Positions 1 to 64,000 of a DNA stretch of 64,000 nt are shown piece after piece; position 1 is the first letter of the stretch; every line of letters begins with the position of its first letter. Below the pieces are notes generated by a model. The model did no database searches. It was not told the DNA's origin and saw only the letters and a list, made by a program, of their open reading frames with translations. Source of the DNA: Mucilaginibacter achroorhodeus. Lineage in GTDB: Bacteria > Bacteroidota > Bacteroidia > Sphingobacteriales > Sphingobacteriaceae. The stretch lies in contig NZ_VOEI01000001.1 of NCBI RefSeq assembly GCF_007846095.1, positions 868,001 to 932,000 on the forward strand. Direction: 5' to 3'. A program made the translations under genes and the position numbers.

Positions 1-2
1 TA

Positions 3-161
3 GCGGCAGTAATTACGGAGGCCATTATTTGCGTGATGGGTTATTACGAAACGGTTGCCTACCTTTGGCTTAATGCAATTGGCTGCATAGGAGTTATCAT
101 CATTGCTGTGATCATCAACATCGCTACTCCAGGCAACAAGTCTGATCTGATAAAAGCTTAA
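3..161 (+). CDS. C-terminal fragment of a sodium:solute symporter-like membrane protein (partial)
   Basis: The window opens inside a reading frame that ends with TAA at 159-161. The visible 52 residues contain a hydrophobic stretch (VAYLWLNAIGC followed by GVIIIAVIINI) and a short polar tail. This resembles the last membrane helix of Bacteroidota solute:sodium symporters, which often carry a tyrosine/tryptophan-rich turn before a final helix. The family assignment rests on this short piece only. The gene ends 57 bases before the CDF transporter gene on the same strand. It could be another multi-helix transporter. Confidence 0.55.
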   Translation, partial: AAVITEAIICVMGYYETVAYLWLNAIGCIGVIIIAVIINIATPGNKSDLIKA

Positions 162-218
162 ACTAATTTCTGAAACAGAAATGCCGTTTTAAACTTTTAG
201 TAGTTACACAACTGCTAA

Positions 219-1160
219 ATGGCTAAAAACAGAAAATCAATATATAGTGCGCTTATTGCCAACCTGCTTATTGCTGTAACCAAATTTATAGCCGGAGGGT
301 TCACCAGGAGTTCTTCGATGATATCAGAAGGTATCCATTCTTTAGTGGATACCGTAGACCAGGTTTTATTGCTCTACGGACTTAAGCGCAGTAAGAAAGA
401 ACCCGATGCCACCCACCCGTTTGGGTATGGTAAAGAACTTTATTTCTGGTCGTTCATTGTATCTATATTAATATTTGGCTTAGGCGGAGGCATTTCGATA
501 TATCAGGGCATTCAGCATATTATCCACCCAGAACCCGTAGAAAACCCGCTTTGGAATTATATTGTATTAGGCCTGTCGCTGATATTTGAGGGAAGCTCAT
601 TTATCATTGCGGCCAAGGAATTTAACCAGGTGCGCAACGGCCTTAGTTGGTGGAAAGCCATTGTTAAAAGCAAAGACCCAAGTAGTTTCCTGGTTTTGTT
701 TGAGGATGGCGCGGCGGTTTTAGGTTTGCTCATCGTATTTGTACTAATGGTAATAGGCCATAATTTTAACTTGCCTTATCTGGATGGCGTTGCATCAGTT
801 TTGGTAGGATTGTTACTGGTATTTACATCGGCGATATTGGCCCGAGAAAGCCGGAGCTTACTGATGGGTGAAGGCATTGCACCCGAAACACAACGTAAAA
901 TACGCACACTTGCTGAGCAGGACGAAGCTGTTATCAAAGTTGTAAATTTGCTATCGACATACCAGGCGCCTGATGACGTGATACTAATGCTGATCATCGA
1001 TTTTGAACCGGCTATTGACACGGAGGATATCACTGCATCAATAGAAAGGATCCGAAAAACTATTAAACAAGCTTACCCGTTGATAAAGCTTGTATTCATC
1101 CAGCCACAAACTTACAGCCTTTTGCCCGGCAGCTTTGTAAGCGAAATAAAAAAGCCCTGA
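219..1160 (+). CDS. Cation diffusion facilitator family transporter
   Basis: This 313-residue inner-membrane protein should export divalent metal ions (zinc, iron, manganese or similar) by proton antiport. The N-terminal half has the helices typical of the family. The metal-site motif HSLVD (His40, Asp44) is visible, followed by the loop HPFGYGKE (from His66) that is a hallmark of the family. A second membrane Asp lies in YLDGVAS near residue 190. The C-terminal 90 residues form the cytoplasmic domain. The metal cannot be named from sequence. The gene is convergent with the DUF2911 gene, and a terminator hairpin overlaps its stop. Confidence 0.9.
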   Translation: MAKNRKSIYSALIANLLIAVTKFIAGGFTRSSSMISEGIHSLVDTVDQVLLLYGLKRSKKEPDATHPFGYGKELYFWSFIVSILIFGLGGGISIYQGIQHIIHPEPVENPLWNYIVLGLSLIFEGSSFIIAAKEFNQVRNGLSWWKAIVKSKDPSSFLVLFEDGAAVLGLLIVFVLMVIGHNFNLPYLDGVASVLVGLLLVFTSAILARESRSLLMGEGIAPETQRKIRTLAEQDEAVIKVVNLLSTYQAPDDVILMLIIDFEPAIDTEDITASIERIRKTIKQAYPLIKLVFIQPQTYSLLPGSFVSEIKKP

Positions 1161-1183
1161 GATTTACCCAGAGCTTTCTATTA
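1149..1183 (+). terminator. Rho-independent terminator after the CDF transporter gene
   Basis: An imperfect stem pairs AAAGCCCTGAG (1151-1161) with CCCAGAGCTTT (1167-1177). A-rich sequence precedes it and a short pyrimidine-rich run follows. It overlaps the transporter stop codon and lies before the end of the convergent DUF2911 gene, so it may work in both directions. Confidence 0.55.
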
Positions 1184-1220
1184 TTTGCCGATTATCGGAG
1201 CACTACTGTTTGCATCACTA

Positions 1221-2078
1221 TTAATTTTTAGCCTGATCAATAACTGCTTCGTTCAATCTAACGTATTCATCATCGTTGCTTGCTTTTGCAAGTTTGATAC
1301 CTTCTTGCGCGGTTGCTATGGCAGCTGCCCTATCACCCATCTTTAGCTGTATACGAGCTTTCCATAATTTGAACCATGGTGCTTTTGGCTCAAGCTTCTC
1401 GGCTTCAATAGCCCATTGCATTGCTTTTTTTAGATCCTTATCGTTTTCGTAGTAATACTGTATCGCGTTGAAATAAGGGCGCTTCCTGATCTCGCCCTGC
1501 ATCAGTTTTTCGATGTTGGCAGTTATCTGGGCATCGTCATCAGTTTGCATACTGATAGGCACTGCGGTATGGTCCCAAATAATGTACATATCTGTACTTT
1601 TTGTGGTAGAGTTAGCAAAGGCGATGGTAAAGGTCTCGCGTTTCTCCTTTACATTGATAGGCTTAACCGTAAAACGCAGGTAATCATCAGCCTGTTTATA
1701 ATCGTAAGCACCCCACTGTTTTACCGTTTTATTAAGGATAATGGTCCACTTATCTTTTTCAGGTATACTAAACAAAGCATAGGTGCCTGCAGCCACTTTA
1801 TGGCCTTCTAACATCACATTTTCAGTAAAATTGATAGTTGTGGCGGCATTGGCACCTGTGCGCCAAACTTGTCCGTATGGGTTAATGCCACCAAATATTT
1901 TGCGGCCTTTTACATTTGGTCGCGAATAGGTTACTGTAATTTTCCCTAATCCAAAATCCTGTATAATGGTTTGAGTAGAACTTGCTTCCGGGATGCGCGG
2001 TTCCTGCTGTTGCGCAAATAAATTTAGGCTTGCACACGTTAAAAACGCAGCAAAAAGATATAGTTTGGCTTTTCTCAT
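1221..2078 (-). CDS. DUF2911 domain-containing secreted protein with TPR-like tail
   Basis: This 285-residue protein has a signal peptide (residues 1-22, ending ASLNLFAQ). A DUF2911 domain follows (about 30-170) with the family phrases GRKIFGG, YGQVWRTGAN and AGTYALFSIP. The last 90 residues are helical and look like tetratricopeptide repeats (AIEAEKLEPKAPWFKLWKA). The function of DUF2911 is unknown to me; the proteins are abundant in Bacteroidota and are expected in the periplasm. The gene stands alone between convergent and co-oriented neighbours. The ATG at 2078 is the only start that includes the whole signal peptide. Confidence 0.85.
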   Translation of the reverse strand: MRKAKLYLFAAFLTCASLNLFAQQQEPRIPEASSTQTIIQDFGLGKITVTYSRPNVKGRKIFGGINPYGQVWRTGANAATTINFTENVMLEGHKVAAGTYALFSIPEKDKWTIILNKTVKQWGAYDYKQADDYLRFTVKPINVKEKRETFTIAFANSTTKSTDMYIIWDHTAVPISMQTDDDAQITANIEKLMQGEIRKRPYFNAIQYYYENDKDLKKAMQWAIEAEKLEPKAPWFKLWKARIQLKMGDRAAAIATAQEGIKLAKASNDDEYVRLNEAVIDQAKN

Positions 2079-2157
2079 TATTGTATTTTACCACTAAGGT
2101 AATAATTGAAAGATGATTTTTTAATGAAAAGGTTTAATTGACAGTTATGAAAAAGGG

Positions 2158-2200
2158 CTAAAAAAATAAAAGCCCTCCAGACTTGCTCCGGAGGACTTTC
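2158..2200 (-). terminator. Terminator downstream of the ECF sigma/anti-sigma operon
   Basis: Read on the minus strand, an imperfect 13-base stem (AAAGTCCTCCGGA paired with TCTGGAGGGCTTT, 2168-2198) is followed by a run of mostly T. It is the only strong hairpin in the 316-base gap between the anti-sigma-like gene and the DUF2911 gene. I see no gene in that gap. Confidence 0.65.
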
Positions 2201-2394
2201 AACCTAAACCTTATCACAATTAACCGGTAAGTTTACCGGTATGCTTAGTATTTAACAAAGACTGTACCAAAGTTTAGCATTTGTATCCAAATGTGTCTTG
2301 TAGACACTAACAAGCACTTTCAGCTATTACGATTATAGCCACCTGGCGTAAGCTTTTAAGTAATATCAGAAATTTTGTACCCAAAGTGTGACAA

Positions 2395-2901
2395 TCATTG
2401 CGGTTTTGTCATATTGCGGCGTCGCAAATAGTAATCAATAAAGAACAATCCCATTACCATATCAAAAAACAAAAATCCCTTTCCTATCGGGCCGGTGAAT
2501 ATCCCGTTCAGCTTATTTGCATTTAACTGTACCGGCAGCTCAACTTGTTTAACCACAGATGCCCCTGATGACCAATTTACTGTGCCTAACGTATAGGCAA
2601 GCATCGCCACCACAGTTATAATAAAGAAAGCAGCTATCCCCCAGATTATGCGACCATCGATACGAGCCTTTAATGGCTGCATCGCTTTTTCGGTTCTTAT
2701 AGCCTCCATTACATTGTAAGTAAAAGCCATTGGCGGCTCGTCAACTTCTGCCAACATAAACTCGTTATTTAGCTGCAGCAATTCATCGTACTTTCTACGA
2801 TAGATTTCATCTGTCGCAATCAGTTTCTCAATGGCCTGCTGTTCTTGCGGCGGGCAGCTGCCATCAATATAGTTCCAAAGTTTTTCTTCAATGCTGTTCA
2901 T
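2395..2901 (-). CDS. Anti-sigma factor-like membrane protein
   Basis: This 168-residue protein is encoded directly after the ECF sigma factor, and the two reading frames overlap by 4 bases (2898-2901), so translation is probably coupled. The N-terminal 80 residues are soluble and helical (EEKLWNYIDGSCPPQEQQ), like the sigma-binding part of zinc-less anti-sigma factors. A membrane helix follows (about 89-108, IIWGIAAFFIITVVAMLAYT), and a second hydrophobic stretch lies near the C-terminus before YYLRRRN. I see no HxxxCxxC zinc motif. The anti-sigma role is inferred from position and topology. Confidence 0.7.
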   Translation of the reverse strand: MNSIEEKLWNYIDGSCPPQEQQAIEKLIATDEIYRRKYDELLQLNNEFMLAEVDEPPMAFTYNVMEAIRTEKAMQPLKARIDGRIIWGIAAFFIITVVAMLAYTLGTVNWSSGASVVKQVELPVQLNANKLNGIFTGPIGKGFLFFDMVMGLFFIDYYLRRRNMTKPQ

Positions 2902-3479
2902 ATCAGTTCTTTAACTTCGTGTTTTAAATTGCGCTCCAGCTTTTCTTTCAAACGCTGGCGCGCCCTAAAAAGTTTAACCTTCACGGTGTTCGCCTCAATA
3001 CCCATCACCTGTGCAATCTCATCAAGCGATTGTTCGCCCTTGTAAAACATGGTGATTATTGCTGCATCATCGGGCAGTAATTGCTCAATAGCCTGGTTCA
3101 AATAAAAAGACCGCGACCTGTTTTCCGCGTTATTCTCATCAAAGCCGCCTGGCTTATTCTCTAATTGTAAAAACGTTTGCTCATCATCAATTGAAGACGT
3201 GTCCACCCGTTTCTTTCGTAGAAAGGTCATAGCAGTGGTATAAACAATGGTGTACAACCACGTGCTAAATTTAGATTGCTGCTGAAATGAATTTAACGAC
3301 CGATATGCTTTAACAAAACAATCCTGCGCCACTTCTTCTGCATCTTCGCGGCTTTTTGTAAAACGCAAGGCAAGCGTAAATACAAACCGTTGGTGGCGCT
3401 TAACCAGATCAGCATAGGCCGATTGGTTGCCATTGATAGTTTGTTGTATCAGTTCTATATCAGAAAGCTTGCTTTGCAT
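2898..3479 (-). CDS. RNA polymerase ECF-type sigma factor
   Basis: This 193-residue sigma-70 family protein has region 2 (LVKRHQRFVFTLALRFTKSREDAEEVAQDCFVKAYRSL, about 24-62) and region 4 (SLDEIAQVMGIEANTVKVKLFRARQRLKEKL, about 152-182). It lacks regions 1 and 3, as ECF factors do. The next gene encodes its probable anti-sigma factor. Upstream on its own strand lies TGTAACCTG, 15 bases, GTCA (3520 to 3493). The same motif precedes the divergent DUF6249 gene, which suggests the factor transcribes its own operon and that gene. The ATG at 3479 lies about 14 bases beyond the -10 part, so the leader is very short. Confidence 0.92.
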   Translation of the reverse strand: MQSKLSDIELIQQTINGNQSAYADLVKRHQRFVFTLALRFTKSREDAEEVAQDCFVKAYRSLNSFQQQSKFSTWLYTIVYTTAMTFLRKKRVDTSSIDDEQTFLQLENKPGGFDENNAENRSRSFYLNQAIEQLLPDDAAIITMFYKGEQSLDEIAQVMGIEANTVKVKLFRARQRLKEKLERNLKHEVKELI

Positions 3480-3492
3480 ATTACACCATCTC

Positions 3493-3520
3493 TGACTACA
3501 CTTTTCTGGACCAGGTTACA
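3493..3520 (-). promoter_or_regulatory. Putative ECF-dependent promoter of the sigma/anti-sigma operon
   Basis: On the minus strand TGTAACCTG (3520-3512) is followed after exactly 15 bases by GTCA (3496-3493). A -35 core GTAACC and a -10 core containing GTC are typical of ECF promoters. The same two blocks at the same spacing occur on the plus strand at 3720-3747. The rest of the 329-base region between the two genes is AT-rich and holds no gene that I can see. Confidence 0.65.
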
Positions 3521-3719
3521 CGCTAATTTACTTTATTAATAAAACAGTATCACATAATAATGAGCAAAGCATAAGGTAGCGCGATTGCTTATCTTTTGGC
3601 CATATTGCAAGAGCTTCTGATATTGTATTGTTTATAAACTCTTCTTGGCTTATTCACCACCCGTCACTTACTGCTAAGAAAACACATAAAGATTCTTCCG
3701 AAAATATTTTTATGCCGGG

Positions 3720-3747
3720 TGTAACCTGCTTAAAAATTATGTGGTCA
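3720..3747 (+). promoter_or_regulatory. Putative ECF-dependent promoter of the DUF6249 gene
   Basis: TGTAACCTG (3720-3728) is followed after 15 bases by GTCA (3744-3747), identical in blocks and spacing to the minus-strand copy in front of the sigma gene. The predicted transcript would start near 3754, leaving a leader of about 55 bases that contains the palindrome at 3758-3776. Confidence 0.65.
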
Positions 3748-3757
3748 TAGCATACAA

Positions 3758-3776
3758 ATACACCACGGTGGTGTAT
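3758..3776. promoter_or_regulatory. Perfect 9-1-9 palindrome (operator or leader hairpin)
   Basis: ATACACCAC, a central G, then GTGGTGTAT form a perfect dyad just downstream of the predicted ECF transcription start and 32 bases before the ATG at 3809. It could be the binding site of a dimeric repressor or a stem-loop at the 5' end of the mRNA. Confidence 0.5.
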
Positions 3777-3808
3777 CACATTACAGAAATAACTTAAAAA
3801 TTAATATT

Positions 3809-4165
3809 ATGCCTGGAGAATTATTAATACCGATCTTAGTGCCGCTGGGCCTGTTTGCCATGATTTTTGGAATTGTATACATCAAAAACCGTGAACGCAT
3901 GGCGATGATTGAGCGTGGCATGGACCCACGCAGTTACAAACCGCAACCAGCCCCATGGCAGAACCTTAAATGGGGATTATTACTAATAGGTGCAGGTTTA
4001 GGGTTGTTTATAGCTTATTTGTTAGATTACACAGCATTTAAAGCAACCAGAGATGAGAACGAAGCCATTTATTTTGGCTTGATTGCCATTTTCGGAGGTT
4101 TTGGCTTAGTGCTCTCTTATGTTATCGAGAAAAAAGAGCTTTATAACAACCGGGACAAAGAGTAA
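3809..4165 (+). CDS. DUF6249-type small membrane protein
   Basis: This 118-residue protein has an N-terminal membrane helix (ILVPLGLFAMIFGIVYI, about 8-24), a charged loop with ERMAMIERGMDP, and two further hydrophobic segments (about 50-67 and 84-102) before a charged C-terminus. The phrase RERMAMIERGMDP is typical of the DUF6249 family seen next to or under control of sigma factors in Bacteroidota; its function is not known. It faces the sigma/anti-sigma pair and shares that operon's promoter signature, so it is a likely target of the sigma factor. Confidence 0.75.
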   Translation: MPGELLIPILVPLGLFAMIFGIVYIKNRERMAMIERGMDPRSYKPQPAPWQNLKWGLLLIGAGLGLFIAYLLDYTAFKATRDENEAIYFGLIAIFGGFGLVLSYVIEKKELYNNRDKE

Positions 4166-4181
4166 AAGGCTTTAAACAAAT

Positions 4182-4210
4182 AAAAAAGCGCCTTATCGGC
4201 GCTTTTTTTA
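4182..4210. terminator. Bidirectional terminator between DUF6249 and DinB genes
   Basis: AAAAAAGCGCC (4182-4192) pairs perfectly with GGCGCTTTTTT (4198-4208) around a 5-base loop. T runs lie on both sides, so it can stop transcription from either strand. It touches the stop codon of the minus-strand DinB gene. Confidence 0.85.
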
Positions 4211-4723
4211 TTGCAGGTATTTTTCCTGTATTAAATTAAGATGATAAAGCTCGTGACCGGCGGTCATGTAAACAAGCGCAGCAACTTTCACAAGCGCACC
4301 GCTGGCCACTCCTGATCTGCCTAATTGCTCTTCACTAAAAGAGCGGTAAAGATATAAAGTAGCCTCACGAACAGCTTTAAATTCCTTAGCCAGGTCTACT
4401 ATCGTGCGGCTATTGAAATCCGTACTGGCAACATAAGTTTCCTGGTCAAATCCCGGCAGGGAGATATCTTCCCGTGAAAATACAAATGCCCTGAAAGAGA
4501 ATACACGCTCCGTATCTATCATATGGCCGAGCACTTCTTTTAAAGTCCATTTACCCTCTGCGTAAGCAAACATAGCCTGTTCTTCAGAAAGGCCGCTGAA
4601 AAGGCTGTATGATGCCTGTTGATTTTCCGCAAGTAGGGCCAGCACATCCGTTCCTTCCGGAACAAGGATTACATAGTTGGCCGCATATGGCGCGTAGTCA
4701 TCAGAGTTTGGCCTCTTTATCAT
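4208..4723 (-). CDS. DinB family protein
   Basis: This 171-residue protein is predicted to be a four-helix-bundle of the DinB/YfiT superfamily. The three metal-binding histidines of the family are visible in LGHMIDTERVF (near residue 66) and in AGHELYHLNLI (near 155-159). Members include metal-dependent thiol transferases and many uncharacterised stress proteins, so the substrate cannot be given. Its start overlaps the end of the histidine kinase gene by 23 bases, so the two are likely co-transcribed. Confidence 0.85.
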   Translation of the reverse strand: MIKRPNSDDYAPYAANYVILVPEGTDVLALLAENQQASYSLFSGLSEEQAMFAYAEGKWTLKEVLGHMIDTERVFSFRAFVFSREDISLPGFDQETYVASTDFNSRTIVDLAKEFKAVREATLYLYRSFSEEQLGRSGVASGALVKVAALVYMTAGHELYHLNLIQEKYLQ

Positions 4724-5921
4724 ATTTCATGGTTTTTAGTACTATCCTGAAAGTTGTTCCCTTGCCCACTTCAGACTCTTTCACAAATATTTGCCCGTTG
4801 TGGTAATTTTGTATGATCCGTTTGGTTAGTGACAAACCAAGCCCCCACCCCCGTTTACGTGTAGTATAACCCGGCTGGAAAACGGTATCAAATTTTGACC
4901 GCGGTATACCTTTTCCACTGTCGCTTATATCGATAAAAATTAATTTCTTTTGCTTATTTCCCGTGATCTGCACGCGAATAGTGCCTGGCCCCTCAATGGC
5001 ATTTACGGCATTTTTTAGCAGGTTCTCTAACACCCAATCAAATAACGGTATGTTTAAACCGGCTATTAACCTGCGGTTACCCGTCATTTCAAAAGTGATA
5101 CGGGAACTTACTCTCACTTTAAAATAATCAACAAACTCTTTAACAACCGCATAAACCGAATGCTCCTCTAATTGTGGTTTTGAGCCTATCTTAGAAAAAC
5201 GATCGGCAACTATCTCCAGCCGCTTCACATCGTTTTCCATCTCTGCCATCAGCGGGTCGGTCTCCGCATTAAATTTCTCTTTGATCAACTCTATCCAGGC
5301 CATCAGCGAAGATATTGGCGTGCCTAACTGGTGCGCCGTTTCTTTCGCAAGCCCTACCCAAACCTGATTCTGCTCCGACTTTCTTGAAGAACTGAATGCC
5401 GTATAGGCCACTAACAAGAATATAGCAATAACAGATAACTGTATATAGGGGAAGATCTTTAACTGGGTTAATAATGCCGAGTCTTTGTAATAAACGAGGT
5501 ATGGCTCGTTCAGCATGGTTATTTTGAACGGCTCATGCTGGCTTTTCATATACTCCAGCTCATCCTTAAAATATTGCGGGTCATACCATTTGTGCGCAAG
5601 TTTTGCCTCTTGCGCATCCATTTTAATATAGGTTTTGGTTGAGTCTAAACCGCGCACGAATTTGATACCGCCCTTGGTATCTGTTACAATTGCTGGTACT
5701 ACAAGGCTATCCCGCACAGCCAAAACGTACGTTAAGAAGTCGTTATCATAAGTATTGGCGAGCTGTTTCATACTTAACGCCCATACCTGTGCACGGGTAC
5801 GCTCGCTTTGAGAGATCTTTTTTACCAGATAACTGGTATAAAACACCGAGCCGCTGGCAATAACTACGGCAAAGGCAAGCAAAAAATATTTCCAGCGGCG
5901 TTTCTGTTCGTACGGGTTCAT
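4701..5921 (-). CDS. Sensor histidine kinase
   Basis: This 406-residue membrane kinase has two membrane helices (about 11-33 and 156-177) enclosing a periplasmic sensor of about 120 residues. The phosphoacceptor is His197 in ETAHQLGTPISS. The ATP-binding domain follows with an N box (LLKNAVNAIEG) and glycine-rich boxes (DSGKGIP and RGWGLGLSLTKRI). The HQLGTP form of the H box is common in Bacteroidota kinases. No response regulator is encoded beside it; the co-transcribed neighbour is a DinB protein. The signal it senses is unknown. Confidence 0.92.
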   Translation of the reverse strand: MNPYEQKRRWKYFLLAFAVVIASGSVFYTSYLVKKISQSERTRAQVWALSMKQLANTYDNDFLTYVLAVRDSLVVPAIVTDTKGGIKFVRGLDSTKTYIKMDAQEAKLAHKWYDPQYFKDELEYMKSQHEPFKITMLNEPYLVYYKDSALLTQLKIFPYIQLSVIAIFLLVAYTAFSSSRKSEQNQVWVGLAKETAHQLGTPISSLMAWIELIKEKFNAETDPLMAEMENDVKRLEIVADRFSKIGSKPQLEEHSVYAVVKEFVDYFKVRVSSRITFEMTGNRRLIAGLNIPLFDWVLENLLKNAVNAIEGPGTIRVQITGNKQKKLIFIDISDSGKGIPRSKFDTVFQPGYTTRKRGWGLGLSLTKRIIQNYHNGQIFVKESEVGKGTTFRIVLKTMKYDKEAKL

Positions 5922-5964
5922 AGAAAAGGTAAATAACGCATTTTTTTGAACGGGGCGAAAATCT

Positions 5965-7164
5965 TTAACGTTTTAAGCCGGCCTCAACGCGTTCAATAAC
6001 ATCAGACAATTCTTCGGCACGTTTGTTCCAGGTGTTGCCTTCGGCAGTTTTTAAACGAGCGGTGCGCTTTTCAGCATTGTCATTGCCAATTTCGGCCAGT
6101 AAGGCTTCTAAAAAATCCTGCTTATCATCGGTAATCTTAACCAGGCTGGCAAAATCGCTTATGTCGCCAAAATTGGTGCTCACTACAGGCAACCCTGCTG
6201 CCAAATATTCGTTTATCTTCATGGGATAAATGCCCTTAGTAAGATCATCCTTCACAAATGGAATAATGCCTGCGCTAAAGGTTTGCAGGTAGGCAGGTAA
6301 TTCCTCGGGCCGTTTGGCACCCTCTATTTTAACGTTGGGATATTTTTTTAAGATGTTAACCCCGCGCTCGCTCAAAATCCGGCCAACAAATACAAATTCT
6401 GCATCGGGCATGTTGGTGAACAAATGTTCTAATATATCATAGTTGCTTCGGTCGTCAACAGTGCCAACATAACCTATCACCGTTTTTGAGCGGTTTGGCT
6501 CTGCTGTAAAACCCTTCTTGAACAGATCAACCTTTACGGCATTTTTCACTATAAAGCACTGTTTGGCAAAGTCTTTTTTGCTTTCGTAAAGCCCTTGCGA
6601 TGTTACAATTACCGCATCAGCCATTTTCATGAATATGGCTTCAAGGCGCAAACCATGCCGGCTTAACCAGGAGTGCGCACCCTTGATCTCGTCATAGCAA
6701 TGGTATATGAGCGACTTCTCTTTGAACTTTCTCCCTGTCATGGCACCCATGCCCGGGTTAAATGAAGTGAAGTTAATCAGATCATCCTGCATCTCCAATT
6801 TTTTCAGCGCCTTTCTAACGGTTCGTTTTAGCAACCAACCATTGAATTTTAGCAACTGACGGTACAAAGGTCCGTCAGACAGAAAACTTACAGGAAAAAC
6901 CAGCGGCGGGAATAGTACGTGCACCGTACCATCTCCTTCTGTTTGTACTGTGCGTATGCGGCTTTTTAAGCCCAACACCTGTTTAAAGTCTATCTTATCT
7001 TTGTTGTTTACACCCATCAGGGCATCCTTGTAAGTGTAGGCATTCTCTACAAACAACACCTTGTTGTTAACTGATAACACTTTCATTAATTCTACAACTG
7101 CCTTAATATAGTTGCCATTCCACTCGGTACCACTAATGCAAAGTATATTTCGGTTGTTAAGCAT
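5965..7164 (-). CDS. Glycosyltransferase (GT-B fold, GT4-like)
   Basis: This 399-residue protein should transfer a sugar from a nucleotide-sugar donor. The C-terminal half has the donor-binding domain of GT-B enzymes: IGYVGTVDDRSNYD (about 228-241), VFVGR, EELPAYLQTFSAGIIPF, and KINEYLAAGLPVVST (about 317-331), the last with the conserved Glu. The N-terminal half is less typical. It is transcribed away from the methyltransferase gene at 7315; both fit polysaccharide or glycolipid work. Acceptor and sugar are unknown. Confidence 0.85.
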   Translation of the reverse strand: MLNNRNILCISGTEWNGNYIKAVVELMKVLSVNNKVLFVENAYTYKDALMGVNNKDKIDFKQVLGLKSRIRTVQTEGDGTVHVLFPPLVFPVSFLSDGPLYRQLLKFNGWLLKRTVRKALKKLEMQDDLINFTSFNPGMGAMTGRKFKEKSLIYHCYDEIKGAHSWLSRHGLRLEAIFMKMADAVIVTSQGLYESKKDFAKQCFIVKNAVKVDLFKKGFTAEPNRSKTVIGYVGTVDDRSNYDILEHLFTNMPDAEFVFVGRILSERGVNILKKYPNVKIEGAKRPEELPAYLQTFSAGIIPFVKDDLTKGIYPMKINEYLAAGLPVVSTNFGDISDFASLVKITDDKQDFLEALLAEIGNDNAEKRTARLKTAEGNTWNKRAEELSDVIERVEAGLKR

Positions 7165-7277
7165 GGGGTGTAATAAATTTTTACTTTATACGGCTAAGTG
7201 TTATATATGGATGTGTCTTATGTAACTTAAAGTGATAAATACACGTTTAAACAATAGGCTTGTTAGTTAAATTGGAT

Positions 7278-7285
7278 TACCTTTA
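7278..7285 (+). promoter_or_regulatory. Putative -7 element for the methyltransferase gene
   Basis: TACCTTTA matches the Bacteroidota -7 consensus TAnnTTTG except for its last base. It lies 29 bases before the ATG at 7315 in the divergent gap. Confidence 0.4.
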
Positions 7286-7314
7286 AACCCGTAAACACCG
7301 CCACAAGATAACAA

Positions 7315-7962
7315 ATGTCTGATAACAAACTTTACGTGCATTACGGCTGCGGCCAAACCGCACCTGCCGAATGGAAAAACTTTGATGTATCGCCTACCCT
7401 GGTAATTCAAAACACACCCGTTTTAGGATTTTTATTAAAGAAGAGCCTGGGCCAGGTGTTTGATAAAAACGTAAAGTATGGTGATATCACTAAAGGTTTG
7501 CCGGGCATTAAGGACGGTACAGCTGATGGCGTATACTGTTCGCATGTGCTTGAGCACATGTCTTTAGAACATTTCAGGATAGCGCTGCGCAACACCTACA
7601 AAATGCTGAAGCCCGGCGGGATATTCCGCATAATTATGCCGGATCTGGAAGTTTTGGTGCGGGATTACATCACTGACAAAGACGTTAAGCATGATCCTGA
7701 AGCATCTATTCGCCTGATAAAAAGGATGATGATGGGCGTAGAGGTACGCCCGCGCAATTTTAAGGCAGTTGCTAAACACCTGTTCGGCTACCTGGAGCAC
7801 CTTTGGCTTTGGGATTGGGAATCGACCGAAAAAGAATTGCGCGACGCCGGTTTTCAGAACATTCGCCGTTGTGAATTTAATGATTCTGCAGACCCGATGT
7901 TTAAGCTGGTTGAAAACCCTAAACGCTGGGAACTGGTAGTAAAATTTGAGTGTATAAAATAA
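7315..7962 (+). CDS. Class I SAM-dependent methyltransferase
   Basis: This 215-residue protein is of the COG4627/Methyltransf_11 type. It starts with VHYGCGQTAPAEWKNFDVSP, a glycine motif plus acidic residue in place of the classical GxGxG loop. It continues with DGVYCSHVLEHM (about 68-79), the motif II/III region, and MLKPGGIFRIIMPDLEVLV (about 98-116). Relatives are often encoded among surface-polysaccharide genes, and a glycosyltransferase lies next door in the opposite orientation. The substrate is unknown. Confidence 0.85.
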   Translation: MSDNKLYVHYGCGQTAPAEWKNFDVSPTLVIQNTPVLGFLLKKSLGQVFDKNVKYGDITKGLPGIKDGTADGVYCSHVLEHMSLEHFRIALRNTYKMLKPGGIFRIIMPDLEVLVRDYITDKDVKHDPEASIRLIKRMMMGVEVRPRNFKAVAKHLFGYLEHLWLWDWESTEKELRDAGFQNIRRCEFNDSADPMFKLVENPKRWELVVKFECIK

Positions 7963-8019
7963 TTAATTCGTTAATATTGTCGCACAGCTGATGCCTCCAG
8001 CATCTTTTGTGTTAATATT

Positions 8020-8823
8020 ATGGCGATGAAACATTTTGGCCTCATAGGTTACCCGCTTTCGCATTCGTTCTCAAAAAAATACTTTACTGAAAAATTTGAG
8101 AAAGAGGGCATTGAAGATTGCACGTACGAACTTTACCCTTTAGAAAATATTAACAACCTTCCAAAGCTGTTACATAAGCATCCACATTTATGTGGCTTAA
8201 ATGTTACCATCCCTCACAAAATATCTGTACTAAAACACCTGGACTGGATTGAACACGACGCCAAACGTGTTGGCGCAGTAAATTGTATTAAGGTAATTTC
8301 ACAGAGCCCGGTTTCCACCGCTTTCTCCGGCGAGGTTGCATTTAATAATGACGACCTGTTTCTTGAAGGCCATAATACTGACATATATGGCTTCGATACT
8401 TCCTTAGGGCCACTCATAAATGATAGTTTCGATAAAGCCCTTATTCTTGGTGACGGTGGCGCAGCGCGGGCGGTTAAATGCTCATTGGAGAACAGGGGCA
8501 TTACTTATACCACCGTTACGCGTAAGCGCGTTGAAGGCGGCATCTTGTTTGAGGAATTAACAGCCGAGCACATTCAAGAAAACAGGCTTATCATCAACAC
8601 AACGCCTTTGGGCACCTACCCCAATATTGATGAATGCCCTCCTATACCGTACGAGGCAATTACACATAGAAATGTATTGTTTGACCTGGTATATAATCCT
8701 GCAGAAACCTTATTTTTAAAGAAGGGTGCAGAACACGGCGCAACAATAAAAAATGGTTACGAAATGTTGGTTTTACAAGCCGAAAAAGCCTGGGAAATAT
8801 GGAATTCAAACAAAATAAAATAA
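8020..8823 (+). CDS. aroE: Shikimate dehydrogenase
   Basis: This cytosolic enzyme reduces 3-dehydroshikimate to shikimate with NADPH in aromatic amino acid synthesis. The 267 residues contain GYPLSHSFSKKYF (substrate site), NVTIPHK with the catalytic Lys, HNTDIYGF, and the NADP-binding loop GDGGAARAV. The end NGYEMLVLQAEKAWEIW is typical of Bacteroidota AroE. Between VGAVNCIKV and GHNTDIYGF there is an unusually long segment (SQSPVSTAFSGEVAFNNDDL) where most homologues have only a few residues. The gene overlaps gldD by 25 bases. A second in-frame ATG at 8026 is also possible. Confidence 0.93.
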   Translation: MAMKHFGLIGYPLSHSFSKKYFTEKFEKEGIEDCTYELYPLENINNLPKLLHKHPHLCGLNVTIPHKISVLKHLDWIEHDAKRVGAVNCIKVISQSPVSTAFSGEVAFNNDDLFLEGHNTDIYGFDTSLGPLINDSFDKALILGDGGAARAVKCSLENRGITYTTVTRKRVEGGILFEELTAEHIQENRLIINTTPLGTYPNIDECPPIPYEAITHRNVLFDLVYNPAETLFLKKGAEHGATIKNGYEMLVLQAEKAWEIWNSNKIK

Positions 8824-9395
8824 AAGGTTTCCTGATGGTGCTAACCTTCGCTTTCTTAGCGGTTGGTTGCGGTGGTAACGACTTTTCGCCTAAGCCCCGT
8901 GGATATTTCCGCATTGAGTTTCCTAAAAAGGCCTACCAGGAATATAACCAGGGTTGTCCGTTTACCTTTCAATATCCTGTTTATGGTAAAATAGAGGCCG
9001 ACAAGTCGCCCGGGGCTAAGCCCTGCTGGCAAAATATCCAGTTCCCGCAATTTAATGCAACACTGCACTTAAGCTATCAGCCGGTAACATCTAAAAAGGA
9101 ATTCAATGAACTGATAGAAGACGCGCATAAACTGAGCTTTAAGCATACGGTAAAAGCGACTTCCATTGACGAAGGCGTTATCCACTACCCCGATCGTAAA
9201 GTTTACGGCATATATTACACTATCGACGGCAATGCAGCATCATCCGCCCAGTTTTTCCTTACTGATAGCACCAAGCATTATCTCAGGGGCGCACTATATT
9301 TCAATACTGAGCCACGCCTCGATTCGATACAGCCTGTTCTTACTTTTATCAAAAAGGATGTAGATGTGATGATCAAGAGTTTTAAGTGGAAATAG
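8799..9395 (+). CDS. gldD: Gliding motility lipoprotein GldD
   Basis: This 198-residue lipoprotein is needed for gliding in Flavobacterium and is conserved across Bacteroidota, including non-gliding species. The N-terminus has Lys residues, a hydrophobic core and the lipobox LAVGC, so Cys24 should be lipidated. The conserved opening PKPRGYFRIEFPKKAYQ follows directly, then CPFTFQYPVYGKI and KPCWQNIQFPQF. Start at 8799 inside aroE keeps the basic N-terminus; an ATG at 8835 would remove it. Of the motility genes, only gldD is in this window. Confidence 0.93.
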   Translation: MEFKQNKIKGFLMVLTFAFLAVGCGGNDFSPKPRGYFRIEFPKKAYQEYNQGCPFTFQYPVYGKIEADKSPGAKPCWQNIQFPQFNATLHLSYQPVTSKKEFNELIEDAHKLSFKHTVKATSIDEGVIHYPDRKVYGIYYTIDGNAASSAQFFLTDSTKHYLRGALYFNTEPRLDSIQPVLTFIKKDVDVMIKSFKWK

Positions 9396-9499
9396 GAAAG
9401 TTAGAAGATAAGAGGCGAAAGGTTAAGGGTTTTGTAATCCCCGCCCGCAAAAACCTTTTGCCTTTTAGCTTTCACCCTTTACCTTTCAACTCAATACCC
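9396..9499. repeat. Imperfect palindromic element between gldD and the MBL hydrolase gene
   Basis: The gap is filled by purine-rich words (GAAAGTTAGAAGATAAG, GAAAGGTTAAGGGTTTTG) on the left. Their approximate reverse complements (CAAAAACCTTTTGCC, CTTTCACCCTTTACCTTTC) lie on the right. It is one of several such elements in this window. It ends just before the promoter of the next gene. Confidence 0.55.
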
Positions 9500-9507
9500 T
9501 ACCTTTG
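9500..9507 (+). promoter_or_regulatory. -7 promoter element of a probably leaderless gene
   Basis: TACCTTTG is a perfect match to TAnnTTTG and lies only 4 bases before the ATG at 9512. Transcription should therefore begin at or next to the start codon. It is the main reason for choosing 9512 as the start of the hydrolase. Confidence 0.65.
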
Positions 9508-9511
9508 CCCC

Positions 9512-10147
9512 ATGGCTAAAGTTCAGTCCTTTGTTAATAATCCTTACCAGGAGAATACCTATATCCTTTTTGATGAAACAGGCGAATGCGCTATCATCGA
9601 TCCGGGTATGTATACACGGCCCGAGCAGGATGCCGTTGTAAATTTTATTAAGGATAATAACCTTAAACCGGTATTGCTACTGAATACACACTGCCATGTA
9701 GACCATATACTGGGCAACCGCTTTGTGTTTGAGCAGTACGGACTAAAACCTCAATTTCATGAAGGGGAATCAGAAACGCTTGCTGCTGTAGTGGCATATG
9801 CCCCGGCCATGGGTTTCAGGTACGATGCTTCGCCTTTGCCTGATACCTTTCTACCGGAAACCGGCACCATAATCTTCGGGGATACCACGTTAGAGCTGAT
9901 CTTTGCACCGGGCCATTCGCCTGCCAGCTTATGTTTTTACGATAAGAAAGATAATATTTTGATAGGGGGCGATGTGCTATTCCGCCAAAGTATCGGACGT
10001 ACCGATCTGCCGGGTGGCAACTATTCTACACTTATCAAAAGCATCGAAGAAAAACTTTTCGCCCTGCCTGATGATTGTACCGTTTATCCTGGCCACGGTC
10101 CCGAAACAACAATCGGTTTCGAAAAACAACATAATCCCTATCTGTAG
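9512..10147 (+). CDS. MBL-fold metallo-hydrolase (glyoxalase II-like)
   Basis: This 211-residue cytosolic hydrolase has all metal-binding motifs of the metallo-beta-lactamase fold: THCHVDH (HxHxDH, near residue 58), APGHSPAS, GGDVLF and VYPGHGPET. The short length and the lack of the glutathione-binding tail put it with YcbL-like hydrolases, often annotated as hydroxyacylglutathione hydrolase. The substrate is uncertain. The frame is open upstream to 9386, but that stretch is repeat sequence. The ATG at 9512 begins MAKVQSFVNNPYQENTY, the usual N-terminus. Confidence 0.9.
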   Translation: MAKVQSFVNNPYQENTYILFDETGECAIIDPGMYTRPEQDAVVNFIKDNNLKPVLLLNTHCHVDHILGNRFVFEQYGLKPQFHEGESETLAAVVAYAPAMGFRYDASPLPDTFLPETGTIIFGDTTLELIFAPGHSPASLCFYDKKDNILIGGDVLFRQSIGRTDLPGGNYSTLIKSIEEKLFALPDDCTVYPGHGPETTIGFEKQHNPYL

Positions 10148-10173
10148 GTTATAAAGGCAATCATCCAAGCACA

Positions 10174-11400
10174 TTGAACACCTCCATTTACATAGCTAAG
10201 CGTTACCTGTTCTCTAAGAAACAAACACACGCCATTAACATCATATCGGGTATATCCATGTTGGGTGTATTGGTGGGTAGTGCGGCATTGATCATTATTT
10301 TGTCAGTCTTTAACGGTTTGGAAAAGGTGATCCTGAGTTTGTACAGCAACTTTACACCCGAGCTTAAGATAGAACCGCGCCTCGGTAAGACCTTTAATCC
10401 CGACGAGCCATATTTTCAAGCGCTTAGAAAAGACCCGCGCATTGTTTCGTTTACCGAAGTGTTGCAGGAGCGCGCGTTGATCAAATATGCCGATCGTTCT
10501 TTCATAGGTACCGTTAAAGGCGTAAGCGACGATTTTTTAAAAGGCCGCCATTTAGATAGTACTATACAGTTCGGTTCATTTACGCTTAAAGATAAGGGTG
10601 CAGATTATGCCGTCATCGGCGCAACGGTGCAAGGTTCCCTTGGTGTAAGTTTGAAAGACCAGTTTACGCCCATGCAGGTTTTTTCGCCAAAACGTACTGC
10701 CGGCAACTCAACCAATCCCATGAACGATTTTGTGTTCCGTTCAATACAACCTTCGGGCGTGTTTGGCATACAGGCTGATTTTGATGATATCGTTATCACA
10801 CCGCTCGAGTTTACCCGCGACCTGCTTGACGAACCAAACCGGGTATCCTCTTTAGACATTAACTTTAAGCCGGGCACCGATCTGGATGAAGTGCAGGAAA
10901 GCATCCTTGAAAAAATTGAAAAGAACTACACGGTTAAAAACAGGAAGGAGCAGAATACCAGCTTGTACAAAACCATCAATTTTGAGCGCTGGTCAATATT
11001 CATGATCCTCGTTTTTGTGCTTATTATAGCGCTGTTTAACATTGTAGGCTCGTTGACTATGCTGGTGATAGATAAGCGAAAGGACATTGCCATTTTAACC
11101 AGCCTTGGTGCCAATAAATCATTGATACAAGGCATCTTCTTTTTAGAGGGGATGATGATATCGCTTATTGGGTGCGTTGCAGGCTTAGCTATTGGTACCA
11201 TCGTTTGTTTGGCTCAGATGTATTTCAAACTGATCAAAATGGGCTCAAGTCTGTCTGTGTTGGATGCCTATCCGGTAGCATTTAAACTAAGCGATTTTGG
11301 CCTTGTTTTTTTAACCGTGATAGGTATAGCGGTTATCGCTTCAGGTATAAGCGCACGTTTAAGCGTAAGGCAATTGGATGAGCTTAAGAAAGACTTGTAA
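10174..11400 (+). CDS. ABC transporter permease of the LolC/LolE (FtsX-like) type
   Basis: This 408-residue inner-membrane protein has the MacB/LolE topology: one membrane helix near the N-terminus (about 24-46), a large periplasmic domain (about 50-270), and three helices at the C-terminus (about 276-296, 320-345, 370-390). IAKRYLFSKKQTHAINIISGISMLGV is the typical opening of lipoprotein-releasing permeases. It probably helps extract lipoproteins from the inner membrane, but no ATPase partner is nearby. The start is TTG at 10174; no better ATG exists before the first helix. rbfA follows, as is common in this phylum. Confidence 0.88.
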   Translation: MNTSIYIAKRYLFSKKQTHAINIISGISMLGVLVGSAALIIILSVFNGLEKVILSLYSNFTPELKIEPRLGKTFNPDEPYFQALRKDPRIVSFTEVLQERALIKYADRSFIGTVKGVSDDFLKGRHLDSTIQFGSFTLKDKGADYAVIGATVQGSLGVSLKDQFTPMQVFSPKRTAGNSTNPMNDFVFRSIQPSGVFGIQADFDDIVITPLEFTRDLLDEPNRVSSLDINFKPGTDLDEVQESILEKIEKNYTVKNRKEQNTSLYKTINFERWSIFMILVFVLIIALFNIVGSLTMLVIDKRKDIAILTSLGANKSLIQGIFFLEGMMISLIGCVAGLAIGTIVCLAQMYFKLIKMGSSLSVLDAYPVAFKLSDFGLVFLTVIGIAVIASGISARLSVRQLDELKKDL

Positions 11401-11637
11401 AAGTTCAAAGTCGAAAGCTTATTCGATCCCCTCTTTCCGCGCAGCGAAGAGAGGGGCAACAAGCGAGAGCGATGTCGGGGTGAGTCAAATCTGCGGGCAG
11501 TTAACACAAGTTATTTTAACCAACAGGGATTAGGGTGTTATCCCAGCAGTAACTATTAAAATAAAATCATAGCTTTAGGTATTACCCGGCTTATCAATTA
11601 ATTAAAAACTCAATCGCCCAAAGGGCGTTACAATACT
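11401..11637. repeat. Intergenic region with imperfect GC-rich palindrome
   Basis: The first half holds an imperfect stem (CCCCTCTTTCC near 11429 with GAAGAGAGGGG near 11445) followed by AAGCGAGAGCGATGTCGGGGTGAG, in the style of the word palindromes seen elsewhere in the window. The rest is AT-rich and presumably carries the rbfA promoter. I see no gene. Confidence 0.4.
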
Positions 11638-12015
11638 ATGGAATCTAAACGTCAGCAAAAATTTGCCGGGGTAATTCAGGAAGACCTGGCCGCAATATTT
11701 CAGCGCGAGGGCATGAACTACCTGCCAAACACACTGGTTACCATCACTAAAGTACGCGTTACGCCAGATCTGGCAATTGCACGTGTTTTCCTCAGCTTTT
11801 TTAATCATACCAATACGCAGCAGTCGCTGGCAACCGTAAAGTCGCACGCATCAGAGATACGTTATAAATTGGGCGCGCGCATTAAAGACCAGGTAAGGGT
11901 TATCCCGCAGCTTGAGTTTTTTGTGGATGATACCAATGAGTACGTTGAGCGTATGGACAAGATATTCGATAAAATAAGCAAGGAAGACCGCCAGCCTGAT
12001 ACCGACGAAAACTAA
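11638..12015 (+). CDS. rbfA: 30S ribosome-binding factor RbfA
   Basis: This 125-residue protein assists late maturation of the 30S subunit and processing of the 16S rRNA 5' end, and is important in the cold. The family pattern is clear: KRQQKFAGVIQEDLAAIFQRE at the N-terminus, ITKVRVTPDLAIARVFLSFF in the KH-like core, and IPQLEFFVDDTNEYVERMDKIFD near the end. The length is normal. The M23 peptidase gene starts 5 bases after its stop, so the two are likely co-transcribed. Confidence 0.93.
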   Translation: MESKRQQKFAGVIQEDLAAIFQREGMNYLPNTLVTITKVRVTPDLAIARVFLSFFNHTNTQQSLATVKSHASEIRYKLGARIKDQVRVIPQLEFFVDDTNEYVERMDKIFDKISKEDRQPDTDEN

Positions 12016-12019
12016 GCTG

Positions 12020-12724
12020 ATGACTGCTACCGAAAAGCTGGCAACTTATATAAAGGCAAATCCTAACGCTTTTGGGAAATTGGTAGATCTGGATCCTGTA
12101 CATGATAAACTGTACCCGCTTGATCTTACCATTTCAAATACAGAACTGACACCAGAGCTATTAGCAGATACCGCTGCTTTTAGCGCCTGGGTGGATGGTC
12201 GCCTGGCCGTTAACAATTGTCGTTATGCAGTTGGTGGCTACATGGAACATCGTTCGGTTTATAATCGCAGTCAGCTTTTTAATGCAGATGGTGAACCGCG
12301 CCGCCTGCACCTGGGGGTAGATATCTGGGGGCCGGCTGGCACGCCGGTTTATGCGCCTGTTGCTGGCACCGTTCATAGCTTTGCAGATAACAACAATTTT
12401 GGCGATTATGGGCCAACCATCATCCTGCAGTATCAGTTTACCGGCTTTACCCTATATAGCTTGTACGGTCATTTAAGTCGCGAAAGTATTGAGGGCCTTC
12501 ATGAAGGTATGGTGATCCAGAAGAACCAGCTGATAGCAACTTTCGGTGATGCTTCTGAAAACGGCAGTTGGCCGCCGCATCTTCATTTTCAACTAATGCT
12601 GGATATTGGCGATGCAAATGGCGATTATCCCGGGGTAGGCTATTATAGCCGCAGAGGCGAGTATGACCAAAACATTCCTGACCCGGAGCTGGTTTTAAAC
12701 TTTGCTAATGCCATAAAAGCGTAA
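12020..12724 (+). CDS. M23 (LytM) family peptidase domain protein
   Basis: The 234-residue protein contains a zinc endopeptidase domain from about residue 75. HLGVDIWGPAGTPVYAPVAGTV carries the HxxxD metal ligands, LYGHLS the next His, and PPHLHFQL the HxH motif. Usual targets are peptidoglycan cross-bridges, but no signal peptide is visible at the N-terminus, so it may be cytosolic or exported in another way. Related short forms in Bacteroidota are annotated only as peptidase M23. It follows rbfA by 4 bases. Confidence 0.85.
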   Translation: MTATEKLATYIKANPNAFGKLVDLDPVHDKLYPLDLTISNTELTPELLADTAAFSAWVDGRLAVNNCRYAVGGYMEHRSVYNRSQLFNADGEPRRLHLGVDIWGPAGTPVYAPVAGTVHSFADNNNFGDYGPTIILQYQFTGFTLYSLYGHLSRESIEGLHEGMVIQKNQLIATFGDASENGSWPPHLHFQLMLDIGDANGDYPGVGYYSRRGEYDQNIPDPELVLNFANAIKA

Positions 12725-12782
12725 GCTTTATGTAACGGGTTTATTATGCATACATACCGATTGCATATTTAACATTAGTGCT

Positions 12783-12790
12783 TATATTTG
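12783..12790 (+). promoter_or_regulatory. -7 promoter element of pdhB
   Basis: TATATTTG is a perfect TAnnTTTG match 30 bases before the ATG at 12821, with a TTG about 20 bases upstream as a possible -33 element. Confidence 0.55.
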
Positions 12791-12820
12791 CCTCGCTAAA
12801 AACTTCATTTTAATAATATA

Positions 12821-13804
12821 ATGAGAGAAATACAATTCAGAGAAGCGCTACGTGAAGCCATGCAGGAAGAAATGCGCAACGATCAGAATATCTACCTTAT
12901 GGGCGAAGAGGTTGCCGAATACAACGGTGCCTACAAAGTAAGCCAGGGTATGCTTGATGAATTTGGTGCAAAACGTATCATTGATACGCCTATCTCTGAG
13001 TTAGGATTTGCAGGTATCGGTATCGGTTCGGCCATGAATGGCCTACGCCCTATCATCGAGTTCATGACGTTCAACTTCTCGTTGGTAGCTATTGACCAGA
13101 TCATCAACGGCGCCGCTAAAATGATGTCAATGAGTGGTGGTCAGTTCTCTGTACCAATTGTATTCCGAGGCCCTACCGGTAACGCAGGTATGCTTAGCTC
13201 GCAGCACAGCCAATGTTTTGAAAACTGGTATGCTAACTGCCCGGGCTTAAAAGTTGTGGTTCCATCAAACCCGTATGATGCAAAAGGGCTTTTAAAGTCA
13301 TCTATCTTAGATCCGGATCCGGTGATCTTTATGGAGTCTGAATTAATGTACGGTGATAAAGGCGAGGTGCCTGAAGAAACCTACTACATAGAATTAGGCA
13401 AAGCAAAAGTTGTTAAAGAAGGCACAGATGTAACGTTGGTTGGCTTTGGTAAGATCATGAAGGTGGTTATTGCTGCTGCTGCCGAATTGGAAAAAGAAGG
13501 CATCAATGCTGAAGTGATAGACTTACGTACTGTTCGCCCTATTGATTATGCTACTGTTATCGAATCGGTTAAGAAAACAAACCGTTTAGTGATCATCGAA
13601 GAAAGCTGGCCATTAGGCTCAATAGCTACTGAGGTTGCCTTTAAGGTACAAAAAGATGCATTTGATTATTTAGATGCACCTATCCTGCGCCTAACCGGTG
13701 GCGACGTACCATTGCCGTACGCACCAACCCTTATCCAGGAATACCTACCAAACCCAGAGCGCCTGGTTAAAGCCGTTAAAGAGGTAATGTACGTTGCTAA
13801 GTAA
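12821..13804 (+). CDS. pdhB: Pyruvate dehydrogenase E1 component, beta subunit
   Basis: This 327-residue transketolase-like subunit pairs with E1 alpha to decarboxylate pyruvate with thiamine diphosphate. It shows FREALREAMQEEMRND, MGEEVAEYNGAYKVSQGM, the conserved DTPISELGFAGIGIGSAM, and IIEESWPLGSIATEVAF. The length matches Bacteroidota PdhB. The alpha subunit and the E2/E3 subunits are not in this window. A separate fused alpha-beta E1 is encoded at 25089. The gene is monocistronic by appearance: own promoter and strong terminator. Confidence 0.93.
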   Translation: MREIQFREALREAMQEEMRNDQNIYLMGEEVAEYNGAYKVSQGMLDEFGAKRIIDTPISELGFAGIGIGSAMNGLRPIIEFMTFNFSLVAIDQIINGAAKMMSMSGGQFSVPIVFRGPTGNAGMLSSQHSQCFENWYANCPGLKVVVPSNPYDAKGLLKSSILDPDPVIFMESELMYGDKGEVPEETYYIELGKAKVVKEGTDVTLVGFGKIMKVVIAAAAELEKEGINAEVIDLRTVRPIDYATVIESVKKTNRLVIIEESWPLGSIATEVAFKVQKDAFDYLDAPILRLTGGDVPLPYAPTLIQEYLPNPERLVKAVKEVMYVAK

Positions 13805-13825
13805 TTAGCAGTAAACAGATATATT

Positions 13826-13858
13826 GAAACGCCCGCCTACTGCGGGCGTTTTTGTTTC
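13826..13858 (+). terminator. Terminator after pdhB
   Basis: AACGCCCGC (near 13829) pairs with GCGGGCGTT (near 13843) around a short loop, followed by TTTGTTT. Confidence 0.85.
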
Positions 13859-13867
13859 AAGGCCTCT

Positions 13868-13998
13868 TATTGTCATTTCGACAGAGCAGAGGGGGCAGGC
13901 TTATTGAGTGCAGGGGCGACGAGAAATCTTCTGCATACAACAAGTAAGCGCATAACGTAGAAGATTTCCCCTCGCTGTCGCTTATTCGAAACGACAAT
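13868..13998. repeat. Large imperfect palindrome of the TGTCATTTCGA type
   Basis: The outer arms TATTGTCATTTCGA (13868-13881) and TCGAAACGACAATA (13986-13999) match with one mismatch. Inner arms CGACGAGAAATCTTCTGC and GTAGAAGATTTCCCCTCG match with few mismatches. Elements of this form, with GAGAAATCTTC cores, are dispersed in many Sphingobacteriaceae genomes, to my recollection. It occupies most of the gap between the pdhB terminator and the yceD promoter; no gene is present there. Confidence 0.75.
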
Positions 13999-14085
13999 AG
14001 ACTACTATTTTCGCCCACCTTTTACCTTTCCTCTTTAACCCTTTGCCTTATTAAAAAAACACTTTCCTGTTTTAATAAAAATACC

Positions 14086-14093
14086 TACATTTG
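14086..14093 (+). promoter_or_regulatory. -7 promoter element for the yceD-rpmF-plsX-fabH run
   Basis: TACATTTG is a perfect TAnnTTTG match 18 bases before the TTG start at 14112. It is the only strong promoter signal before the lipid-synthesis run. Confidence 0.6.
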
Positions 14094-14111
14094 CGGGCTA
14101 ATTGTTGCTCA

Positions 14112-14633
14112 TTGAAATCGCTACGCACATATTCAATACCGTTCTCTGGCCTAAAGCTGGGCAAGCATTATTTTGAATACGAGATAAACGACGAGTTTTT
14201 CAGCGAGTTTGAATATTCGCTTGTAAAAAAGGCTAACCTGGTATGCAAATTAGAGCTTGATAAGCAGGAAACTATGCTTATCCTTAATTTTGACATAACC
14301 GGTACGGTTGCCGCCACCTGCGACAGGTGTTTGGCAGAGTATCAGCAGCCGGTTAATATACACGAGCAGCAAATTGCCCGCTTCACTGAAGACGAAATGG
14401 GCGAAGATGATGAAATTATTACCCTTGGCAAAAATGATCATGAGATAAACATTGCCGGGTTGATATATGAATATGTTACCGTTTCAATGCCGTTTATTGC
14501 AAATTGCAGCAACCAGGGCGACGGCAAACAATGTGATGAGGAAATGCTGAAAAACTTAAACAAGCTTTCAGTAAATGATGAACAGGAACAGAACGCAGAC
14601 CCGAGATGGGAAGCGCTCAAAAAATTAAAATAA
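14112..14633 (+). CDS. YceD/DUF177 family protein
   Basis: This 173-residue protein is of the DUF177 family, which is nearly always encoded before rpmF; in other bacteria YceD is linked to 23S rRNA abundance. The cysteines CDRCLAEYQQPV and CSNQGDGKQC form a probable zinc site. I place the start at TTG 14112 (giving MKSLRTYSIPF, the usual opening). The frame extends to 14091, but that includes the -7 element at 14086-14093. rpmF follows after 12 bases. Confidence 0.85.
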   Translation: MKSLRTYSIPFSGLKLGKHYFEYEINDEFFSEFEYSLVKKANLVCKLELDKQETMLILNFDITGTVAATCDRCLAEYQQPVNIHEQQIARFTEDEMGEDDEIITLGKNDHEINIAGLIYEYVTVSMPFIANCSNQGDGKQCDEEMLKNLNKLSVNDEQEQNADPRWEALKKLK

Positions 14634-14645
14634 TACAAAAAGGTT

Positions 14646-14837
14646 ATGGCACATCCAAAACGCAAAATTTCAAAATCAAGAAGAGATAAACGCAGAACGC
14701 ATTACAAAGCTGACGCTCCTTCATTAACTACTTGCCAAACTACCGGCGCAGTACACTTGCCGCACAGAGCTTACACTGTTGATGGTAACGTTTACTTCAA
14801 CGGCAAAATCCTTATTGAGAAAGCAGTAGCAGTTTAA
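14646..14837 (+). CDS. rpmF: 50S ribosomal protein L32
   Basis: This 63-residue basic protein opens with [16 protein letters not shown], the L32 signature. The zinc-ribbon form of L32 has four cysteines; here only one remains ([16 protein letters not shown]), so the protein should not bind zinc through a Cys4 ribbon. It sits in the classical yceD-rpmF-plsX-fabH order. Confidence 0.95.
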
Positions 14838-14853
14838 GTTTAATTTTCTGAGA

Positions 14854-15792
14854 ATGAAGATTGGCTTAGACATTATGGGCGGTGATTACGCTCCTAAAGC
14901 GGCAGTTTTAGGGGCCATCGAAGCTTGTAAAACATTAACAGCCGGGCAAAAGCTTGTGCTAATTGGCGACAAGGATACAGCCCTTGCTATTCTCAATGAA
15001 AATAACTTTAGTGCTGATAACTTTGAGTTTGTACATACAACCGAAGTTATTGGTATGGGCGAACACCCAACTAAAGCGATTGTACAGAAACCCAACTCAA
15101 GTATTGCCGTAGGTTTCCAGATGCTTAAAGAAGGTGCTATTGATGCATTTTCATCGGCAGGGAATACAGGTGCTATGCTGGTTGGCAGTATGTTCAGCGT
15201 AAAAAATATACCCGGCGTTATACGCCCGGCCATGACTACCATAGTACCCAAACTTAAAGGAGGTTTGGGTATTATTTTAGATGTAGGAGCCAATGCCGAT
15301 TGCAAGCCTGATACGCTTTTGCAGTTTGGCGTTTTGGGCAGTCTGCTGGCCGAATCTGTTTATGGTATCCAAAACCCTCGTGTAGCGCTTATGAATATAG
15401 GCGAAGAAGAGGAAAAAGGCAATTTATTAAGCCTTGCAACCTACCCTTTAATGAAGGATACCAAATTATTTAACTTTGTGGGCAACGTAGAGGGCCGCGA
15501 CCTGTTTAACGATAATAATGATGTTATTGTATGCGATGGCTTTACAGGTAACGTGATCCTTAAACTGGCAGAATCGTTTTACGTTATTACCCTTAAAAAG
15601 AAGTTAAAAGACGAATTTCTTGATCGTTTTAATTATGAGCAATACGGCGGCAGCCCTATCTTAGGTGTAAACGCCCCTGTTGTTGTTGGCCACGGCATCT
15701 CAAGCCCCGAGGCTATCAAGAATATGGTGCTCCTTTCTAAAAACATGATCGAGACCAATCTTGTTGACAAAATAAAACTGGCTTTTCAGTAA
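14854..15792 (+). CDS. plsX: Phosphate acyltransferase PlsX
   Basis: This enzyme converts acyl-ACP to acyl phosphate, the first step of phosphatidic acid synthesis by the PlsX/PlsY route, and acts at the membrane surface. The 312 residues contain GLDIMGGDYAPKA at the N-terminus, FSAGNTGAM with the phosphate-binding region, LDVGANADCKP, MNIGEEEEKGN and CDGFTGNVILK. The length is slightly short but normal for the phylum. fabH follows after 11 bases. Confidence 0.95.
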   Translation: MKIGLDIMGGDYAPKAAVLGAIEACKTLTAGQKLVLIGDKDTALAILNENNFSADNFEFVHTTEVIGMGEHPTKAIVQKPNSSIAVGFQMLKEGAIDAFSSAGNTGAMLVGSMFSVKNIPGVIRPAMTTIVPKLKGGLGIILDVGANADCKPDTLLQFGVLGSLLAESVYGIQNPRVALMNIGEEEEKGNLLSLATYPLMKDTKLFNFVGNVEGRDLFNDNNDVIVCDGFTGNVILKLAESFYVITLKKKLKDEFLDRFNYEQYGGSPILGVNAPVVVGHGISSPEAIKNMVLLSKNMIETNLVDKIKLAFQ

Positions 15793-15803
15793 AAAATCAC
15801 AGA

Positions 15804-16793
15804 ATGAGCAAAATTACTGCTGCTATCACCGCCGTTAACGGTTACGTACCAGACTACGTTTTAACCAACCACGAGCTGGAAACGATGGTGGAGACCAACG
15901 ATGAGTGGATAACCACCCGTACCGGTATAAAGGAGCGAAGGATATTAAAAGGCGAAGGCCTTGCTACTTCTGATATGGCAGTACCTGCCGTTGAAGGCCT
16001 CCTGAAAAAACGCGGCATATCTGCCGAAGAGATCGATCTGATCATATTTTGTACTACCACACCTGATATGCCTTTCCCGGCAACCGCCAATGTACTTGCC
16101 CACAAAATAGGTGCAAAAAACGCATGGGGATATGATCTGCAGGCAGCATGTTCAGGCTTTATATTTGGCTTAACTACCGGCGCCCAGTTCATTGAGAGCG
16201 GCAAGCATAAAAAAGTATTGATCGTAGGCGGCGATAAAATGTCATCTATCATCAATTACCAGGACAGGGCAACCTGTATCATTTTTGGAGATGGGTGTGG
16301 CTGTGCCTTACTTGAGCCTAATACCGAAGGTTATGGCATTATTGACACCGTAATGAAAAGTGATGGTGCCGGTGCTCAGTTACTTTTCCAGAAAGCAGGC
16401 GGCTCTTTACATCCTGCTACCCATCAAACTGTTGATGCTAAAGAACATTATGCATACCAGGAAGGGCAAGCAGTTTTTAAATTTGCTGTAACCAACATGG
16501 CTGATGTTGCTGCCGAAGTGCTGGAGCGTAATAACCTCAGCGGTGATGATATTGCATGGCTGGTGCCGCACCAGGCCAACAAGCGTATTATTGATGCTAC
16601 CGCCAACCGTATAGGTTTAACACCTGAAAAGGTTATCGTAAATATAGAACGCTACGGCAACACTACCAATGGTACCATACCTTTGTGCCTGTGGGAATGG
16701 GAAAGCAAATTTAAAAAAGGCGATAACCTTATATTAGCGGCTTTTGGTGGCGGCTTTACCTGGGGTTCTATCTTTTTAAAGTGGGCGTACTAA
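15804..16793 (+). CDS. fabH: Beta-ketoacyl-ACP synthase III
   Basis: FabH condenses acetyl-CoA with malonyl-ACP to start fatty acid synthesis. The catalytic triad is intact: Cys116 in LQAACSGF, His in VPHQANKRI, and Asn in YGNTTNGTIP. The C-terminal GGGFTWGSIFLKW is also typical. It is 329 residues long, as expected. It follows plsX, and accB/accC lie downstream, so the initiation enzymes for lipid synthesis are encoded together. Confidence 0.95.
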   Translation: MSKITAAITAVNGYVPDYVLTNHELETMVETNDEWITTRTGIKERRILKGEGLATSDMAVPAVEGLLKKRGISAEEIDLIIFCTTTPDMPFPATANVLAHKIGAKNAWGYDLQAACSGFIFGLTTGAQFIESGKHKKVLIVGGDKMSSIINYQDRATCIIFGDGCGCALLEPNTEGYGIIDTVMKSDGAGAQLLFQKAGGSLHPATHQTVDAKEHYAYQEGQAVFKFAVTNMADVAAEVLERNNLSGDDIAWLVPHQANKRIIDATANRIGLTPEKVIVNIERYGNTTNGTIPLCLWEWESKFKKGDNLILAAFGGGFTWGSIFLKWAY

Positions 16794-16799
16794 CATAGT

Positions 16800-16920
16800 G
16801 CTTTGGGTGTGGAAAGATGCAAACTGCATTTCAAAACATCTTGAAATACTTCATGTTAACAATAAATAAGTAAAAATCACCTGCACATCTGCATATTTGC
16901 ACATTGCACATTTAAATAAC
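16800..16920. repeat. Weak word-type palindrome between fabH and accB
   Basis: The gap contains GTGGAAAGATGCAAACTGCAT on the left and a GCACAT/TGCACATT-rich stretch (CTGCACATCTGCATATTTGC) on the right. These are approximate reverse complements. The match is poorer than in the other elements. Confidence 0.35.
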
Positions 16921-16949
16921 TAATTTTATCCAAACCAATTATCGCTACT

Positions 16950-17432
16950 ATGGATATTAAACAAATTCAGGATCTAATACGCTTCGTATCAAAATCAGGC
17001 GTTAATGAAGTTTCTATCGAGCAGGAAAATTTTAAAATCACTATAAAAACCAACGAGGCACCTACTTATGTAAATGCCACAGTACCTGTACAGGCACCGT
17101 TGGCAGCGGCACCTGCACCACAGCCTGTAAGTTTGCCTGCAGCAACGGCAGCAACTGAAGCACAAGAGCCTGCAGCAGCGGATACAGGCAATTACATCAC
17201 CATTAAATCGCCGATGATCGGTACTTTCTACCGTTCATCATCGCCGGATAAACCAAGTTTTGCTAACGTTGGCGACGAAATAAGCGCAGGTAAAGTAGTT
17301 TGTATCATCGAAGCGATGAAATTATTCAACGAGATCGAATCTGAAGTATCAGGCCGTATTGTTAAAGTATTGGTTGAGAATGCTTCTCCGGTTGAATACG
17401 ACCAGCCGTTATTTTTAGTTGAACCTAAGTAA
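16950..17432 (+). CDS. accB: Acetyl-CoA carboxylase biotin carboxyl carrier protein
   Basis: This 160-residue protein carries biotin for acetyl-CoA carboxylase. It has an N-terminal domain (IKQIQDLIRFVSKSGVNEV), an Ala/Pro-rich linker (about 38-78), and the biotinyl domain with EAMK, where Lys124 is biotinylated. The C-terminal PLFLVEPK is standard. accC follows after a 116-base gap filled by a palindromic element; the carboxyltransferase genes are elsewhere. Confidence 0.95.
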   Translation: MDIKQIQDLIRFVSKSGVNEVSIEQENFKITIKTNEAPTYVNATVPVQAPLAAAPAPQPVSLPAATAATEAQEPAAADTGNYITIKSPMIGTFYRSSSPDKPSFANVGDEISAGKVVCIIEAMKLFNEIESEVSGRIVKVLVENASPVEYDQPLFLVEPK

Positions 17433-17546
17433 ATTTGAAAATTAGTTGATTTGAAGATTTGACAATGTCAGCCTCAAACCAACTGCTTATACTTTGAAGA
17501 TCAAAGAATTTTCAAATAAACACATTTTCAAATTTTCAAATTAGAA
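17433..17546. repeat. Palindromic element of TTTGAAAAT words between accB and accC
   Basis: The left part has ATTTGAAAATTAGTTGATTTG and the right part ends ATTTTCAAATTTTCAAATTAG, its approximate reverse complement. The element fills the gap and ends two bases before the accC ATG at 17549. The same words form the element between zwf and pgl. Confidence 0.65.
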
Positions 17547-17548
17547 TC

Positions 17549-18883
17549 ATGTTTAAAAAAATATTAATAGCTAACCGTGGTGAAATTGCCTTGCGTATTA
17601 TTCGCACCTGTAAGGAAATGGGCATTAAAACCGTAGCTGTATACTCAACCGCTGATCGCGACAGCCTTCATGTGCGTTTTGCTGATGAAGCTGTATGTAT
17701 CGGCCCGCCAATAAGCCGCGACTCTTACCTAAATATCCCCAATATCATTTCAGCAGCAGAGTTAACCAACGCCGATGCAATACATCCGGGTTACGGTTTC
17801 TTGTCTGAGAATGCAAAATTCTCTGCTATTTGTGCTGAGTACGGCATTAAGTTTATCGGCGCAACTGCCGACCAGATCAATGCCATGGGTGATAAATCAT
17901 CTGCTAAAGAAACCATGAAAAAGGCTGGTGTACCAACCATTCCTGGTTCAGAAGGTTTGTTAACTGATGTTAAACAAGGTATCAGCATTGCTAAAAAAAT
18001 AGGTTATCCTGTTATACTTAAAGCTACTGCCGGTGGTGGTGGCCGTGGTATGCGCGTAGTTTGGAAAGACGAAGAATTTGAAGCAGCCTGGGACAGCGCA
18101 CGAGCTGAGTCCGGCGCAGCATTCGGCAATGATGGCCTTTATCTTGAGAAGTACGTAGAAGACCCACGCCACATTGAGATACAGGTGGTAGGTGACCAGT
18201 ACGGTAAAGTTTGCCACCTGTCAGAACGTGATTGCTCGATACAACGCCGTCACCAGAAACTGGTTGAAGAGGCACCATCTCCGTTCATGACCGAAAAACT
18301 TCGTAAAAAAATGGGTGAGGCCGCCATAAAAGGTGCCAAAGCCGTTAAGTATGAGGGTGCAGGTACAGTAGAATTTTTGGTTGATAAGAACCGCAACTTC
18401 TACTTCATGGAGATGAACACCCGTATTCAGGTAGAACACCCGGTAACCGAAGAGGTTATCAACTTTGACCTTATAAAGGAGCAGATCAAAGTTGCTGCTG
18501 GTATCCCTATCTCTGGTAAAAACTACGAGCCAACAATGTGTGCTATTGAGTGCCGCATTAACGCCGAAGACCCTGCAAACGGTTTCCGCCCTTCGCCGGG
18601 TAAAATAACAAACTTCCACTCGCCGGGTGGCCATGGCGTACGTATAGATACCCACGTTTACAGTGGTTATGTGATTCCGCCAAACTACGATTCGATGATA
18701 GCGAAAGTTATCTGTGTAGCACAAACCCGTGAGGAAGCACTATCAACCATGGAGCGTGCGTTAAGCGAGTTTGTGATTGAAGGTATTAAAACTACCATTC
18801 CATTCCACTTAAAGTTGTTAAAAGATCCTAACTTCCGTGCGGGTAACTTTACAACCAAGTTTATGGAAACCTTTGAGTTTTAA
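17549..18883 (+). CDS. accC: Acetyl-CoA carboxylase biotin carboxylase subunit
   Basis: AccC carboxylates the biotin of AccB using ATP and bicarbonate. The 444 residues show [28 protein letters not shown], the glycine-rich ATP-grasp loop [34 protein letters not shown], and [16 protein letters not shown]. The length is that of a stand-alone subunit, not of pyruvate carboxylase. It follows accB and precedes tatC by 67 bases. Confidence 0.96.
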
Positions 18884-18924
18884 CAGGCTCAAAAAATCTT
18901 TTTAGTAGTATACAACGTAAATAA

Positions 18925-18949
18925 TATCCCCACGTTAAAGGTGGGGATA
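18925..18949 (+). promoter_or_regulatory. Perfect hairpin immediately before the tatC start
   Basis: TATCCCCAC (18925-18933) and GTGGGGATA (18941-18949) form a perfect 9-base stem with a 7-base loop. The stem ends one base before the ATG at 18951. It would contain the G-rich sequence available as ribosome binding site. No T run follows, so it does not look like a terminator. Confidence 0.55.
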
Positions 18950-18950
18950 C

Positions 18951-19817
18951 ATGCAAATGAGCGATAACAAATTAATAAAAGCAATTAAGGAAAAAGGCCA
19001 GAACATGGAGGCCGAAATGTCGTTCTTTGACCACCTTGAAGAATTGCGCTGGCACCTTGTTAGGTCTGCCATTGCAGTTTGTATCTTCATGGGCGTTGCG
19101 TTCTACTACTACGATTTCATATTTTCCCAAATTATCATGGGCCCCGCAAAGCCAACTTTCTGGACCTACCGGATGCTTTGTAAGTTGGGAGATGCTTTGC
19201 ATCGTGATGGCTTCTGTGTACATGAAATACCTGTTAAATTGATGAATAACGAGATGGCAGGCCAGTTCACGTTACAGATCAATTCAGCATTGATGATAGG
19301 CATGGTATTAGGGTTCCCTTATTTGCTTTGGGAGGTATGGCGCTTTATTAAGCCGGCATTACACGAAAAAGAGCGCAAAGCAGCAGGAGGGTTTGTATTT
19401 TATGCTACCACACTTTTCGTTATCGGTATCATGTTCGGGTATTACATCATCACCCCCATGTCGGTTAACTTCCTTGCCAGCTACACCATCAGCCCCGAAA
19501 TCACGAATTGGTTCTCTATTGATTCATACATTTCTTCGGTGGCTACTTTGACACTGGCGAGCGGTGCGGTTTTCCAACTGCCAATCTTGGTTTATATTTT
19601 ATCGAGCTTGGGTATTTTAACGCCAAAATATATGCGTAGCGGCCGTCGTTATGCAATTGTTATTATCCTTATCATCGCGGCAGTAATTACGCCAACGCCC
19701 GATATGCTTACCATGACCGTTGTAAGTATACCGCTATTTGTGCTTTACGAAGTTGGTATAGTGGTAGCAGGTGTAGTCGAAAAACGCAAATTAGCCAGGG
19801 AAGTCGCAGGCGAATAA
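18951..19817 (+). CDS. tatC: Twin-arginine translocase subunit TatC
   Basis: TatC is the six-helix inner-membrane receptor for folded proteins with twin-arginine signals. The 288 residues include the signature MSFFDHLEELRWHLVRS (about 22-38), with the conserved Glu, and six hydrophobic segments. FGYYIITPMSVNFLASYTIS and YAIVIILIIAAVITPTPDM are typical of the later helices. A second ATG at 18957 would fit equally well. tatA/B are not in the window. Confidence 0.94.
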   Translation: MQMSDNKLIKAIKEKGQNMEAEMSFFDHLEELRWHLVRSAIAVCIFMGVAFYYYDFIFSQIIMGPAKPTFWTYRMLCKLGDALHRDGFCVHEIPVKLMNNEMAGQFTLQINSALMIGMVLGFPYLLWEVWRFIKPALHEKERKAAGGFVFYATTLFVIGIMFGYYIITPMSVNFLASYTISPEITNWFSIDSYISSVATLTLASGAVFQLPILVYILSSLGILTPKYMRSGRRYAIVIILIIAAVITPTPDMLTMTVVSIPLFVLYEVGIVVAGVVEKRKLAREVAGE

Positions 19818-19844
19818 GCCTTGGCAATATCCAATAAAGAATTT

Positions 19845-19886
19845 AATGCCGGATAATGAAGTAAGCTTCGTTATCCGGCATTTGCT
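19845..19886 (+). terminator. Terminator after tatC
   Basis: AATGCCGGATAA (19845-19856) pairs perfectly with TTATCCGGCATT (19871-19882); the stem continues with further pairs around the loop. The T tail is weak (TGCTTTAT). The rest of the gap to rpiB (to 20066) is AT-rich with a TACCTTCG element at 20030-20037 that could be its promoter; I see no gene. Confidence 0.75.
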
Positions 19887-20066
19887 TTATAGGGTTGTTA
19901 CGGTCAGCCTATTGAAACACTTATCGCTGATACAGGTCTTCAACAAGCCAAGACCACAAAGCAGCAGATGCATCTTTTCTCATTTCATATTATCCTCCGC
20001 ACACACGCCCCTTTTCCAACAAAATCTTTACCTTCGGCTACGCATTTAAACTTTAAATTTGAGCTG

Positions 20067-20501
20067 ATGAAAAATGGGTTAAAGATAGCCATTGGTGCAG
20101 ACCATGCCGGGTTCGATTACAAACAAGCCATCTTGGGCATGTTTGATAACATTTCTTTTAAAGATTACGGAACCTACTCTTCTGACTCTGCCGACTATCC
20201 TGACTTTGCACACCTTGTTGCCACCGCAGTTGAAAAAGGAGAAGCTGATTTTGGCATCCTGCTTTGCGGTAGCGCCAATGGCGTAGCCATGACAGCTAAC
20301 AAACACCAGGGCATACGCGCTGCCTTATGCTGGAAACAGGATGTTGCCATACCCGCCCGCACCCACAACAATGCGAACGTACTTTGCCTGCCTGCCAGGC
20401 ACATGAGCCTTGAAGAGGTTAAGAAAACGATCGAGACCTTCCTTACCGAAGAATTTGAGGGTGGCCGCCACGCAAGGCGGGTTGACAAAATAAGCTGCTA
20501 A
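20067..20501 (+). CDS. rpiB: Ribose 5-phosphate isomerase B
   Basis: This 144-residue enzyme interconverts ribose 5-phosphate and ribulose 5-phosphate. It has IGADHAGFDYKQ at the N-terminus, DYPDFAHLVATAV, the active-site CGSANGVAMTANKHQGIRAA, and HNNANVLCLPARHMS. The frame is open from 19968, but the ATG at 20067 gives the normal length and N-terminus. An unrelated isomerase with the same activity, rpiA, lies in the pentose-phosphate cluster at 31177. Confidence 0.93.
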   Translation: MKNGLKIAIGADHAGFDYKQAILGMFDNISFKDYGTYSSDSADYPDFAHLVATAVEKGEADFGILLCGSANGVAMTANKHQGIRAALCWKQDVAIPARTHNNANVLCLPARHMSLEEVKKTIETFLTEEFEGGRHARRVDKISC

Positions 20502-20529
20502 CAAACTGACCTATTATTTAAAATAAACA

Positions 20530-22110
20530 ATGAAAAAAGTATCATTATGGGTAGCCGGCGTTGCTATAACGGCATCGGCATGTGCACAAAACCCAACAGC
20601 GGTTAAGTACGGTAATCTAATTACCCCTGCCGATGCAAAAAAACACCTGAGCATACTGGCATCAGATGAGTATGAAGGCCGCGAGACAGGCAAACGCGGT
20701 GCCGAAATGGCTGCTAATTACATTGCAGCCGAATTTAAAAGATTAGGCCTGCAGGCTCCTGTAAAAGGCTCTTACTTTTTAGATGTTCCGCTTACGCAAA
20801 ACACTGTTAATGTTAGCGCCTTAACCATCAACGGCCAAAGCTTCATGAACTGGAAGGATTTTGTTTTCCAGGGTGCTGCTGATGCCAAGGTAAATGCTAC
20901 CGAAGTTGTATTTGTTGGTTTTGGTACACCGGAAGAATTAGCCGGCCTAAACCTGGCAGGCAAAGTGGTACTTTGGATAAACGAAGACAAACCTGAAGCA
21001 GGCAAACCCGCCAACACCAGTTACCGCATGACTGAAGGGCGCCGTGCTATTGTTAAAGCTATACAAGAGCAAAAGCCTGCATTGATATTGGCTGCAAATG
21101 AAGGCGTTAGCGCTGTACTTGCACGCTTTAACGGTGTAAATCCAAGTGGTGCCGGTCAGCTTTCACTTAAAAAAGGGGATGACGCGGCTGCTAAAGCTAC
21201 CACTGCTCCATTATTTATTGTAACAGGGCCGGTTGCTGATGCAGCTTTAAAACCAAGTGGCAAAACGTTTGCCCAACTTAAAGAGGCTGCAGCTACTGCA
21301 AAACAATCTCAGGCTGTAAAAAGTACTGCAGATGTAACCATAAGTTCAACCAAGACAGATGTAAAAGCTGTAGACGTATTAGGCTTTATGCCGGGCAGCG
21401 ATCCAAAACTTAAAGATGAGGTTTTGGTATTTTCTGCACATTATGACCATATCGGCTTAAATACCAAGCCTGGTGCTACTGATAAGGTTTACAACGGTGC
21501 TGATGACGATGGCTCAGGAACCACTGGTATCCTGGAGATCGCACGTGCTTTTTCTCAAGCTAAGAAAGACGGCAAAGGCCCGCGCCGCAGCGTTTTGTTC
21601 TTAGGCAACGTTGGTGAGGAGAAAGGCTTATTAGGTTCTGAGTATTACACAGATCATCCTGTTTTCCCGTTGGCTAACACTATTGCCGATCTAAACATTG
21701 ACATGATCGGCCGTGTTGGTGAAGAATACGTTGGCAAACCGGATTCTGCTAACTACGTATATTCTATCGGCTCAAACATGCTAAGCTCTGATCTGCATAA
21801 AATTGGCGAGGCAGCTAACAACACATACACCAAAATGAAGCTGGATTACAAATATGATGATCCTAACGATCCAAACCGCTTCTACTACCGCTCAGATCAT
21901 TACAACTTTGCCCGTTACAACGTGCCAATTATATTCTACTTTAACGGTGTACACGCAGATTACCACGGCCTTGGCGATGAAGTAAGTAAGATCAACTTCC
22001 CGCTATTAGCTAAACGTGCGCAACTGGCCTTTTACACCGGTTGGGAACTGGCTAACCGTGATGCCCGCCCGGTTGTTGACAAAGCCGACGCCGCAAAAGG
22101 CACAAGATAA
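20530..22110 (+). CDS. Secreted M28 family metallopeptidase
   Basis: This 526-residue exported peptidase has a signal peptide (residues 1-20, ending SACAQ) and a two-zinc M28 domain with an inserted PA-like segment (about 90-260). Zinc ligands are visible: SAHYDHIG, GADDDGSGT, the Glu pair in VGEEKGLLGSEYY, DMIGRV and RSDHYNFA. Such enzymes remove N-terminal amino acids from peptides outside the cytoplasm. A Cys near the signal cleavage site raises the option of a lipoprotein, but the lipobox is poor. It has its own terminator. Confidence 0.9.
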   Translation: MKKVSLWVAGVAITASACAQNPTAVKYGNLITPADAKKHLSILASDEYEGRETGKRGAEMAANYIAAEFKRLGLQAPVKGSYFLDVPLTQNTVNVSALTINGQSFMNWKDFVFQGAADAKVNATEVVFVGFGTPEELAGLNLAGKVVLWINEDKPEAGKPANTSYRMTEGRRAIVKAIQEQKPALILAANEGVSAVLARFNGVNPSGAGQLSLKKGDDAAAKATTAPLFIVTGPVADAALKPSGKTFAQLKEAAATAKQSQAVKSTADVTISSTKTDVKAVDVLGFMPGSDPKLKDEVLVFSAHYDHIGLNTKPGATDKVYNGADDDGSGTTGILEIARAFSQAKKDGKGPRRSVLFLGNVGEEKGLLGSEYYTDHPVFPLANTIADLNIDMIGRVGEEYVGKPDSANYVYSIGSNMLSSDLHKIGEAANNTYTKMKLDYKYDDPNDPNRFYYRSDHYNFARYNVPIIFYFNGVHADYHGLGDEVSKINFPLLAKRAQLAFYTGWELANRDARPVVDKADAAKGTR

Positions 22111-22127
22111 ATAGTACCTGTTTAAAA

Positions 22128-22160
22128 CAAAAGAGCGACCCTTGGGCCGCTCTTTTTGTT
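22128..22160 (+). terminator. Terminator after the M28 peptidase gene
   Basis: AAGAGCGACCC pairs with GGGCCGCTCTT (imperfect) and is followed by TTTGTTT. Confidence 0.8.
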
Positions 22161-22231
22161 TATATCCCTTATTTGTTTAACCTGTCCTTGTTGTATTTTT
22201 AACATATCATAAAACTTTTATCAGGTTTACT

Positions 22232-22239
22232 TACTTTCG
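22232..22239 (+). promoter_or_regulatory. Putative -7 element of the LutB-like gene
   Basis: TACTTTCG differs from TAnnTTTG by one base and lies 5 bases before the ATG at 22245, as in the other probably leaderless genes here. Confidence 0.45.
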
Positions 22240-22244
22240 CATAC

Positions 22245-23630
22245 ATGGCAAGCACGGCAGAAGATTTTTTGGTAGCATCAGAGCAAAAAGCCTTTGAAAC
22301 AGAACACAGGCGCATTATCAATAACAACATTGATAAGTATGATGTGTCTTTCATAAAAGGCAAATCCCGCTTAGCCAACCTGGACCACTCCAAAAAGAAA
22401 GGCCACACCATCAAATGGCGGGTGATGGAAAACCTGGATAAGTTTTTACCGGAGTTTGAATCGAACTTCCAAAAACGCGGTGGTAAGGTAATATGGGCCA
22501 ATGATGCCGAAGAAGCCCGCAAAGAGATCCTGGATATTATTCAAAAGGCAGGCGCAAAAACGGTTATCAAATCAAAATCTATGGCTACCGAGGAGATACA
22601 CCTCAACGCGGCTTTAGAAGAACATGGTATTGAAGCCCTTGAAAGCGACCTTGGGGAATATATTGTGCAACTGCTGGGCCAGGAGCCCTACCACATGGTT
22701 ACCCCTGCCATGCACTTATCTAAAGAGGACATAGCCAAACTTTTTAATGAAAAATTTGGCAGCCCTATAGATAGCACACCAGAGCAGCTTACCCAAAAAG
22801 CCCGCGAGATATTGCGCAGCAAATATTTGCAGGCAGACGTAGGCATATCAGGTGCTAATTTTTTAATTGCCGATACAGGCAGTATCGCCATCAGCGAGAA
22901 CGAGGGTAATGCGCGCTTAACTACAAGCTTCCCCAAAATACACATTGCCGTTGTGGGTATCGAAAAAATGATACCATCAATTGCAGACCTGGACACTTTT
23001 TGGCCAATGCTGGCTACCCATGGTACCGGCCAAAATCTTACCGTTTATAATACCATATTGAGCGGCCCACGCCAGGCTAACGAAACCGATGGCCCGGAAG
23101 AAATGTATGTTGTTTTGCTTGATAATGGCCGCACTAATTTGCTCGCTCAAAAAGAGCAGCGGCAGGGCTTATACTGCATTCGATGTGGCGCATGTTTAAA
23201 CGTTTGCCCTGTTTTCCAAAACATTGGCGGCCATACTTATGATTATACTTACGGTGGCCCAATTGGTTCGGTTATCGCCCCGCATTTAAGGGGTATGCAG
23301 GAGTTTAAGCACCTCAGCTTTGCATCGAGCCTTTGTGGTAAATGTACCGAAGTGTGCCCGGTTAAGATCGACATACACAAAATGCTGCTGCTAAACCGCC
23401 GCGATTCGGTTAAGGAAGGGCTGGCACCGGTAGTAGAAAAACTGGGCTGGCAGGCATGGACCAAAGGTATGCTTAAACGCAAACTTACCGACTTCTTTGG
23501 TGGTAAAATGAAAAACTGGATGCTTCGTACCTTCTTTAAAAAATCATGGGGGCACTACAAAGAGATGCCAAAAGTTGCCGAAAAATCTTTTAGTCAGCAA
23601 TGGAAAGAGGGCCAGCGCCCGCAGCAATAA
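22245..23630 (+). CDS. LutB-like lactate utilisation iron-sulfur protein
   Basis: This 461-residue protein combines an LUD domain (about 60-290) with a double 4Fe-4S domain. The clusters are CIRCGACLNVCPV (from about residue 309) and CGKCTEVCPV (from about 364). In Bacillus, LutABC oxidises L-lactate to pyruvate, and LutB is the electron-carrying subunit. LutA and LutC are not adjacent here: the next gene encodes a DHFR-like protein 6 bases downstream. The LutB name is by family; the partner genes may lie elsewhere. Confidence 0.88.
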   Translation: MASTAEDFLVASEQKAFETEHRRIINNNIDKYDVSFIKGKSRLANLDHSKKKGHTIKWRVMENLDKFLPEFESNFQKRGGKVIWANDAEEARKEILDIIQKAGAKTVIKSKSMATEEIHLNAALEEHGIEALESDLGEYIVQLLGQEPYHMVTPAMHLSKEDIAKLFNEKFGSPIDSTPEQLTQKAREILRSKYLQADVGISGANFLIADTGSIAISENEGNARLTTSFPKIHIAVVGIEKMIPSIADLDTFWPMLATHGTGQNLTVYNTILSGPRQANETDGPEEMYVVLLDNGRTNLLAQKEQRQGLYCIRCGACLNVCPVFQNIGGHTYDYTYGGPIGSVIAPHLRGMQEFKHLSFASSLCGKCTEVCPVKIDIHKMLLLNRRDSVKEGLAPVVEKLGWQAWTKGMLKRKLTDFFGGKMKNWMLRTFFKKSWGHYKEMPKVAEKSFSQQWKEGQRPQQ

Positions 23631-23636
23631 AATTTT

Positions 23637-24185
23637 ATGAGAAGAAATGTGATCATGAATGTTGCCGTGAGCCTCGATGGATTTATTGAAGGCCCAAACG
23701 GCGAATACGACTGGTGTTTTAACGACCAGGATTATGGTATGGAAGCCTTTTACGCCAACACCGATACCCTGTTTATTGGCCGCAAAAGCTTTGAGATCAT
23801 CCGCAACGATCTGGATATGTTCCCAGTTCCCAATATCTACGTTTTTTCAGATAGCCTTGAGCCTGAAGAAAATGAGAAATTCAAGGTGATCAGTCGCGAT
23901 GATTTTGATGCCAAAGTCGACGCCATTTTAAATGCTGAAGGCGGCGATATCTGGCTTTTCGGCGGCGCCGAACTGATATCCATATTTATGCAAAAGCGTT
24001 TGGTAAGCGAATTGTTAATGGCTATCCACCCTATTGTATTGGGTGAAGGTAAAGCGCTTTTCCAGGAGATCAAAAGCCGGGTACAACTCAACTTATTGGA
24101 TAGCAAGGCATACGATTCAGGCCTGTTACAAGTAAGGTATGAACTGAAGCCCTGGTTTAATCCTGAGACCTTGCCGCTGCTTTAA
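23637..24185 (+). CDS. Dihydrofolate reductase family protein (RibD C-terminal type)
   Basis: This 182-residue protein has the fold of the RibD reductase domain: MNVAVSLDGFIEGPNGEYDW at the N-terminus, DTLFIGRKSFE, and DIWLFGGAELISIFMQKRLV with the nucleotide-binding GG. YwjB/YyaP-like relatives in many bacteria have no proven reaction. It is 6 bases from the LutB-like gene, so probably co-transcribed. Its stop codon interlocks with that of the convergent DUF4198 gene (4-base overlap). Confidence 0.87.
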   Translation: MRRNVIMNVAVSLDGFIEGPNGEYDWCFNDQDYGMEAFYANTDTLFIGRKSFEIIRNDLDMFPVPNIYVFSDSLEPEENEKFKVISRDDFDAKVDAILNAEGGDIWLFGGAELISIFMQKRLVSELLMAIHPIVLGEGKALFQEIKSRVQLNLLDSKAYDSGLLQVRYELKPWFNPETLPLL

Positions 24186-25030
24186 TGCTTATCACCAAAG
24201 CCAAATTCTTTGTAGGTATTTGGTTCGTCATCATGGTTGCGGAATGAGAAGATGTAGCTGGCCACCCATGATTCATAATCTGCATCTTTTCCTTTCGACG
24301 CCTCAAACTTTGTAGCACGCAGCATGTATACACCCTCGCGACTGATATTCATATAAACCCGGCCTGCGCCATCTGTAGCCAATTTTTGCGGATAGATATT
24401 TCCTGATGACGCTTTAATGTACAACCAAACCGCGCCATCGTAAGGCTTGCCTTTAAATGTTACGGTTGCGGTAAGGTCTTCACCGTAATTAAGCTTGTAT
24501 GGATTTTGTTTTAGTACTATCTCAAAATCGTCGCCAATTACCTTACTATGCTCACTACCGCCGGCATCACCAACAGTAAGCAGGGTTTTAATATAACGGT
24601 TATACTTTTCAGTAAAATTTAAAGCGTTGCTGTTTTTAAGCTTATCGGCAATATCATCATAACCTTGTTCGGTTAAAAATGCCAGGAAGTCTTCTCGTGG
24701 TATCTCGTTAAGCTCGTTATTATTTAAAGCAATAAGCACGGGGCCGTTATTCTCAACTTTATACTTCAACAAAGGCTTGCTGTTATCTTTGGTCACTTTA
24801 GTAAGATCAGTAACCTTTTTGCCTTCATATATGGCAAATTTGGTAGTTTGTTTAGCCGTGTAAGGAACCTCACTTTCGCCGGCCAGGTTTTCACCTAACA
24901 CCAGGTGCAAATTTATAGTGTCGCCTTTTTTAAGAAAGAAATGCTCTGGCACCAGGAAATGATCGGGCACAAAGCTTACCAGTGCAATAAGGGCAAAAAA
25001 TAAAAGGGACCTAACGTACAGTTGCTTCAT
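24182..25030 (-). CDS. DUF4198 domain-containing secreted protein
   Basis: The 282-residue protein begins with a hydrophobic signal (LYVRSLLFFALIALVSFV). It reads as DUF4198, a family of periplasmic metal- or ligand-binding proteins related to NikM/CbiK carriers: FLVPEHFFLKKGDTINLHLVLG near the start, LKYKVENNGPVLIAL, and an Ig-like C-terminal part with GEDLTATVTFKGKPYDGA and YMLRATKFE. No transporter is adjacent, so the ligand is unknown. It is divergent from the E1 gene with 58 bases between them. Confidence 0.75.
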   Translation of the reverse strand: MKQLYVRSLLFFALIALVSFVPDHFLVPEHFFLKKGDTINLHLVLGENLAGESEVPYTAKQTTKFAIYEGKKVTDLTKVTKDNSKPLLKYKVENNGPVLIALNNNELNEIPREDFLAFLTEQGYDDIADKLKNSNALNFTEKYNRYIKTLLTVGDAGGSEHSKVIGDDFEIVLKQNPYKLNYGEDLTATVTFKGKPYDGAVWLYIKASSGNIYPQKLATDGAGRVYMNISREGVYMLRATKFEASKGKDADYESWVASYIFSFRNHDDEPNTYKEFGFGDKH

Positions 25031-25076
25031 AGCGAAATAGTGAATTGTTCAAACATACAAAGTTTTAAAAACTTCT

Positions 25077-25084
25077 TAGCTTTA
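25077..25084 (+). promoter_or_regulatory. Putative -7 element of the fused E1 gene
   Basis: TAGCTTTA matches TAnnTTTG except in the last base and lies 4 bases before the ATG at 25089. Confidence 0.45.
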
Positions 25085-25088
25085 CGTA

Positions 25089-27065
25089 ATGATTTTTGAC
25101 CGGAAAAATATAGATAACGACGGACTAATAACGTTTTACAAGAAACTGTTATTGCCCCGGCTGGTTGAAGAGAAAATGCTGATACTGCTCCGTCAGGGCC
25201 GTATTGGCAAATGGTTTTCTGGCATCGGTCAGGAAGCTATCTCCGTTGGCGCCACGCTTGCGCTTGATGCCGATGAGTATATTTTGCCTATGCACCGTAA
25301 CCTGGGTGTATTTACATCGCGCAATATCCCTATCTCCCGCCTGATGGCGCAATGGCAGGGTAAGGCATCAGGTTTTACAAAAGGTCGCGACCGCTCTTTC
25401 CATTTTGGCACGCAGGAATATAAGATCATAGGCATGATATCGCACCTTGGCCCGCAAATGGCCCTGGCCGATGGTATTGCACTTGCCCATAAGTTAAAAA
25501 AAGAGCAAAAAGTCACGCTTGTTTTTACAGGCGAAGGGGCAACCAGCGAAGGCGATTTTCACGAGGCGCTGAACATTGCCGCCGTGTGGGACCTGCCGGT
25601 TATATTCCTGATAGAAAATAACGGCTATGGCCTATCTACCCCAACCAATGAACAGTACCGTTGCGCAACTTTGGCCGATAGGGCTGTAGGCTATGGCATA
25701 GAGGGCCGCCGCATTGATGGCAACAACGTATTGGAAGTTTATCAAACCATTAGTGAACTGGCGCGTGAGATAAGGGAGAATCCGCGCCCGGTACTCATCG
25801 AATGCATGACGTTCCGTATGCGCGGGCACGAGGAAGCATCAGGGGTTAAATACGTGCCTCCGCATTTGATCGAGCAATGGAAGCAAAAAGATCCGCTGGA
25901 TTGCTTTGAGAAATTCCTGCTTGATGAACAGGTGTTAAGGCCCGAGTGGGTACCATATCTTAGAAATGAATTTACATCGCTAATAGATACCGAAATTGAG
26001 AAGGTATTTAACGAGCCTGATATTATACCCCACGTGCAAACAGAGGAGCAGGCAATGTACCGCTTGTTTAATACCCCACGGCACGTACCATCAGAAACAA
26101 GCACGGATAAACGCTATATTGATGCCATATCTGATGCTTTGCGTTTTAGCATGCAAGCTCACCAAAACCTGGTGATAATGGGTCAGGATATAGCCGAGTA
26201 TGGCGGGGCCTTTAAGATAACACAGGGTTTTGTTGACGAATTTGGCAAAGACCGCGTGCGCAACACTCCTATTTGCGAATCGGGCGTTGTTGGTACGGCG
26301 ATGGGGTTGGCTATTAATGGTTATAAATCGGTGGTGGAGATGCAGTTTGCCGATTTTGTGAGCTGCGGCTTTAACCAGATAGTAAATAACCTTGCCAAAA
26401 CCTATTACCGGTGGGGCCAAACCGTTGATACAGTGATAAGGATGCCAACGGGGGCGGGTAGCGGTGCAGGCCCTTTCCACTCCCAAAGCAACGAGGCCTG
26501 GTTCACTAAAACGCCGGGATTAAAGGTAGTTTACCCTGCCTTTCCTGATGATGCCAAAGGTTTATTGATGGCCGCCATTAACGACCCTAACCCGGTAATG
26601 TATTTTGAACATAAGGCCCTTTACCGCAGCATTAGCGGCAACGTGCCCGATGATGATTACTTTGTTGAAATAGGAAAAGCCCGTGTTGTACGAGAAGGCA
26701 CCAAGGCAAGCATCATCACGTACGGGTTAGGTGTACATTGGGCAATTGAGTATGTCGATAACCACCCCGATCAGTCTATCGAGATCATCGACCTTCGCAG
26801 CTTGCAGCCGTGGGACAAAGCAGCAGTAGAAAAAACCGTTAAGAAAACCTCTAAGGTGATGGTATTGCATGAAGATACGCTAACCAGCGGCTTTGGCGGT
26901 GAAATTGCCGCTTACATTGGCGAACATTTATTTAAATATCTTGATGCACCGGTAATGCGCTGCGCAAGCCTTGATACAGCTATACCAATGAACAAAGCAT
27001 TGGAAGACCAGTTTCTTGCCAAAGCGCGCTTGGAGGAAATGATGGAAAAGCTAATTAAGTTTTAA
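25089..27065 (+). CDS. Fused alpha-beta E1 of a 2-oxoacid (probably branched-chain) dehydrogenase
   Basis: The 658 residues join both E1 chains. The alpha part (1 to about 330) has RQGRIGKWFSGIGQEAISVG and the thiamine-diphosphate motif GEGATSEGDFHEALN with ENNGYGLSTP. The beta part (about 340-658) has MGQDIAEYGGAFKITQGF, FGKDRVRNTPICESGVVG and LHEDTLTSGFGGEIA. The composition is closest to the 2-oxoisovalerate dehydrogenase E1 of Bacteroidota, which feeds branched-chain acyl-CoA to fatty acid synthesis. The alpha-only and beta-only forms are the general rule; fusion is common in this phylum. E2 and E3 are not nearby. Confidence 0.9.
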   Translation: MIFDRKNIDNDGLITFYKKLLLPRLVEEKMLILLRQGRIGKWFSGIGQEAISVGATLALDADEYILPMHRNLGVFTSRNIPISRLMAQWQGKASGFTKGRDRSFHFGTQEYKIIGMISHLGPQMALADGIALAHKLKKEQKVTLVFTGEGATSEGDFHEALNIAAVWDLPVIFLIENNGYGLSTPTNEQYRCATLADRAVGYGIEGRRIDGNNVLEVYQTISELAREIRENPRPVLIECMTFRMRGHEEASGVKYVPPHLIEQWKQKDPLDCFEKFLLDEQVLRPEWVPYLRNEFTSLIDTEIEKVFNEPDIIPHVQTEEQAMYRLFNTPRHVPSETSTDKRYIDAISDALRFSMQAHQNLVIMGQDIAEYGGAFKITQGFVDEFGKDRVRNTPICESGVVGTAMGLAINGYKSVVEMQFADFVSCGFNQIVNNLAKTYYRWGQTVDTVIRMPTGAGSGAGPFHSQSNEAWFTKTPGLKVVYPAFPDDAKGLLMAAINDPNPVMYFEHKALYRSISGNVPDDDYFVEIGKARVVREGTKASIITYGLGVHWAIEYVDNHPDQSIEIIDLRSLQPWDKAAVEKTVKKTSKVMVLHEDTLTSGFGGEIAAYIGEHLFKYLDAPVMRCASLDTAIPMNKALEDQFLAKARLEEMMEKLIKF

Positions 27066-27838
27066 CTTATCCCCAGCTTATCTAAATAAGTATTCAGCTC
27101 GCTATCTCCCATTCCGTAAATAGGTTCGGCTTTCCAAAACTCCTGGTGAATAGATGGGCGGTCTTTAGTACCATGGTTATAAATTTCCAATAATTTCTGC
27201 TCAATATAATTATGCCCGTTTGCATCGACCTGCAAGCGTTTGAGATGAGCATTCAGCGCTGCTTGCAGCGAATGCAGGTTACCCCAGAAACGTTCTGTTG
27301 CCAGCCAGTTTTGTAAGAGGGCGGCATCTTTAGCAATGTAAATATCCCAGGCTTCGGTGGCGAGTTCAAAATCGTAAGCGCTTAGCTGCACGCGGATACT
27401 ATCGTACAGGTACTCCAGCTCGTCGCCAGTCAGTTCGCCCATGCCGCGAAAGTCGGGTTTGTTGGGGAAGCTGTCCGGGCATATCAGGTAAATGCTCCGC
27501 TCGTTAAGATCAGTATGTTGCGAAAGCATCATCATAACACCCAGCATATTTACCTGGCAATGCAGGTCAAACTCAAACCAAAGGTCTACCTCGTCATAAT
27601 CGGCATTTAGTTTAGACAATGGTTCAACTACTTTTTGTTGATAGCCTTCAGCAGTCTCGCCGAAATTCTCACCTATCCAATTCGCTCTATTGTTCCAAAA
27701 ACCACCAGAATTGATGTTCTCTAACAATGGCCCTTCCGATAGAACTTCGCGCCAAACCAGTACGTCACCATCAATACCGGTGCGCTCAAAACCGTGCAGG
27801 GTGGCATCGCCATTAAGAATGTGCAGAATGTTGCTCAT
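27062..27838 (-). CDS. DUF1835 domain-containing protein
   Basis: This 258-residue protein opens with MSNILHILNGDATLHGFERTGIDGDVLVWREVLSEGPL, the DUF1835 signature. It continues with DYDEVDLWFEFDLHCQVNML and ELEYLYDSIRVQL. The family has no known function. The frame extends to 27868, but the ATG at 27838 gives the family N-terminus. The stop codon interlocks with that of the E1 gene on the other strand through TTAA (27062-27065). It is divergent from the pentose-phosphate cluster. Confidence 0.85.
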   Translation of the reverse strand: MSNILHILNGDATLHGFERTGIDGDVLVWREVLSEGPLLENINSGGFWNNRANWIGENFGETAEGYQQKVVEPLSKLNADYDEVDLWFEFDLHCQVNMLGVMMMLSQHTDLNERSIYLICPDSFPNKPDFRGMGELTGDELEYLYDSIRVQLSAYDFELATEAWDIYIAKDAALLQNWLATERFWGNLHSLQAALNAHLKRLQVDANGHNYIEQKLLEIYNHGTKDRPSIHQEFWKAEPIYGMGDSELNTYLDKLGIS

Positions 27839-27933
27839 AATTTTTAGATAGAGATGTAAGTTATACAAATGAACACAAATGGTAACGGTTAAGCTGTTTT
27901 ATTTGTTTAGCGTAGCTTTTTAAACCTGTTATA

Positions 27934-27980
27934 GTGTTCACGTTCACGCCATGAACATCTGTGAACGCTCGTGAACGCTG
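27934..27980. repeat. GTTCACG word repeat, copy A
   Basis: A 47-base stretch reads GTGTTCACGTTCACGCCATG, then GAACATCTGTGAACGCTCG and TGAACGCTG. Its reverse complement occurs with few differences at 57911-57956. The element is itself an imperfect palindrome of GTTCACG and CGTGAAC words. The rest of the 397-base gap from 27839 to 28235 is AT-rich, presumably with the promoters of both divergent genes; no gene is seen. Confidence 0.75.
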
Positions 27981-28235
27981 ACAGGATTTTGTCGGTATGA
28001 TGGTCTTGCAAACAATCTTGTTAATGTCATAAACCGCCTTTCCGGCAAACCCAAAATGTTATAAAGAGTTATATAAAATGCCTGCACAGATAAAGTAACA
28101 TAGAGATTACATAACTGTAAGGCAATTCCGCTTTATTTGGCGTTTAATAATATGGCTGTTTAGTATTGTTTTTTATATAATTATGTGATATTTACAGCGA
28201 ATACCACATTATAACATCTTAATATTACCGGGTAA

Positions 28236-28991
28236 ATGAAAACAACACCTTCCCAATTAAGGATACTTTCAATAGATATTGGCGGTTCAAGCGTTAAGGC
28301 AACCATATTAGACAGCAAGGGCGACCTTACAATGGATTACCAGAAGATTGCCACCCCCAAACCGGCCAACCCCGATAATATCATTAAGGCAATTAAAACC
28401 CTCGTAAAAAATTATCCCCCTTATGATCGCGTATCTGTAGGCTTCCCGGGTTATGTACGCAACGGTATTGTTAAAACAGCCCCTAATTTGGGCACCGATT
28501 TTTGGGCCGATGTTGATTTCAGAAAACGCCTTACCGAAGAACTTGGCCAAGACACCCAGGTTGTTAACGATGCTGATATGCAGGGCCTTGGCGTTGTAAA
28601 GGGCAAAGGCCTTGAGATGGTAATTACACTGGGCACCGGCTTTGGTACTGCTTTACTGATGGATGGGCACCTTTTGCCTCACCTGGAGGTATCACATCAC
28701 CCGGTATCAAAGGGCCGTGACTATGACGAATATATTGGCGACCGTGCGCTTGACGAGATAGGTGAGAAAAAATGGAACCGCCGTATTCGCAAAGTTTTTC
28801 AAATATTAAAAACTGTATTCAATTACGACTATTTATATATAGGCGGCGGTAATTCAGACCTGCTTGATTTTAAGCTGGATAAGAACATGAAAATTGTTAC
28901 CAATGCCGACGGAATAAAAGGCGGGGCGAGATTGTGGCAGGAGGATAAACATCCCGTTACACACGTTGCAATGGCAACCCCAACAAAATAA
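28236..28991 (+). CDS. ROK family kinase, polyphosphate-glucokinase-like
   Basis: The 251-residue kinase has ILSIDIGGSSVKATIL (phosphate-binding loop), VGFPGYVRNGIVKTAPNLGT, the catalytic Asp in VVNDADMQGLG, and ITLGTGFGTALLMDG. It lacks the CxCGxxGC zinc site of most ROK proteins. That is also true of actinobacterial polyphosphate glucokinase, which it resembles in length and in the VVNDAD and GTGFGTAL segments. It heads a pentose-phosphate gene cluster, so it may supply glucose 6-phosphate. The phosphate donor (ATP or polyphosphate) cannot be told from sequence. Confidence 0.83.
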   Translation: MKTTPSQLRILSIDIGGSSVKATILDSKGDLTMDYQKIATPKPANPDNIIKAIKTLVKNYPPYDRVSVGFPGYVRNGIVKTAPNLGTDFWADVDFRKRLTEELGQDTQVVNDADMQGLGVVKGKGLEMVITLGTGFGTALLMDGHLLPHLEVSHHPVSKGRDYDEYIGDRALDEIGEKKWNRRIRKVFQILKTVFNYDYLYIGGGNSDLLDFKLDKNMKIVTNADGIKGGARLWQEDKHPVTHVAMATPTK

Positions 28992-29017
28992 TTACGCTAT
29001 CTTTTTTACTTACAACA

Positions 29018-31027
29018 ATGGAAAAACCGAACGAAAAACTTGAAAAATTAGCGATAGACACCGTAAGGATATTATCGGCAGATGCAGTACAGAAAGCAAA
29101 CTCGGGCCACCCAGGCACGGCAATGGCTTTGGCCCCAATGGGCCATGTATTGTGGACCAAGTTTTTAAACTATAACCCGCATAACCCTGATTTTGTTAAC
29201 CGCGACAGGTTTATCCTTTCAGCCGGCCATGCATGTATCCTGCAATACAGCTTCTTGTATTTAACCGGTTACGATCTTTCATTAGATGATATCAAACAAT
29301 TCCGCCAGTTAAACAGCAAAACTGCCGGCCACCCGGAGTATGGTTTGGCACCGGGCGTTGACGTAACTACAGGCCCTCTTGGCCAGGGCTTTGCAAACGG
29401 TGTTGGTTTTGCAATTGGACAAAAACACTTGGCAGCCCGTTACAACAAACCGGGTTTTGATCTTTTTAACTACAATATTTACTCTATCGTAAGCGATGGC
29501 GATATGATGGAAGGCGTAACTTCTGAGGCTGCTTCTTTAGCCGGCCACCTGGAGTTAGGTAATTTGATCTATCTGTACGATGATAACCACATCTCTATTG
29601 AAGGCAGTACTGATATTGCTTTTAACGAGGATGTAAGCGCCCGTTTCCGTGCTTACGGATGGCATGTACAGGAGGTTAATGATGTTAATGACACCCACGC
29701 GTTAGAACTGGCCTTGATAAACGCTAAGGCAGAGTCTCAAAAACCTTCTCTGATCCGTGTACGTTCGTTGATCGCTTATGGCAGCCCTAACAAATCTGGC
29801 ACTGCAGGCTCACACGGTTCACCGCTTGGTGCCGATGAAGTGAAACTGGTAAAAGAATTTTTTGGCTTTGATCCTGAAAAATCATTCAATGTACCTGATG
29901 AGGTATTGAAATATTACCGCGAAAAAGGTGAGCGCGGCGTTAAGAAAGAAGAAAAATGGAATGAACTTTTTGCTAAATACAAAGAGAAATATCCTGAGTT
30001 AGCAGCCGAGTTTGAAACTGCCTTTAAAGGCGATCTTCCGCAAGGCTGGGCTGATAAATTGCCAACCTTTAAGGCATCTGACCCTAAAATGGCTACCCGC
30101 CAGGCATCAGGTAAGGTACTAAACGCCATTGCAAGTGCACTGCCTAACCTATTAGGCGGCGCGGCCGACTTGGCACCATCAACCGAAACTAACCTTAAAG
30201 AAGAATTTTCGTTCACTTCAGAAAACCGTGCAGGCCGCAACTTCCACTTTGGTATCCGCGAGCACGCCATGGGTTCTGCATTGAATGGTATGTCGCTTAC
30301 AAAAGGTTTGATACCTTTTGGTGCAACGTTCCTGCAGTTTGCAGATTACATGCGCCCTCCTATCCGTTTAGCGGCTATCATGAAAATCAGTCCGGTATTT
30401 GTGTACACGCACGATAGTATCGGCTTAGGCGAAGATGGTACTACCCACCAACCTGTTGAGCATTTGGCATCTCTGCGTGCTATCCCTAACGTAACGGTTA
30501 TCCGTCCGGCTGATGCCAACGAAACCACTTACGCATGGAAAGTTGCTGTAGAGAAAAAAGGTGGCCCAACTGTATTGGTATTCACCCGCCAGGCATTGCC
30601 TATATTAGATCAGGATAAATTTGCTAAGGCATCTAATCTTGAGAAAGGCGCTTATGTAGTTTCTAAAGAAAGCGGCAACCCTGATTTATTATTATTAGCA
30701 ACCGGGTCTGAAGTTGCATTGGTTTTACAGGCACAGGAAAAACTGGAAGCAGAAGGTATCTCAACCCGCGTGGTAAGCATGCCATCATGGGAGTTATTTG
30801 AGGCACAGGATGCAGCGTATAAAGAAAGTGTATTGCCAAAAGCAAGCAGAAAGCGCTTGGCTGTTGAGATGGCTTCGCCACAAGGCTGGCACAAATACAC
30901 TACCGATGAGGGCGACACTTTGTGCATGACAACCTTTGGTGAATCTGCACCGGCTGATGACCTTTACAAACATTTCGGCTTCACTGTTGATAATGTTGTA
31001 GCGAAAGCGAAAGCGCTTTTAGGCTAA
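29018..31027 (+). CDS. tkt: Transketolase
   Basis: This 669-residue thiamine-diphosphate enzyme moves two-carbon units between sugar phosphates in the non-oxidative pentose-phosphate pathway. Visible marks: ANSGHPGTAMALAPM, LSAGHACILQYSFLY, DGVTSEAA preceded by VSDGDMMEG, DDNHISIEG, and FGIREHAMGSALNGM in the pyrimidine-binding domain. It is a complete single-chain form. It follows the ROK kinase by 26 bases and precedes rpiA. Confidence 0.96.
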   Translation: MEKPNEKLEKLAIDTVRILSADAVQKANSGHPGTAMALAPMGHVLWTKFLNYNPHNPDFVNRDRFILSAGHACILQYSFLYLTGYDLSLDDIKQFRQLNSKTAGHPEYGLAPGVDVTTGPLGQGFANGVGFAIGQKHLAARYNKPGFDLFNYNIYSIVSDGDMMEGVTSEAASLAGHLELGNLIYLYDDNHISIEGSTDIAFNEDVSARFRAYGWHVQEVNDVNDTHALELALINAKAESQKPSLIRVRSLIAYGSPNKSGTAGSHGSPLGADEVKLVKEFFGFDPEKSFNVPDEVLKYYREKGERGVKKEEKWNELFAKYKEKYPELAAEFETAFKGDLPQGWADKLPTFKASDPKMATRQASGKVLNAIASALPNLLGGAADLAPSTETNLKEEFSFTSENRAGRNFHFGIREHAMGSALNGMSLTKGLIPFGATFLQFADYMRPPIRLAAIMKISPVFVYTHDSIGLGEDGTTHQPVEHLASLRAIPNVTVIRPADANETTYAWKVAVEKKGGPTVLVFTRQALPILDQDKFAKASNLEKGAYVVSKESGNPDLLLLATGSEVALVLQAQEKLEAEGISTRVVSMPSWELFEAQDAAYKESVLPKASRKRLAVEMASPQGWHKYTTDEGDTLCMTTFGESAPADDLYKHFGFTVDNVVAKAKALLG

Positions 31028-31034
31028 TACCATA

Positions 31035-31172
31035 GTATCAAGTAGCAAGTATTTAGATGTACTGTCCATCTTCTTGCTACTTGATGCTTTCTACCTAATA
31101 TCATTTATAAAAAAGATGTAAGTATGAAGTAAAGGCGTTCTGTCTTACTACCTGATACTTACTACTTGATAC
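31035..31172. repeat. Palindromic element of GTATCAAGTAGCAAGTA words between tkt and rpiA
   Basis: The left arm GTATCAAGTAGCAAGTA (31035-31051) matches the reverse complement of the right arm TACTTACTACTTGATAC (31156-31172) with one mismatch in 17. Inner copies (CTTGCTACTTGATGC) repeat the word. The element fills the gap and ends 4 bases before the rpiA ATG. Confidence 0.75.
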
Positions 31173-31176
31173 CAGT

Positions 31177-31866
31177 ATGGATAGTTTAATTGAACGGCTC
31201 CAGTGGTCTTCTGAGATCATCAACCCGGAGGCTAAACAAAAAGTAGCGCGCCAGATTGCCCAAAAGGTTAAGGATGGCGATATACTTGGTGTTGGTTCCG
31301 GTTCTACCGTTTACATGGCTTTACTTGCCATTGCAGAACGCCTCAAGACCGAAAAATTAAATATTAAAGCTATCCCTACCTCGCTGGAGATCTCTATGTT
31401 CTGCAGCAAACTAGGCATCCCGCTTACCAGCCTCTACGAACATACACCTACCTGGTTATTTGACGGCGCCGACGAAGTTGACCCTAACAATTGGCTTATA
31501 AAGGGCCGCGGCGGTGCCATGTTCAAAGAGAAGTTGCTGATCAGCGTAAGCCCGGTGAGCTACATCATTGTAGATGACTCCAAAATGGTTAACCAGTTGT
31601 GCACCCACTTCCCGGTGCCGGTTGAGGTTTTCCCGCAGGCTTTGGTCTCAGTAGGGCAAAAGTTGGAAGAATTGGGAGCTACCAGTATTGTACTACGCCC
31701 GGCAAAAGGCAAAGATGGCCCTATTATTACTGAAAACAATAATCTGGTTTTAGATTGCCATTTCGATAACGTCAGCAAAACGCTTGAGCGTGACATTAAA
31801 TCAATTACCGGTGTGATAGAAAGCGGATTGTTTATCGGTTATCCGGTAGAGATCATCAAAGCATAA
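31177..31866 (+). CDS. rpiA: Ribose 5-phosphate isomerase A
   Basis: The 229-residue enzyme interconverts ribose 5-phosphate and ribulose 5-phosphate. The phosphate loop GVGSGSTVY, the active-site segment DGADEVDPNNWLIKGRGGAMFKEKLL and the later PVEVFPQAL are intact. It is an isozyme unrelated in fold to rpiB at 20067. It lies between tkt and tal. Confidence 0.95.
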   Translation: MDSLIERLQWSSEIINPEAKQKVARQIAQKVKDGDILGVGSGSTVYMALLAIAERLKTEKLNIKAIPTSLEISMFCSKLGIPLTSLYEHTPTWLFDGADEVDPNNWLIKGRGGAMFKEKLLISVSPVSYIIVDDSKMVNQLCTHFPVPVEVFPQALVSVGQKLEELGATSIVLRPAKGKDGPIITENNNLVLDCHFDNVSKTLERDIKSITGVIESGLFIGYPVEIIKA

Positions 31867-32009
31867 GTTTAAACAGCTAATTGACACGGCGTAAACGCAA
31901 TAAGGAGATTAGTATTACATTATAAAACACATTAATCAGCACATTTGGCTGTTCTAAGTGTTATACTTACAATAATTAACGAATTAAAAACCATACAGAT
32001 ACATTTATC

Positions 32010-33104
32010 ATGGCAAATAAAGTAAAGCAAATTCACGAGTTCGGTCAGAGCATCTGGCTTGATTTTATCGACCGCGAGATCATTTCATCAGGTAAACTGC
32101 AAAAGTTAATTGATGAGGACGGCGTTAGAGGCGTAACCTCAAATCCGGCCATATTTGAGAAGGCAATAACCAGCAGTTCAGATTACGATGCCGATATTAA
32201 AGAGTTCGGTAAAACGGCAAAAACAACTGAAGATGTGTTTTTTGAATTAGCTGTTAAAGATATTCAGGCAGCAGCCGATTTATTTGATCAGGTTTATAAT
32301 GAGGGAGTTGTAGGTGCCGATGGTTATGTAAGCCTTGAGGTATCTCCGTTTTTAGCTTTAGATGCCGAGGGTACTGCTAAACAAGCTGAAGAGCTATGGA
32401 AAAAAGTTGACCGTAAAAACGTGATGATCAAAATCCCTGGTACAAAACCGGGCCTTCAGGCTATCCGCCAGTCAATCGCAAAAGGCATCAATATCAACGT
32501 TACATTGCTGTTTGGCTTACAGCGTTACGAGGAAGTTACCGAGGCTTATATAGCAGGTTTGGAAGACCACCTGGCAGCAGGCCACAACATTGCGCACATT
32601 TCGTCGGTGGCCAGCTTCTTCTTAAGCCGTATCGATGTAATGATCGATCCATTATTGGAAGAAAAGGGCTTGAGCGACCTTAAAGGCGAAGTTGCCATTG
32701 CATCTGCTAAAAAAGCCTACGAAATATACAAACGCGTATTCAGCACCGAGCGCTGGAAAGCGTTGGAAGCTAAAGGTGCAAAACCACAGCGTTTGCTTTG
32801 GGCAAGTACCAGCAGCAAGAACCCTGATTTTAAAGACACCAAATATGTTGAGGCCCTTATTGGCCCTGATACCGTTGATACCGTGCCTTTGGAAACTATT
32901 GAAGCTTTCCGCGACCACGGTATTGCTGCCGATACTTTAATGCTTGGTTTAGAGCAGGCTACTGAAACTTTACAGCGTGTAAAAGCTGCAGGTATCAACC
33001 TTGATGAGATCACCCAGAAATTAGAAGATGAAGGTATCGATAAGTTCAACAAGCCTTTCGAGAAACTTTTAAAGGCAATTGAGGACCAACAGAAAAAGGA
33101 CTAA
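32010..33104 (+). CDS. tal: Transaldolase
   Basis: This 364-residue aldolase-type enzyme transfers a dihydroxyacetone unit between sedoheptulose 7-phosphate and glyceraldehyde 3-phosphate. It shows GVTSNPAIFEKAI, VSLEVSPFLALD, the Schiff-base Lys in VMIKIPGTKPGLQAI, INVTLLFGLQRY and HISSVASFFLSRIDVM. The length fits the longer bacterial transaldolase group seen in actinobacteria and cyanobacteria. The next gene starts 4 bases after its stop. Confidence 0.94.
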   Translation: MANKVKQIHEFGQSIWLDFIDREIISSGKLQKLIDEDGVRGVTSNPAIFEKAITSSSDYDADIKEFGKTAKTTEDVFFELAVKDIQAAADLFDQVYNEGVVGADGYVSLEVSPFLALDAEGTAKQAEELWKKVDRKNVMIKIPGTKPGLQAIRQSIAKGININVTLLFGLQRYEEVTEAYIAGLEDHLAAGHNIAHISSVASFFLSRIDVMIDPLLEEKGLSDLKGEVAIASAKKAYEIYKRVFSTERWKALEAKGAKPQRLLWASTSSKNPDFKDTKYVEALIGPDTVDTVPLETIEAFRDHGIAADTLMLGLEQATETLQRVKAAGINLDEITQKLEDEGIDKFNKPFEKLLKAIEDQQKKD

Positions 33105-33108
33105 ATTA

Positions 33109-33753
33109 ATGGAAGCAACATCTGTTAAATTCCTGTTTTTCGATATTGGTGGGGTTTTACTTACTAACGGCTGGGGGCACCAGTCGCGCGAGGAAGCTGC
33201 ACGAAAATTTGGCCTTGATTATAACGAGGTTAAGGAGCTGCACACATTTATCTTTAATGTGTACGAGGCCGCCGGTGTAGACTTGGATGATTACCTGGAT
33301 ACCGTTGTTTTTAACCACCCGCGCGAATTTACCCGCGAGGATTTTAAGAACTTCATGTTTGAGCAATCAAAGGAATTGCCGGATATGCTTGCCTGGCTTA
33401 AGGAATGGAAAAAAACATCCGGCTTTAAGATAATGGCCATCAACAACGAGGGCAAGGAACTGAATGATTACCGCATCAAGAAGTTTAAACTGCACGAGGT
33501 GTTTGATGCATTTATCTCCTCATGTGAAGTAGGCATCCGCAAGCCCGACCCTGCTATTTTTAAACTGGCAATGGGCGTGGCCATGGCGCAACCATCAGAG
33601 TGTGTCTATTTTGACGACAGGAAGATGTTTGCCATTGCTGCAGGTAAACTGGGTATGCGGGCATACCAGCATACCGGTTTCGAAACAACCAAAAAGATAC
33701 TTGAAGATTTAAAAAAAGAATTCAACACAACAAAAAATGAGCACAACAGATAA
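33109..33753 (+). CDS. HAD superfamily hydrolase
   Basis: The 214-residue protein has motif I FFDIGGVLLTNGWG (nucleophile Asp near residue 11), motif II near IMAINNEGKELN, a Lys in GIRKPDPAIFKLAM, and motif IV VYFDDRKMFAIAAGKLGM. These define a HAD phosphatase of the haloacid-dehalogenase/YihX group. The frame opens earlier, but ATG 33109 gives the normal start. Its place between tal and gnd, overlapping gnd by 17 bases, suggests a sugar-phosphate substrate; this is inference only. Confidence 0.85.
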   Translation: MEATSVKFLFFDIGGVLLTNGWGHQSREEAARKFGLDYNEVKELHTFIFNVYEAAGVDLDDYLDTVVFNHPREFTREDFKNFMFEQSKELPDMLAWLKEWKKTSGFKIMAINNEGKELNDYRIKKFKLHEVFDAFISSCEVGIRKPDPAIFKLAMGVAMAQPSECVYFDDRKMFAIAAGKLGMRAYQHTGFETTKKILEDLKKEFNTTKNEHNR

Positions 33754-35164
33754 ATATGCTTTCGGCATGATAGGCCTTGGTGTTATGGGCCGCAGCTTGC
33801 TGCTGAATATGGCAGACCATGGTTTTGCTGTAGCCGGGCATGATAAAGATGCAGGCAAAGTAGATTCACTAAATAAAGAAGGTGGTGATCTGCAGGTTAA
33901 GGGTTTTTTAGATGTAAAGGAATTTATCCAGAACCTTAAAACGCCGCGTGCCATTATGATGCTGGTACCTGCAGGTAAACCTGTTGACAGCGTTATTGAA
34001 GAGCTTACACCATTGCTTGATAAAGGCGATATTTTAATAGATGGCGGTAACTCGCACTTTACCGATACTAACCGCCGCGTAGAAGAACTGGAAGCTAAAG
34101 GCCTGCATTTCTTCGGTATGGGCGTGTCTGGAGGCGAAGAAGGTGCACGCCGCGGCCCAAGCATGATGCCGGGTGGCGATAAAGATGCCTATGCGGTAAT
34201 GAAACCGATTTTTGAAGCTATTGCTGCGAAAGTAAACGGTGAGCCTTGTGTTACTTACATTGGCCCTGGCGCATCTGGTCACTTCGTAAAGATGGTGCAC
34301 AACGGTATTGAGTACGGTATAATGGAGTTGTTGGCAGAGACCTACGAGATCATGAAAAAAGGTCTTAAAATGGACAACGAAGCCATTGGTAAAGTATTTG
34401 CCGACTGGAACGAAGGCCGTGCGCAATCATTCCTTTTAGATATCACCAAAGATATTTTCAAATACAAAGCACCGGGCACAGATCACCTGTTGCTTGATGA
34501 TATTAAAGATGAAGCCCGCGCCAAAGGTACCGGTAAGTGGACCTCTCAAAGCGCTATGGATCTGCAGGCACCTATCCCAACGGTAGACGTTGCCGTATCC
34601 ATGCGCGACTTGTCTAAATACAAAGAGTTACGCACACAAGCCGCAGGTATTTACAGCAAGGATGATCATCAGCAAATTGAGGGTGATGATAAAGAGCTTT
34701 TAGAAGCTCTGGAAAACGCTTTCTATTTCACCATGATCATCAGCTATGCGCAAGGCATGCACATGCTGTCGAGAGCATCTGAAGAGTATCAGTATGATCT
34801 TCACCTGGATGAGATCGCTAAGATTTGGAGAGGTGGCTGTATCATCCGCTCTAAATTCCTGGAGAATATCTATAATGCCTACGGCAAGGATAAAAACTTA
34901 AAGCACCTGTTACTGGATGCGGATGTAGCCAAACTGGTTGAAGGTACTATACCGGCCATACGCCAGGTAGTAGCTGCAGCTGTTAAAGTAGGCATAGCAG
35001 CTCCCGGCTACGCAGCATCTTTAAGCTATTTCGATGCCTTCCGCACCGAACGTTTACCATCAAACCTAACCCAGGCCCAGCGCGACTATTTTGGCGCGCA
35101 CACTTATGAGCTTATAGGCAAAGAAGGTACGTTCCATACCCAATGGGCACCGGAAAAAGAATAA
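33737..35164 (+). CDS. gnd: 6-phosphogluconate dehydrogenase, decarboxylating
   Basis: The 475-residue enzyme oxidises 6-phosphogluconate to ribulose 5-phosphate with release of CO2. The NADP-binding loop GLGVMGRSLLLNMADHG, DGGNSHFTDTNRR, the signature MGVSGGEEGARRGPSMMPGG, KMVHNGIEYGIMELLAE, and IWRGGCIIRS are all present. The length is normal. It sits between the HAD gene and zwf, so all three oxidative-branch enzymes are encoded in sequence (gnd, zwf, pgl). Confidence 0.96.
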   Translation: MSTTDKYAFGMIGLGVMGRSLLLNMADHGFAVAGHDKDAGKVDSLNKEGGDLQVKGFLDVKEFIQNLKTPRAIMMLVPAGKPVDSVIEELTPLLDKGDILIDGGNSHFTDTNRRVEELEAKGLHFFGMGVSGGEEGARRGPSMMPGGDKDAYAVMKPIFEAIAAKVNGEPCVTYIGPGASGHFVKMVHNGIEYGIMELLAETYEIMKKGLKMDNEAIGKVFADWNEGRAQSFLLDITKDIFKYKAPGTDHLLLDDIKDEARAKGTGKWTSQSAMDLQAPIPTVDVAVSMRDLSKYKELRTQAAGIYSKDDHQQIEGDDKELLEALENAFYFTMIISYAQGMHMLSRASEEYQYDLHLDEIAKIWRGGCIIRSKFLENIYNAYGKDKNLKHLLLDADVAKLVEGTIPAIRQVVAAAVKVGIAAPGYAASLSYFDAFRTERLPSNLTQAQRDYFGAHTYELIGKEGTFHTQWAPEKE

Positions 35165-35166
35165 TT

Positions 35167-35235
35167 TAAAGTGCGGGATGTTGGAGCGGGACGCCAGAAT
35201 TTTCTCCGGCATCCCGCTCCTATTTCCCGCTCCAA
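35167..35235. repeat. Palindromic element of GGAGCGGGA words between gnd and zwf
   Basis: The left arm GTGCGGGATGTTGGAGCGGGA and the right arm TCCCGCTCCTATTTCCCGC are approximate reverse complements, separated by a short loop (CGCCAGAATTTTCTCCGGCA). The element fills the space before zwf and ends 12 bases before its ATG. Confidence 0.7.
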
Positions 35236-35246
35236 AAAACACAACA

Positions 35247-36764
35247 ATGAGCAACAATAACGCAAAAGCCGATCCTACCATATTTATCATCTTTGGCGGT
35301 ACCGGAGACCTTAACGCCCGTAAAATTGCACCTGCGCTTTATAACCTGTTCTTAGATGGTTGGATGCCCGCGCAATTTTCAATAATTGGTACTGGCCGTA
35401 CCAAACTTACCGATGAGCAGTTCCGCGATAACCTGCATAAGGATATTAACCAGTTCTCGCGTAGCGGTAAAGCCGATGAAAAAAAATGGGCAGAGTTCTC
35501 AGCAAACATATACTACCAGGTATCTGATGCAACTAATGCAGAAACCTATAAAGAGTTTGGTAAACGTATTGAAAAGCACAACAAAGAGTGGAAAACCACC
35601 GCCAACGTGTTATTCTACCTTGCAGTGGCGCCAAATTTCTTCCCTATCATTGCATCAAATATTTCTAAAGCCAAACTGGCTGAGGATAAAAACCGCGTAC
35701 GCATCATTATCGAGAAACCTTTCGGTCATGATTTAGAGTCGGCCAGAGACCTTAATGAATTGCTTAAGGGTATTTTTGATGAGTGCCAGATCTACCGTAT
35801 TGACCATTACCTGGGTAAAGAGACGGTACAGAACATCATGGCCTTCCGCTTTGCCAACTCTATTATGGAACCACTTTGGAACCGTAATTATATAGAGCAT
35901 GTGCAAATTTCGGTTACCGAGCAATTGGGTGTTGAAGAACGTGGTGATTACTACGATGGCTCAGGTGCTATGCGCGATATGATCCAGAACCACTTGCTGC
36001 AGTTGCTTTGCCACATAGCCATGGAACCACCAGTTAGCTTTAATGCTGACGAGGTGCGCGACCGCAAGGTTGATGTTTTACGCGCTATGCGCAGGTTCAC
36101 ACCCGAAGATGTGCGTAATTCTGCAGTGCGTGGCCAATATGGCAGCGGCTGGATGAAGGGGCAGGAAGTACCGGGCTACCGCGAGGAGCAAAAGGTAGAT
36201 CCTCAATCAAACACCGAGACATTTGCCGCAATCAAGTTCTTTATTGATAACTGGCGCTGGCAGGGCGTTCCGTTCTACCTGCGTACAGGTAAACGTATGC
36301 ACCAGTCGTCATCGGTAATTAATATCCAATTTAAGGATGTACCGCACCTGATATTTCCTACTGAGGCTGCCGAAAGCTGGCAACAGAACAGGCTGATCAT
36401 CAGCATACAGCCGGAGATGAGTATCCGCTTGCAGGTACAGGCCAAACGCCCTGGTATTGATATGGTGCTGAATGCCGTTGATATGGTGTTCGACTATAAA
36501 GGCACCTATACCAACCAGGCGCCTGAAGCTTACGAAACTTTGATATTGGATACCATGCTTGGCGACCAAACCCTGTTTATGCGTGGCGACCAGGTTGAAG
36601 CTGCATGGGAACTGGTAATGCCTATCCTGAACACATGGCAAAATAAAAAGAGCCTTAATTTCCCTAACTACAGCGCCGACTCATGGGGGCCTGAAGCTGC
36701 AGAGGCTTTAATTGCCCGCGATGGTTTCAATTGGTTTACCCTACCGGTTAACGGCAAAAAATAA
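35247..36764 (+). CDS. zwf: Glucose 6-phosphate dehydrogenase
   Basis: The 505-residue enzyme oxidises glucose 6-phosphate to 6-phosphogluconolactone with NADP. Nucleotide loop IFGGTGDLNARKIAPALY, the active-site RIDHYLGKETVQN with the catalytic His downstream, and the conserved YYDGSGAMRDMIQNHLLQLL and YLRTGKRM are visible. The frame extends to 35178, but that stretch is the palindromic element; ATG 35247 gives the expected N-terminus. Confidence 0.95.
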   Translation: MSNNNAKADPTIFIIFGGTGDLNARKIAPALYNLFLDGWMPAQFSIIGTGRTKLTDEQFRDNLHKDINQFSRSGKADEKKWAEFSANIYYQVSDATNAETYKEFGKRIEKHNKEWKTTANVLFYLAVAPNFFPIIASNISKAKLAEDKNRVRIIIEKPFGHDLESARDLNELLKGIFDECQIYRIDHYLGKETVQNIMAFRFANSIMEPLWNRNYIEHVQISVTEQLGVEERGDYYDGSGAMRDMIQNHLLQLLCHIAMEPPVSFNADEVRDRKVDVLRAMRRFTPEDVRNSAVRGQYGSGWMKGQEVPGYREEQKVDPQSNTETFAAIKFFIDNWRWQGVPFYLRTGKRMHQSSSVINIQFKDVPHLIFPTEAAESWQQNRLIISIQPEMSIRLQVQAKRPGIDMVLNAVDMVFDYKGTYTNQAPEAYETLILDTMLGDQTLFMRGDQVEAAWELVMPILNTWQNKKSLNFPNYSADSWGPEAAEALIARDGFNWFTLPVNGKK

Positions 36765-36765
36765 T

Positions 36766-36850
36766 CTCGATTTGATGATTTGAAGATGTGTTGATTTGAA
36801 AATATTTAGCGCATCTTCAAATTTTCAAATCATCTAATTTTCAAATTGAG
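36766..36850. repeat. Palindromic element of ATTTGAAGATG words between zwf and pgl
   Basis: The outer arms CTCGATTTGA (36766-) and TCAAATTGAG (-36850) are reverse complements with one mismatch. Inner words GATTTGAAGATG and CATCTTCAAATTTTCAAATC also pair. The element fills the whole gap and touches the pgl ATG at 36851. It uses the same words as the element between accB and accC. Confidence 0.75.
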
Positions 36851-37570
36851 ATGACTTTAAATGTTTTTAACACAGATACCGAGGTTTTAGCCGCATTAGC
36901 TGCCTACTTTGCCGATCGTGCCAAGGAAGCCATTGAGGCTAAAGATCGCTTTGCGGTTGCCTTAAGCGGTGGCAGTTCGCCTAAAAAGCTGCATGAACTG
37001 TTGGTAAGCGAGTACCGCGATATAATAGAATGGAACAAAGTGTTCTTCTTTTTCGGCGATGAGCGCGATGTGCCGTTAACCGATTCGCAGAGCAATTACC
37101 TGATGGCGAAACAAACCTTGTTTGACCCGCTGGGGATTGATCCTGCACATGTTTTCCCGGTGCAGACGGATCTTGGTGCAGAGGAAGCAGCCAAACAATA
37201 CACCGAAAAAATTGCGGATTTCTTTGATGGCGAAAAAGCGGAATTCGACCTGATCATTTTAGGTTTAGGCGATAACTCGCATACTGCATCTTTGTTCCCG
37301 CATACCAGCGTGTTGCATGATGAAAGTGCATCCGTACAGGCTTTGTACATTGATGAGGTTAAGATGAACCGCATCACGTTCACCGCACCATTGATAAACA
37401 ATGCAGAGCATATTGCCTTCCTGGTTTACGGCCAGGGCAAAGCCGAAGCGGTTAAACACATCCTTGAGGATGATACCAACGTTGAGGAATACCCGGCGCA
37501 ATTGATCAAAAGCACCGATGTCCAATGGTTCTTGGATGATCCCGCAGCGAGTGCGTTGCAGAAGAGATAA
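36851..37570 (+). CDS. pgl: 6-phosphogluconolactonase
   Basis: The 239-residue enzyme hydrolyses 6-phosphogluconolactone. DevB-type marks are present: VALSGGSSPKKLHELL, FFFGDERDVPLTDSQSNYLMAK, FDLIILGLGDNSHTASLFPH. The length is standard. It is the last gene of the pentose-phosphate cluster and is followed by a strong terminator. Confidence 0.95.
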   Translation: MTLNVFNTDTEVLAALAAYFADRAKEAIEAKDRFAVALSGGSSPKKLHELLVSEYRDIIEWNKVFFFFGDERDVPLTDSQSNYLMAKQTLFDPLGIDPAHVFPVQTDLGAEEAAKQYTEKIADFFDGEKAEFDLIILGLGDNSHTASLFPHTSVLHDESASVQALYIDEVKMNRITFTAPLINNAEHIAFLVYGQGKAEAVKHILEDDTNVEEYPAQLIKSTDVQWFLDDPAASALQKR

Positions 37571-37572
37571 AA

Positions 37573-37606
37573 TAAAAAGCCTTCCGGAATCGGAAGGCTT
37601 TTTATT
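37573..37606 (+). terminator. Terminator after pgl
   Basis: AAAAGCCTTCCG (37575-37586) pairs with CGGAAGGCTTTT (37591-37602) around a 4-base loop, with a T-rich tail. It separates the pentose-phosphate cluster from the following AT-rich gene pair. Confidence 0.9.
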
Positions 37607-37614
37607 TTAATAGT

Positions 37615-37644
37615 TTTGTTACATCGGCATAATGTTTATATTTA
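37615..37644 (+). promoter_or_regulatory. Putative promoter of the ParA-RelA/SpoT pair
   Basis: TTTG (37615-37618) and TATATTTA (37637-37644) are 18 bases apart, close to the Bacteroidota -33/-7 arrangement. The ATG at 37664 follows 19 bases later. The pair therefore seems to have its own promoter after the pgl terminator. Confidence 0.5.
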
Positions 37645-37663
37645 TTTCAAAGAGACCTAGTCA

Positions 37664-38767
37664 ATGAAAATTATTTCCTTATTCAACAACAAAGGCGGGG
37701 TTGGTAAAACAACTTTAGCATTTCATTTATCCAATATTTTAGCCGAACAGGGACATAAAATTCTCATAATAGATTTAGATCCTCAATGCAATTTGACCAT
37801 TTGTGGAATGGATGAAGAAGCATTACATAACATTTGGCTTGAGGAAGATAGCTTTATCGATGATTTTGAGTCTTCTATGAAAAATATGTCAGTAAATGAT
37901 TTTTCTGACTTCCTTGATACGCCAAAGACAATACATTTTTTATTGAAGCCAACAGAAGACGGTGTAAGTGATTTGCCGAAACTACCACCGCCTGTACCTG
38001 TAAAAAATAATTTAGATTTGATTCCTGGTAGATTAACAATTCATAAATATGAAAATAAAATCTCAGAAAGGTGGAGCGGTGCCTATCTCGGCGAATCGCT
38101 TTCTATAAGAACTCTCACAAATATTAGAACAATTGCCGAACAGTACACAGCAATCCATAACTACGACTTTGTTATAATTGATACATCACCAAGTTTAGGC
38201 GCTTTGAATAAAGTAATTATATCGACTGTCGACGGTTTTTTGATACCAGCATTACCTGATATGTTTTCACTGTATGGCATTAGAAATATAGGGGGAGCTT
38301 TAAATCAATGGAAAAAGGAGTTCAATACTATTTATGGATTGATTTCGGAAGATAAAAGAAATAGATTTCCGACCAACTTTGTAAGATTTTTAGGTTACAC
38401 GATATATAATGCAAAAAAATATAAGGATGTTACTCCATGGGATTTAGCCAAAGCTCATTATAATTATGCTCAACAAATTCCGGAGACAATTGAAGCATTT
38501 ATTAATCCAGACTTACGTAGCCATCTTGATCCAGAGTTAGCAAAAACGCCAATAGGTGGGAAAAGTGTAATGCATTCGCATAATACTTTGCCAAACATGT
38601 CTCAAAAATACAAACGTCCTATTTGGGAAATTCCTGATTTACCAAATTTGGAAGCTGATGATATATCTACAATCAAAGGCAATGCAAATACATTATACAA
38701 ACCAACCAGAGAAAGATATATAGAATTTGCAAAAAGTTTGTTAGAAAGAATCGAAACCCTTAATTGA
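37664..38767 (+). CDS. ParA-type ATPase of an AT-rich two-gene module
   Basis: The 367-residue protein is a deviant-Walker ATPase of the ParA/MinD/Soj family: KGGVGKTT (residues 10-17), ILIIDLDPQ (33-41) and FVIIDTSPS (169-177, Asp173). The C-terminal 160 residues are not typical of Soj or plasmid ParA. There is no parB or parS-like sequence nearby, so chromosome or plasmid partitioning is unlikely. The gene is visibly richer in A+T than its neighbours (38341-38400 has 19 G+C in 60; 36901-36960 in pgl has 32). Its stop overlaps the start of the RelA/SpoT gene (TGATG), so the pair is coupled. Role unknown; a regulator, antitoxin or sensor for the partner is possible. Confidence 0.85.
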   Translation: MKIISLFNNKGGVGKTTLAFHLSNILAEQGHKILIIDLDPQCNLTICGMDEEALHNIWLEEDSFIDDFESSMKNMSVNDFSDFLDTPKTIHFLLKPTEDGVSDLPKLPPPVPVKNNLDLIPGRLTIHKYENKISERWSGAYLGESLSIRTLTNIRTIAEQYTAIHNYDFVIIDTSPSLGALNKVIISTVDGFLIPALPDMFSLYGIRNIGGALNQWKKEFNTIYGLISEDKRNRFPTNFVRFLGYTIYNAKKYKDVTPWDLAKAHYNYAQQIPETIEAFINPDLRSHLDPELAKTPIGGKSVMHSHNTLPNMSQKYKRPIWEIPDLPNLEADDISTIKGNANTLYKPTRERYIEFAKSLLERIETLN

Positions 38768-39456
38768 TGACAACAGAAATTCAAGAGTCGGTCCAGGCTT
38801 ATATGGACAAGCAATTTGAATACAAGCAGTTTTTAGCTGGAGTATTGGTGTTCTTCGGAGATCATCCCCAGCTTAACAAAAAGCCGTTTCCGATAATTCA
38901 TTCTATTAAATCTCGTTTAAAAGATCCGACCCACCTTGAAGATAAACTACAAAGAAAATTAGATAAAGGTATCATGATTACAAAAGATAATCTTTTTGAT
39001 ATCATATCGGACTTTGCAGGCGTTAGGGTTCTGCATCTTTATCAAGACCAATTCGAGGAAATTAATAAAGCAATAAATGATAAGATTGAAAGCGGAGATT
39101 GGATTTTTGTTGAAAGACCAAAAGCTTATACTTGGGATCCTGAATCTGCTGCATTTTACAGTACATTAGGATTAGATACGGAAGTTAGAGACACCTACTA
39201 TACAAGCATTCACTATTTGGTTAAGCCGAATAATAAAAATAAAATCTGTTGTGAAATTCAAGTTAGAACATTGTTTGAAGAAATATGGGGAGAAATAGAT
39301 CATACAATCAATTACCCCCACCCTACTGACAGCCTGGCTTGCAAGGAGCAAATAAGAGTGCTTGCAAAATTAGTTTCAACAGGCACCAGGCTCGCCGATT
39401 CTATATTCAGAACACATAAAGAATTTAATCTAACCCGCTACGACTCTAGTATTTGA
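38767..39456 (+). CDS. Stand-alone RelA/SpoT-type nucleotidyltransferase (alarmone synthetase or toxSAS-like)
   Basis: The 229-residue protein is a single RelA/SpoT synthetase domain. Visible residues: Arg50 and Lys52 in SRLKDP, Asp82 and Arg87 in SDFAGVRVL, YYTSIHYLV (144-152) matching YxSxH, catalytic Glu163 in CEIQVRT, and WGEIDH (174-179). There is no HD hydrolase domain and no TGS/ACT tail. Such small enzymes either make (p)ppGpp or, as toxSAS toxins, pyrophosphorylate the tRNA CCA end or make (pp)pApp. Start at ATG 38767 (one base overlap with the ParA stop) is preferred over TTG 38764. The pairing with a ParA ATPase is the unusual point. Confidence 0.85.
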   Translation: MTTEIQESVQAYMDKQFEYKQFLAGVLVFFGDHPQLNKKPFPIIHSIKSRLKDPTHLEDKLQRKLDKGIMITKDNLFDIISDFAGVRVLHLYQDQFEEINKAINDKIESGDWIFVERPKAYTWDPESAAFYSTLGLDTEVRDTYYTSIHYLVKPNNKNKICCEIQVRTLFEEIWGEIDHTINYPHPTDSLACKEQIRVLAKLVSTGTRLADSIFRTHKEFNLTRYDSSI

Positions 39457-39481
39457 CTTTCCATTTTTTAACAGACCTCAT

Positions 39482-42400
39482 TTACTCTACCACATCATCC
39501 CCTTCAGCAACCTCCAGCAACCCTTCCGGTTGTTTAAAATTGCTTTTAACAAAGTGGCACCAGTCGCATTCTTTTTTGCCGCAGCCTGTGCTGAACTCGT
39601 GGCTCATGATCTTCTGATAGGTTGAGGTGATCTGGTTGGTCACTTCCTCAATATCCTCTGGTGTTATCACTACCTTGGCTTTGTAGTATTCGTTTTCCTT
39701 CTCTGGCTCCACAAAATCGAAGATGGTATCCACCACTTCCCAATCATTGGTGCGGTCGTTATCAACCAATATCTTGTAGAATACCGCCTGGCGCCAATAG
39801 TCGCCTCCGTTGGGCTCATCATTGGTTGGGCGCTCCAGTTTGGGTTTAGCGTTGCGCACGCGGCCGGTTTTGTAATCTACCACGGTTACCTGTTTGCCGT
39901 TAAATTCTATCTTATCAAGGTTTCCTTTAATCGGTACGCCCTGCACCTCAATGTTCTTAATGCTATGCTCAGTACGGGTCACTTTGTTCCAGGTGACTAT
40001 ATTTTGCTCGTAGTATGGCGGCAATATCTTTTCGCCGTAGGCCACGCGAAGTTTAAATTCTTCTTTAGTGAACGAATCCCGGTTACGGTACATGTACCAG
40101 CGAAACTCTTTCATAAATTCCTCAATTGGCATAAACTCATCACCAAAATCCTTTAACCGGCGGAAAGCCTTATTTAATGCCCAGTGCACCGCCTGCCCAA
40201 ACGTTGCCGACGGACTTTTACCCGAAGGCACGCGTATCAAACACTGGAAATAAAACCTCAGCGGGCAATCCAGGTAATTATTCAGATGCGTCACCGATAG
40301 CGTGTAATTTTGCAGGAGTTGATTGATGTAGTTCCTGTCCAGCAATTCAACAACCGGTTTGTCGGCCTCGTTAAATTGCGTGGCAATAAATTCTATCATA
40401 TCATCACTGCTCACTTTAGGATAGCTCACCTGCAAATGTGTATCGGCCAATATCTCACCAACAAACTGCGATGGCTCCTGGTCTTTCCCGTTCTTATCTT
40501 TAGCAGCGTACGACACATTCAGGCATTGTTTTGCTCTTGTCAATGCTACATAGAACAACCTGCGCGATTCTTCCTTCAAAGCAATATCTTCTGATGCCGA
40601 CTGCGTTAAAGTATCCGGATAGCTGAAACCGTTGTTACGGCCTTTAGCATCCCAGGTCTTTTTATCACAACCGATAAAGAATACGTGCTCAAACTCCAAC
40701 CCTTTAGAGCCGTGTGCCGTCAAAAAATTGATACCATTCTCAGAAAATATCACTTTGTTCAGCTCCATTCGGATGCCGTTCTTACGCATCAGATCGATAG
40801 TGGTGATCAGCTCTGCCAGTTTTATCTCGGGGTTCTTGCGGCTTTCATCCTTTAAAAAATCAAAGAAACTGGTAAGCACCTGCATATAAGTGCCCTTATC
40901 ATGCTGCTGCATAATGTATTTAAGGATACCCATTTTAGAGATCACCGACTGAAACAACTGTTGCAGCGTAACGCTTACCGCACCGGTAAGTAATTCATCA
41001 ATATCATTGATCAGGAACTTCATGTTGGTGCCCACCGGCTTGCTGAACAGGTCGGTTTGCGCCGGTATCTTCATCTCGTGGATGTAGCGGCGCAGTGAGG
41101 TTTTGGGCTGATTATTACTTGCCGTTGCAAAGTTTTCCTTTGATACGGCAATGCTGGCCTTGGCTATCTCTATCGGCGGTATGTCAAAGAAATCATAATG
41201 CAATATCTCGAACAGCAACTCGTCGCCACTGTAAGGCGAATCAAGTTCCATAGCCAGATAGCGCAATATATTGATGATCTTTTCGCCGAAAGGCATAGTC
41301 AACACATCTATCTTGCGTTTGGTATTTACGGCGATGCCCTGTGTTTCCAGGAAATGCAGCAGGTCATCAACCTGGCTGTGATTACGATAGATCACTGCTA
41401 TCTCGCCTGGTTCTGTTCCTTTCGCCACCAAACCTTTAATATGCATGGCCACATCAACCAGTTCCTGATTAGGGTTCTCATATTCTTTTATGGATGGTGG
41501 AACTACGTCACTGCTAAAACGGGGGTGCGAGGCTTGCAGGTTCTTATCAAGCTTAAGCTGCGCTGTTAATCTTTCTCGGTTATTGTTAATAAGCGCGCGG
41601 GAAATATCCAGGATATGCTGATTGGAGCGATAATTATGCTTCAATACCACGGTATGCAGGGTATCCACATAATCACCGGCAAAATCAAGAATGTTCTTCA
41701 TGTTGGCACCCTGAAACTTGAATATCGATTGATCGTCATCGCCCACTACAAACACATTGGGGGTATCCCAATAGTTGAGCAGGAATTTGAGTAACTCGTT
41801 CTGCGAACCACTGGTGTCCTGAAACTCATCTACCAATAAATACTGATAGCGTTCCTGGTAACGGCGCAGTATCTCGTCGTTCTCGCGGAAAGCCTTGATC
41901 ACCCACATGATCATATCGTCATAATCATAACGGCCGCGGCTTTTCATCTTGGCATCGTAGTTACGGTATTCGGCAACGGCAGCCAATAGTTTCTGCATGG
42001 TTTCAGTTACCTTATCGATATCCTTTTGCTTTGGGTCGCCTATTTTAATACCTGCTTTTGGATTGGCTCGTTTATAAATAAACTCCTCACGGTTTGGCAG
42101 ATCGGCCAGGTAATCCTGCACCGCTTTTATCACCAACTCTTCCGACCAGTTCTCAGTCTTCATGGTAGAGAACAGCTTTTTAAGTCGCGGTGCGTCAAAG
42201 TAAATATCGCCCGTAAAGCGTTTCAGTAAATGATCGTTCCCAAACTCATCTACCAACTCGCGAAACAGCATGGCCGATTCCAGATCAGACAATGCTTCCA
42301 GATTCAGCTTACCAAAATACTCCAGGTTCTCCTGGATGATCTCATTACAAAAAGCGTGAAATGTATAGATGTTAATGCGGTATGCATCCGGCCCTATAAA

Positions 42401-42655
42401 TTCGAACAAGCGTTTGCGCATAGCAACCGCACCTGCATCAGTGTAGGTTAAACATAATATCTCATTGGGCTGGGCATCGGTATCCGTCAATATTTTACCG
42501 ATGCGAGCCGCCAGGATCTGCGTTTTACCCGTACCCGGCCCCGCTACTACCAGCACGGGGCCATCCATTTTATTTACGGCGGCCAACTGCTCAGGATTTA
42601 AACCCGCCAGCGCTGCCTTAAACTTTTCGTTATATTTATTGAGTGGAGATTGCAT
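39482..42655 (-). CDS. UvrD-type helicase fused to a RecB-like nuclease
   Basis: The 1057-residue protein has an SF1A helicase and a C-terminal PD-(D/E)XK nuclease. Helicase motifs: GPGTGKT (39-45), LLVDEFQDT, VVGDDDQSIFKFQGA, LTAHGSKGLEFEHV and FYVALTRAKQ. Nuclease: VVDYKTG with the catalytic Asp and Lys, and a Cys in CPLRFYF with three more in GCGKKECDWC, the four-Cys pattern of an AddB-like iron-sulfur nuclease. The domain order suggests DNA end processing in recombination and repair. Base composition matches the host. A -7-like TATATTTA (42671-42664) lies 8 bases before the ATG. Confidence 0.9.
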   Translation of the reverse strand: MQSPLNKYNEKFKAALAGLNPEQLAAVNKMDGPVLVVAGPGTGKTQILAARIGKILTDTDAQPNEILCLTYTDAGAVAMRKRLFEFIGPDAYRINIYTFHAFCNEIIQENLEYFGKLNLEALSDLESAMLFRELVDEFGNDHLLKRFTGDIYFDAPRLKKLFSTMKTENWSEELVIKAVQDYLADLPNREEFIYKRANPKAGIKIGDPKQKDIDKVTETMQKLLAAVAEYRNYDAKMKSRGRYDYDDMIMWVIKAFRENDEILRRYQERYQYLLVDEFQDTSGSQNELLKFLLNYWDTPNVFVVGDDDQSIFKFQGANMKNILDFAGDYVDTLHTVVLKHNYRSNQHILDISRALINNNRERLTAQLKLDKNLQASHPRFSSDVVPPSIKEYENPNQELVDVAMHIKGLVAKGTEPGEIAVIYRNHSQVDDLLHFLETQGIAVNTKRKIDVLTMPFGEKIINILRYLAMELDSPYSGDELLFEILHYDFFDIPPIEIAKASIAVSKENFATASNNQPKTSLRRYIHEMKIPAQTDLFSKPVGTNMKFLINDIDELLTGAVSVTLQQLFQSVISKMGILKYIMQQHDKGTYMQVLTSFFDFLKDESRKNPEIKLAELITTIDLMRKNGIRMELNKVIFSENGINFLTAHGSKGLEFEHVFFIGCDKKTWDAKGRNNGFSYPDTLTQSASEDIALKEESRRLFYVALTRAKQCLNVSYAAKDKNGKDQEPSQFVGEILADTHLQVSYPKVSSDDMIEFIATQFNEADKPVVELLDRNYINQLLQNYTLSVTHLNNYLDCPLRFYFQCLIRVPSGKSPSATFGQAVHWALNKAFRRLKDFGDEFMPIEEFMKEFRWYMYRNRDSFTKEEFKLRVAYGEKILPPYYEQNIVTWNKVTRTEHSIKNIEVQGVPIKGNLDKIEFNGKQVTVVDYKTGRVRNAKPKLERPTNDEPNGGDYWRQAVFYKILVDNDRTNDWEVVDTIFDFVEPEKENEYYKAKVVITPEDIEEVTNQITSTYQKIMSHEFSTGCGKKECDWCHFVKSNFKQPEGLLEVAEGDDVVE

Positions 42656-42700
42656 AGTTTTAGTAAATATAGGTTTCGGCGTGGTTGCCTCAATGGCTTG

Positions 42701-44251
42701 TTAGCCTAAATATTTTGCCACCCCATCCGCGCAGTTAACACCATCTATTGCTGCTGAAATGATACCTCCGGCGTAGCCCGCACCTTCGCCGCACGGGAAT
42801 AAACCGGCTACCTGTGGATGCTGATAAGTTTCCCTGTCGCGCGGTATTTTTACCGGTGATGATGTACGCGATTCTACCCCTACCAAGATGGCCTCGTTGG
42901 TGTAATAACCTTTCATTTTACGGCCAAATGAAGGCAGGGCTTTGCGTAAGCGCTCGCCGATCCAGCCGGGCAGCACGTCTTTTAATTCAACGCTTTTGCA
43001 GCCGGGCAGGTAGGAGTTATCGGGCAGGTCGCGAGAAAGCCTGCCTTCTACATAATCAACCATACGCTGGGCTGGTGCAACCAGGTTACCACCGCCGGCT
43101 TTAAAGGCTATACGTTCCACTTCCTGCTGAAAATTCAGCATGCGGAACGGATCATTCATATCGCCTTTAATATCTTCCATATTTATTTGCACCACCGTAC
43201 CGCTGTTGGCGTAAGGGTTGTTGCGTTTGGATGGGCTCCACCCATTTACTACTATCTCATCTACATCTGTAGAACATGGAGCAATGATACCGCCAGGGCA
43301 CATGCAGAATGAGAACACCCCGCGAGCATCTACCTGCTCTACCAGGCTATAATAAGATGGTGGCAGATCAGGCCCTCGGAACTCGCAATGGTACTGCGCA
43401 CGGTCTATGATCTCCTGCGGATGCTCGATACGGACACCCAGAGCAAATGGCTTGGCTTCTATTAGGATATTCTGTCGATGCAGCATCTCGAACACATCCC
43501 GCGCTGAGTGGCCGGTTGCCAGGATCACCGCATCAGCTAAAAGCTTTTCGCCATTGGCCAATTGCACCCCTTTTATCTTGCCAAACTCCACCATCAATGA
43601 GGTTACTTTGGCGTCAAATACCACTTCGCCGCCGGCATTCTGTATGCTCTCCCGCATAGCGGTGATTATTTGCGGCAGCTTGTTGGTACCTATATGTGGG
43701 CGGGCATCAACCAAAATATCTTCGGTTGCGCCGTGGGCCACAAAGGTTTCCAATACGCCTTTTACATCCCCGCGCTTGGTTGAGCGGGTGTAGAGTTTAC
43801 CATCAGAGTAGGTACCCGCACCACCCTCGCCAAAGCAATAGTTGGATTCAGGATTAACCAGGCCCTGTTTATTGATGTTTGCCAGATCTCGGCGGCGTTG
43901 CTTAACATCCTTGCCGCGCTCCAGCACAACAGGTTTCATGCCGTTATCAATGGCCTGCAGGGCAGCGAACAATCCCGCCGGGCCGGCACCTACGATGATG
44001 ACGCGTTTGGCGTCAGCAACGTTTTGATATTGATGGGTATAATGCTCGACTTTAAAAGGTTCATCTACAAAAACCTGTGCCTGCATGCGGTAAACCACCT
44101 TGCGGCCACGGGCATCAATAGAGCGCTTTACTACTCTTACACCGGTTATTCGTTTTTGCGGGATATTTAGAGCTGCGGATGCAAGCGTTTTTAAAACATT
44201 CTCATCATCCTGCTGCCCGGGCGGGCATACAATTTCTGCTTCTTTTATCAT
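42701..44251 (-). CDS. NAD(P)/FAD-dependent oxidoreductase
   Basis: The 516-residue flavoprotein has RVIIVGAGPAGLFAALQAIDNG (FAD-binding loop, about 88-109) with ERGKDVKQRRRD, ILATGHSARDVFEML, and GEGAGYAGGIISAAIDG near the C-terminus. It belongs to the group annotated as FAD-dependent protein, related to YtfP/HI0933-like and geranylgeranyl-reductase-like proteins. The N-terminal 80 residues form a small extra domain. The reaction is unknown. It is followed by the helicase gene 45 bases downstream on the same strand. Confidence 0.85.
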   Translation of the reverse strand: MIKEAEIVCPPGQQDDENVLKTLASAALNIPQKRITGVRVVKRSIDARGRKVVYRMQAQVFVDEPFKVEHYTHQYQNVADAKRVIIVGAGPAGLFAALQAIDNGMKPVVLERGKDVKQRRRDLANINKQGLVNPESNYCFGEGGAGTYSDGKLYTRSTKRGDVKGVLETFVAHGATEDILVDARPHIGTNKLPQIITAMRESIQNAGGEVVFDAKVTSLMVEFGKIKGVQLANGEKLLADAVILATGHSARDVFEMLHRQNILIEAKPFALGVRIEHPQEIIDRAQYHCEFRGPDLPPSYYSLVEQVDARGVFSFCMCPGGIIAPCSTDVDEIVVNGWSPSKRNNPYANSGTVVQINMEDIKGDMNDPFRMLNFQQEVERIAFKAGGGNLVAPAQRMVDYVEGRLSRDLPDNSYLPGCKSVELKDVLPGWIGERLRKALPSFGRKMKGYYTNEAILVGVESRTSSPVKIPRDRETYQHPQVAGLFPCGEGAGYAGGIISAAIDGVNCADGVAKYLG

Positions 44252-44253
44252 GA

Positions 44254-44291
44254 TACATTGCCGGGTTTTTATCCCGGATAATGCAAAGATA
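44254..44291 (-). promoter_or_regulatory. Promoter -7 element and leader hairpin of the FAD oxidoreductase gene
   Basis: On the minus strand TATCTTTG (44291-44284) is a perfect TAnnTTTG. Between it and the ATG at 44251 lies a stem of CCGGG/CCCGG (44261-44265 and 44273-44277) with some extra pairs. The predicted transcript would begin with this stem-loop. Confidence 0.5.
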
Positions 44292-44365
44292 AGGAAAATG
44301 GTTTAGCTGGACTCATGTGCCCTATTTGTTAAAATGAGGTCGGGCGTAAGCGTTCTGTTGGACAC

Positions 44366-45901
44366 TTATTTTTTCTTCTGCGCACGCTTAATCAAAAAAT
44401 CCAACGCTGCTGAATCTGCTAATGGCTTAGCAGCAGGCTGTTTGCCCAGGTACATGGTCTGCTTGTCTTGGATGGTGTAAACCGGCCATTTTGGAAGATT
44501 GCCATGGTTGGGGTTCCCTGTTTTTACAAAATTTACCCAGTAAGATGAAGCATCATCTGCCAGTTTTTTATCCACCGCTTCAAAAGGGCGATTCACAAAC
44601 TTGAGGTTATTAAAAATATAGGGTACTTCGGCCGTGTGGAAAGCACCGTACTTTTCAAATGCCGGAGTGGCAGGCATTCTGCGCGTAAACCGGTACAGAT
44701 AAATTTTGCGACTCTTTTTGGCCTGTACGTTGGCCCAGGTATAATTCTGAATCCCGAACGTCATATCGCGCGATATGTTGATCTGCGAGCGTTCTGCCTG
44801 TGCATCAGTACTGCCGGGGAACAGTTTTAAAAATTCGTCGGCATCACCGTCATATTGTTTCTTAGCATCTGTTTGATATGTTTCTGCATTCTTTAACTGG
44901 CCTATAAATGCATCGTCCTCATTCCATCCGGTAAGCAGGTTTACAGCATTTTCCTTGCCTGCTGCAAAAATTTCAGCAATGCTTTGCGGTAACACATAGC
45001 CGTCAATAATAGGCCTGCCACCAAATTGCTTTAACAATTCGCTGGTTGATAGTTTGCGCAGATCTGCTAATGATTTTGCGCCTAACTTCTCTGCAGTTTG
45101 TACGCCTGCCTGCTCAGCTTCTTTCAACGTAGCACCACTAAATGGTCCGGGTATAAAACTGGCACCACTCTCCGCAATGGCATTCCTGAACAAACCTTTG
45201 GCAAGAGGTGATGCCACCAGGCTGTTTACATTCATCGACCCCGCAGATTGGCCGGCAATGGTAACTTTCTCCGGGTCGCCCCCAAAGGCTGCTATGTTCC
45301 GCTTAACCCATTTTAAGGCAGCTATAAGATCCATCAGACCGTAATTTCCCGAAGCATGATTGGGTGATTCTTTGGTCAGCTCGGGGTGGGCAAAGAAACC
45401 TAATATCCCCACACGATAAGGGATGCTTACTACAATGATTCCTTTTTTGGCCAATGCCTCGCCATCATAAATAGGTGCATTGGTTCCCCCACTTACAAAG
45501 CCACCACCATAGATCCACACAAAAACAGCGCGTTTCTCTGCAGTTGATTTAGCGCCCGTCCAAACATTCAGATAAAGGCAATCCTCACTCAAAGGCTCAT
45601 CTTTTATCAGGAACTCCCGGGTGTAAACGCCAAACTCGTTGGGTTTAGCTTGCACAGGGCTTTTGGCAAAATCTGTACAGTCCTTAACACCCTGCCATGG
45701 CTTTAGCGGTTGAGGCGCTTTCCAGCGCAAATTGCCAACGGGCGGTGCTGCAAACGGAATACCTTTATAAATGCGAATGCTTTTATCAGCATTGGTTGCC
45801 CCGGATATTTTGCCCGCATCGGTCTTAATTACATCCGATGATTGCGCAGCGACATTTATGGCCGGTATTAAAGCTGTAAGCAGGATAAGCAGACTTTTCA
45901 T
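44366..45901 (-). CDS. Secreted type B carboxylesterase/lipase family protein
   Basis: The 511-residue esterase has a signal peptide (residues 1-19, ending NVAAQ) and the classical fold of type B carboxylesterases. It shows GIPFAAPPVGNLRWKAPQPL, EDCLYLNVW, the oxyanion segment YGGGFVSGG, the nucleophile Ser in IAGQSAGSMNV, an acidic residue in GWNEDDAF, and the catalytic His in GAFHTAEVPYIF. The substrate is unknown. It lies 70 bases downstream of the GH3 gene on the same strand; the two may be one operon for degrading acylated plant glycosides. Confidence 0.9.
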   Translation of the reverse strand: MKSLLILLTALIPAINVAAQSSDVIKTDAGKISGATNADKSIRIYKGIPFAAPPVGNLRWKAPQPLKPWQGVKDCTDFAKSPVQAKPNEFGVYTREFLIKDEPLSEDCLYLNVWTGAKSTAEKRAVFVWIYGGGFVSGGTNAPIYDGEALAKKGIIVVSIPYRVGILGFFAHPELTKESPNHASGNYGLMDLIAALKWVKRNIAAFGGDPEKVTIAGQSAGSMNVNSLVASPLAKGLFRNAIAESGASFIPGPFSGATLKEAEQAGVQTAEKLGAKSLADLRKLSTSELLKQFGGRPIIDGYVLPQSIAEIFAAGKENAVNLLTGWNEDDAFIGQLKNAETYQTDAKKQYDGDADEFLKLFPGSTDAQAERSQINISRDMTFGIQNYTWANVQAKKSRKIYLYRFTRRMPATPAFEKYGAFHTAEVPYIFNNLKFVNRPFEAVDKKLADDASSYWVNFVKTGNPNHGNLPKWPVYTIQDKQTMYLGKQPAAKPLADSAALDFLIKRAQKKK

Positions 45902-45971
45902 GGTTATTGTTTAGATTTCCCGCAAAGGCGCAAGTGCTGTTGAAGCGCCTCTGGGGGATGTGGAGATCAAT

Positions 45972-48302
45972 TTACGGTTTTACACCGGCTTTTGTATACT
46001 TAGCTGTGCGTGCATCTTTGATAACGCCTTTCCAGTTTAAGCCATAACCAAAATCGTAAAGGTGGCCTTCAGAGTCTTTGTAGCATTTCATATCCAATGG
46101 CACATCCTCAAACTGTGCTTCAACGGTTTGCATATCCAGTGGCATTTGCAACGGTAACAGGGCAGATGGTTCAGCTTTTCCGGTAAGGATATCCAGGCTC
46201 GCCTGGCCTTGCACCCCAAAGTCCACAATGATGGCGCTGGCATTTTTCTCAAATTCGCCAAAAACCATCGGGTTGTTCATGTTTACAGATACGATAACCG
46301 GTTTGCCTTTCATTTTTACATAGGTATCGTTAACAATAGCCAGGTCGGTAACGTTGGTTGATATTTCTGATTTACCCTTGTAACTGCGGTTAGTTGTTTT
46401 TTCTAACGGATCGCCGCCGGCAATGCTGGTTGCCCTTGCGTTATCTGCTGTATACTTGCCATATTGTAAAGAGATAGGCAGGTAGCCATTGCCGCCGCTT
46501 TTTGCATCATCTTCGTTGTATCCACCATGGCCAATAGGGCTGGCAACAAATACCAAAGCATAGTCTGCCTCATCAGGATTTTCGGTCACCTTAAAGTACT
46601 TCTTAACGATATCCATGTTAACCGGGTATTCCAATTTCTCAGGGTATGGCATCCCCAGGAAATTTTTGCCTGCAGGTGTGAATTTTTTTGGTACATAAAC
46701 GGTTTTGCCAATTTGTAGAGGCAACACCCCGCCTTTGTTCTTCAGCATCACAATTGATTTAAGCTGGGCCTGATAACCTGCATCCATAAATTCAGGCTTG
46801 CCAACAGTTTGTTTGGTTTGTTCAGGGTCAAGGTATGGATTTTCAAACAGACCGGTTCTGAAGCTGCCGCGAAGCAAACGCACTGCTGATTGCTCAAAAC
46901 GCTCGCGCATCCATTTTTCGCCATGTTCCTTAACGCCCATTTTGTAGGCATCAAGTACAGGTGCCATATCGTTGTTGCCGCCAAACTGGTCAACACCGGC
47001 CATTAATATTTTATAATGGCGTTCGGCTAAACTCGCCTTTTCCATTCCCCATGATTTACCTGACAAAAAGCTATTGATCACCGTTTCATCACCGGTAACC
47101 AGCCAGTCGGTACAAACTACGCCATCGTAATGGTATTTGTTACGCAACAGATCGGTGATGATGTATTTATTATAGTTGTTAGCCACGTTCTCGTGGTTCT
47201 TGGTATCCTGGTTAAAGCTGATGGTATAGTAGGGCATTACCGCAGCTGCCATCCCTGTTTTTCCGGCAAGTTTAAATGCGCCTTCTGTAAAAGGTATCAT
47301 GTGCTGCTTAAAGTTGTTGCCCGGATAAACTGCATACTTCCCAAAGCCATAATGCGCATCGCGGCCTCCTTCGCCTGCACCGCCGCCTGGCCAGTGTTTA
47401 ACCATGGCGTTAACACTATTGTAACCCCAGCCGCCCTTAATTTCTTTGTCACCTATCGAGGTTTGAAAACCATCAATGTATGCCCGGGCCATATCGGCAG
47501 CCAGCCAAGGGTTCTCACCAAAGGTTCCGCTAACGCGGTTCCATCGCGGGTCGCTGGCCATATCCACTTGCGGCGACAAGGCAGTGGCAATACCCAAAGC
47601 GCGGTACTCCTGTGCCGCAATGTGGCCAAAGTTTTGGGTAACGGTTGGGTCAAACGTTGCAGCAAGGCCTAAGGAGCCCGGCCACATGGAGATTGCCCCA
47701 CCTGCGCCACCATTATATTCTGCTGTGGCAATTGTTCCGTTACGCGGATCTGAGCTGTTATTGGCAGGTATACCAAAACCAATGCCTTCTACAAAAGCCT
47801 GTACGTTATTGCTCCATTTGGCAGCAACCTCGGGGCTTTGTACCGATGTTATCAGCACGTGGCGCACGTTATCTTCTTTTAAAAATTTGCGCTGCTGGTC
47901 TGAGAGGTCAAAAGGGTTTGCGCCGCTTTCACTGAAAGGTTTGCCGTTGTATGTGCCGGCAAAAGGGCCAACCGGAATGGTTGGTATCATTTGATGGCGG
48001 CTGTAAAGCATTAACCCCGCTATTTGCTCTACGCTAAGTTTACTTGCCAGGTCTTTGGCGCGCTCATCAACCGGCAGGCGCCAGTCTTCATACTTATCCA
48101 GCTTACCATTCTTATTCAGGTCTTTAAAGGCCAATCCATCAACCATAATAATTTTAACGCCTGAAGTGGTGGAATAGCCCAGCGTTTGGCCCCCGGGGTT
48201 TGATACGAGAGCGATATCGCCACGTTTAGTTTCCGACCATTTATTTTGCGCAGAAGCAATGGCAGGCAGCAATGCGAGCAGCAGCAGGTAATTTTTTTTC
48301 AT
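45972..48302 (-). CDS. Glycoside hydrolase family 3 protein
   Basis: The 776-residue exported enzyme has a signal peptide (ending AIASAQ) and the three GH3 parts. The N-terminal barrel has MASDPRWNRVSGTFGENPWLAADM and the nucleophile Asp in VVCTDW. The C-terminal domain has YALVFVASPIGHGGYNEDD and VNMNNPMVFGEF. GH3 enzymes include beta-glucosidases and beta-xylosidases; the substrate cannot be fixed here. An unusual early segment (GVKIIMVDGLAFKDLNKNGKLDKYEDW) resembles a calcium-binding loop, DxNxDGxxD-like, near residue 60. Confidence 0.9.
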   Translation of the reverse strand: MKKNYLLLLALLPAIASAQNKWSETKRGDIALVSNPGGQTLGYSTTSGVKIIMVDGLAFKDLNKNGKLDKYEDWRLPVDERAKDLASKLSVEQIAGLMLYSRHQMIPTIPVGPFAGTYNGKPFSESGANPFDLSDQQRKFLKEDNVRHVLITSVQSPEVAAKWSNNVQAFVEGIGFGIPANNSSDPRNGTIATAEYNGGAGGAISMWPGSLGLAATFDPTVTQNFGHIAAQEYRALGIATALSPQVDMASDPRWNRVSGTFGENPWLAADMARAYIDGFQTSIGDKEIKGGWGYNSVNAMVKHWPGGGAGEGGRDAHYGFGKYAVYPGNNFKQHMIPFTEGAFKLAGKTGMAAAVMPYYTISFNQDTKNHENVANNYNKYIITDLLRNKYHYDGVVCTDWLVTGDETVINSFLSGKSWGMEKASLAERHYKILMAGVDQFGGNNDMAPVLDAYKMGVKEHGEKWMRERFEQSAVRLLRGSFRTGLFENPYLDPEQTKQTVGKPEFMDAGYQAQLKSIVMLKNKGGVLPLQIGKTVYVPKKFTPAGKNFLGMPYPEKLEYPVNMDIVKKYFKVTENPDEADYALVFVASPIGHGGYNEDDAKSGGNGYLPISLQYGKYTADNARATSIAGGDPLEKTTNRSYKGKSEISTNVTDLAIVNDTYVKMKGKPVIVSVNMNNPMVFGEFEKNASAIIVDFGVQGQASLDILTGKAEPSALLPLQMPLDMQTVEAQFEDVPLDMKCYKDSEGHLYDFGYGLNWKGVIKDARTAKYTKAGVKP

Positions 48303-48357
48303 AAAGAATAGCAGCTTATGGTAAGCGGTACAGGTTTATTGGTTATCAGACCTTTAT

Positions 48358-48409
48358 ATTGTGTCTGTTGTACACAATGCTAAATATTATATTTGATACT
48401 TGCAAGTAT
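48358..48409 (+). promoter_or_regulatory. Heme oxygenase promoter with two inverted repeats
   Basis: The -7 element TATATTTG (48388-48395) has TTG 17 bases upstream (48368-48370). One inverted repeat, ATTGTGT/ACACAAT (48358-48364, 48372-48378), spans the upstream part. A perfect 14-base palindrome ATACTTGCAAGTAT (48396-48409) follows directly, at the predicted transcription start. Both are candidate operators; the upstream one could also serve the divergent GH3 gene. Confidence 0.5.
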
Positions 48410-48444
48410 TCATTATTTTTACCCTGCTATCAATTTTGAATAAC

Positions 48445-49017
48445 ATGCTATCAGAAAAGCTGAAAGAAGAAACTAAACAAAACCACCAGATATTAGAAAA
48501 GGCATTAGTTGGGAATCTCAAATCTATCCGAAACAAGGATGGATATATCAATCTGTTAAAGATGTTCTATGGCTATTTTGGCGGATTGGAAAAAAGTATT
48601 GAACAGCATGTCGACTCAAACCTGTTGCCGGATAATGATGAGCGCAGGAAGATTGCGTTTATTGCCAACGATATTGAAGCCTTGGGCGGACAGGTGCCTG
48701 CAAAGGCTGAGGGTAATGATCTGCCACGTATTGAAACCCATTTGGAAGCGTTAGGGGCATTATATGTAATTGAGGGTTCTACCTTAGGCGGAAAGATCAT
48801 CAGCAAAATGATGGAACAGCAATTAGGCCTTAACGGTATCGGTTTAAGCTTTTTCTCGGGCTACGGCGACCGCACCGAGGAGATGTGGAACATTTTTAAA
48901 GAAAAAATGGACGCCCAGGCAGAAAACCCCGAACAGGAGGCCGTTATTATAGCAGCAGCTAATGAAACCTTCTTAAAATTTGGCGATTGGTTTAACAAGC
49001 AGCAGGCAGCAGCTTAG
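48445..49017 (+). CDS. Biliverdin-producing heme oxygenase
   Basis: The 190-residue enzyme opens heme to biliverdin. KEETKQNHQILEKAL contains the axial His, and LYVIEGSTLGGKII is the distal helix signature of bacteriophytochrome-associated heme oxygenases. ATG 48445 fits the family; the frame extends upstream to 48400 through promoter sequence. It is convergent with a bacteriophytochrome gene, with stop codons interlocked at 49014-49017. Biliverdin is the chromophore that kinase needs, so a functional link is very likely. Confidence 0.9.
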   Translation: MLSEKLKEETKQNHQILEKALVGNLKSIRNKDGYINLLKMFYGYFGGLEKSIEQHVDSNLLPDNDERRKIAFIANDIEALGGQVPAKAEGNDLPRIETHLEALGALYVIEGSTLGGKIISKMMEQQLGLNGIGLSFFSGYGDRTEEMWNIFKEKMDAQAENPEQEAVIIAAANETFLKFGDWFNKQQAAA

Positions 49018-51233
49018 TCGTTCGCCATTTTGTTGAAGGCTATGTAAAACGTGCTTCCTTCTCCAAGCTCACTATCTGCCCAAATTTTGCCGCGGTGTTT
49101 TTCTACTATACGCTTTACAATAGCTAAACCAACACCGGTGCCTTCTATGTCGCCTACGTTATCCATGCGGTTAAACAGTTCAAATATGCGTGGCAGATGC
49201 TTGATATCGATACCGAGGCCATTATCAGTAATAGCGTAAATTATTTCACGTTCGTTCTCCGTAGCATCAATAACAACCTTTTGTTTTTCTGATTTTTTGG
49301 AGTATTTGATAGCATTACTGATCACATTGGCAAACACCTGCGATATCATTACCGGGTCGCCGGTTATCGGTGGAGCGTTTTTAATGGTCACTACAGACGG
49401 GGCTACCTCATAAACGGTTGCAAGCTCCCTTACCTGGTCTTCTATCATGCTTTTTGCATCTATTTCACTGAAAATCAGATCTGAACGACCTATACGCGAA
49501 TAATCAAGCACTTCTGCTATCATGTTATTCATCTTATCGGCACCTGCATTTATTCGCTCCAGGGCCCTTGTAGCTTGTGGTGTAAGGGTTTTATCGCGAA
49601 GCAGTATCTGCGCGTAGCTTTTAACAGCCGTGAGCGGATTTTTAAGATCGTGCGAAATGGTATAGCTAAAAGTATCCAACTCTTCGTAAGCCTGTTTTAA
49701 ACGCTCGTTAAGCAAGCGTATAGCGCCGGCTTTTTGATTGAGGGCGTAAGCCAGTTCGCTGCGTAAACGTATTACAGATTTAACCTCTTCATTACTCCAC
49801 GGTACGGAGGTAGCAGAAACCGTTTCGGACCATTCTTCAAAAGAATTGCGTGGCGATAACGTACGATTGCCGTTGGCGTCAACTTCAACCGGTTTATCCG
49901 GATTACCAGCCCATTTTATCGTTTTAAGTTGCTCAGGCTTAAACCATATCACATACTCGTCTAACTCTCGCGACAGCGTATAGACCATTACGCCTGATGC
50001 AACATCTTTAAATTCGTTTGCCGGCGGATAAACGCCCGGTAGTTTAGTGGTGTAAAACAACGAATCTATGATGTTTGCCTTTACCCAGCCTATCAATCCT
50101 TTAAGTTGCTCGTCATTAGGTGTTTGACCTAATTTGATCAGGTTGCCTTCCAGCATAAGTACAGCACCGCTTGCATCTGTAGCATCAAGTAATGTAACGT
50201 CATTAGCGGTTAAAGCAAACTCTATGCTATCATCCTTCAGCATTAAGCGGCTTAGCTGGTCAACGGCGCTTTTATAGCGCTCCATTACCATTTGGTTCTC
50301 TTCATCCTGCCTAAATTCAAGGGCCGATGATAGTATCTGACCAATAAGCTTAGCTGCTTCGCGCGAGCGGAAATCAATAAAACGCGGTGTATAGTTATGG
50401 CAGGCAATAAGCCCCCAAAGTTCTTGCTTGTAAAGTAAAGATATACTGAAGCTTGAGGCCACACCCATGTTTTTTAAATATTGAATATGGATGGGCGATA
50501 CCGCCCTAAGCTGCGAGTTAGTAAGATCTAATGAAGCAGCGGTATCATCTGCCGAGGTAAGAATAGCGCTTGGCAATTCATTAACATCAACAATAATGCG
50601 GGTAAGGTTTTTTTTGTACAGCTCACGCGCTTGTTTAGGAATGTCAGATGCCGGGTAATGCAAGCCCAGCCATGATTCCAGGTCATCATTCTTTGATTCT
50701 GAAATTACTTCCCCATGCCCGTCATCTGCAAAACGGTAAACCATTACCCTGTCGTAACCGATCACGTTTCTTACCTGTGCCGCGCTGTTGTTAAGCAGGT
50801 TTTGCAGGTTTTTATCGGCCAGCATTTCGGAGATGGAACGACCTATAGTGCGTTGTACATCAGTGCTGTTATCAGAGCGTGCCGGTTCAAATTCCAACAG
50901 GTAGTTGTCTCCACTTTCAGATATGATCAGGTGAAAAGCGTTGCCGCGTATGTCAGTATTGAAAGGGTTCGTTTGTTCAAAGCCGTTTGTTTTGCCAAAA
51001 GTTATCAGCTGAAGAATGAAGTCAGGCGGTTCATTCTTACCTATCAAAGGCTGTATAGATGCAATGTTCTGCCCTAATAAATTGGGCGGCAGATCCGGCA
51101 GGAAACTCTTAATATTTTCACTATGATAAGTGATCTCGCCGCTACGGTCAATAGCGATCAAAAAACCATGAGATTGGATACTTCCCGGAATGTGTATAGG
51201 TTCTCTATCGCAGTTGGTTAGATCAATAGTCAC
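49014..51233 (-). CDS. Bacteriophytochrome histidine kinase
   Basis: The 739-residue red-light receptor has the order PAS (about 8-110), GAF (about 140-305), PHY (about 320-495), HisKA and HATPase. The biliverdin-binding Cys8 sits in TNCDREPIHIPGSIQSHG. YPASDIPKQARELY is the chromophore pocket motif. His528 in ISHDLKNPL is the phosphoacceptor, and DNGLGI and GTGVGLAIVKRI are the ATP boxes. No response regulator lies next to it. The chromophore gene is on the opposite strand, end to end. Confidence 0.94.
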   Translation of the reverse strand: MTIDLTNCDREPIHIPGSIQSHGFLIAIDRSGEITYHSENIKSFLPDLPPNLLGQNIASIQPLIGKNEPPDFILQLITFGKTNGFEQTNPFNTDIRGNAFHLIISESGDNYLLEFEPARSDNSTDVQRTIGRSISEMLADKNLQNLLNNSAAQVRNVIGYDRVMVYRFADDGHGEVISESKNDDLESWLGLHYPASDIPKQARELYKKNLTRIIVDVNELPSAILTSADDTAASLDLTNSQLRAVSPIHIQYLKNMGVASSFSISLLYKQELWGLIACHNYTPRFIDFRSREAAKLIGQILSSALEFRQDEENQMVMERYKSAVDQLSRLMLKDDSIEFALTANDVTLLDATDASGAVLMLEGNLIKLGQTPNDEQLKGLIGWVKANIIDSLFYTTKLPGVYPPANEFKDVASGVMVYTLSRELDEYVIWFKPEQLKTIKWAGNPDKPVEVDANGNRTLSPRNSFEEWSETVSATSVPWSNEEVKSVIRLRSELAYALNQKAGAIRLLNERLKQAYEELDTFSYTISHDLKNPLTAVKSYAQILLRDKTLTPQATRALERINAGADKMNNMIAEVLDYSRIGRSDLIFSEIDAKSMIEDQVRELATVYEVAPSVVTIKNAPPITGDPVMISQVFANVISNAIKYSKKSEKQKVVIDATENEREIIYAITDNGLGIDIKHLPRIFELFNRMDNVGDIEGTGVGLAIVKRIVEKHRGKIWADSELGEGSTFYIAFNKMAND

Positions 51234-51399
51234 AGGGCGGTTTGTTTTCTGAGTAAAATTTTAAACAAATATGAAAAAATTATTGACCGAAACAAGTAGT
51301 CTGCAATTTTTTTGACATATACGTATTTTACGCATTTGACGGATTTTTGTTTTAAATTAGGGAAGCGTAGACCCAGATCAACACCATAATAACAGCGTA

Positions 51400-51798
51400 A
51401 TGATGCAGAAACCAGCGTCAACAGATGCATACATTAAAAGCTTTGGAGAAGATATCCAGCAACTTTTGAACACGATGCGAGAAACCATTAAGCAGGCTGC
51501 CCCTCAAGCGCAGGAAACTATAAGTTATGGTATGCCGGCTTACAAACAGCATAGCGTGCTGGTTTATTTTGCTGCGCAAAGCAAGCATATTGGCTTTTAT
51601 CCCGGCGCTAAAGCCATAGAGGTATTCGCTGCTGATTTAGATAGTTTTGATACATCTAAAGGAACTATCCGTTTTCCGTTTGATAAGCCATTGCCGTTGG
51701 ATCTCGTTGAAAGGATAACAAAGTTTCGCATCAAAGAAGACCAGGAGCTTTTCGAAGCGAAGCAGGCTAAAGAGAAAGCGAAGAAGAATAGCGACTAA
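51400..51798 (+). CDS. DUF1801 family protein (YdhG/CyaY-like)
   Basis: The 132-residue protein has the family pattern DAYIKSFGEDIQQLLNTMRETIKQAAPQAQETISYGMPAYKQ, then LVYFAAQSKHIGFYPG and GTIRFPFDKPLPLDLVERI. Members are called iron chaperone-like or YdhG; the role is not established. A second ATG at 51403 is possible. The gene is divergent from the phytochrome gene and its stop interlocks with that of GH42. Confidence 0.87.
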   Translation: MMQKPASTDAYIKSFGEDIQQLLNTMRETIKQAAPQAQETISYGMPAYKQHSVLVYFAAQSKHIGFYPGAKAIEVFAADLDSFDTSKGTIRFPFDKPLPLDLVERITKFRIKEDQELFEAKQAKEKAKKNSD

Positions 51799-53762
51799 AG
51801 CCACTTGATCACCATTGTTTCTTCTGCTTCTATACTGATATGATTACCGCCTGCCTTACCGCCGCAATTAGCAAACAAGACCATTGGCTGCAAGCTTGGT
51901 TTGTTATTTAACAGTGCAAACTCGCACCTATTTTCGCTTTTGTTGACGATGATAGTTACGTATTCTTTGCCATTGTTAAGTACTTTCATCATTACACCGG
52001 GCTGCGGCTCGTTGAACATAAATGGCAGGTTAAGCGCCTTTATATCAAGCGCATGTTTCAAAAACTGATTTAACTGATTGTAATCTTCATAAACGCGGCA
52101 GCCCAAACCGGTGAGGGTTGGTATCCACCATGCCGAGCCTTGCCCCTTTTGATTAACGGTAGCGTAAACTTCGCCATCACTTTCAGCCAGTGGTGTTGCT
52201 GTTGTTGGTTTTAACTGCCCCACCCATTGCAAGGCAGGCAGAAAAGCATCAACCACTGTAAATTCTTCTATGTTATCAATAGCTTTGTACTCCAATACAT
52301 CAGCCCCAAAAACTTCTCGCAAAGGGAAGCCAAGTCGCATGGTTGCTACGGCATTTTCATCATAATAGCCGGTTAGGCCATCCGCAATTAGTTTGCCGCC
52401 TTTGGTTACAAAAGCTGTAAGCAGCGGCCAGTATTTTGATGGGATGGATATCTGATGCGCCAGTATTATCGCTGTGCCTTTATAGCTATCCCTATTAAAA
52501 TCGAACTCGCTTATCTCTTTAAAGTTAGTTTGAATGCCAGCCTCGCTCAACGCCTCAAAATAAGCGATAGCCGATTTCATAACGCCGCCTTCATCCCGCC
52601 CTTCATAGCTTTTGCCGCCCATTTGTAAGGTTTTCTCTATCCAAAGCGATTCGCGGGTGTAAAGGATATTCACGCCGGATTCAACTTCTTTGACATTATC
52701 AAAAAAGCCGCGACTGCTTTCCACCACTTTTATCACTTCCGCCGCAGCGGTAAACCTGTCTGATGGCTCATTGTGATAATTGAGCATAGCCCATTCGCCA
52801 GCCTCTATACCTGATGAGCGTGGGTTAAGGCACCAGAATATAGCCCCACGGCTTTCTGCACCAATGGCAGTCCATAACCACTGGGCTATCTCAAACTTGG
52901 TTGGACACAGCGCCAGGAAACCGCTGTAAGTATTATTGCCGCCCTGCAGTTCGGTCATAAACCAGGGTATTTCCCCCGCCCCTGACCGGATGATCTCGCA
53001 ATTGGCGTTTACCGCCAATGCGTACTGTTGCCGGTTAAAGTAGCCAAAATGCCAGCTTGCATGTGCTGAGCCGCCAAGACTTGTAAGGAAATCCCTCCAG
53101 GCCGGGAAATCATATTCGGCTACGTTTTTAAAGATGGCGTGATTGTTAACATGGATCACACTACCGGGATGGTGCTTTTGTATCTCATCGGTAAGCCATT
53201 GCAAAAACCAGGTATTGTAGTAAAGGTGAAAACGCTCGTCGGCAAAATCAAACCGGTCATATCCGCCGCTGTTGTACTCGTTTTGCTGTTGTGCTTCGCG
53301 CCACTCTTTGTATTTATCGGTGGCAAATTCTTCTTGAGGGAAAGAGCCCACCCCAGGCTCATTCACCGGCACCCAGCCATAACATGATGAGAACTGTTTA
53401 AAGTGGCCCACCACATATTCTATATATTTAGAGATGGATATAAGGTGCTCTGCATCTTTCGGAAATTTTAATCCGCCCAGGTCAGTAAAGGCGGTACGCG
53501 GGAACAGATTACCATAAACTTTTACACCGTATTTATCTGCAGCTTTATAAGCCTCGTCAAACAAGGTGTAATCCCATGTGCCATCGGGTTGGTGCATGTA
53601 ATTTTCAAACAGGCGGATGCGCGTTACCAGCATACCGGCATCGCTCAACCTGCGAAACCAAAGGTCTATCTCTTCAGGCTGTTGGCCGGGCTCAATAAAA
53701 ACTTCGGCACCAAATAGTATGGGTGTGGCTTCTTGTTTCGTTATATGGCTCATTACGTACAA
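51795..53762 (-). CDS. Glycoside hydrolase, GH42 beta-galactosidase-like
   Basis: The 655-residue protein has a (beta/alpha)8 barrel with the acid/base Glu in WVPVNEPGVG and the nucleophile Glu in WFMTELQGGNN. TRIRLFENYMHQPDGTWDYTLFDEAYKAADKYGVKVYG at the start and a trimerisation-like middle domain (about 390-540) fit GH42. No signal peptide is visible, so it probably acts in the cytosol on imported galactosides or arabinogalactan pieces. The ATG at 53753 (MSHITKQ) may be the true start. Confidence 0.85.
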   Translation of the reverse strand: MYVMSHITKQEATPILFGAEVFIEPGQQPEEIDLWFRRLSDAGMLVTRIRLFENYMHQPDGTWDYTLFDEAYKAADKYGVKVYGNLFPRTAFTDLGGLKFPKDAEHLISISKYIEYVVGHFKQFSSCYGWVPVNEPGVGSFPQEEFATDKYKEWREAQQQNEYNSGGYDRFDFADERFHLYYNTWFLQWLTDEIQKHHPGSVIHVNNHAIFKNVAEYDFPAWRDFLTSLGGSAHASWHFGYFNRQQYALAVNANCEIIRSGAGEIPWFMTELQGGNNTYSGFLALCPTKFEIAQWLWTAIGAESRGAIFWCLNPRSSGIEAGEWAMLNYHNEPSDRFTAAAEVIKVVESSRGFFDNVKEVESGVNILYTRESLWIEKTLQMGGKSYEGRDEGGVMKSAIAYFEALSEAGIQTNFKEISEFDFNRDSYKGTAIILAHQISIPSKYWPLLTAFVTKGGKLIADGLTGYYDENAVATMRLGFPLREVFGADVLEYKAIDNIEEFTVVDAFLPALQWVGQLKPTTATPLAESDGEVYATVNQKGQGSAWWIPTLTGLGCRVYEDYNQLNQFLKHALDIKALNLPFMFNEPQPGVMMKVLNNGKEYVTIIVNKSENRCEFALLNNKPSLQPMVLFANCGGKAGGNHISIEAEETMVIKWL

Positions 53763-53822
53763 GCGAGATTAACACGCTTATAAATAACCTGCCATATCGC
53801 TAATGGTTTTCAAAAGCAGCCT

Positions 53823-54254
53823 TTAGGTGTGGATGTAGCTGTGCAGTTGCTCTATGGTTTCTTTTTGCGAGTGGATAGTCTCATACACCACATCATTGAT
53901 GGATACAATACCGCAAAGGTTTTGCTCGCGATCAAACACCGGCAGGTAACGGATGTTGCGTTCGCTCATGATGAGCATGCAATCGTCAATAGAAGAATCC
54001 GGCGTAATGTGCGGCAGGCCATTGCTCATGATCTCGCCTGCTGTGGTATCATCAGAGTGTTTACCCATTAATATGATCTTACGGGCATAGTCACGTTCGG
54101 TAACCAGGCCTGCATACCCGCCGTTCTCTGTTACCACTACCGAGCCGATGTTTTTATCGGCCATTAGCTTTAAAACGTCCAATACGGTGGTGGCTGCGGC
54201 AACTGCAATAACATTGCTTCCCTTGCGGGCAAGGATGTGCTTAACTTTTTTCAT
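53823..54254 (-). CDS. CBS domain protein
   Basis: The 143 residues hold two CBS motifs (about 8-60 and 75-130): GSNVIAVAAATTVLDVLKLMADKNIGSVVVTENGGYAGLVTERDYARK and LPHITPDSSIDDCMLIMSERNIRYLPVFDREQNLCGIVSINDVV. CBS pairs bind adenosine nucleotides and usually regulate a partner, but no partner is fused here. It is 60 bases downstream of the GH42 start region, and transcribed on the same strand as pdeM further upstream. Confidence 0.9.
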   Translation of the reverse strand: MKKVKHILARKGSNVIAVAAATTVLDVLKLMADKNIGSVVVTENGGYAGLVTERDYARKIILMGKHSDDTTAGEIMSNGLPHITPDSSIDDCMLIMSERNIRYLPVFDREQNLCGIVSINDVVYETIHSQKETIEQLHSYIHT

Positions 54255-54324
54255 ATTAACTTAGGTTGTTGGAACCTTAAGTTACAAATAACTTGTAGAA
54301 AAACAAGCAGTTAAGTAGAAATTA

Positions 54325-54990
54325 TTATCCGATGGCGATCACCTTATCCTTAAGCACGCCAAAAATCCTGTCTGCTTTATGGCTTATTATGGCCACCCTG
54401 CCGGTAAACTTGCCGAAAGACGGTAATATGGCCTGGTTTTTACCAAATGCGAAGCAAGGCAGTGTAACGCTTTGCCTGCCGCGGCCAACCAGATTTACCC
54501 CGGGATGGATATGGCCGCAAAGCACATATCCGCCGGGCGCCTGTTGCGTTGCATCTGCAAGCGGATGATGCAGCATTAGAAAAGGCCCTATCTGCAATTG
54601 TTTATGAAGGATAATTCCCAAATCAGTGTAATGCTTATCGCTTATGATATCGTGGTTGCCTTTTATCAGGATGATCTCCACCTTAGGGAACTGGCTGCGC
54701 CAAAGTACAAACCAATCCCAGTCGTTATTTATATCGCTATGGAATAGATCGCCAAGGAAGTAGATCTTTTCGGGTTGAAATTCATAGATCAGATCAGATA
54801 GCGCGGCCAGGTCGTCCTGCTCCATATTGCGGGGGATGGCAATACCAGCCTTGCGGAAGTGACCCACCTTTCCGAAATGTACATCTGCCGCAATCAAGGC
54901 ATTTTCCTGTTTCCAGTAAATGGCTTTTTGTGGCAGCAATAAAAGATCCTGATCTAAAAATTGGAAAGGAGTACCCGCACTTATCGTCAT
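54325..54990 (-). CDS. pdeM: Ligase-associated DNA damage response endonuclease PdeM
   Basis: The 221-residue metallophosphoesterase has the metal motifs AADVHFGK, FLGDLFHSD, KGNHD and CGHIHPGVN. Sequence and length match PdeM, which in many bacteria is encoded with a DNA ligase, Lhr-type helicase and exonuclease. Those genes are not in the window, so the role in DNA damage response rests on family. A perfect -7 element (TATCTTTG on the minus strand, 55006-54999) lies 8 bases before the ATG. Confidence 0.87.
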   Translation of the reverse strand: MTISAGTPFQFLDQDLLLLPQKAIYWKQENALIAADVHFGKVGHFRKAGIAIPRNMEQDDLAALSDLIYEFQPEKIYFLGDLFHSDINNDWDWFVLWRSQFPKVEIILIKGNHDIISDKHYTDLGIILHKQLQIGPFLMLHHPLADATQQAPGGYVLCGHIHPGVNLVGRGRQSVTLPCFAFGKNQAILPSFGKFTGRVAIISHKADRIFGVLKDKVIAIG

Positions 54991-54998
54991 ATCAAAGG

Positions 54999-55006
54999 CA
55001 AAGATA
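54999..55006 (-). promoter_or_regulatory. -7 promoter element of pdeM
   Basis: TATCTTTG on the minus strand is a perfect TAnnTTTG match, 8 bases before the pdeM ATG at 54990. Confidence 0.55.
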
Positions 55007-55020
55007 AGGGTTTTGGATGA

Positions 55021-55112
55021 AGAAGCCTCTCCCCGGCCCTCTCCGAAGGAGAGGGCGCCAAAAGAAATATCTTTAAGCCCTCCCTTTCGGGGAGGGTTTG
55101 GGTGGGGCTTTT
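55021..55112. repeat. Palindromic element of CCTCTCC/GGAGAGG words before the MazG-like gene
   Basis: The left half (AGAAGCCTCTCCCCGGCCC then TCTCCGAAGGAGAGGG) and the right half (CCCTCCCTTTCGGGGAGGG then TTTGGGTGGGGCTT) are approximate reverse complements, and each half has its own small hairpin. The left half recurs inverted at 63184-63224. Double-hairpin elements of this type are, to my recollection, common in Bacteroidota genomes. Confidence 0.75.
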
Positions 55113-55115
55113 TTG

Positions 55116-55123
55116 TAATATTG
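55116..55123 (+). promoter_or_regulatory. Putative -7 element of the MazG-like gene
   Basis: TAATATTG differs from TAnnTTTG by one base and lies 4 bases before the ATG at 55128. Confidence 0.4.
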
Positions 55124-55127
55124 CTTT

Positions 55128-55454
55128 ATGGAAATCAAGCACGCGCAGCATCTTGTAGATAACTGGATCAAAACAACAGGAATACGTTATTTTAATGAAT
55201 TGACCAACACGGCCATTTTAATGGAAGAGGTTGGCGAGGTGGCGCGTATTATGGCCCGGCAGTATGGCGAGCAATCGTTTAAAAAGTCGGATATGGATGT
55301 TAACCTTGCCGATGAAATGGCCGATGTGCTTTTTGTGCTGATATGCCTGGCAAACCAAACAGGTATCGACCTTACTGATGCGCTGGAGAAAAACATGGAG
55401 AAGAAAAGTATCCGTGATGCTGAACGCCACAAGAACAATGATAAGTTAAAATGA
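55128..55454 (+). CDS. MazG-like nucleotide pyrophosphohydrolase
   Basis: The 108-residue all-helical protein has the EExxE...ExxD metal motif of MazG enzymes: LMEEVGEVARIMARQYGE (about 28-45) and LADEMADVLFVLICLANQ (about 60-77). It should hydrolyse (d)NTPs to monophosphates, and such small forms help clean the nucleotide pool. The precise substrate is unknown. No toxin gene is adjacent. Confidence 0.88.
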   Translation: MEIKHAQHLVDNWIKTTGIRYFNELTNTAILMEEVGEVARIMARQYGEQSFKKSDMDVNLADEMADVLFVLICLANQTGIDLTDALEKNMEKKSIRDAERHKNNDKLK

Positions 55455-55478
55455 TTTATTCGGAATATAAACTCAACT

Positions 55479-55519
55479 AATTAAAATAAAACAAAATATA
55501 ATTCTGTTTTATTTTAATT
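55479..55519. terminator. Perfect 15-base AT-only inverted repeat after the MazG-like gene
   Basis: AATTAAAATAAAACA (55479-55493) and TGTTTTATTTTAATT (55505-55519) are exact reverse complements around an 11-base loop. It may act as a terminator, though it is AT-rich and without a clear T tail; it could also be a regulatory site. Confidence 0.45.
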
Positions 55520-55536
55520 TACGGAATTTTATAATG

Positions 55537-55544
55537 TAAATTTG
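55537..55544 (+). promoter_or_regulatory. -7 promoter element of the DUF4349 gene
   Basis: TAAATTTG is a perfect TAnnTTTG match 22 bases before the ATG at 55567. Confidence 0.55.
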
Positions 55545-55566
55545 ATTCAGCTAATCAATTTATGTT

Positions 55567-56502
55567 ATGAAAAAATATCTCTTACTCTCATTGCTGGCAC
55601 TGATGGTACTGGCATGTAATCAAAACCAACCCGAAAAAGTATCAGCTACTGAAGTATTATTGCCTGCACCTCCTGCAGAAGAGAAAGCAAAGACTACGCG
55701 GTTTAAACCTCCCGTACTTAAAGCTAATGCTGAAGTATTGGAAAACGATGCTGTTGAAGAAGCACCGAACGTTGCTGATCAGAATACGCCTTCTCCCTCA
55801 ACTGCTGTTCAAAATCCTGTTGTTTCCGATAAGAAGATCATAAATGAAGGTGACATTAGCTTTGAAACGGCCGACGTAGTTAAAACTCGTAAACAAATAA
55901 TGACCAGCCTCAAACAATTGGGCGGTTATGCAGAAAATGACAGCGAAAAGGTAAACGGCGACGAGAACCGAAAGGAGTATGTATTAGGAATTCGAATCCC
56001 TGCGGCAAATTTCGATACATTTTTAAATAGTGTATCGGGTACAGCTACTAAGATAGATCAAAAGAATATTCGCGTTAGGGACGTAACTACCGAGTACATT
56101 GATACCAAAACCCGGCTTAACAACAAGCTCGAATTGGAAAAACGTTACCTCAACCTGCTTAATCGTGCCGGCAAAATGCGCGATCTGCTGGACATCGAAG
56201 AAAAATTAACTGAGATACGCAGTGATATAGAATCGACACAATCACAACTCAACTATATGAGTAAACAGGTGCAGTACAGCTCGCTCAATATCTCATTTTA
56301 CACAACGCAATCAAAGCAGGTAAACGCAGGCAACGGTTTTGGCTATAAGTTTATGGCGGCCATTGGTAACGGATTTGACGGGTTACAATCGTTGTTCTTT
56401 GCGCTGATAGGCTTTTGGCCTTTTTTAATTATTGCAGTTTTGCTGTGGGTGGTTATAAAACGCCGACGTAAAACCCGTGTACAATTAACAGACGCCGAAT
56501 AA
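55567..56502 (+). CDS. DUF4349 domain-containing lipoprotein
   Basis: The 311-residue protein has a lipobox (LMVLAC, Cys17) after a short hydrophobic signal, then a Pro/Glu-rich linker (to about residue 95). The DUF4349 domain (about 95-290) follows, with ISFETADVVKTRKQIM, YIDTKTRLNNKLELEKRYLNLL, a coiled-coil part LLDIEEKLTEIRSDIESTQSQLNYM, and a C-terminal membrane helix (LIGFWPFLIIAVLLWVVIK). Family members are predicted envelope proteins of unknown function. It is not in an obvious operon. Confidence 0.88.
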   Translation: MKKYLLLSLLALMVLACNQNQPEKVSATEVLLPAPPAEEKAKTTRFKPPVLKANAEVLENDAVEEAPNVADQNTPSPSTAVQNPVVSDKKIINEGDISFETADVVKTRKQIMTSLKQLGGYAENDSEKVNGDENRKEYVLGIRIPAANFDTFLNSVSGTATKIDQKNIRVRDVTTEYIDTKTRLNNKLELEKRYLNLLNRAGKMRDLLDIEEKLTEIRSDIESTQSQLNYMSKQVQYSSLNISFYTTQSKQVNAGNGFGYKFMAAIGNGFDGLQSLFFALIGFWPFLIIAVLLWVVIKRRRKTRVQLTDAE

Positions 56503-56595
56503 GTAAGTAAAAGGCTCCTATGATATGGATTTTCGATTTGGGCTCAAGTTTATTTTTTTATATCACAAAACATCTATTTTTACAATAAACCAAAC

Positions 56596-57873
56596 ATGTC
56601 ACCTATGAAATTGCTTGTTACAATCGGCCTTTGGTTAGCAACGGCATTCTCCTACGCGCAGGAAAAGGCCGTAAATTTTCAAAATAACCTTACCTGGGCA
56701 CAGGTAAAGGAAAAGGCCAAAAAAGAGAACAAATATATTTTTGTAGATTGTTATACAACATGGTGCGTGCCGTGCAAGGTAATGGCAAAAGAAGTGTTAC
56801 CACAGCCTGAAATAGCTTCATTCCTGAATGATAAGTTTATTAGCGTTGCCCTGCAGTTTGATCAAACAAAGCAAGATGACAGTACCACCAAACGTTGGTA
56901 TAAAGATGTAAAACAAATTGGAGAGGATGCTAAAGTAGCGGCCTACCCAACATATCTTATTTATAGCCCTGACGGGCAACTCATACATAGCATGGTGGGC
57001 GGCTCGCCGGATGCAAAGAGCTTTTTAACCAAATTGCAAAACGGACTGGATCCTAAAAATCAACTGGTCAATTTAAGGAAACGCTATGCCGAGGGTAACC
57101 GTAACCCTGATTTTTTGCATACGTTCGGCTTAGCTTTGCTACAAAGCTGGGATGGCCAGGCGCCTGAGGTTCTAAATCAATACTTGTCTACTCAAAAAGA
57201 TCTTCTCACTAAAGAGAATGCAGAATTCATCATGTTTGCTACTAAAGCATCTGCCGATCCTGGCTTTAAAATATTAGTAGATAATGGAGAAGCATTTGAC
57301 CAACTCGTTAACAATCCGGGATTGAGCAGGATGATGTTTGGAAGAATAGTTTTTGATGAGATTGTATTGCCAATGGAGCGGATCAACGGTAAAAAAGTTG
57401 AAAGAGGGGGAATGATCACCTACACCGGCGAGGTAAATAAAAGCATTGACTGGAACGATGTATACACAAAACTTAAAAACGCTTATCCATCATCTGCCGA
57501 CGAATTGCTGTTAAAAGCCAAGATACAGTATTATCGTGATCTGAGCGACTGGACAAATTACACCGCACAGGCTGCAACGTACAACAAACAATACGCAAAC
57601 AACCATTATCAAATAATGACTTATGCTAACGATGTAATGCTTTTTGCCAACGATAAAGCATGCTATTCGGAAGCTATACAGTGGGCGAAACCCTTTGCAA
57701 CAGGCAATGACGCAAGTAACAACTGGTACATTGATGTTTATGCAAGGTTACTTTATAAGCTCGGCGAAAAAGAACAGGCCCTGGCGGTTGTAAATGATGG
57801 TGTTACCAGGCTTGGCGATAAAGCTTACGGGCTTAAGGAAACGCAGGAAAAAATGCAAAAAGGAGAACTGTAA
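56596..57873 (+). CDS. Secreted thioredoxin-fold protein
   Basis: The 425-residue protein has a signal peptide (about 1-20, ending FSYAQE) and an N-terminal thioredoxin-like domain with the redox motif WCVPC in VDCYTTWCVPCKVMAKEV (about 47-64). The remaining 270 residues are helical and TPR-like. The redox domain suggests a periplasmic disulfide reductase or chaperone. The ATG at 56596 or 56605 could start it; both leave the signal intact. Confidence 0.83.
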   Translation: MSPMKLLVTIGLWLATAFSYAQEKAVNFQNNLTWAQVKEKAKKENKYIFVDCYTTWCVPCKVMAKEVLPQPEIASFLNDKFISVALQFDQTKQDDSTTKRWYKDVKQIGEDAKVAAYPTYLIYSPDGQLIHSMVGGSPDAKSFLTKLQNGLDPKNQLVNLRKRYAEGNRNPDFLHTFGLALLQSWDGQAPEVLNQYLSTQKDLLTKENAEFIMFATKASADPGFKILVDNGEAFDQLVNNPGLSRMMFGRIVFDEIVLPMERINGKKVERGGMITYTGEVNKSIDWNDVYTKLKNAYPSSADELLLKAKIQYYRDLSDWTNYTAQAATYNKQYANNHYQIMTYANDVMLFANDKACYSEAIQWAKPFATGNDASNNWYIDVYARLLYKLGEKEQALAVVNDGVTRLGDKAYGLKETQEKMQKGEL

Positions 57874-57882
57874 ACTATTTTC

Positions 57883-57912
57883 AGGACGGGTCACTTTCTT
57901 AAGGACGGGTCA
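57883..57912. repeat. Direct repeat AGGACGGGTCA
   Basis: AGGACGGGTCA occurs at 57883-57893 and 57902-57912, 19 bases apart, just before the GTTCACG repeat. Function unknown. Confidence 0.5.
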
Positions 57913-57956
57913 GTGTTCACGGCGTTCACAAGCGTTCATGGCGTGAACGTGAACAC
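57911..57956. repeat. GTTCACG word repeat, copy B
   Basis: A 46-base palindromic stretch (CAGTGTTCACGGCGTTCAC, then AAGCGTTCATGGCGTGAACG and TGAACAC) matches the inverse of 27934-27980 with few differences. It fills the convergent gap between the thioredoxin-fold and NUDIX genes and ends one base before the NUDIX stop. Confidence 0.75.
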
Positions 57957-58508
57957 TTAGCGTAATTCGTCCAGTTTCATTAAAGCATAAAACAGCCCGG
58001 TGCAATGTAATGCCTGCGCTATTTTATTATTAGCCAGTAGTTTTTTCACTTCCGCAATGGTGTACTCTTCAACCACAATGTGCTCGTGCTCATCCAGGTC
58101 CTGCTCCTGTACCTTTATGCCGCCCTTTGCCAGGTAGCAAAAAGTTTTGTTGTTAGCTGTTGATGGATTTGCATAAACGGTGTTCAATAATTCGATGTCA
58201 TCAAACTGATAGCCGGTCTCTTCCAGTAATTCGCGCCGCATAGCTTCCAGGGGTTCTTCACCCTCGTCTATCACCCCACCGGGTATCTCCAATGATACAA
58301 TGTTTGCCGCGTGGCGATACTGGCGTACCATCAAAACTTTTCCCTCATTTGTTATAGCTACTGCGTTTACCCAGTTAGGATATTCCAACACATAGTAGTC
58401 TTCTACAACGCGGCCATCAGGCATTTCGCATCTATCAGTACGTAGTGTAGCCCATGGGCCTTTGTGTATATAGGTGGAAGAGCAGGTTTTCCAGGTAAGT
58501 TCAGTCAT
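57957..58508 (-). CDS. NUDIX hydrolase
   Basis: The 183-residue enzyme carries a complete Nudix box: GGVIDEGEEPLEAMRRELLEETGYQFDD. It follows the ADP-ribose pyrophosphatase pattern (VVEDYYVLEYPNWVNAVAITNEGKVLMVRQYRHA). The longer frame starts at 58529, but ATG 58508 lies 4 bases after a perfect -7 element (TATATTTG on the minus strand, 58520-58513) and gives MTELTWKTCSSTYIHKG. A leaderless transcript is therefore likely. The substrate is probably ADP-ribose or a similar sugar nucleotide. Confidence 0.88.
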   Translation of the reverse strand: MTELTWKTCSSTYIHKGPWATLRTDRCEMPDGRVVEDYYVLEYPNWVNAVAITNEGKVLMVRQYRHAANIVSLEIPGGVIDEGEEPLEAMRRELLEETGYQFDDIELLNTVYANPSTANNKTFCYLAKGGIKVQEQDLDEHEHIVVEEYTIAEVKKLLANNKIAQALHCTGLFYALMKLDELR

Positions 58509-58512
58509 GGTG

Positions 58513-58520
58513 CAAATATA
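58513..58520 (-). promoter_or_regulatory. -7 promoter element of the NUDIX gene
   Basis: TATATTTG on the minus strand is a perfect TAnnTTTG, 4 bases before the chosen ATG at 58508. Confidence 0.65.
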
Positions 58521-58605
58521 GGTTGCCAAACAAAAATAGACGCATGATATGCGTCTATTAAATGTATTTACAGTAAGGCTTTCGCCTTTCTCTTTATCTC
58601 AAAAA

Positions 58606-59418
58606 CTACCAGCTGCCGCTGCTACCGCCGCCGCCGCCGCTTCCGCCGCCGAACCCACCAAAGCTGCCGCCGCCACTATCACCGCCGCCCCAGCCGCCAC
58701 CGCCACCGGAGAAGCCGCCCCAGTCGCTGCCGCTGCTACGGCCGCTGTTGCCGAGCATATTGCCTGCCAGGAACCACCAGAAAGGATCGGCACCACCGCG
58801 GCCACCTATGATGCGCCTTCCGCCGCCACCGCCGCCGCCGCGGCTGCGGAAGATGATGATAAGGACAACCACCACAATGATGATGATAGCCAAAGCTGAG
58901 CCGCCGCCATCTTTACCGCCGGGCTTTTTGTCTGATTTATATTCGCCCCGCATGGCTTTGATGATATCATCTGTAGCTGCGTTAAGCCCACCGTAATAGT
59001 CATTCTCCCTAAAACGTGGCTTCATATCATTTTGGATAATCTCCTGTGTGGTAATATCCGGAAGCGAGCCTTCGGCGCCGTAACCGGTTGCGATAGCCAT
59101 CTTACGGTCCTTCAAAGCTACCAGAACCAACACGCCGTTGTTTTTTTCTTTGGAACCGATACCCCACTTGCGCAAAAGATCAGTAGCATACTGATTAATA
59201 TCGTATTCACCGGTCGACTGCATCATAACAACCGCTATCTGGGTAGAAGTAGAATCGTTGTAAGCGACCAGTTTACGCTCGAGCGTTTGCTTATCGCTCT
59301 CCGATAGAGTATTGGTGTAATCTGTGATCAGTGTATTGGAACGCTGCGGTATATCCTGTGCGAACGTTATTGCTACTAAAAGCAGCAATCCAACGGATAG
59401 AAAAAGTTTTTTTAGCAT
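58606..59418 (-). CDS. TPM domain protein with Gly-rich C-terminus
   Basis: The 270-residue protein has a signal peptide (MLKKLFLSVGLLLLVAITFAQ), a TPM domain (about 28-170: TNTLSESDKQTLERKL, GVLVLVALKDRKMAIATGYG), a membrane helix (LAIIIIVVVVLIIIF, about 176-190), and a Gly/Ser-rich tail ending SSGSW. This architecture is that of YgcG. The frame extends to 59559, but ATG 59418 gives the signal peptide. It is the last gene of a lemA-TPM-TPM operon that recurs across Bacteroidota. Its role at the envelope is not settled. Confidence 0.87.
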   Translation of the reverse strand: MLKKLFLSVGLLLLVAITFAQDIPQRSNTLITDYTNTLSESDKQTLERKLVAYNDSTSTQIAVVMMQSTGEYDINQYATDLLRKWGIGSKEKNNGVLVLVALKDRKMAIATGYGAEGSLPDITTQEIIQNDMKPRFRENDYYGGLNAATDDIIKAMRGEYKSDKKPGGKDGGGSALAIIIIVVVVLIIIFRSRGGGGGGGRRIIGGRGGADPFWWFLAGNMLGNSGRSSGSDWGGFSGGGGGWGGGDSGGGSFGGFGGGSGGGGGSSGSW

Positions 59419-59428
59419 CGATATGATC

Positions 59429-59863
59429 TTAGTTGCCATCCATGAAGGCAATGTCATCAGATAGTTCATTTTTGTCGCCGGCCTGGTGTGGGAAGTATTG
59501 CTTAAGTTGTTCGCCCGCCTTGGTAACGCCGGTAATAATTCCCTCAACCAGGTTACCAAATTTAAACTGGCTCAGCATTTCTTCTTTAGTAGTATCCCAA
59601 AAATCGACAGGGACAACCTTGTTGATCCCGGCATCTCCGATAATGGCGAATTTACGGTCTACCGTGGCAACGTATATCAATACACCGTTTCGTAGTCGCG
59701 TTTTTTGCATCTCCAGTTGGGCAAAGTATTTGGCGGCGCGGTCAAGCACCTCATCACTGCAGGTTTTCTCTATGCAAACGCGTATCTCGCCCGAGGTTTG
59801 CCGCTCGGCATTGGCTACAGCTTTTTGTATGCGCTGCTGTTCATCATCAGTAAATACGGCCAT
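59429..59863 (-). CDS. TPM domain protein, short soluble form
   Basis: The 144-residue protein is a TPM domain without signal peptide or membrane helix: MAVFTDDEQQRIQKAVANAERQTSGEIRVCIEKTC, YFAQLEMQKTRLRNGVLIYVATVDRKFAIIGDAGI, GIITGVTKAGEQLKQYFP. The frame extends to 59938, but 59863 gives the family N-terminus. Its end lies 10 bases from the start of the second TPM gene. Confidence 0.85.
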   Translation of the reverse strand: MAVFTDDEQQRIQKAVANAERQTSGEIRVCIEKTCSDEVLDRAAKYFAQLEMQKTRLRNGVLIYVATVDRKFAIIGDAGINKVVPVDFWDTTKEEMLSQFKFGNLVEGIITGVTKAGEQLKQYFPHQAGDKNELSDDIAFMDGN

Positions 59864-59906
59864 GGGGTAAATGAGTGAATTGTGAGGGACTGAATGAGTG
59901 AATATA

Positions 59907-59955
59907 AAGGATCGAATGAGTAATGTCAATTCCATCACTCACCCATTCGATCCTT
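59907..59955. repeat. Palindromic element between lemA and the short TPM gene
   Basis: AAGGATCGAATGAGT (59907-59921) is the approximate reverse complement of ACTCACCCATTCGATCCTT (59937-59955). GAATGAGTGAAT words also repeat just outside (59875-59905). The element lies in the co-transcribed gap. Confidence 0.65.
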
Positions 59956-59965
59956 AAACCATTGA

Positions 59966-60544
59966 TTAGAACTGTACCTTAGGCGCTTTATCTGATCCTG
60001 CCTCGGCCTGGAAATACCCTTTTGCAGGGAAACCAAATATACCTGCCATTATGTTGGTAGGGAACGCACGTACTTTGCTGTTGTATGCTTGCACAGCATC
60101 ATTAAAATCCCGGCGGGCAACAGAGATACGGTTTTCCGTTCCTTCTAATTGTACCTGTAAATTCCTGAAAGCCTCGTTAGCTTTTAAGTTGGGATAGTTT
60201 TCTGATGCTACTAATAACCGGCCCAAAGCAGTACTTAATTGGCCTTGTGCTTGTTGATATTGCTGTATAGCTTCAGGAGTAAGCTTTGTTGGGTCTACCT
60301 GTATTGAGGTTGCTTTTGCACGGGCCTCAGTAACAGCTGTAATGGTACTTTTCTCAAAATTAGCTTCGCCTTTTACAGTTGATACCAGGTTAGGGATAAG
60401 GTCGCTGCGGCGTTGGTACTGTGTTTCTACCTGCCCCCATTTGCCTTTAACTTCCTCGTCGCTTTTTACCATACCGTTATAGCTGCAACCGCCTATCATG
60501 GCAATTACTACCAAAATTACGATGGCAATGATCCAGTTTTTCAT
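59966..60544 (-). CDS. LemA family protein
   Basis: The 192-residue protein has an N-terminal hydrophobic helix, then the LemA core: YNGMVKSDEEVKGKWGQVETQYQRRSDLIPNLV, EARAKATSIQVD, FRNLQVQLEGTENRISVARRDFNDAVQAYNSKVRAFP. The hydrophobic segment ends IGGCSYNG, so Cys20 might be lipidated rather than acting as a plain membrane anchor; in most LemA proteins this site is different. It leads the lemA-TPM-TPM operon. The function is unknown. Confidence 0.9.
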   Translation of the reverse strand: MKNWIIAIVILVVIAMIGGCSYNGMVKSDEEVKGKWGQVETQYQRRSDLIPNLVSTVKGEANFEKSTITAVTEARAKATSIQVDPTKLTPEAIQQYQQAQGQLSTALGRLLVASENYPNLKANEAFRNLQVQLEGTENRISVARRDFNDAVQAYNSKVRAFPTNIMAGIFGFPAKGYFQAEAGSDKAPKVQF

Positions 60545-60693
60545 GTTGTGTGTGTTTTAGTTTTGGGTATTATGTGTTTTTCAATTTAGATACAAATCGC
60601 ATACCGATGTTACATTCTGTAACATTTACGCCATAATGGCAATAATTGGCTGTTTAAATTTAATTAAATAATCAATTACCAACCTATCGATTT

Positions 60694-60701
60694 TATATTT
60701 G
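60694..60701 (+). promoter_or_regulatory. -7 promoter element of the GH92 gene
   Basis: TATATTTG is a perfect TAnnTTTG match 41 bases before the ATG at 60743. Confidence 0.55.
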
Positions 60702-60742
60702 CTCTTTCTATTGAACTGTTTTAACGACATACCAAACAATAA

Positions 60743-63031
60743 ATGAGAAAATTATTTGGCGCTCTGCTACTTTGCTGGGGCATGCAGGCCTCTGCCCAAA
60801 AAGCACACGAAAACCTGGTACAATATGTAAAGCCTATTATCGGCACCCAACGCATGGGCCATACCTATCCCGGTGCTACAGTTCCTTTCGGGATGGTGCA
60901 ACTAAGCCCTGAGACAGATACTGCAAGTTATGACCTAAACGGCAAGTACAACCCCAAGGTTTACGAATATTGCGCAGGATATCAGTATGAAGATAAAACC
61001 ATTGTAGGCTTTAGCCATACACATTTTAGCGGTACAGGCCACTCTGATCTTGGCGATTTCCTGATCATGCCTACAACAGGTGAGCTAAAACTAAATCCCG
61101 GCCTGGCCGATAAACCGGGCAGCGGTTACCGTTCGGCTTTTTCACATGCCAACGAGGTTAGTGCAGCTAACTACTACAAAGTAAAGTTGGATGCATCAAA
61201 TATTACGGCTGAAATGACCACCAGCACGCGCGTAGGCTTTCATCAATATACTTTCCCTAAATCTGACAAAGCGCATATCATACTTGATCTGATGGCGGGT
61301 ATCTACAACTATCCCGGCAAAAACGTATGGACTTACGTCAGACTGATAAACGATAGCACCGTAATTGGTTACCGGTCAACAAATGGCTGGGCACGTACCC
61401 GCAACCTGTACTTTGCCATGAAGTTCTCTAAACCGTTCATCCAGCATGGTTTTAAAAAATATGACCAGCGAGAAGTTTACGGTGGTTTCTGGGGCAAATT
61501 TAACCAAAGCAAAAATTTCCCGGAGATAGCCGGCAAGCAGATCCGTGCCTACTTCGATTTTAAAACCGAAGAAGGTGAGAAGATCAAGATCAAATTTGCC
61601 TTATCACCGGTTAGCATGGACGGTGCGTTGGCTAACATGCAGGCTGAGATACCCGGTTGGGATTTTGATAAAGTAAAGAACGACGGACAGGCACAGTGGG
61701 AGAAAGAGCTGGAGAAGATAACCATTACCGGTAATACAGAGAAGAAGCAAAACTTCTACACTTCTATGTACCACACCATGATCAACCCCACCGTTTACAT
61801 GGATGTGGATGGCCAGTACAAAGGGCTCGATCAAAATGTGCACAAAGCTGACGGCTTTACCAACTATACCACATTCTCCTTGTGGGATACCTACCGCGCT
61901 TTACACCCGCTGTTTAACATTATACAGCCACAACGCAATGCAGATATGGTTAGATCTATGCTGGTGCACTTTGACCAAAGTCCGGAAGGCATGCTTCCGG
62001 TTTGGAGTAACTCTGCTAACGAAAACTGGTGTATGAGCGGTTATCATAGCGTGGCCGTATTGGCGGATGCTGTGGTAAAGGGTAATGCTCCGTTTGATGC
62101 CAACAAAGCTTTAGAGGCTTGCGTAACTACCGCCCGCAAACGCAGTTACGAGGGCATTGGTGAATACATAGATAAAGGTTATGTACCCGATGAAAGAAGC
62201 GGCACATCGGTATCAAACACGCTGGAATATGCTTATGATGATTGGGCTATCGCGCAAATGGCCAAGAAATTAGGCAAGACCGATATTTATAATGAGTTCA
62301 TCAAACGTTCAGAAAATTACAAGAATGTTTACGACCCAACCGTTGGTTTCATGCGTCCTAAAAAGGCCGACGGTACCTTCCGGGCTAAGTTTGACCCGTT
62401 GAGTACCATAAACGAGGGTTTCATAGAGGGTAACTCATGGAACTACACCTTATTTGCTCCGCAAGATCCGAAGGGGTTGATCAAACTGATGGGTGGCAAC
62501 CAACGCTTTGTGCGCTACCTGGATTCGTTATTTACCATGAACCTGCCGGATAAATACTTTGCAGAAACAGAAGACATTACCCGCGACGGTATCATCGGTA
62601 ACTATGTGCATGGCAACGAACCATCACACCATGTTGCATACTTCTATAACTGGACGGATAAACCATGGAAAACCCAGGAGCGTATCCGAATGATATTACC
62701 ACGCATGTACAAACCAACTCCGGATGGTTTGGGTGGTAACGATGATACCGGCCAAATGAGCGCATGGTACATTTTCAGCTCTATCGGTTTCTACCCAATG
62801 GCACCGGGTTCTGTTGATTATGCTATCGGCAGCCCATCGGTAAACAGTGCGGTGGTGCAGGTCGGCAACGGCAAAACCTTCAATATCACGGTTAAAAACC
62901 AGGGTGATAAAAATGTTTATGTACAAAAGATAACCCTCAACGGTAAACCGCTCAACGGTCTAAACATTACCCACGACCAGATAATGGCTGGCGGTGATAT
63001 GGTGTTTTATATGAGCAATAAACACAAGTAG
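60743..63031 (+). CDS. GH92 family alpha-mannosidase
   Basis: The 762-residue exported enzyme has a signal peptide (ending ASAQK) and typical GH92 motifs: YVKPIIGTQRMGHTYPGATVPFGMVQLSPET, GFSHTHFSGTGHSDLGDFL, the calcium- and catalytic-region segments FSLWDTYRALHPL, EGNSWNYTLFAPQD, and GGNDDTGQMSAWYIFSSIGFYP with the catalytic acidic residue. GH92 enzymes remove alpha-1,2/1,3-linked mannose, typically from N-glycan or yeast mannan. No SusC/SusD pair is in the window, so it is not in a complete polysaccharide-utilisation locus here. Confidence 0.93.
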   Translation: MRKLFGALLLCWGMQASAQKAHENLVQYVKPIIGTQRMGHTYPGATVPFGMVQLSPETDTASYDLNGKYNPKVYEYCAGYQYEDKTIVGFSHTHFSGTGHSDLGDFLIMPTTGELKLNPGLADKPGSGYRSAFSHANEVSAANYYKVKLDASNITAEMTTSTRVGFHQYTFPKSDKAHIILDLMAGIYNYPGKNVWTYVRLINDSTVIGYRSTNGWARTRNLYFAMKFSKPFIQHGFKKYDQREVYGGFWGKFNQSKNFPEIAGKQIRAYFDFKTEEGEKIKIKFALSPVSMDGALANMQAEIPGWDFDKVKNDGQAQWEKELEKITITGNTEKKQNFYTSMYHTMINPTVYMDVDGQYKGLDQNVHKADGFTNYTTFSLWDTYRALHPLFNIIQPQRNADMVRSMLVHFDQSPEGMLPVWSNSANENWCMSGYHSVAVLADAVVKGNAPFDANKALEACVTTARKRSYEGIGEYIDKGYVPDERSGTSVSNTLEYAYDDWAIAQMAKKLGKTDIYNEFIKRSENYKNVYDPTVGFMRPKKADGTFRAKFDPLSTINEGFIEGNSWNYTLFAPQDPKGLIKLMGGNQRFVRYLDSLFTMNLPDKYFAETEDITRDGIIGNYVHGNEPSHHVAYFYNWTDKPWKTQERIRMILPRMYKPTPDGLGGNDDTGQMSAWYIFSSIGFYPMAPGSVDYAIGSPSVNSAVVQVGNGKTFNITVKNQGDKNVYVQKITLNGKPLNGLNITHDQIMAGGDMVFYMSNKHK

Positions 63032-63067
63032 AGATCAGTGTCCCAACGGCTATCGGGAAGAGATCAC

Positions 63068-63099
63068 GTGTTCGATGGAGATCTATAAATATCGAACAC
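63068..63099. repeat. Perfect 9-base inverted repeat GTGTTCGAT/ATCGAACAC
   Basis: GTGTTCGAT (63068-63076) pairs exactly with ATCGAACAC (63091-63099) around a 14-base loop, followed by TTTCGAA. It lies in the gap before the terminator and resembles the word palindromes elsewhere. Confidence 0.55.
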
Positions 63100-63131
63100 T
63101 GAATTTCGAATAGAAAATATCAAAACGATAA

Positions 63132-63172
63132 TAAAAAAGGTGGGCAATAATTATTGCTCACCTTTTTTATTA
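63132..63172. terminator. Terminator after the GH92 gene
   Basis: AAAAAAGGTGGGCAATA pairs with TATTGCTCACCTTTTTT across a short loop, with T-rich tail on the plus strand and A-rich flank on the other. It can also serve the convergent sigma gene. Confidence 0.85.
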
Positions 63173-63183
63173 AGATATGTTCA

Positions 63184-63224
63184 TCTCCCTCTCTTTCGGA
63201 GAGGGCCCGGGGAGAGAGGCTTCT
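63184..63224. repeat. CCTCTCC/GGAGAGG element, second copy
   Basis: TCTCCCTCTCTTTCGGAGAG followed by GGCCCGGGGAGAGAGGCTTCT is the reverse complement, with small differences, of the left half of the element at 55021-55112. It touches the end of the sigma factor gene at 63224. Confidence 0.65.
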
Positions 63225-63793
63225 TATCCTGCCAAACAGTGACGTTCTCTAAGGGATAGTTTCAATAGTTTTTCTTTAAGAATAGTGCGTGCACGGTAAA
63301 GCGTGGTGCGTGATAAAAGCTCTGTCATGCCCAGTTTGCTGCCAATCTCCTGGTGAGAGTAACCTTCGATGGCGTATAGGTTAAATACAGAACGATAAGT
63401 ATCCGGCAGCTCCTGTACCATGTTCATCAGCTCGTTGGTTTCCAGGTTATTGCCATTATCGCTGACACTAACAGGTATGTTTTGCTCTGCAAAATCATCA
63501 ACCAGCATAACGCTTTTGGCTTTACGATAACGAGAGATTGCACTGTGCACCATGATGCGGCGGATCCAGCCTTCTAAACTACCTTCGCCACGGTAATTAC
63601 CCATGTTTTTAAACATCTTGATAAAGCCTTCTTGTAAGATATCCTGCGCTTCGTCTTTATCTTGTGCATAACGCATACAAACGGCAAGCATTCGGGGTGC
63701 TAATAACTTGTAAAGCATTTCTTGTTGCTTACGATCGTTGCTTAGGCATCCTTCCCAAAGTGTTTGCAAGCGGTTGTCAACTGAAGTTGTCAT
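63224..63793 (-). CDS. RNA polymerase sigma-70 family (ECF) factor
   Basis: The 189-residue sigma factor has region 2 (LLAPRMLAVCMRYAQDKDEAQDILQEGFIKMFKNMGNYRGEGSLEGWIRRIM) and region 4 (SVFNLYAIEGYSHQEIGSKLGMTELLSRTTLYRARTILKEKL). The frame extends to GTG 63817, but ATG 63793 (MTTSVDNRLQ) is the likelier start. No anti-sigma factor is seen in the window; the next gene upstream is beyond the end. A 7-base inverted repeat abuts the ATG. Confidence 0.9.
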   Translation of the reverse strand: MTTSVDNRLQTLWEGCLSNDRKQQEMLYKLLAPRMLAVCMRYAQDKDEAQDILQEGFIKMFKNMGNYRGEGSLEGWIRRIMVHSAISRYRKAKSVMLVDDFAEQNIPVSVSDNGNNLETNELMNMVQELPDTYRSVFNLYAIEGYSHQEIGSKLGMTELLSRTTLYRARTILKEKLLKLSLRERHCLAG

Positions 63794-63818
63794 GGTGGTA
63801 ATGTTTATTGATACCACC
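63794..63818 (-). promoter_or_regulatory. Inverted repeat touching the sigma factor start
   Basis: GGTGGTA (63794-63800) and TACCACC (63812-63818) are exact reverse complements around 11 bases, and the first arm abuts the ATG at 63793. As RNA, the stem would enclose the ribosome-binding area. The remaining sequence to 64000 is AT-rich; I see no gene there. Confidence 0.4.
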
Positions 63819-64000
63819 TATGCCAAAACTCAACCGATTTTACAATTAACTGATAATCATAGTTTTATAAATTCAATTGATTATAAAACCGTTCGTTATC
63901 GAACAGTTGTCGTACGGTTGTAGCACTCAAATACGAGTTAATGATTTTATAAAAGGCACCCTAATTCAACAATCAGGCATATCTCGCGAAATAGCCGAAT

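Follow-up and report, generated by a model that had tools for sequence, protein, structure and literature searches.

The DNA between two divergent genes of Mucilaginibacter achroorhodeus carries the same short motif twice, once in front of each gene. One of these genes encodes an ECF sigma factor, the other a membrane protein of the DUF6249 family (PF19762), for which no function is recorded. The locus therefore raises the question whether the two motifs are promoters read by the adjacent sigma factor, so that the sigma factor, its membrane-bound partner and the DUF6249 protein would belong to one circuit, as an earlier note on this DNA had proposed. We investigated this notion in the window (the whole stretch of 64,000 nucleotides that was analysed), in the rest of the genome and in related genomes of the phylum. 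Our comparisons indicate that the two motifs are very probably promoters of the adjacent ECF sigma factor and that the three proteins very probably form a single circuit.

The divergent locus and its motif pair

The genes and the predicted promoter elements are as follows.

2395..2901, minus strand: putative class I anti-sigma factor gene, 168 aa, overlapping the sigma stop by 4 nt
2898..3479, minus strand: ECF sigma factor gene, 193 aa, with sigma regions 2 and 4 only
3493..3496, minus strand: predicted -10 element of the sigma operon, GTCA; the gap between TGTAAC and GTC is exactly 18 nt in 95/95 loci
3513..3520, minus strand: predicted -35 element of the sigma operon, TGTAACCT; TGTAACC is invariant in 95/95 distinct loci
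3720..3727, plus strand: predicted -35 element for DUF6249, TGTAACCT; without variation in 65/65 syntenic loci
3741..3750, plus strand: predicted -10 element for DUF6249, GTGGTCATAG; GT 97-99%, GTC 100%, A/T/A/G 90-100%
3809..4165, plus strand: DUF6249 (PF19762) membrane protein gene, 118 aa, three membrane helices

The sigma protein matches Sigma70_r2 (E 1.8e-18) and Sigma70_r4_2 (E 9.3e-13) in Pfam and lies above the cut-off of TIGR02937; the solved structures nearest to it are E. coli sigma-E (5e-22), AlgU and SigW, and its nearest named relative is found in Mucilaginibacter conchicola (91% identity). Against NCBIfam NF058625, the GFO_1088/PG0214 ECF family, it reaches 86.4 bits, which is below the curated cut-off of 130. 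The DUF6249 protein is recognised by Pfam with 82.8 bits versus a curated cut-off of 33 (E 2e-23). Its gene is the only one of this family in the genome and is divergent from the sigma gene. The predicted model of the protein (pLDDT 86.6) places helices at residues 3-35, 49-76 and 85-117, and a fold search against the PDB returned no significant match.

The motif TGTAACCTG-N15-GTCA occurs at 3520-3493 on the minus strand before the sigma gene (as TGTAACCTGGTCCAGAAAAGTGTAGTCA) and at 3720-3747 on the plus strand before the DUF6249 gene (as TGTAACCTGCTTAAAAATTATGTGGTCA). The coordinates, the 13 identical bases and the equal spacing reported in the earlier note all proved exact, and the likeness of the two sites extends beyond these 13 bases as GTnGTCAnAG. 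Such a pair arose in 0 of 100 shuffles of the window. The genome scan suggested there, TGTAACCTG-N14-16-GTCA, returned in all 4,277,435 bases (4.28 Mb) these two places only, both of them belonging to the module. A scan with a sigma-70-type consensus gave counts near the shuffled expectation, this consensus not being meaningful for the phylum.

At the sequence level the sigma operon is thus preceded by an AAC-type -35 and a GTC/CGT-type -10 element; AAC/CGT boxes, a co-transcribed anti-sigma factor and positive autoregulation are the hallmarks of ECF systems (PMC8103513). The end of the sigma-side GTC is separated from the ATG by 14 nt in the window and by 10-17 nt in all 95 orthologues, and since the -10 GTC sits just before the ATG, a leaderless or nearly leaderless sigma mRNA is predicted. 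On the DUF6249 side the same distance is 62 nt in the window. A moderately conserved AT-rich block lies just 5' of the sigma -35 element, at 3521-3540 on the minus strand; it is AAATTTA-like, several relatives having TATATTTAC, and could be an overlapping housekeeping promoter of the TAnnTTTG type for basal expression.

Conservation and co-variation of the two sites

The ortholog set comprised 95 distinct regions preceding the sigma gene, taken from Mucilaginibacter, Pedobacter and Hufsiella. TGTAAC-N18-GTC was present upstream of the sigma gene in all 95 distinct loci, and a second copy faced DUF6249, 53-88 nt before its start, in all 65 loci where this gene is divergent and near. The sites were located with the pattern itself, therefore the informative part of these counts is that every locus has one. 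On the sigma side the spacer bases vary widely, and TGTAACC and GTC are invariant. DUF6249 genes that have been relocated away from the sigma gene retain the motif (L150-L154, L159, L160 and L164); in one genome (G207) it is still present at a DUF6249 gene about 300 kb from the sigma gene.

The association reaches far beyond these three genera. DUF6249 is present in 89 of 296 Bacteroidota genomes; most of its loci were examined, with about 3-5 kb fetched around each, and an ECF sigma gene was found near DUF6249, usually divergently, in 80 of 83 distinct further loci. Among the 68 divergent pairs the pattern TGnAAC-N17-19-GTC faced DUF6249 in 58, the sigma gene in 57 and both genes in 55, and the both-sided motif was obtained in 0 of 200 rounds of dinucleotide shuffling of the same pairs. 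For 13 of the 68 pairs one side or both had no match to the pattern; looser variants can be made out by eye in several of them, whereas L180, L184, L193 and others gave no clear picture. Where DUF6249 and the sigma gene share a strand (L173, L197 and L244), the motif stands ahead of DUF6249, and on the Spirosoma oryzicola plasmid NZ_CP089540.1 DUF6249 is divergent from a sigma-70 family gene and each of the two genes has the motif in front of it.

Changes in one promoter of a pair are also matched in the other. The third base of the -35 element differs by lineage (T 46, A 7, C 1) and agrees between the two promoters in 54 of 55 pairs, so that the variants TGTAAC, TGAAAC and TGCAAC change jointly in both promoters. 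The sister species G036 and G051 have a second, paralogous divergent ECF-DUF6249 pair: at one of the paralogous loci (L233) both sides read TGCAACATTT...GTCTAA, which is of the TGCAAC type, and at the other (L234) both sides read TGCAAC-N18-GAC, GTC having turned into GAC with the 18-nt spacer kept. For the variable promoter bases the within-pair similarity was 0.63 versus 0.48 after permutation (the maximum of 5000 permutations being 0.54), in a comparison that leaves kinship in.

Regulon size and other readings of the motif

The promoters could belong to this sigma factor and nevertheless be part of a wider regulon, reached through degenerate sites that escape a consensus search, as many ECF factors have weakly conserved sites. 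The looser pattern TGTAACC-N17-GTC matched 7 times in the genome versus 15 times for the reversed control pattern. Those of the five extra matches that were read lie mostly inside long genes (rpoB, two FtsX-type permeases and a long ORF in L120); one (L117) is about 100 nt upstream of a NAD-epimerase-like gene and lacks the extended motif. A profile built from 45 promoter sites (R1) scored the two promoters at 30.9 and 25.6 bits, and its next hit in the genome, at 15.4 bits, was a coding site. No convincing third promoter site was found in the genome with the strict pattern, the looser pattern or the profile. In 41 Mucilaginibacter genomes TGTAACCT-N16-GTC gave 133 matches versus 45 for the reversed control, and the excess of about 2.1 per genome equals the two sites of the module. 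The 16 flavobacterial genomes are alike: the strict pattern returned mostly the module's own sites and a control-like background.

Strict-pattern matches outside the module in relatives were checked for the absence of nearby module genes. One genome (G195) has two extra TGTAACCT-N16-GTC sites (L134 and L156) which are not beside module genes, look intact and stand in a promoter-like context (A-tract; GTAGTC); they are possible lineage-specific targets and speak for a wider regulon. Against it stand the profile scan of the own genome and the excess of about two matches per genome in congeners, so that we regard a wider regulon as unlikely, and on the sequence data the regulon is predicted to be closed, consisting of the sigma/anti-sigma operon and DUF6249. 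ECF factors often drive their own operon and a few targets; here the prediction is limited to the own operon and DUF6249, no convincing further site having been found in the own genome. The earlier note had also counted it against the proposal if the motif stood upstream of no other gene, and this half is formally what we found. However, chance is excluded by the evolutionary evidence, and because of the conservation across relatives the lack of a third site points to a closed two-promoter circuit.

A third candidate, C8:174305 (L118), was rejected: it lies within the gene of an FtsX-type permease, and strings almost identical to it turn up in the genomes of several other species. The string TGTAACCTCTAT.GT...GTTGTC is near-identical in L118, G221, G212, G209, G136, G062 and G089, and judged from its coding context it is a recurrence of coding sequence that mimics a promoter.

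One would argue that the motifs are promoters of another ECF sigma factor, or of several overlapping ones, so that the circuit is not private; at least 16 sigma matches were counted in the genome, and overlapping ECF regulons exist in other bacteria. However, the strict motif is found ahead of no other gene in the genome, other ECF genes included, and it changes along with the adjacent sigma gene from lineage to lineage as well as in the paralogous pairs. Thus we consider such sharing quite improbable. It is still harder to read the motif as an operator for a DNA-binding regulator common to both genes. Shared operators are frequent between divergent genes, but this motif is directional and non-palindromic, with one copy per gene aimed at that gene, and its AAC and GTC boxes stand at a fixed spacing of 17-19 nt behind an A/T tract, which makes the operator very improbable. 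That the sites are alike by chance, or that a short intergenic region was passively conserved, is a reading for which we found no supporting point; it is already refuted by the conserved sites of the orthologues, by the window and phylum shuffles (0 in 100 and 0/200) and by the retention of the motif after relocation of DUF6249 while the sigma-side spacer bases vary freely.

The proposed circuit and its output

The 168-aa product of the gene that overlaps the sigma stop has no match in Pfam. Its layout comprises an N-terminal anti-sigma domain (about residues 1-74), a membrane helix at residues of about 85-103 and a further helix at about 138-160; the first helix alone passes a simple hydropathy threshold, and the second is below it, yet present in the model. 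A profile from 77 relatives of the protein finds RsiW with E 1.5e-7, and RseA and RsrA more weakly. The AlphaFold model is all-helical, with pLDDT >90 for residues 1-70 and four N-terminal helices (3-13, 18-30, 32-50 and 60-73), and the leading Foldseek matches are RsiW (probability 1.00) and the domains of MucA, RskA, RslA, ChrR and RseA. The Foldseek E-values are modest (best 0.07, all above 0.05), as is expected for a helical domain of 70 residues. Profile and model together support a class I anti-sigma domain of the RsiW/MucA/RseA fold, and the membrane anti-sigma-like partner suggested earlier is borne out by them.

An equivalent gene follows the sigma gene in 73 of 80 phylum loci, the remaining loci reaching the limit of the fetched DNA or stopping close to it. 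Two hydrophobic helices are present in 69 of these 73 relatives. The zinc motif HxxxCxxC is not present in the 168 residues of the window protein; it is found in 16 of the 73 relatives, one of which matches zf-HC2, and zinc and non-zinc forms are mixed within class I (PMC7406223). In PMC7406223 class I anti-sigma domains were assigned to only 6% of the ECFs of Bacteroidetes, therefore a pair that carries such a domain throughout the phylum is noteworthy.

The one-circuit proposal is thus upheld by the 95/95 and 65/65 conserved sites, the 18-nt spacer, the relocated genes, the co-occurrence across the phylum, the co-variation and the anti-sigma fold. In the circuit that we propose, TGTAACCT (-35) and GTCA (-10) would be recognised by the ECF sigma factor whose gene lies at 2898-3479. 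The first promoter would drive the sigma/anti-sigma operon, i.e. positive feedback together with its own brake, and the second, pointing the other way, would drive DUF6249. In the resting state the sigma factor would be held by the class I anti-sigma factor in the membrane; a signal at the anti-sigma factor would set the sigma factor free, and both promoters would fire. This signal would probably be a disturbance of the membrane and not a periplasmic ligand, since the anti-sigma relatives have two membrane helices with a short stretch between them.

The output of the circuit would be essentially one three-helix membrane protein, which may either protect the membrane or feed back on the anti-sigma factor. 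We give an even chance to DUF6249 being a membrane-protective effector; it may instead be a feedback modulator of the anti-sigma factor, a role to which we lean less, and some other function seems rather unlikely. It could also be, and we put this forward tentatively, that the circuit is a closed membrane-sensing one across the Bacteroidota, its entire regulon being the own operon and DUF6249 and its divergent promoters and sigma factor co-evolving as a unit. If this is true, the phylum would have in this circuit its counterpart of the compact Psp or Lia responses to membrane damage.

The module resembles sigma-E/RseA of E. coli and SigW/RsiW of B. subtilis in its RpoE-like ECF sigma factor, the adjoining membrane anti-sigma factor with a class I domain, the AAC -35 and GTC/CGT -10 boxes and the (here predicted) autoregulation of its own operon. 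Those systems have large regulons, whereas here two promoters are predicted. Anti-sigma factors of the RseA and RsiW type have one helix and periplasmic or extracellular parts; contrastingly, the relatives found here have two helices with a short part outside. Das/Dma of Bacteroides, in which an ECF21 sigma factor is paired with a dual membrane-spanning anti-sigma factor and the own operon is strongly induced on loss of the latter (PMC13088901), is likewise a Bacteroidota ECF sigma factor beside a membrane anti-sigma gene. However, Dma has a long tether and a C-terminal outer-membrane beta-barrel, and the 168-aa protein of the window has an all-helical model and ends after the second helix. 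The Bacteroidota ECF sigma factor SigP of Porphyromonas targets type IX secretion genes (PMC4800418), and the SM6 ECF promoter class of Flavobacterium psychrophilum has a CGT -10 box and includes one ECF/anti-sigma operon (PMC9723704). Our module differs from SigP/SM6, where the targets are type IX secretion genes and the motif proposed for SigP is unlike TGTAAC-N18-GTC.

Autoregulated ECF/anti-sigma systems are therefore a known kind. The tie of DUF6249 to ECF sigma factors across the phylum and the two-promoter regulon appear new, as far as searchable papers go: these mention DUF6249 in one unrelated plant paper only, and we found in them neither a TGTAAC-N18-GTC-type motif for Bacteroidota nor a link of DUF6249 to a divergent ECF sigma factor with a common promoter. 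A widespread family without a function would thereby gain a regulator and a testable role, and exact promoters for DUF6249 become available throughout a phylum in which most ECF factors are uncharted. Because the matched promoter pair of each lineage changes along with its sigma factor, the module also offers natural data on the specificity of sigma factors for their promoters, and it could serve as a compact autoregulated switch in Bacteroidota.

The DUF6249 side carries further elements.

3701..3711, plus strand: A/T tract AAAATATTTTT, UP-element-like, upstream of the DUF6249 -35 element
3730..3736, plus strand: spacer A-tract TTAAAAA, specific to the DUF6249 promoter
3758..3776, plus strand: 5'-leader hairpin ATACACCA-CGG-TGGTGTAT, a few nt past the predicted start site of DUF6249
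4182..4208, no strand assigned (listed on minus): symmetrical terminator-like hairpin AAAAAAGCGCC-GATAA-GGCGCTTTTTT, T-rich on both flanks

In 78 DUF6249 promoters a T-rich block is conserved at -13 to -9 before the motif, more weakly on the sigma side; spacer positions 14-17 hold A at 90-96%, a region not conserved on the sigma side, and the start region is strongly conserved (GTCATAGCTTACAAATAC). The sigma promoter has no upstream A/T tract, spacer A-tract or conserved start region of the same strength. The simplest reading is that the DUF6249 promoter would be the strong output and the sigma promoter the weaker feedback.

A leader stem with a score >=7 was found in 65% of 88 DUF6249 leaders versus 10% of shuffles, and the mean MFE was -5.1 versus -1.9 kcal/mol. 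The pairing is kept and the sequence depends on the lineage: CACC..GGTG and TCGCC..GGCGA (L106) in Mucilaginibacter, GAAC..GTTC in Pedobacter, GATC..GGTC in Hufsiella. Its likeliest role would be that of a transcript-stabilising 5' stem-loop. An Rfam search of the leader gave sub-threshold matches only, around the terminator. The DUF6249 unit ends at the terminator-like hairpin at 4182-4208. Across the phylum a close same-strand ORF lies 3' of DUF6249 in 27 of 79 loci, several of these being the sigma gene itself, and no common downstream gene was seen in the 79. In two distant genomes (L176 and L185) a predicted lipoprotein gene lies between DUF6249 and the sigma gene; the first 90 aa of each gave no match in Pfam. 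At L251 two tandem DUF6249 genes adjoin one ECF sigma gene.
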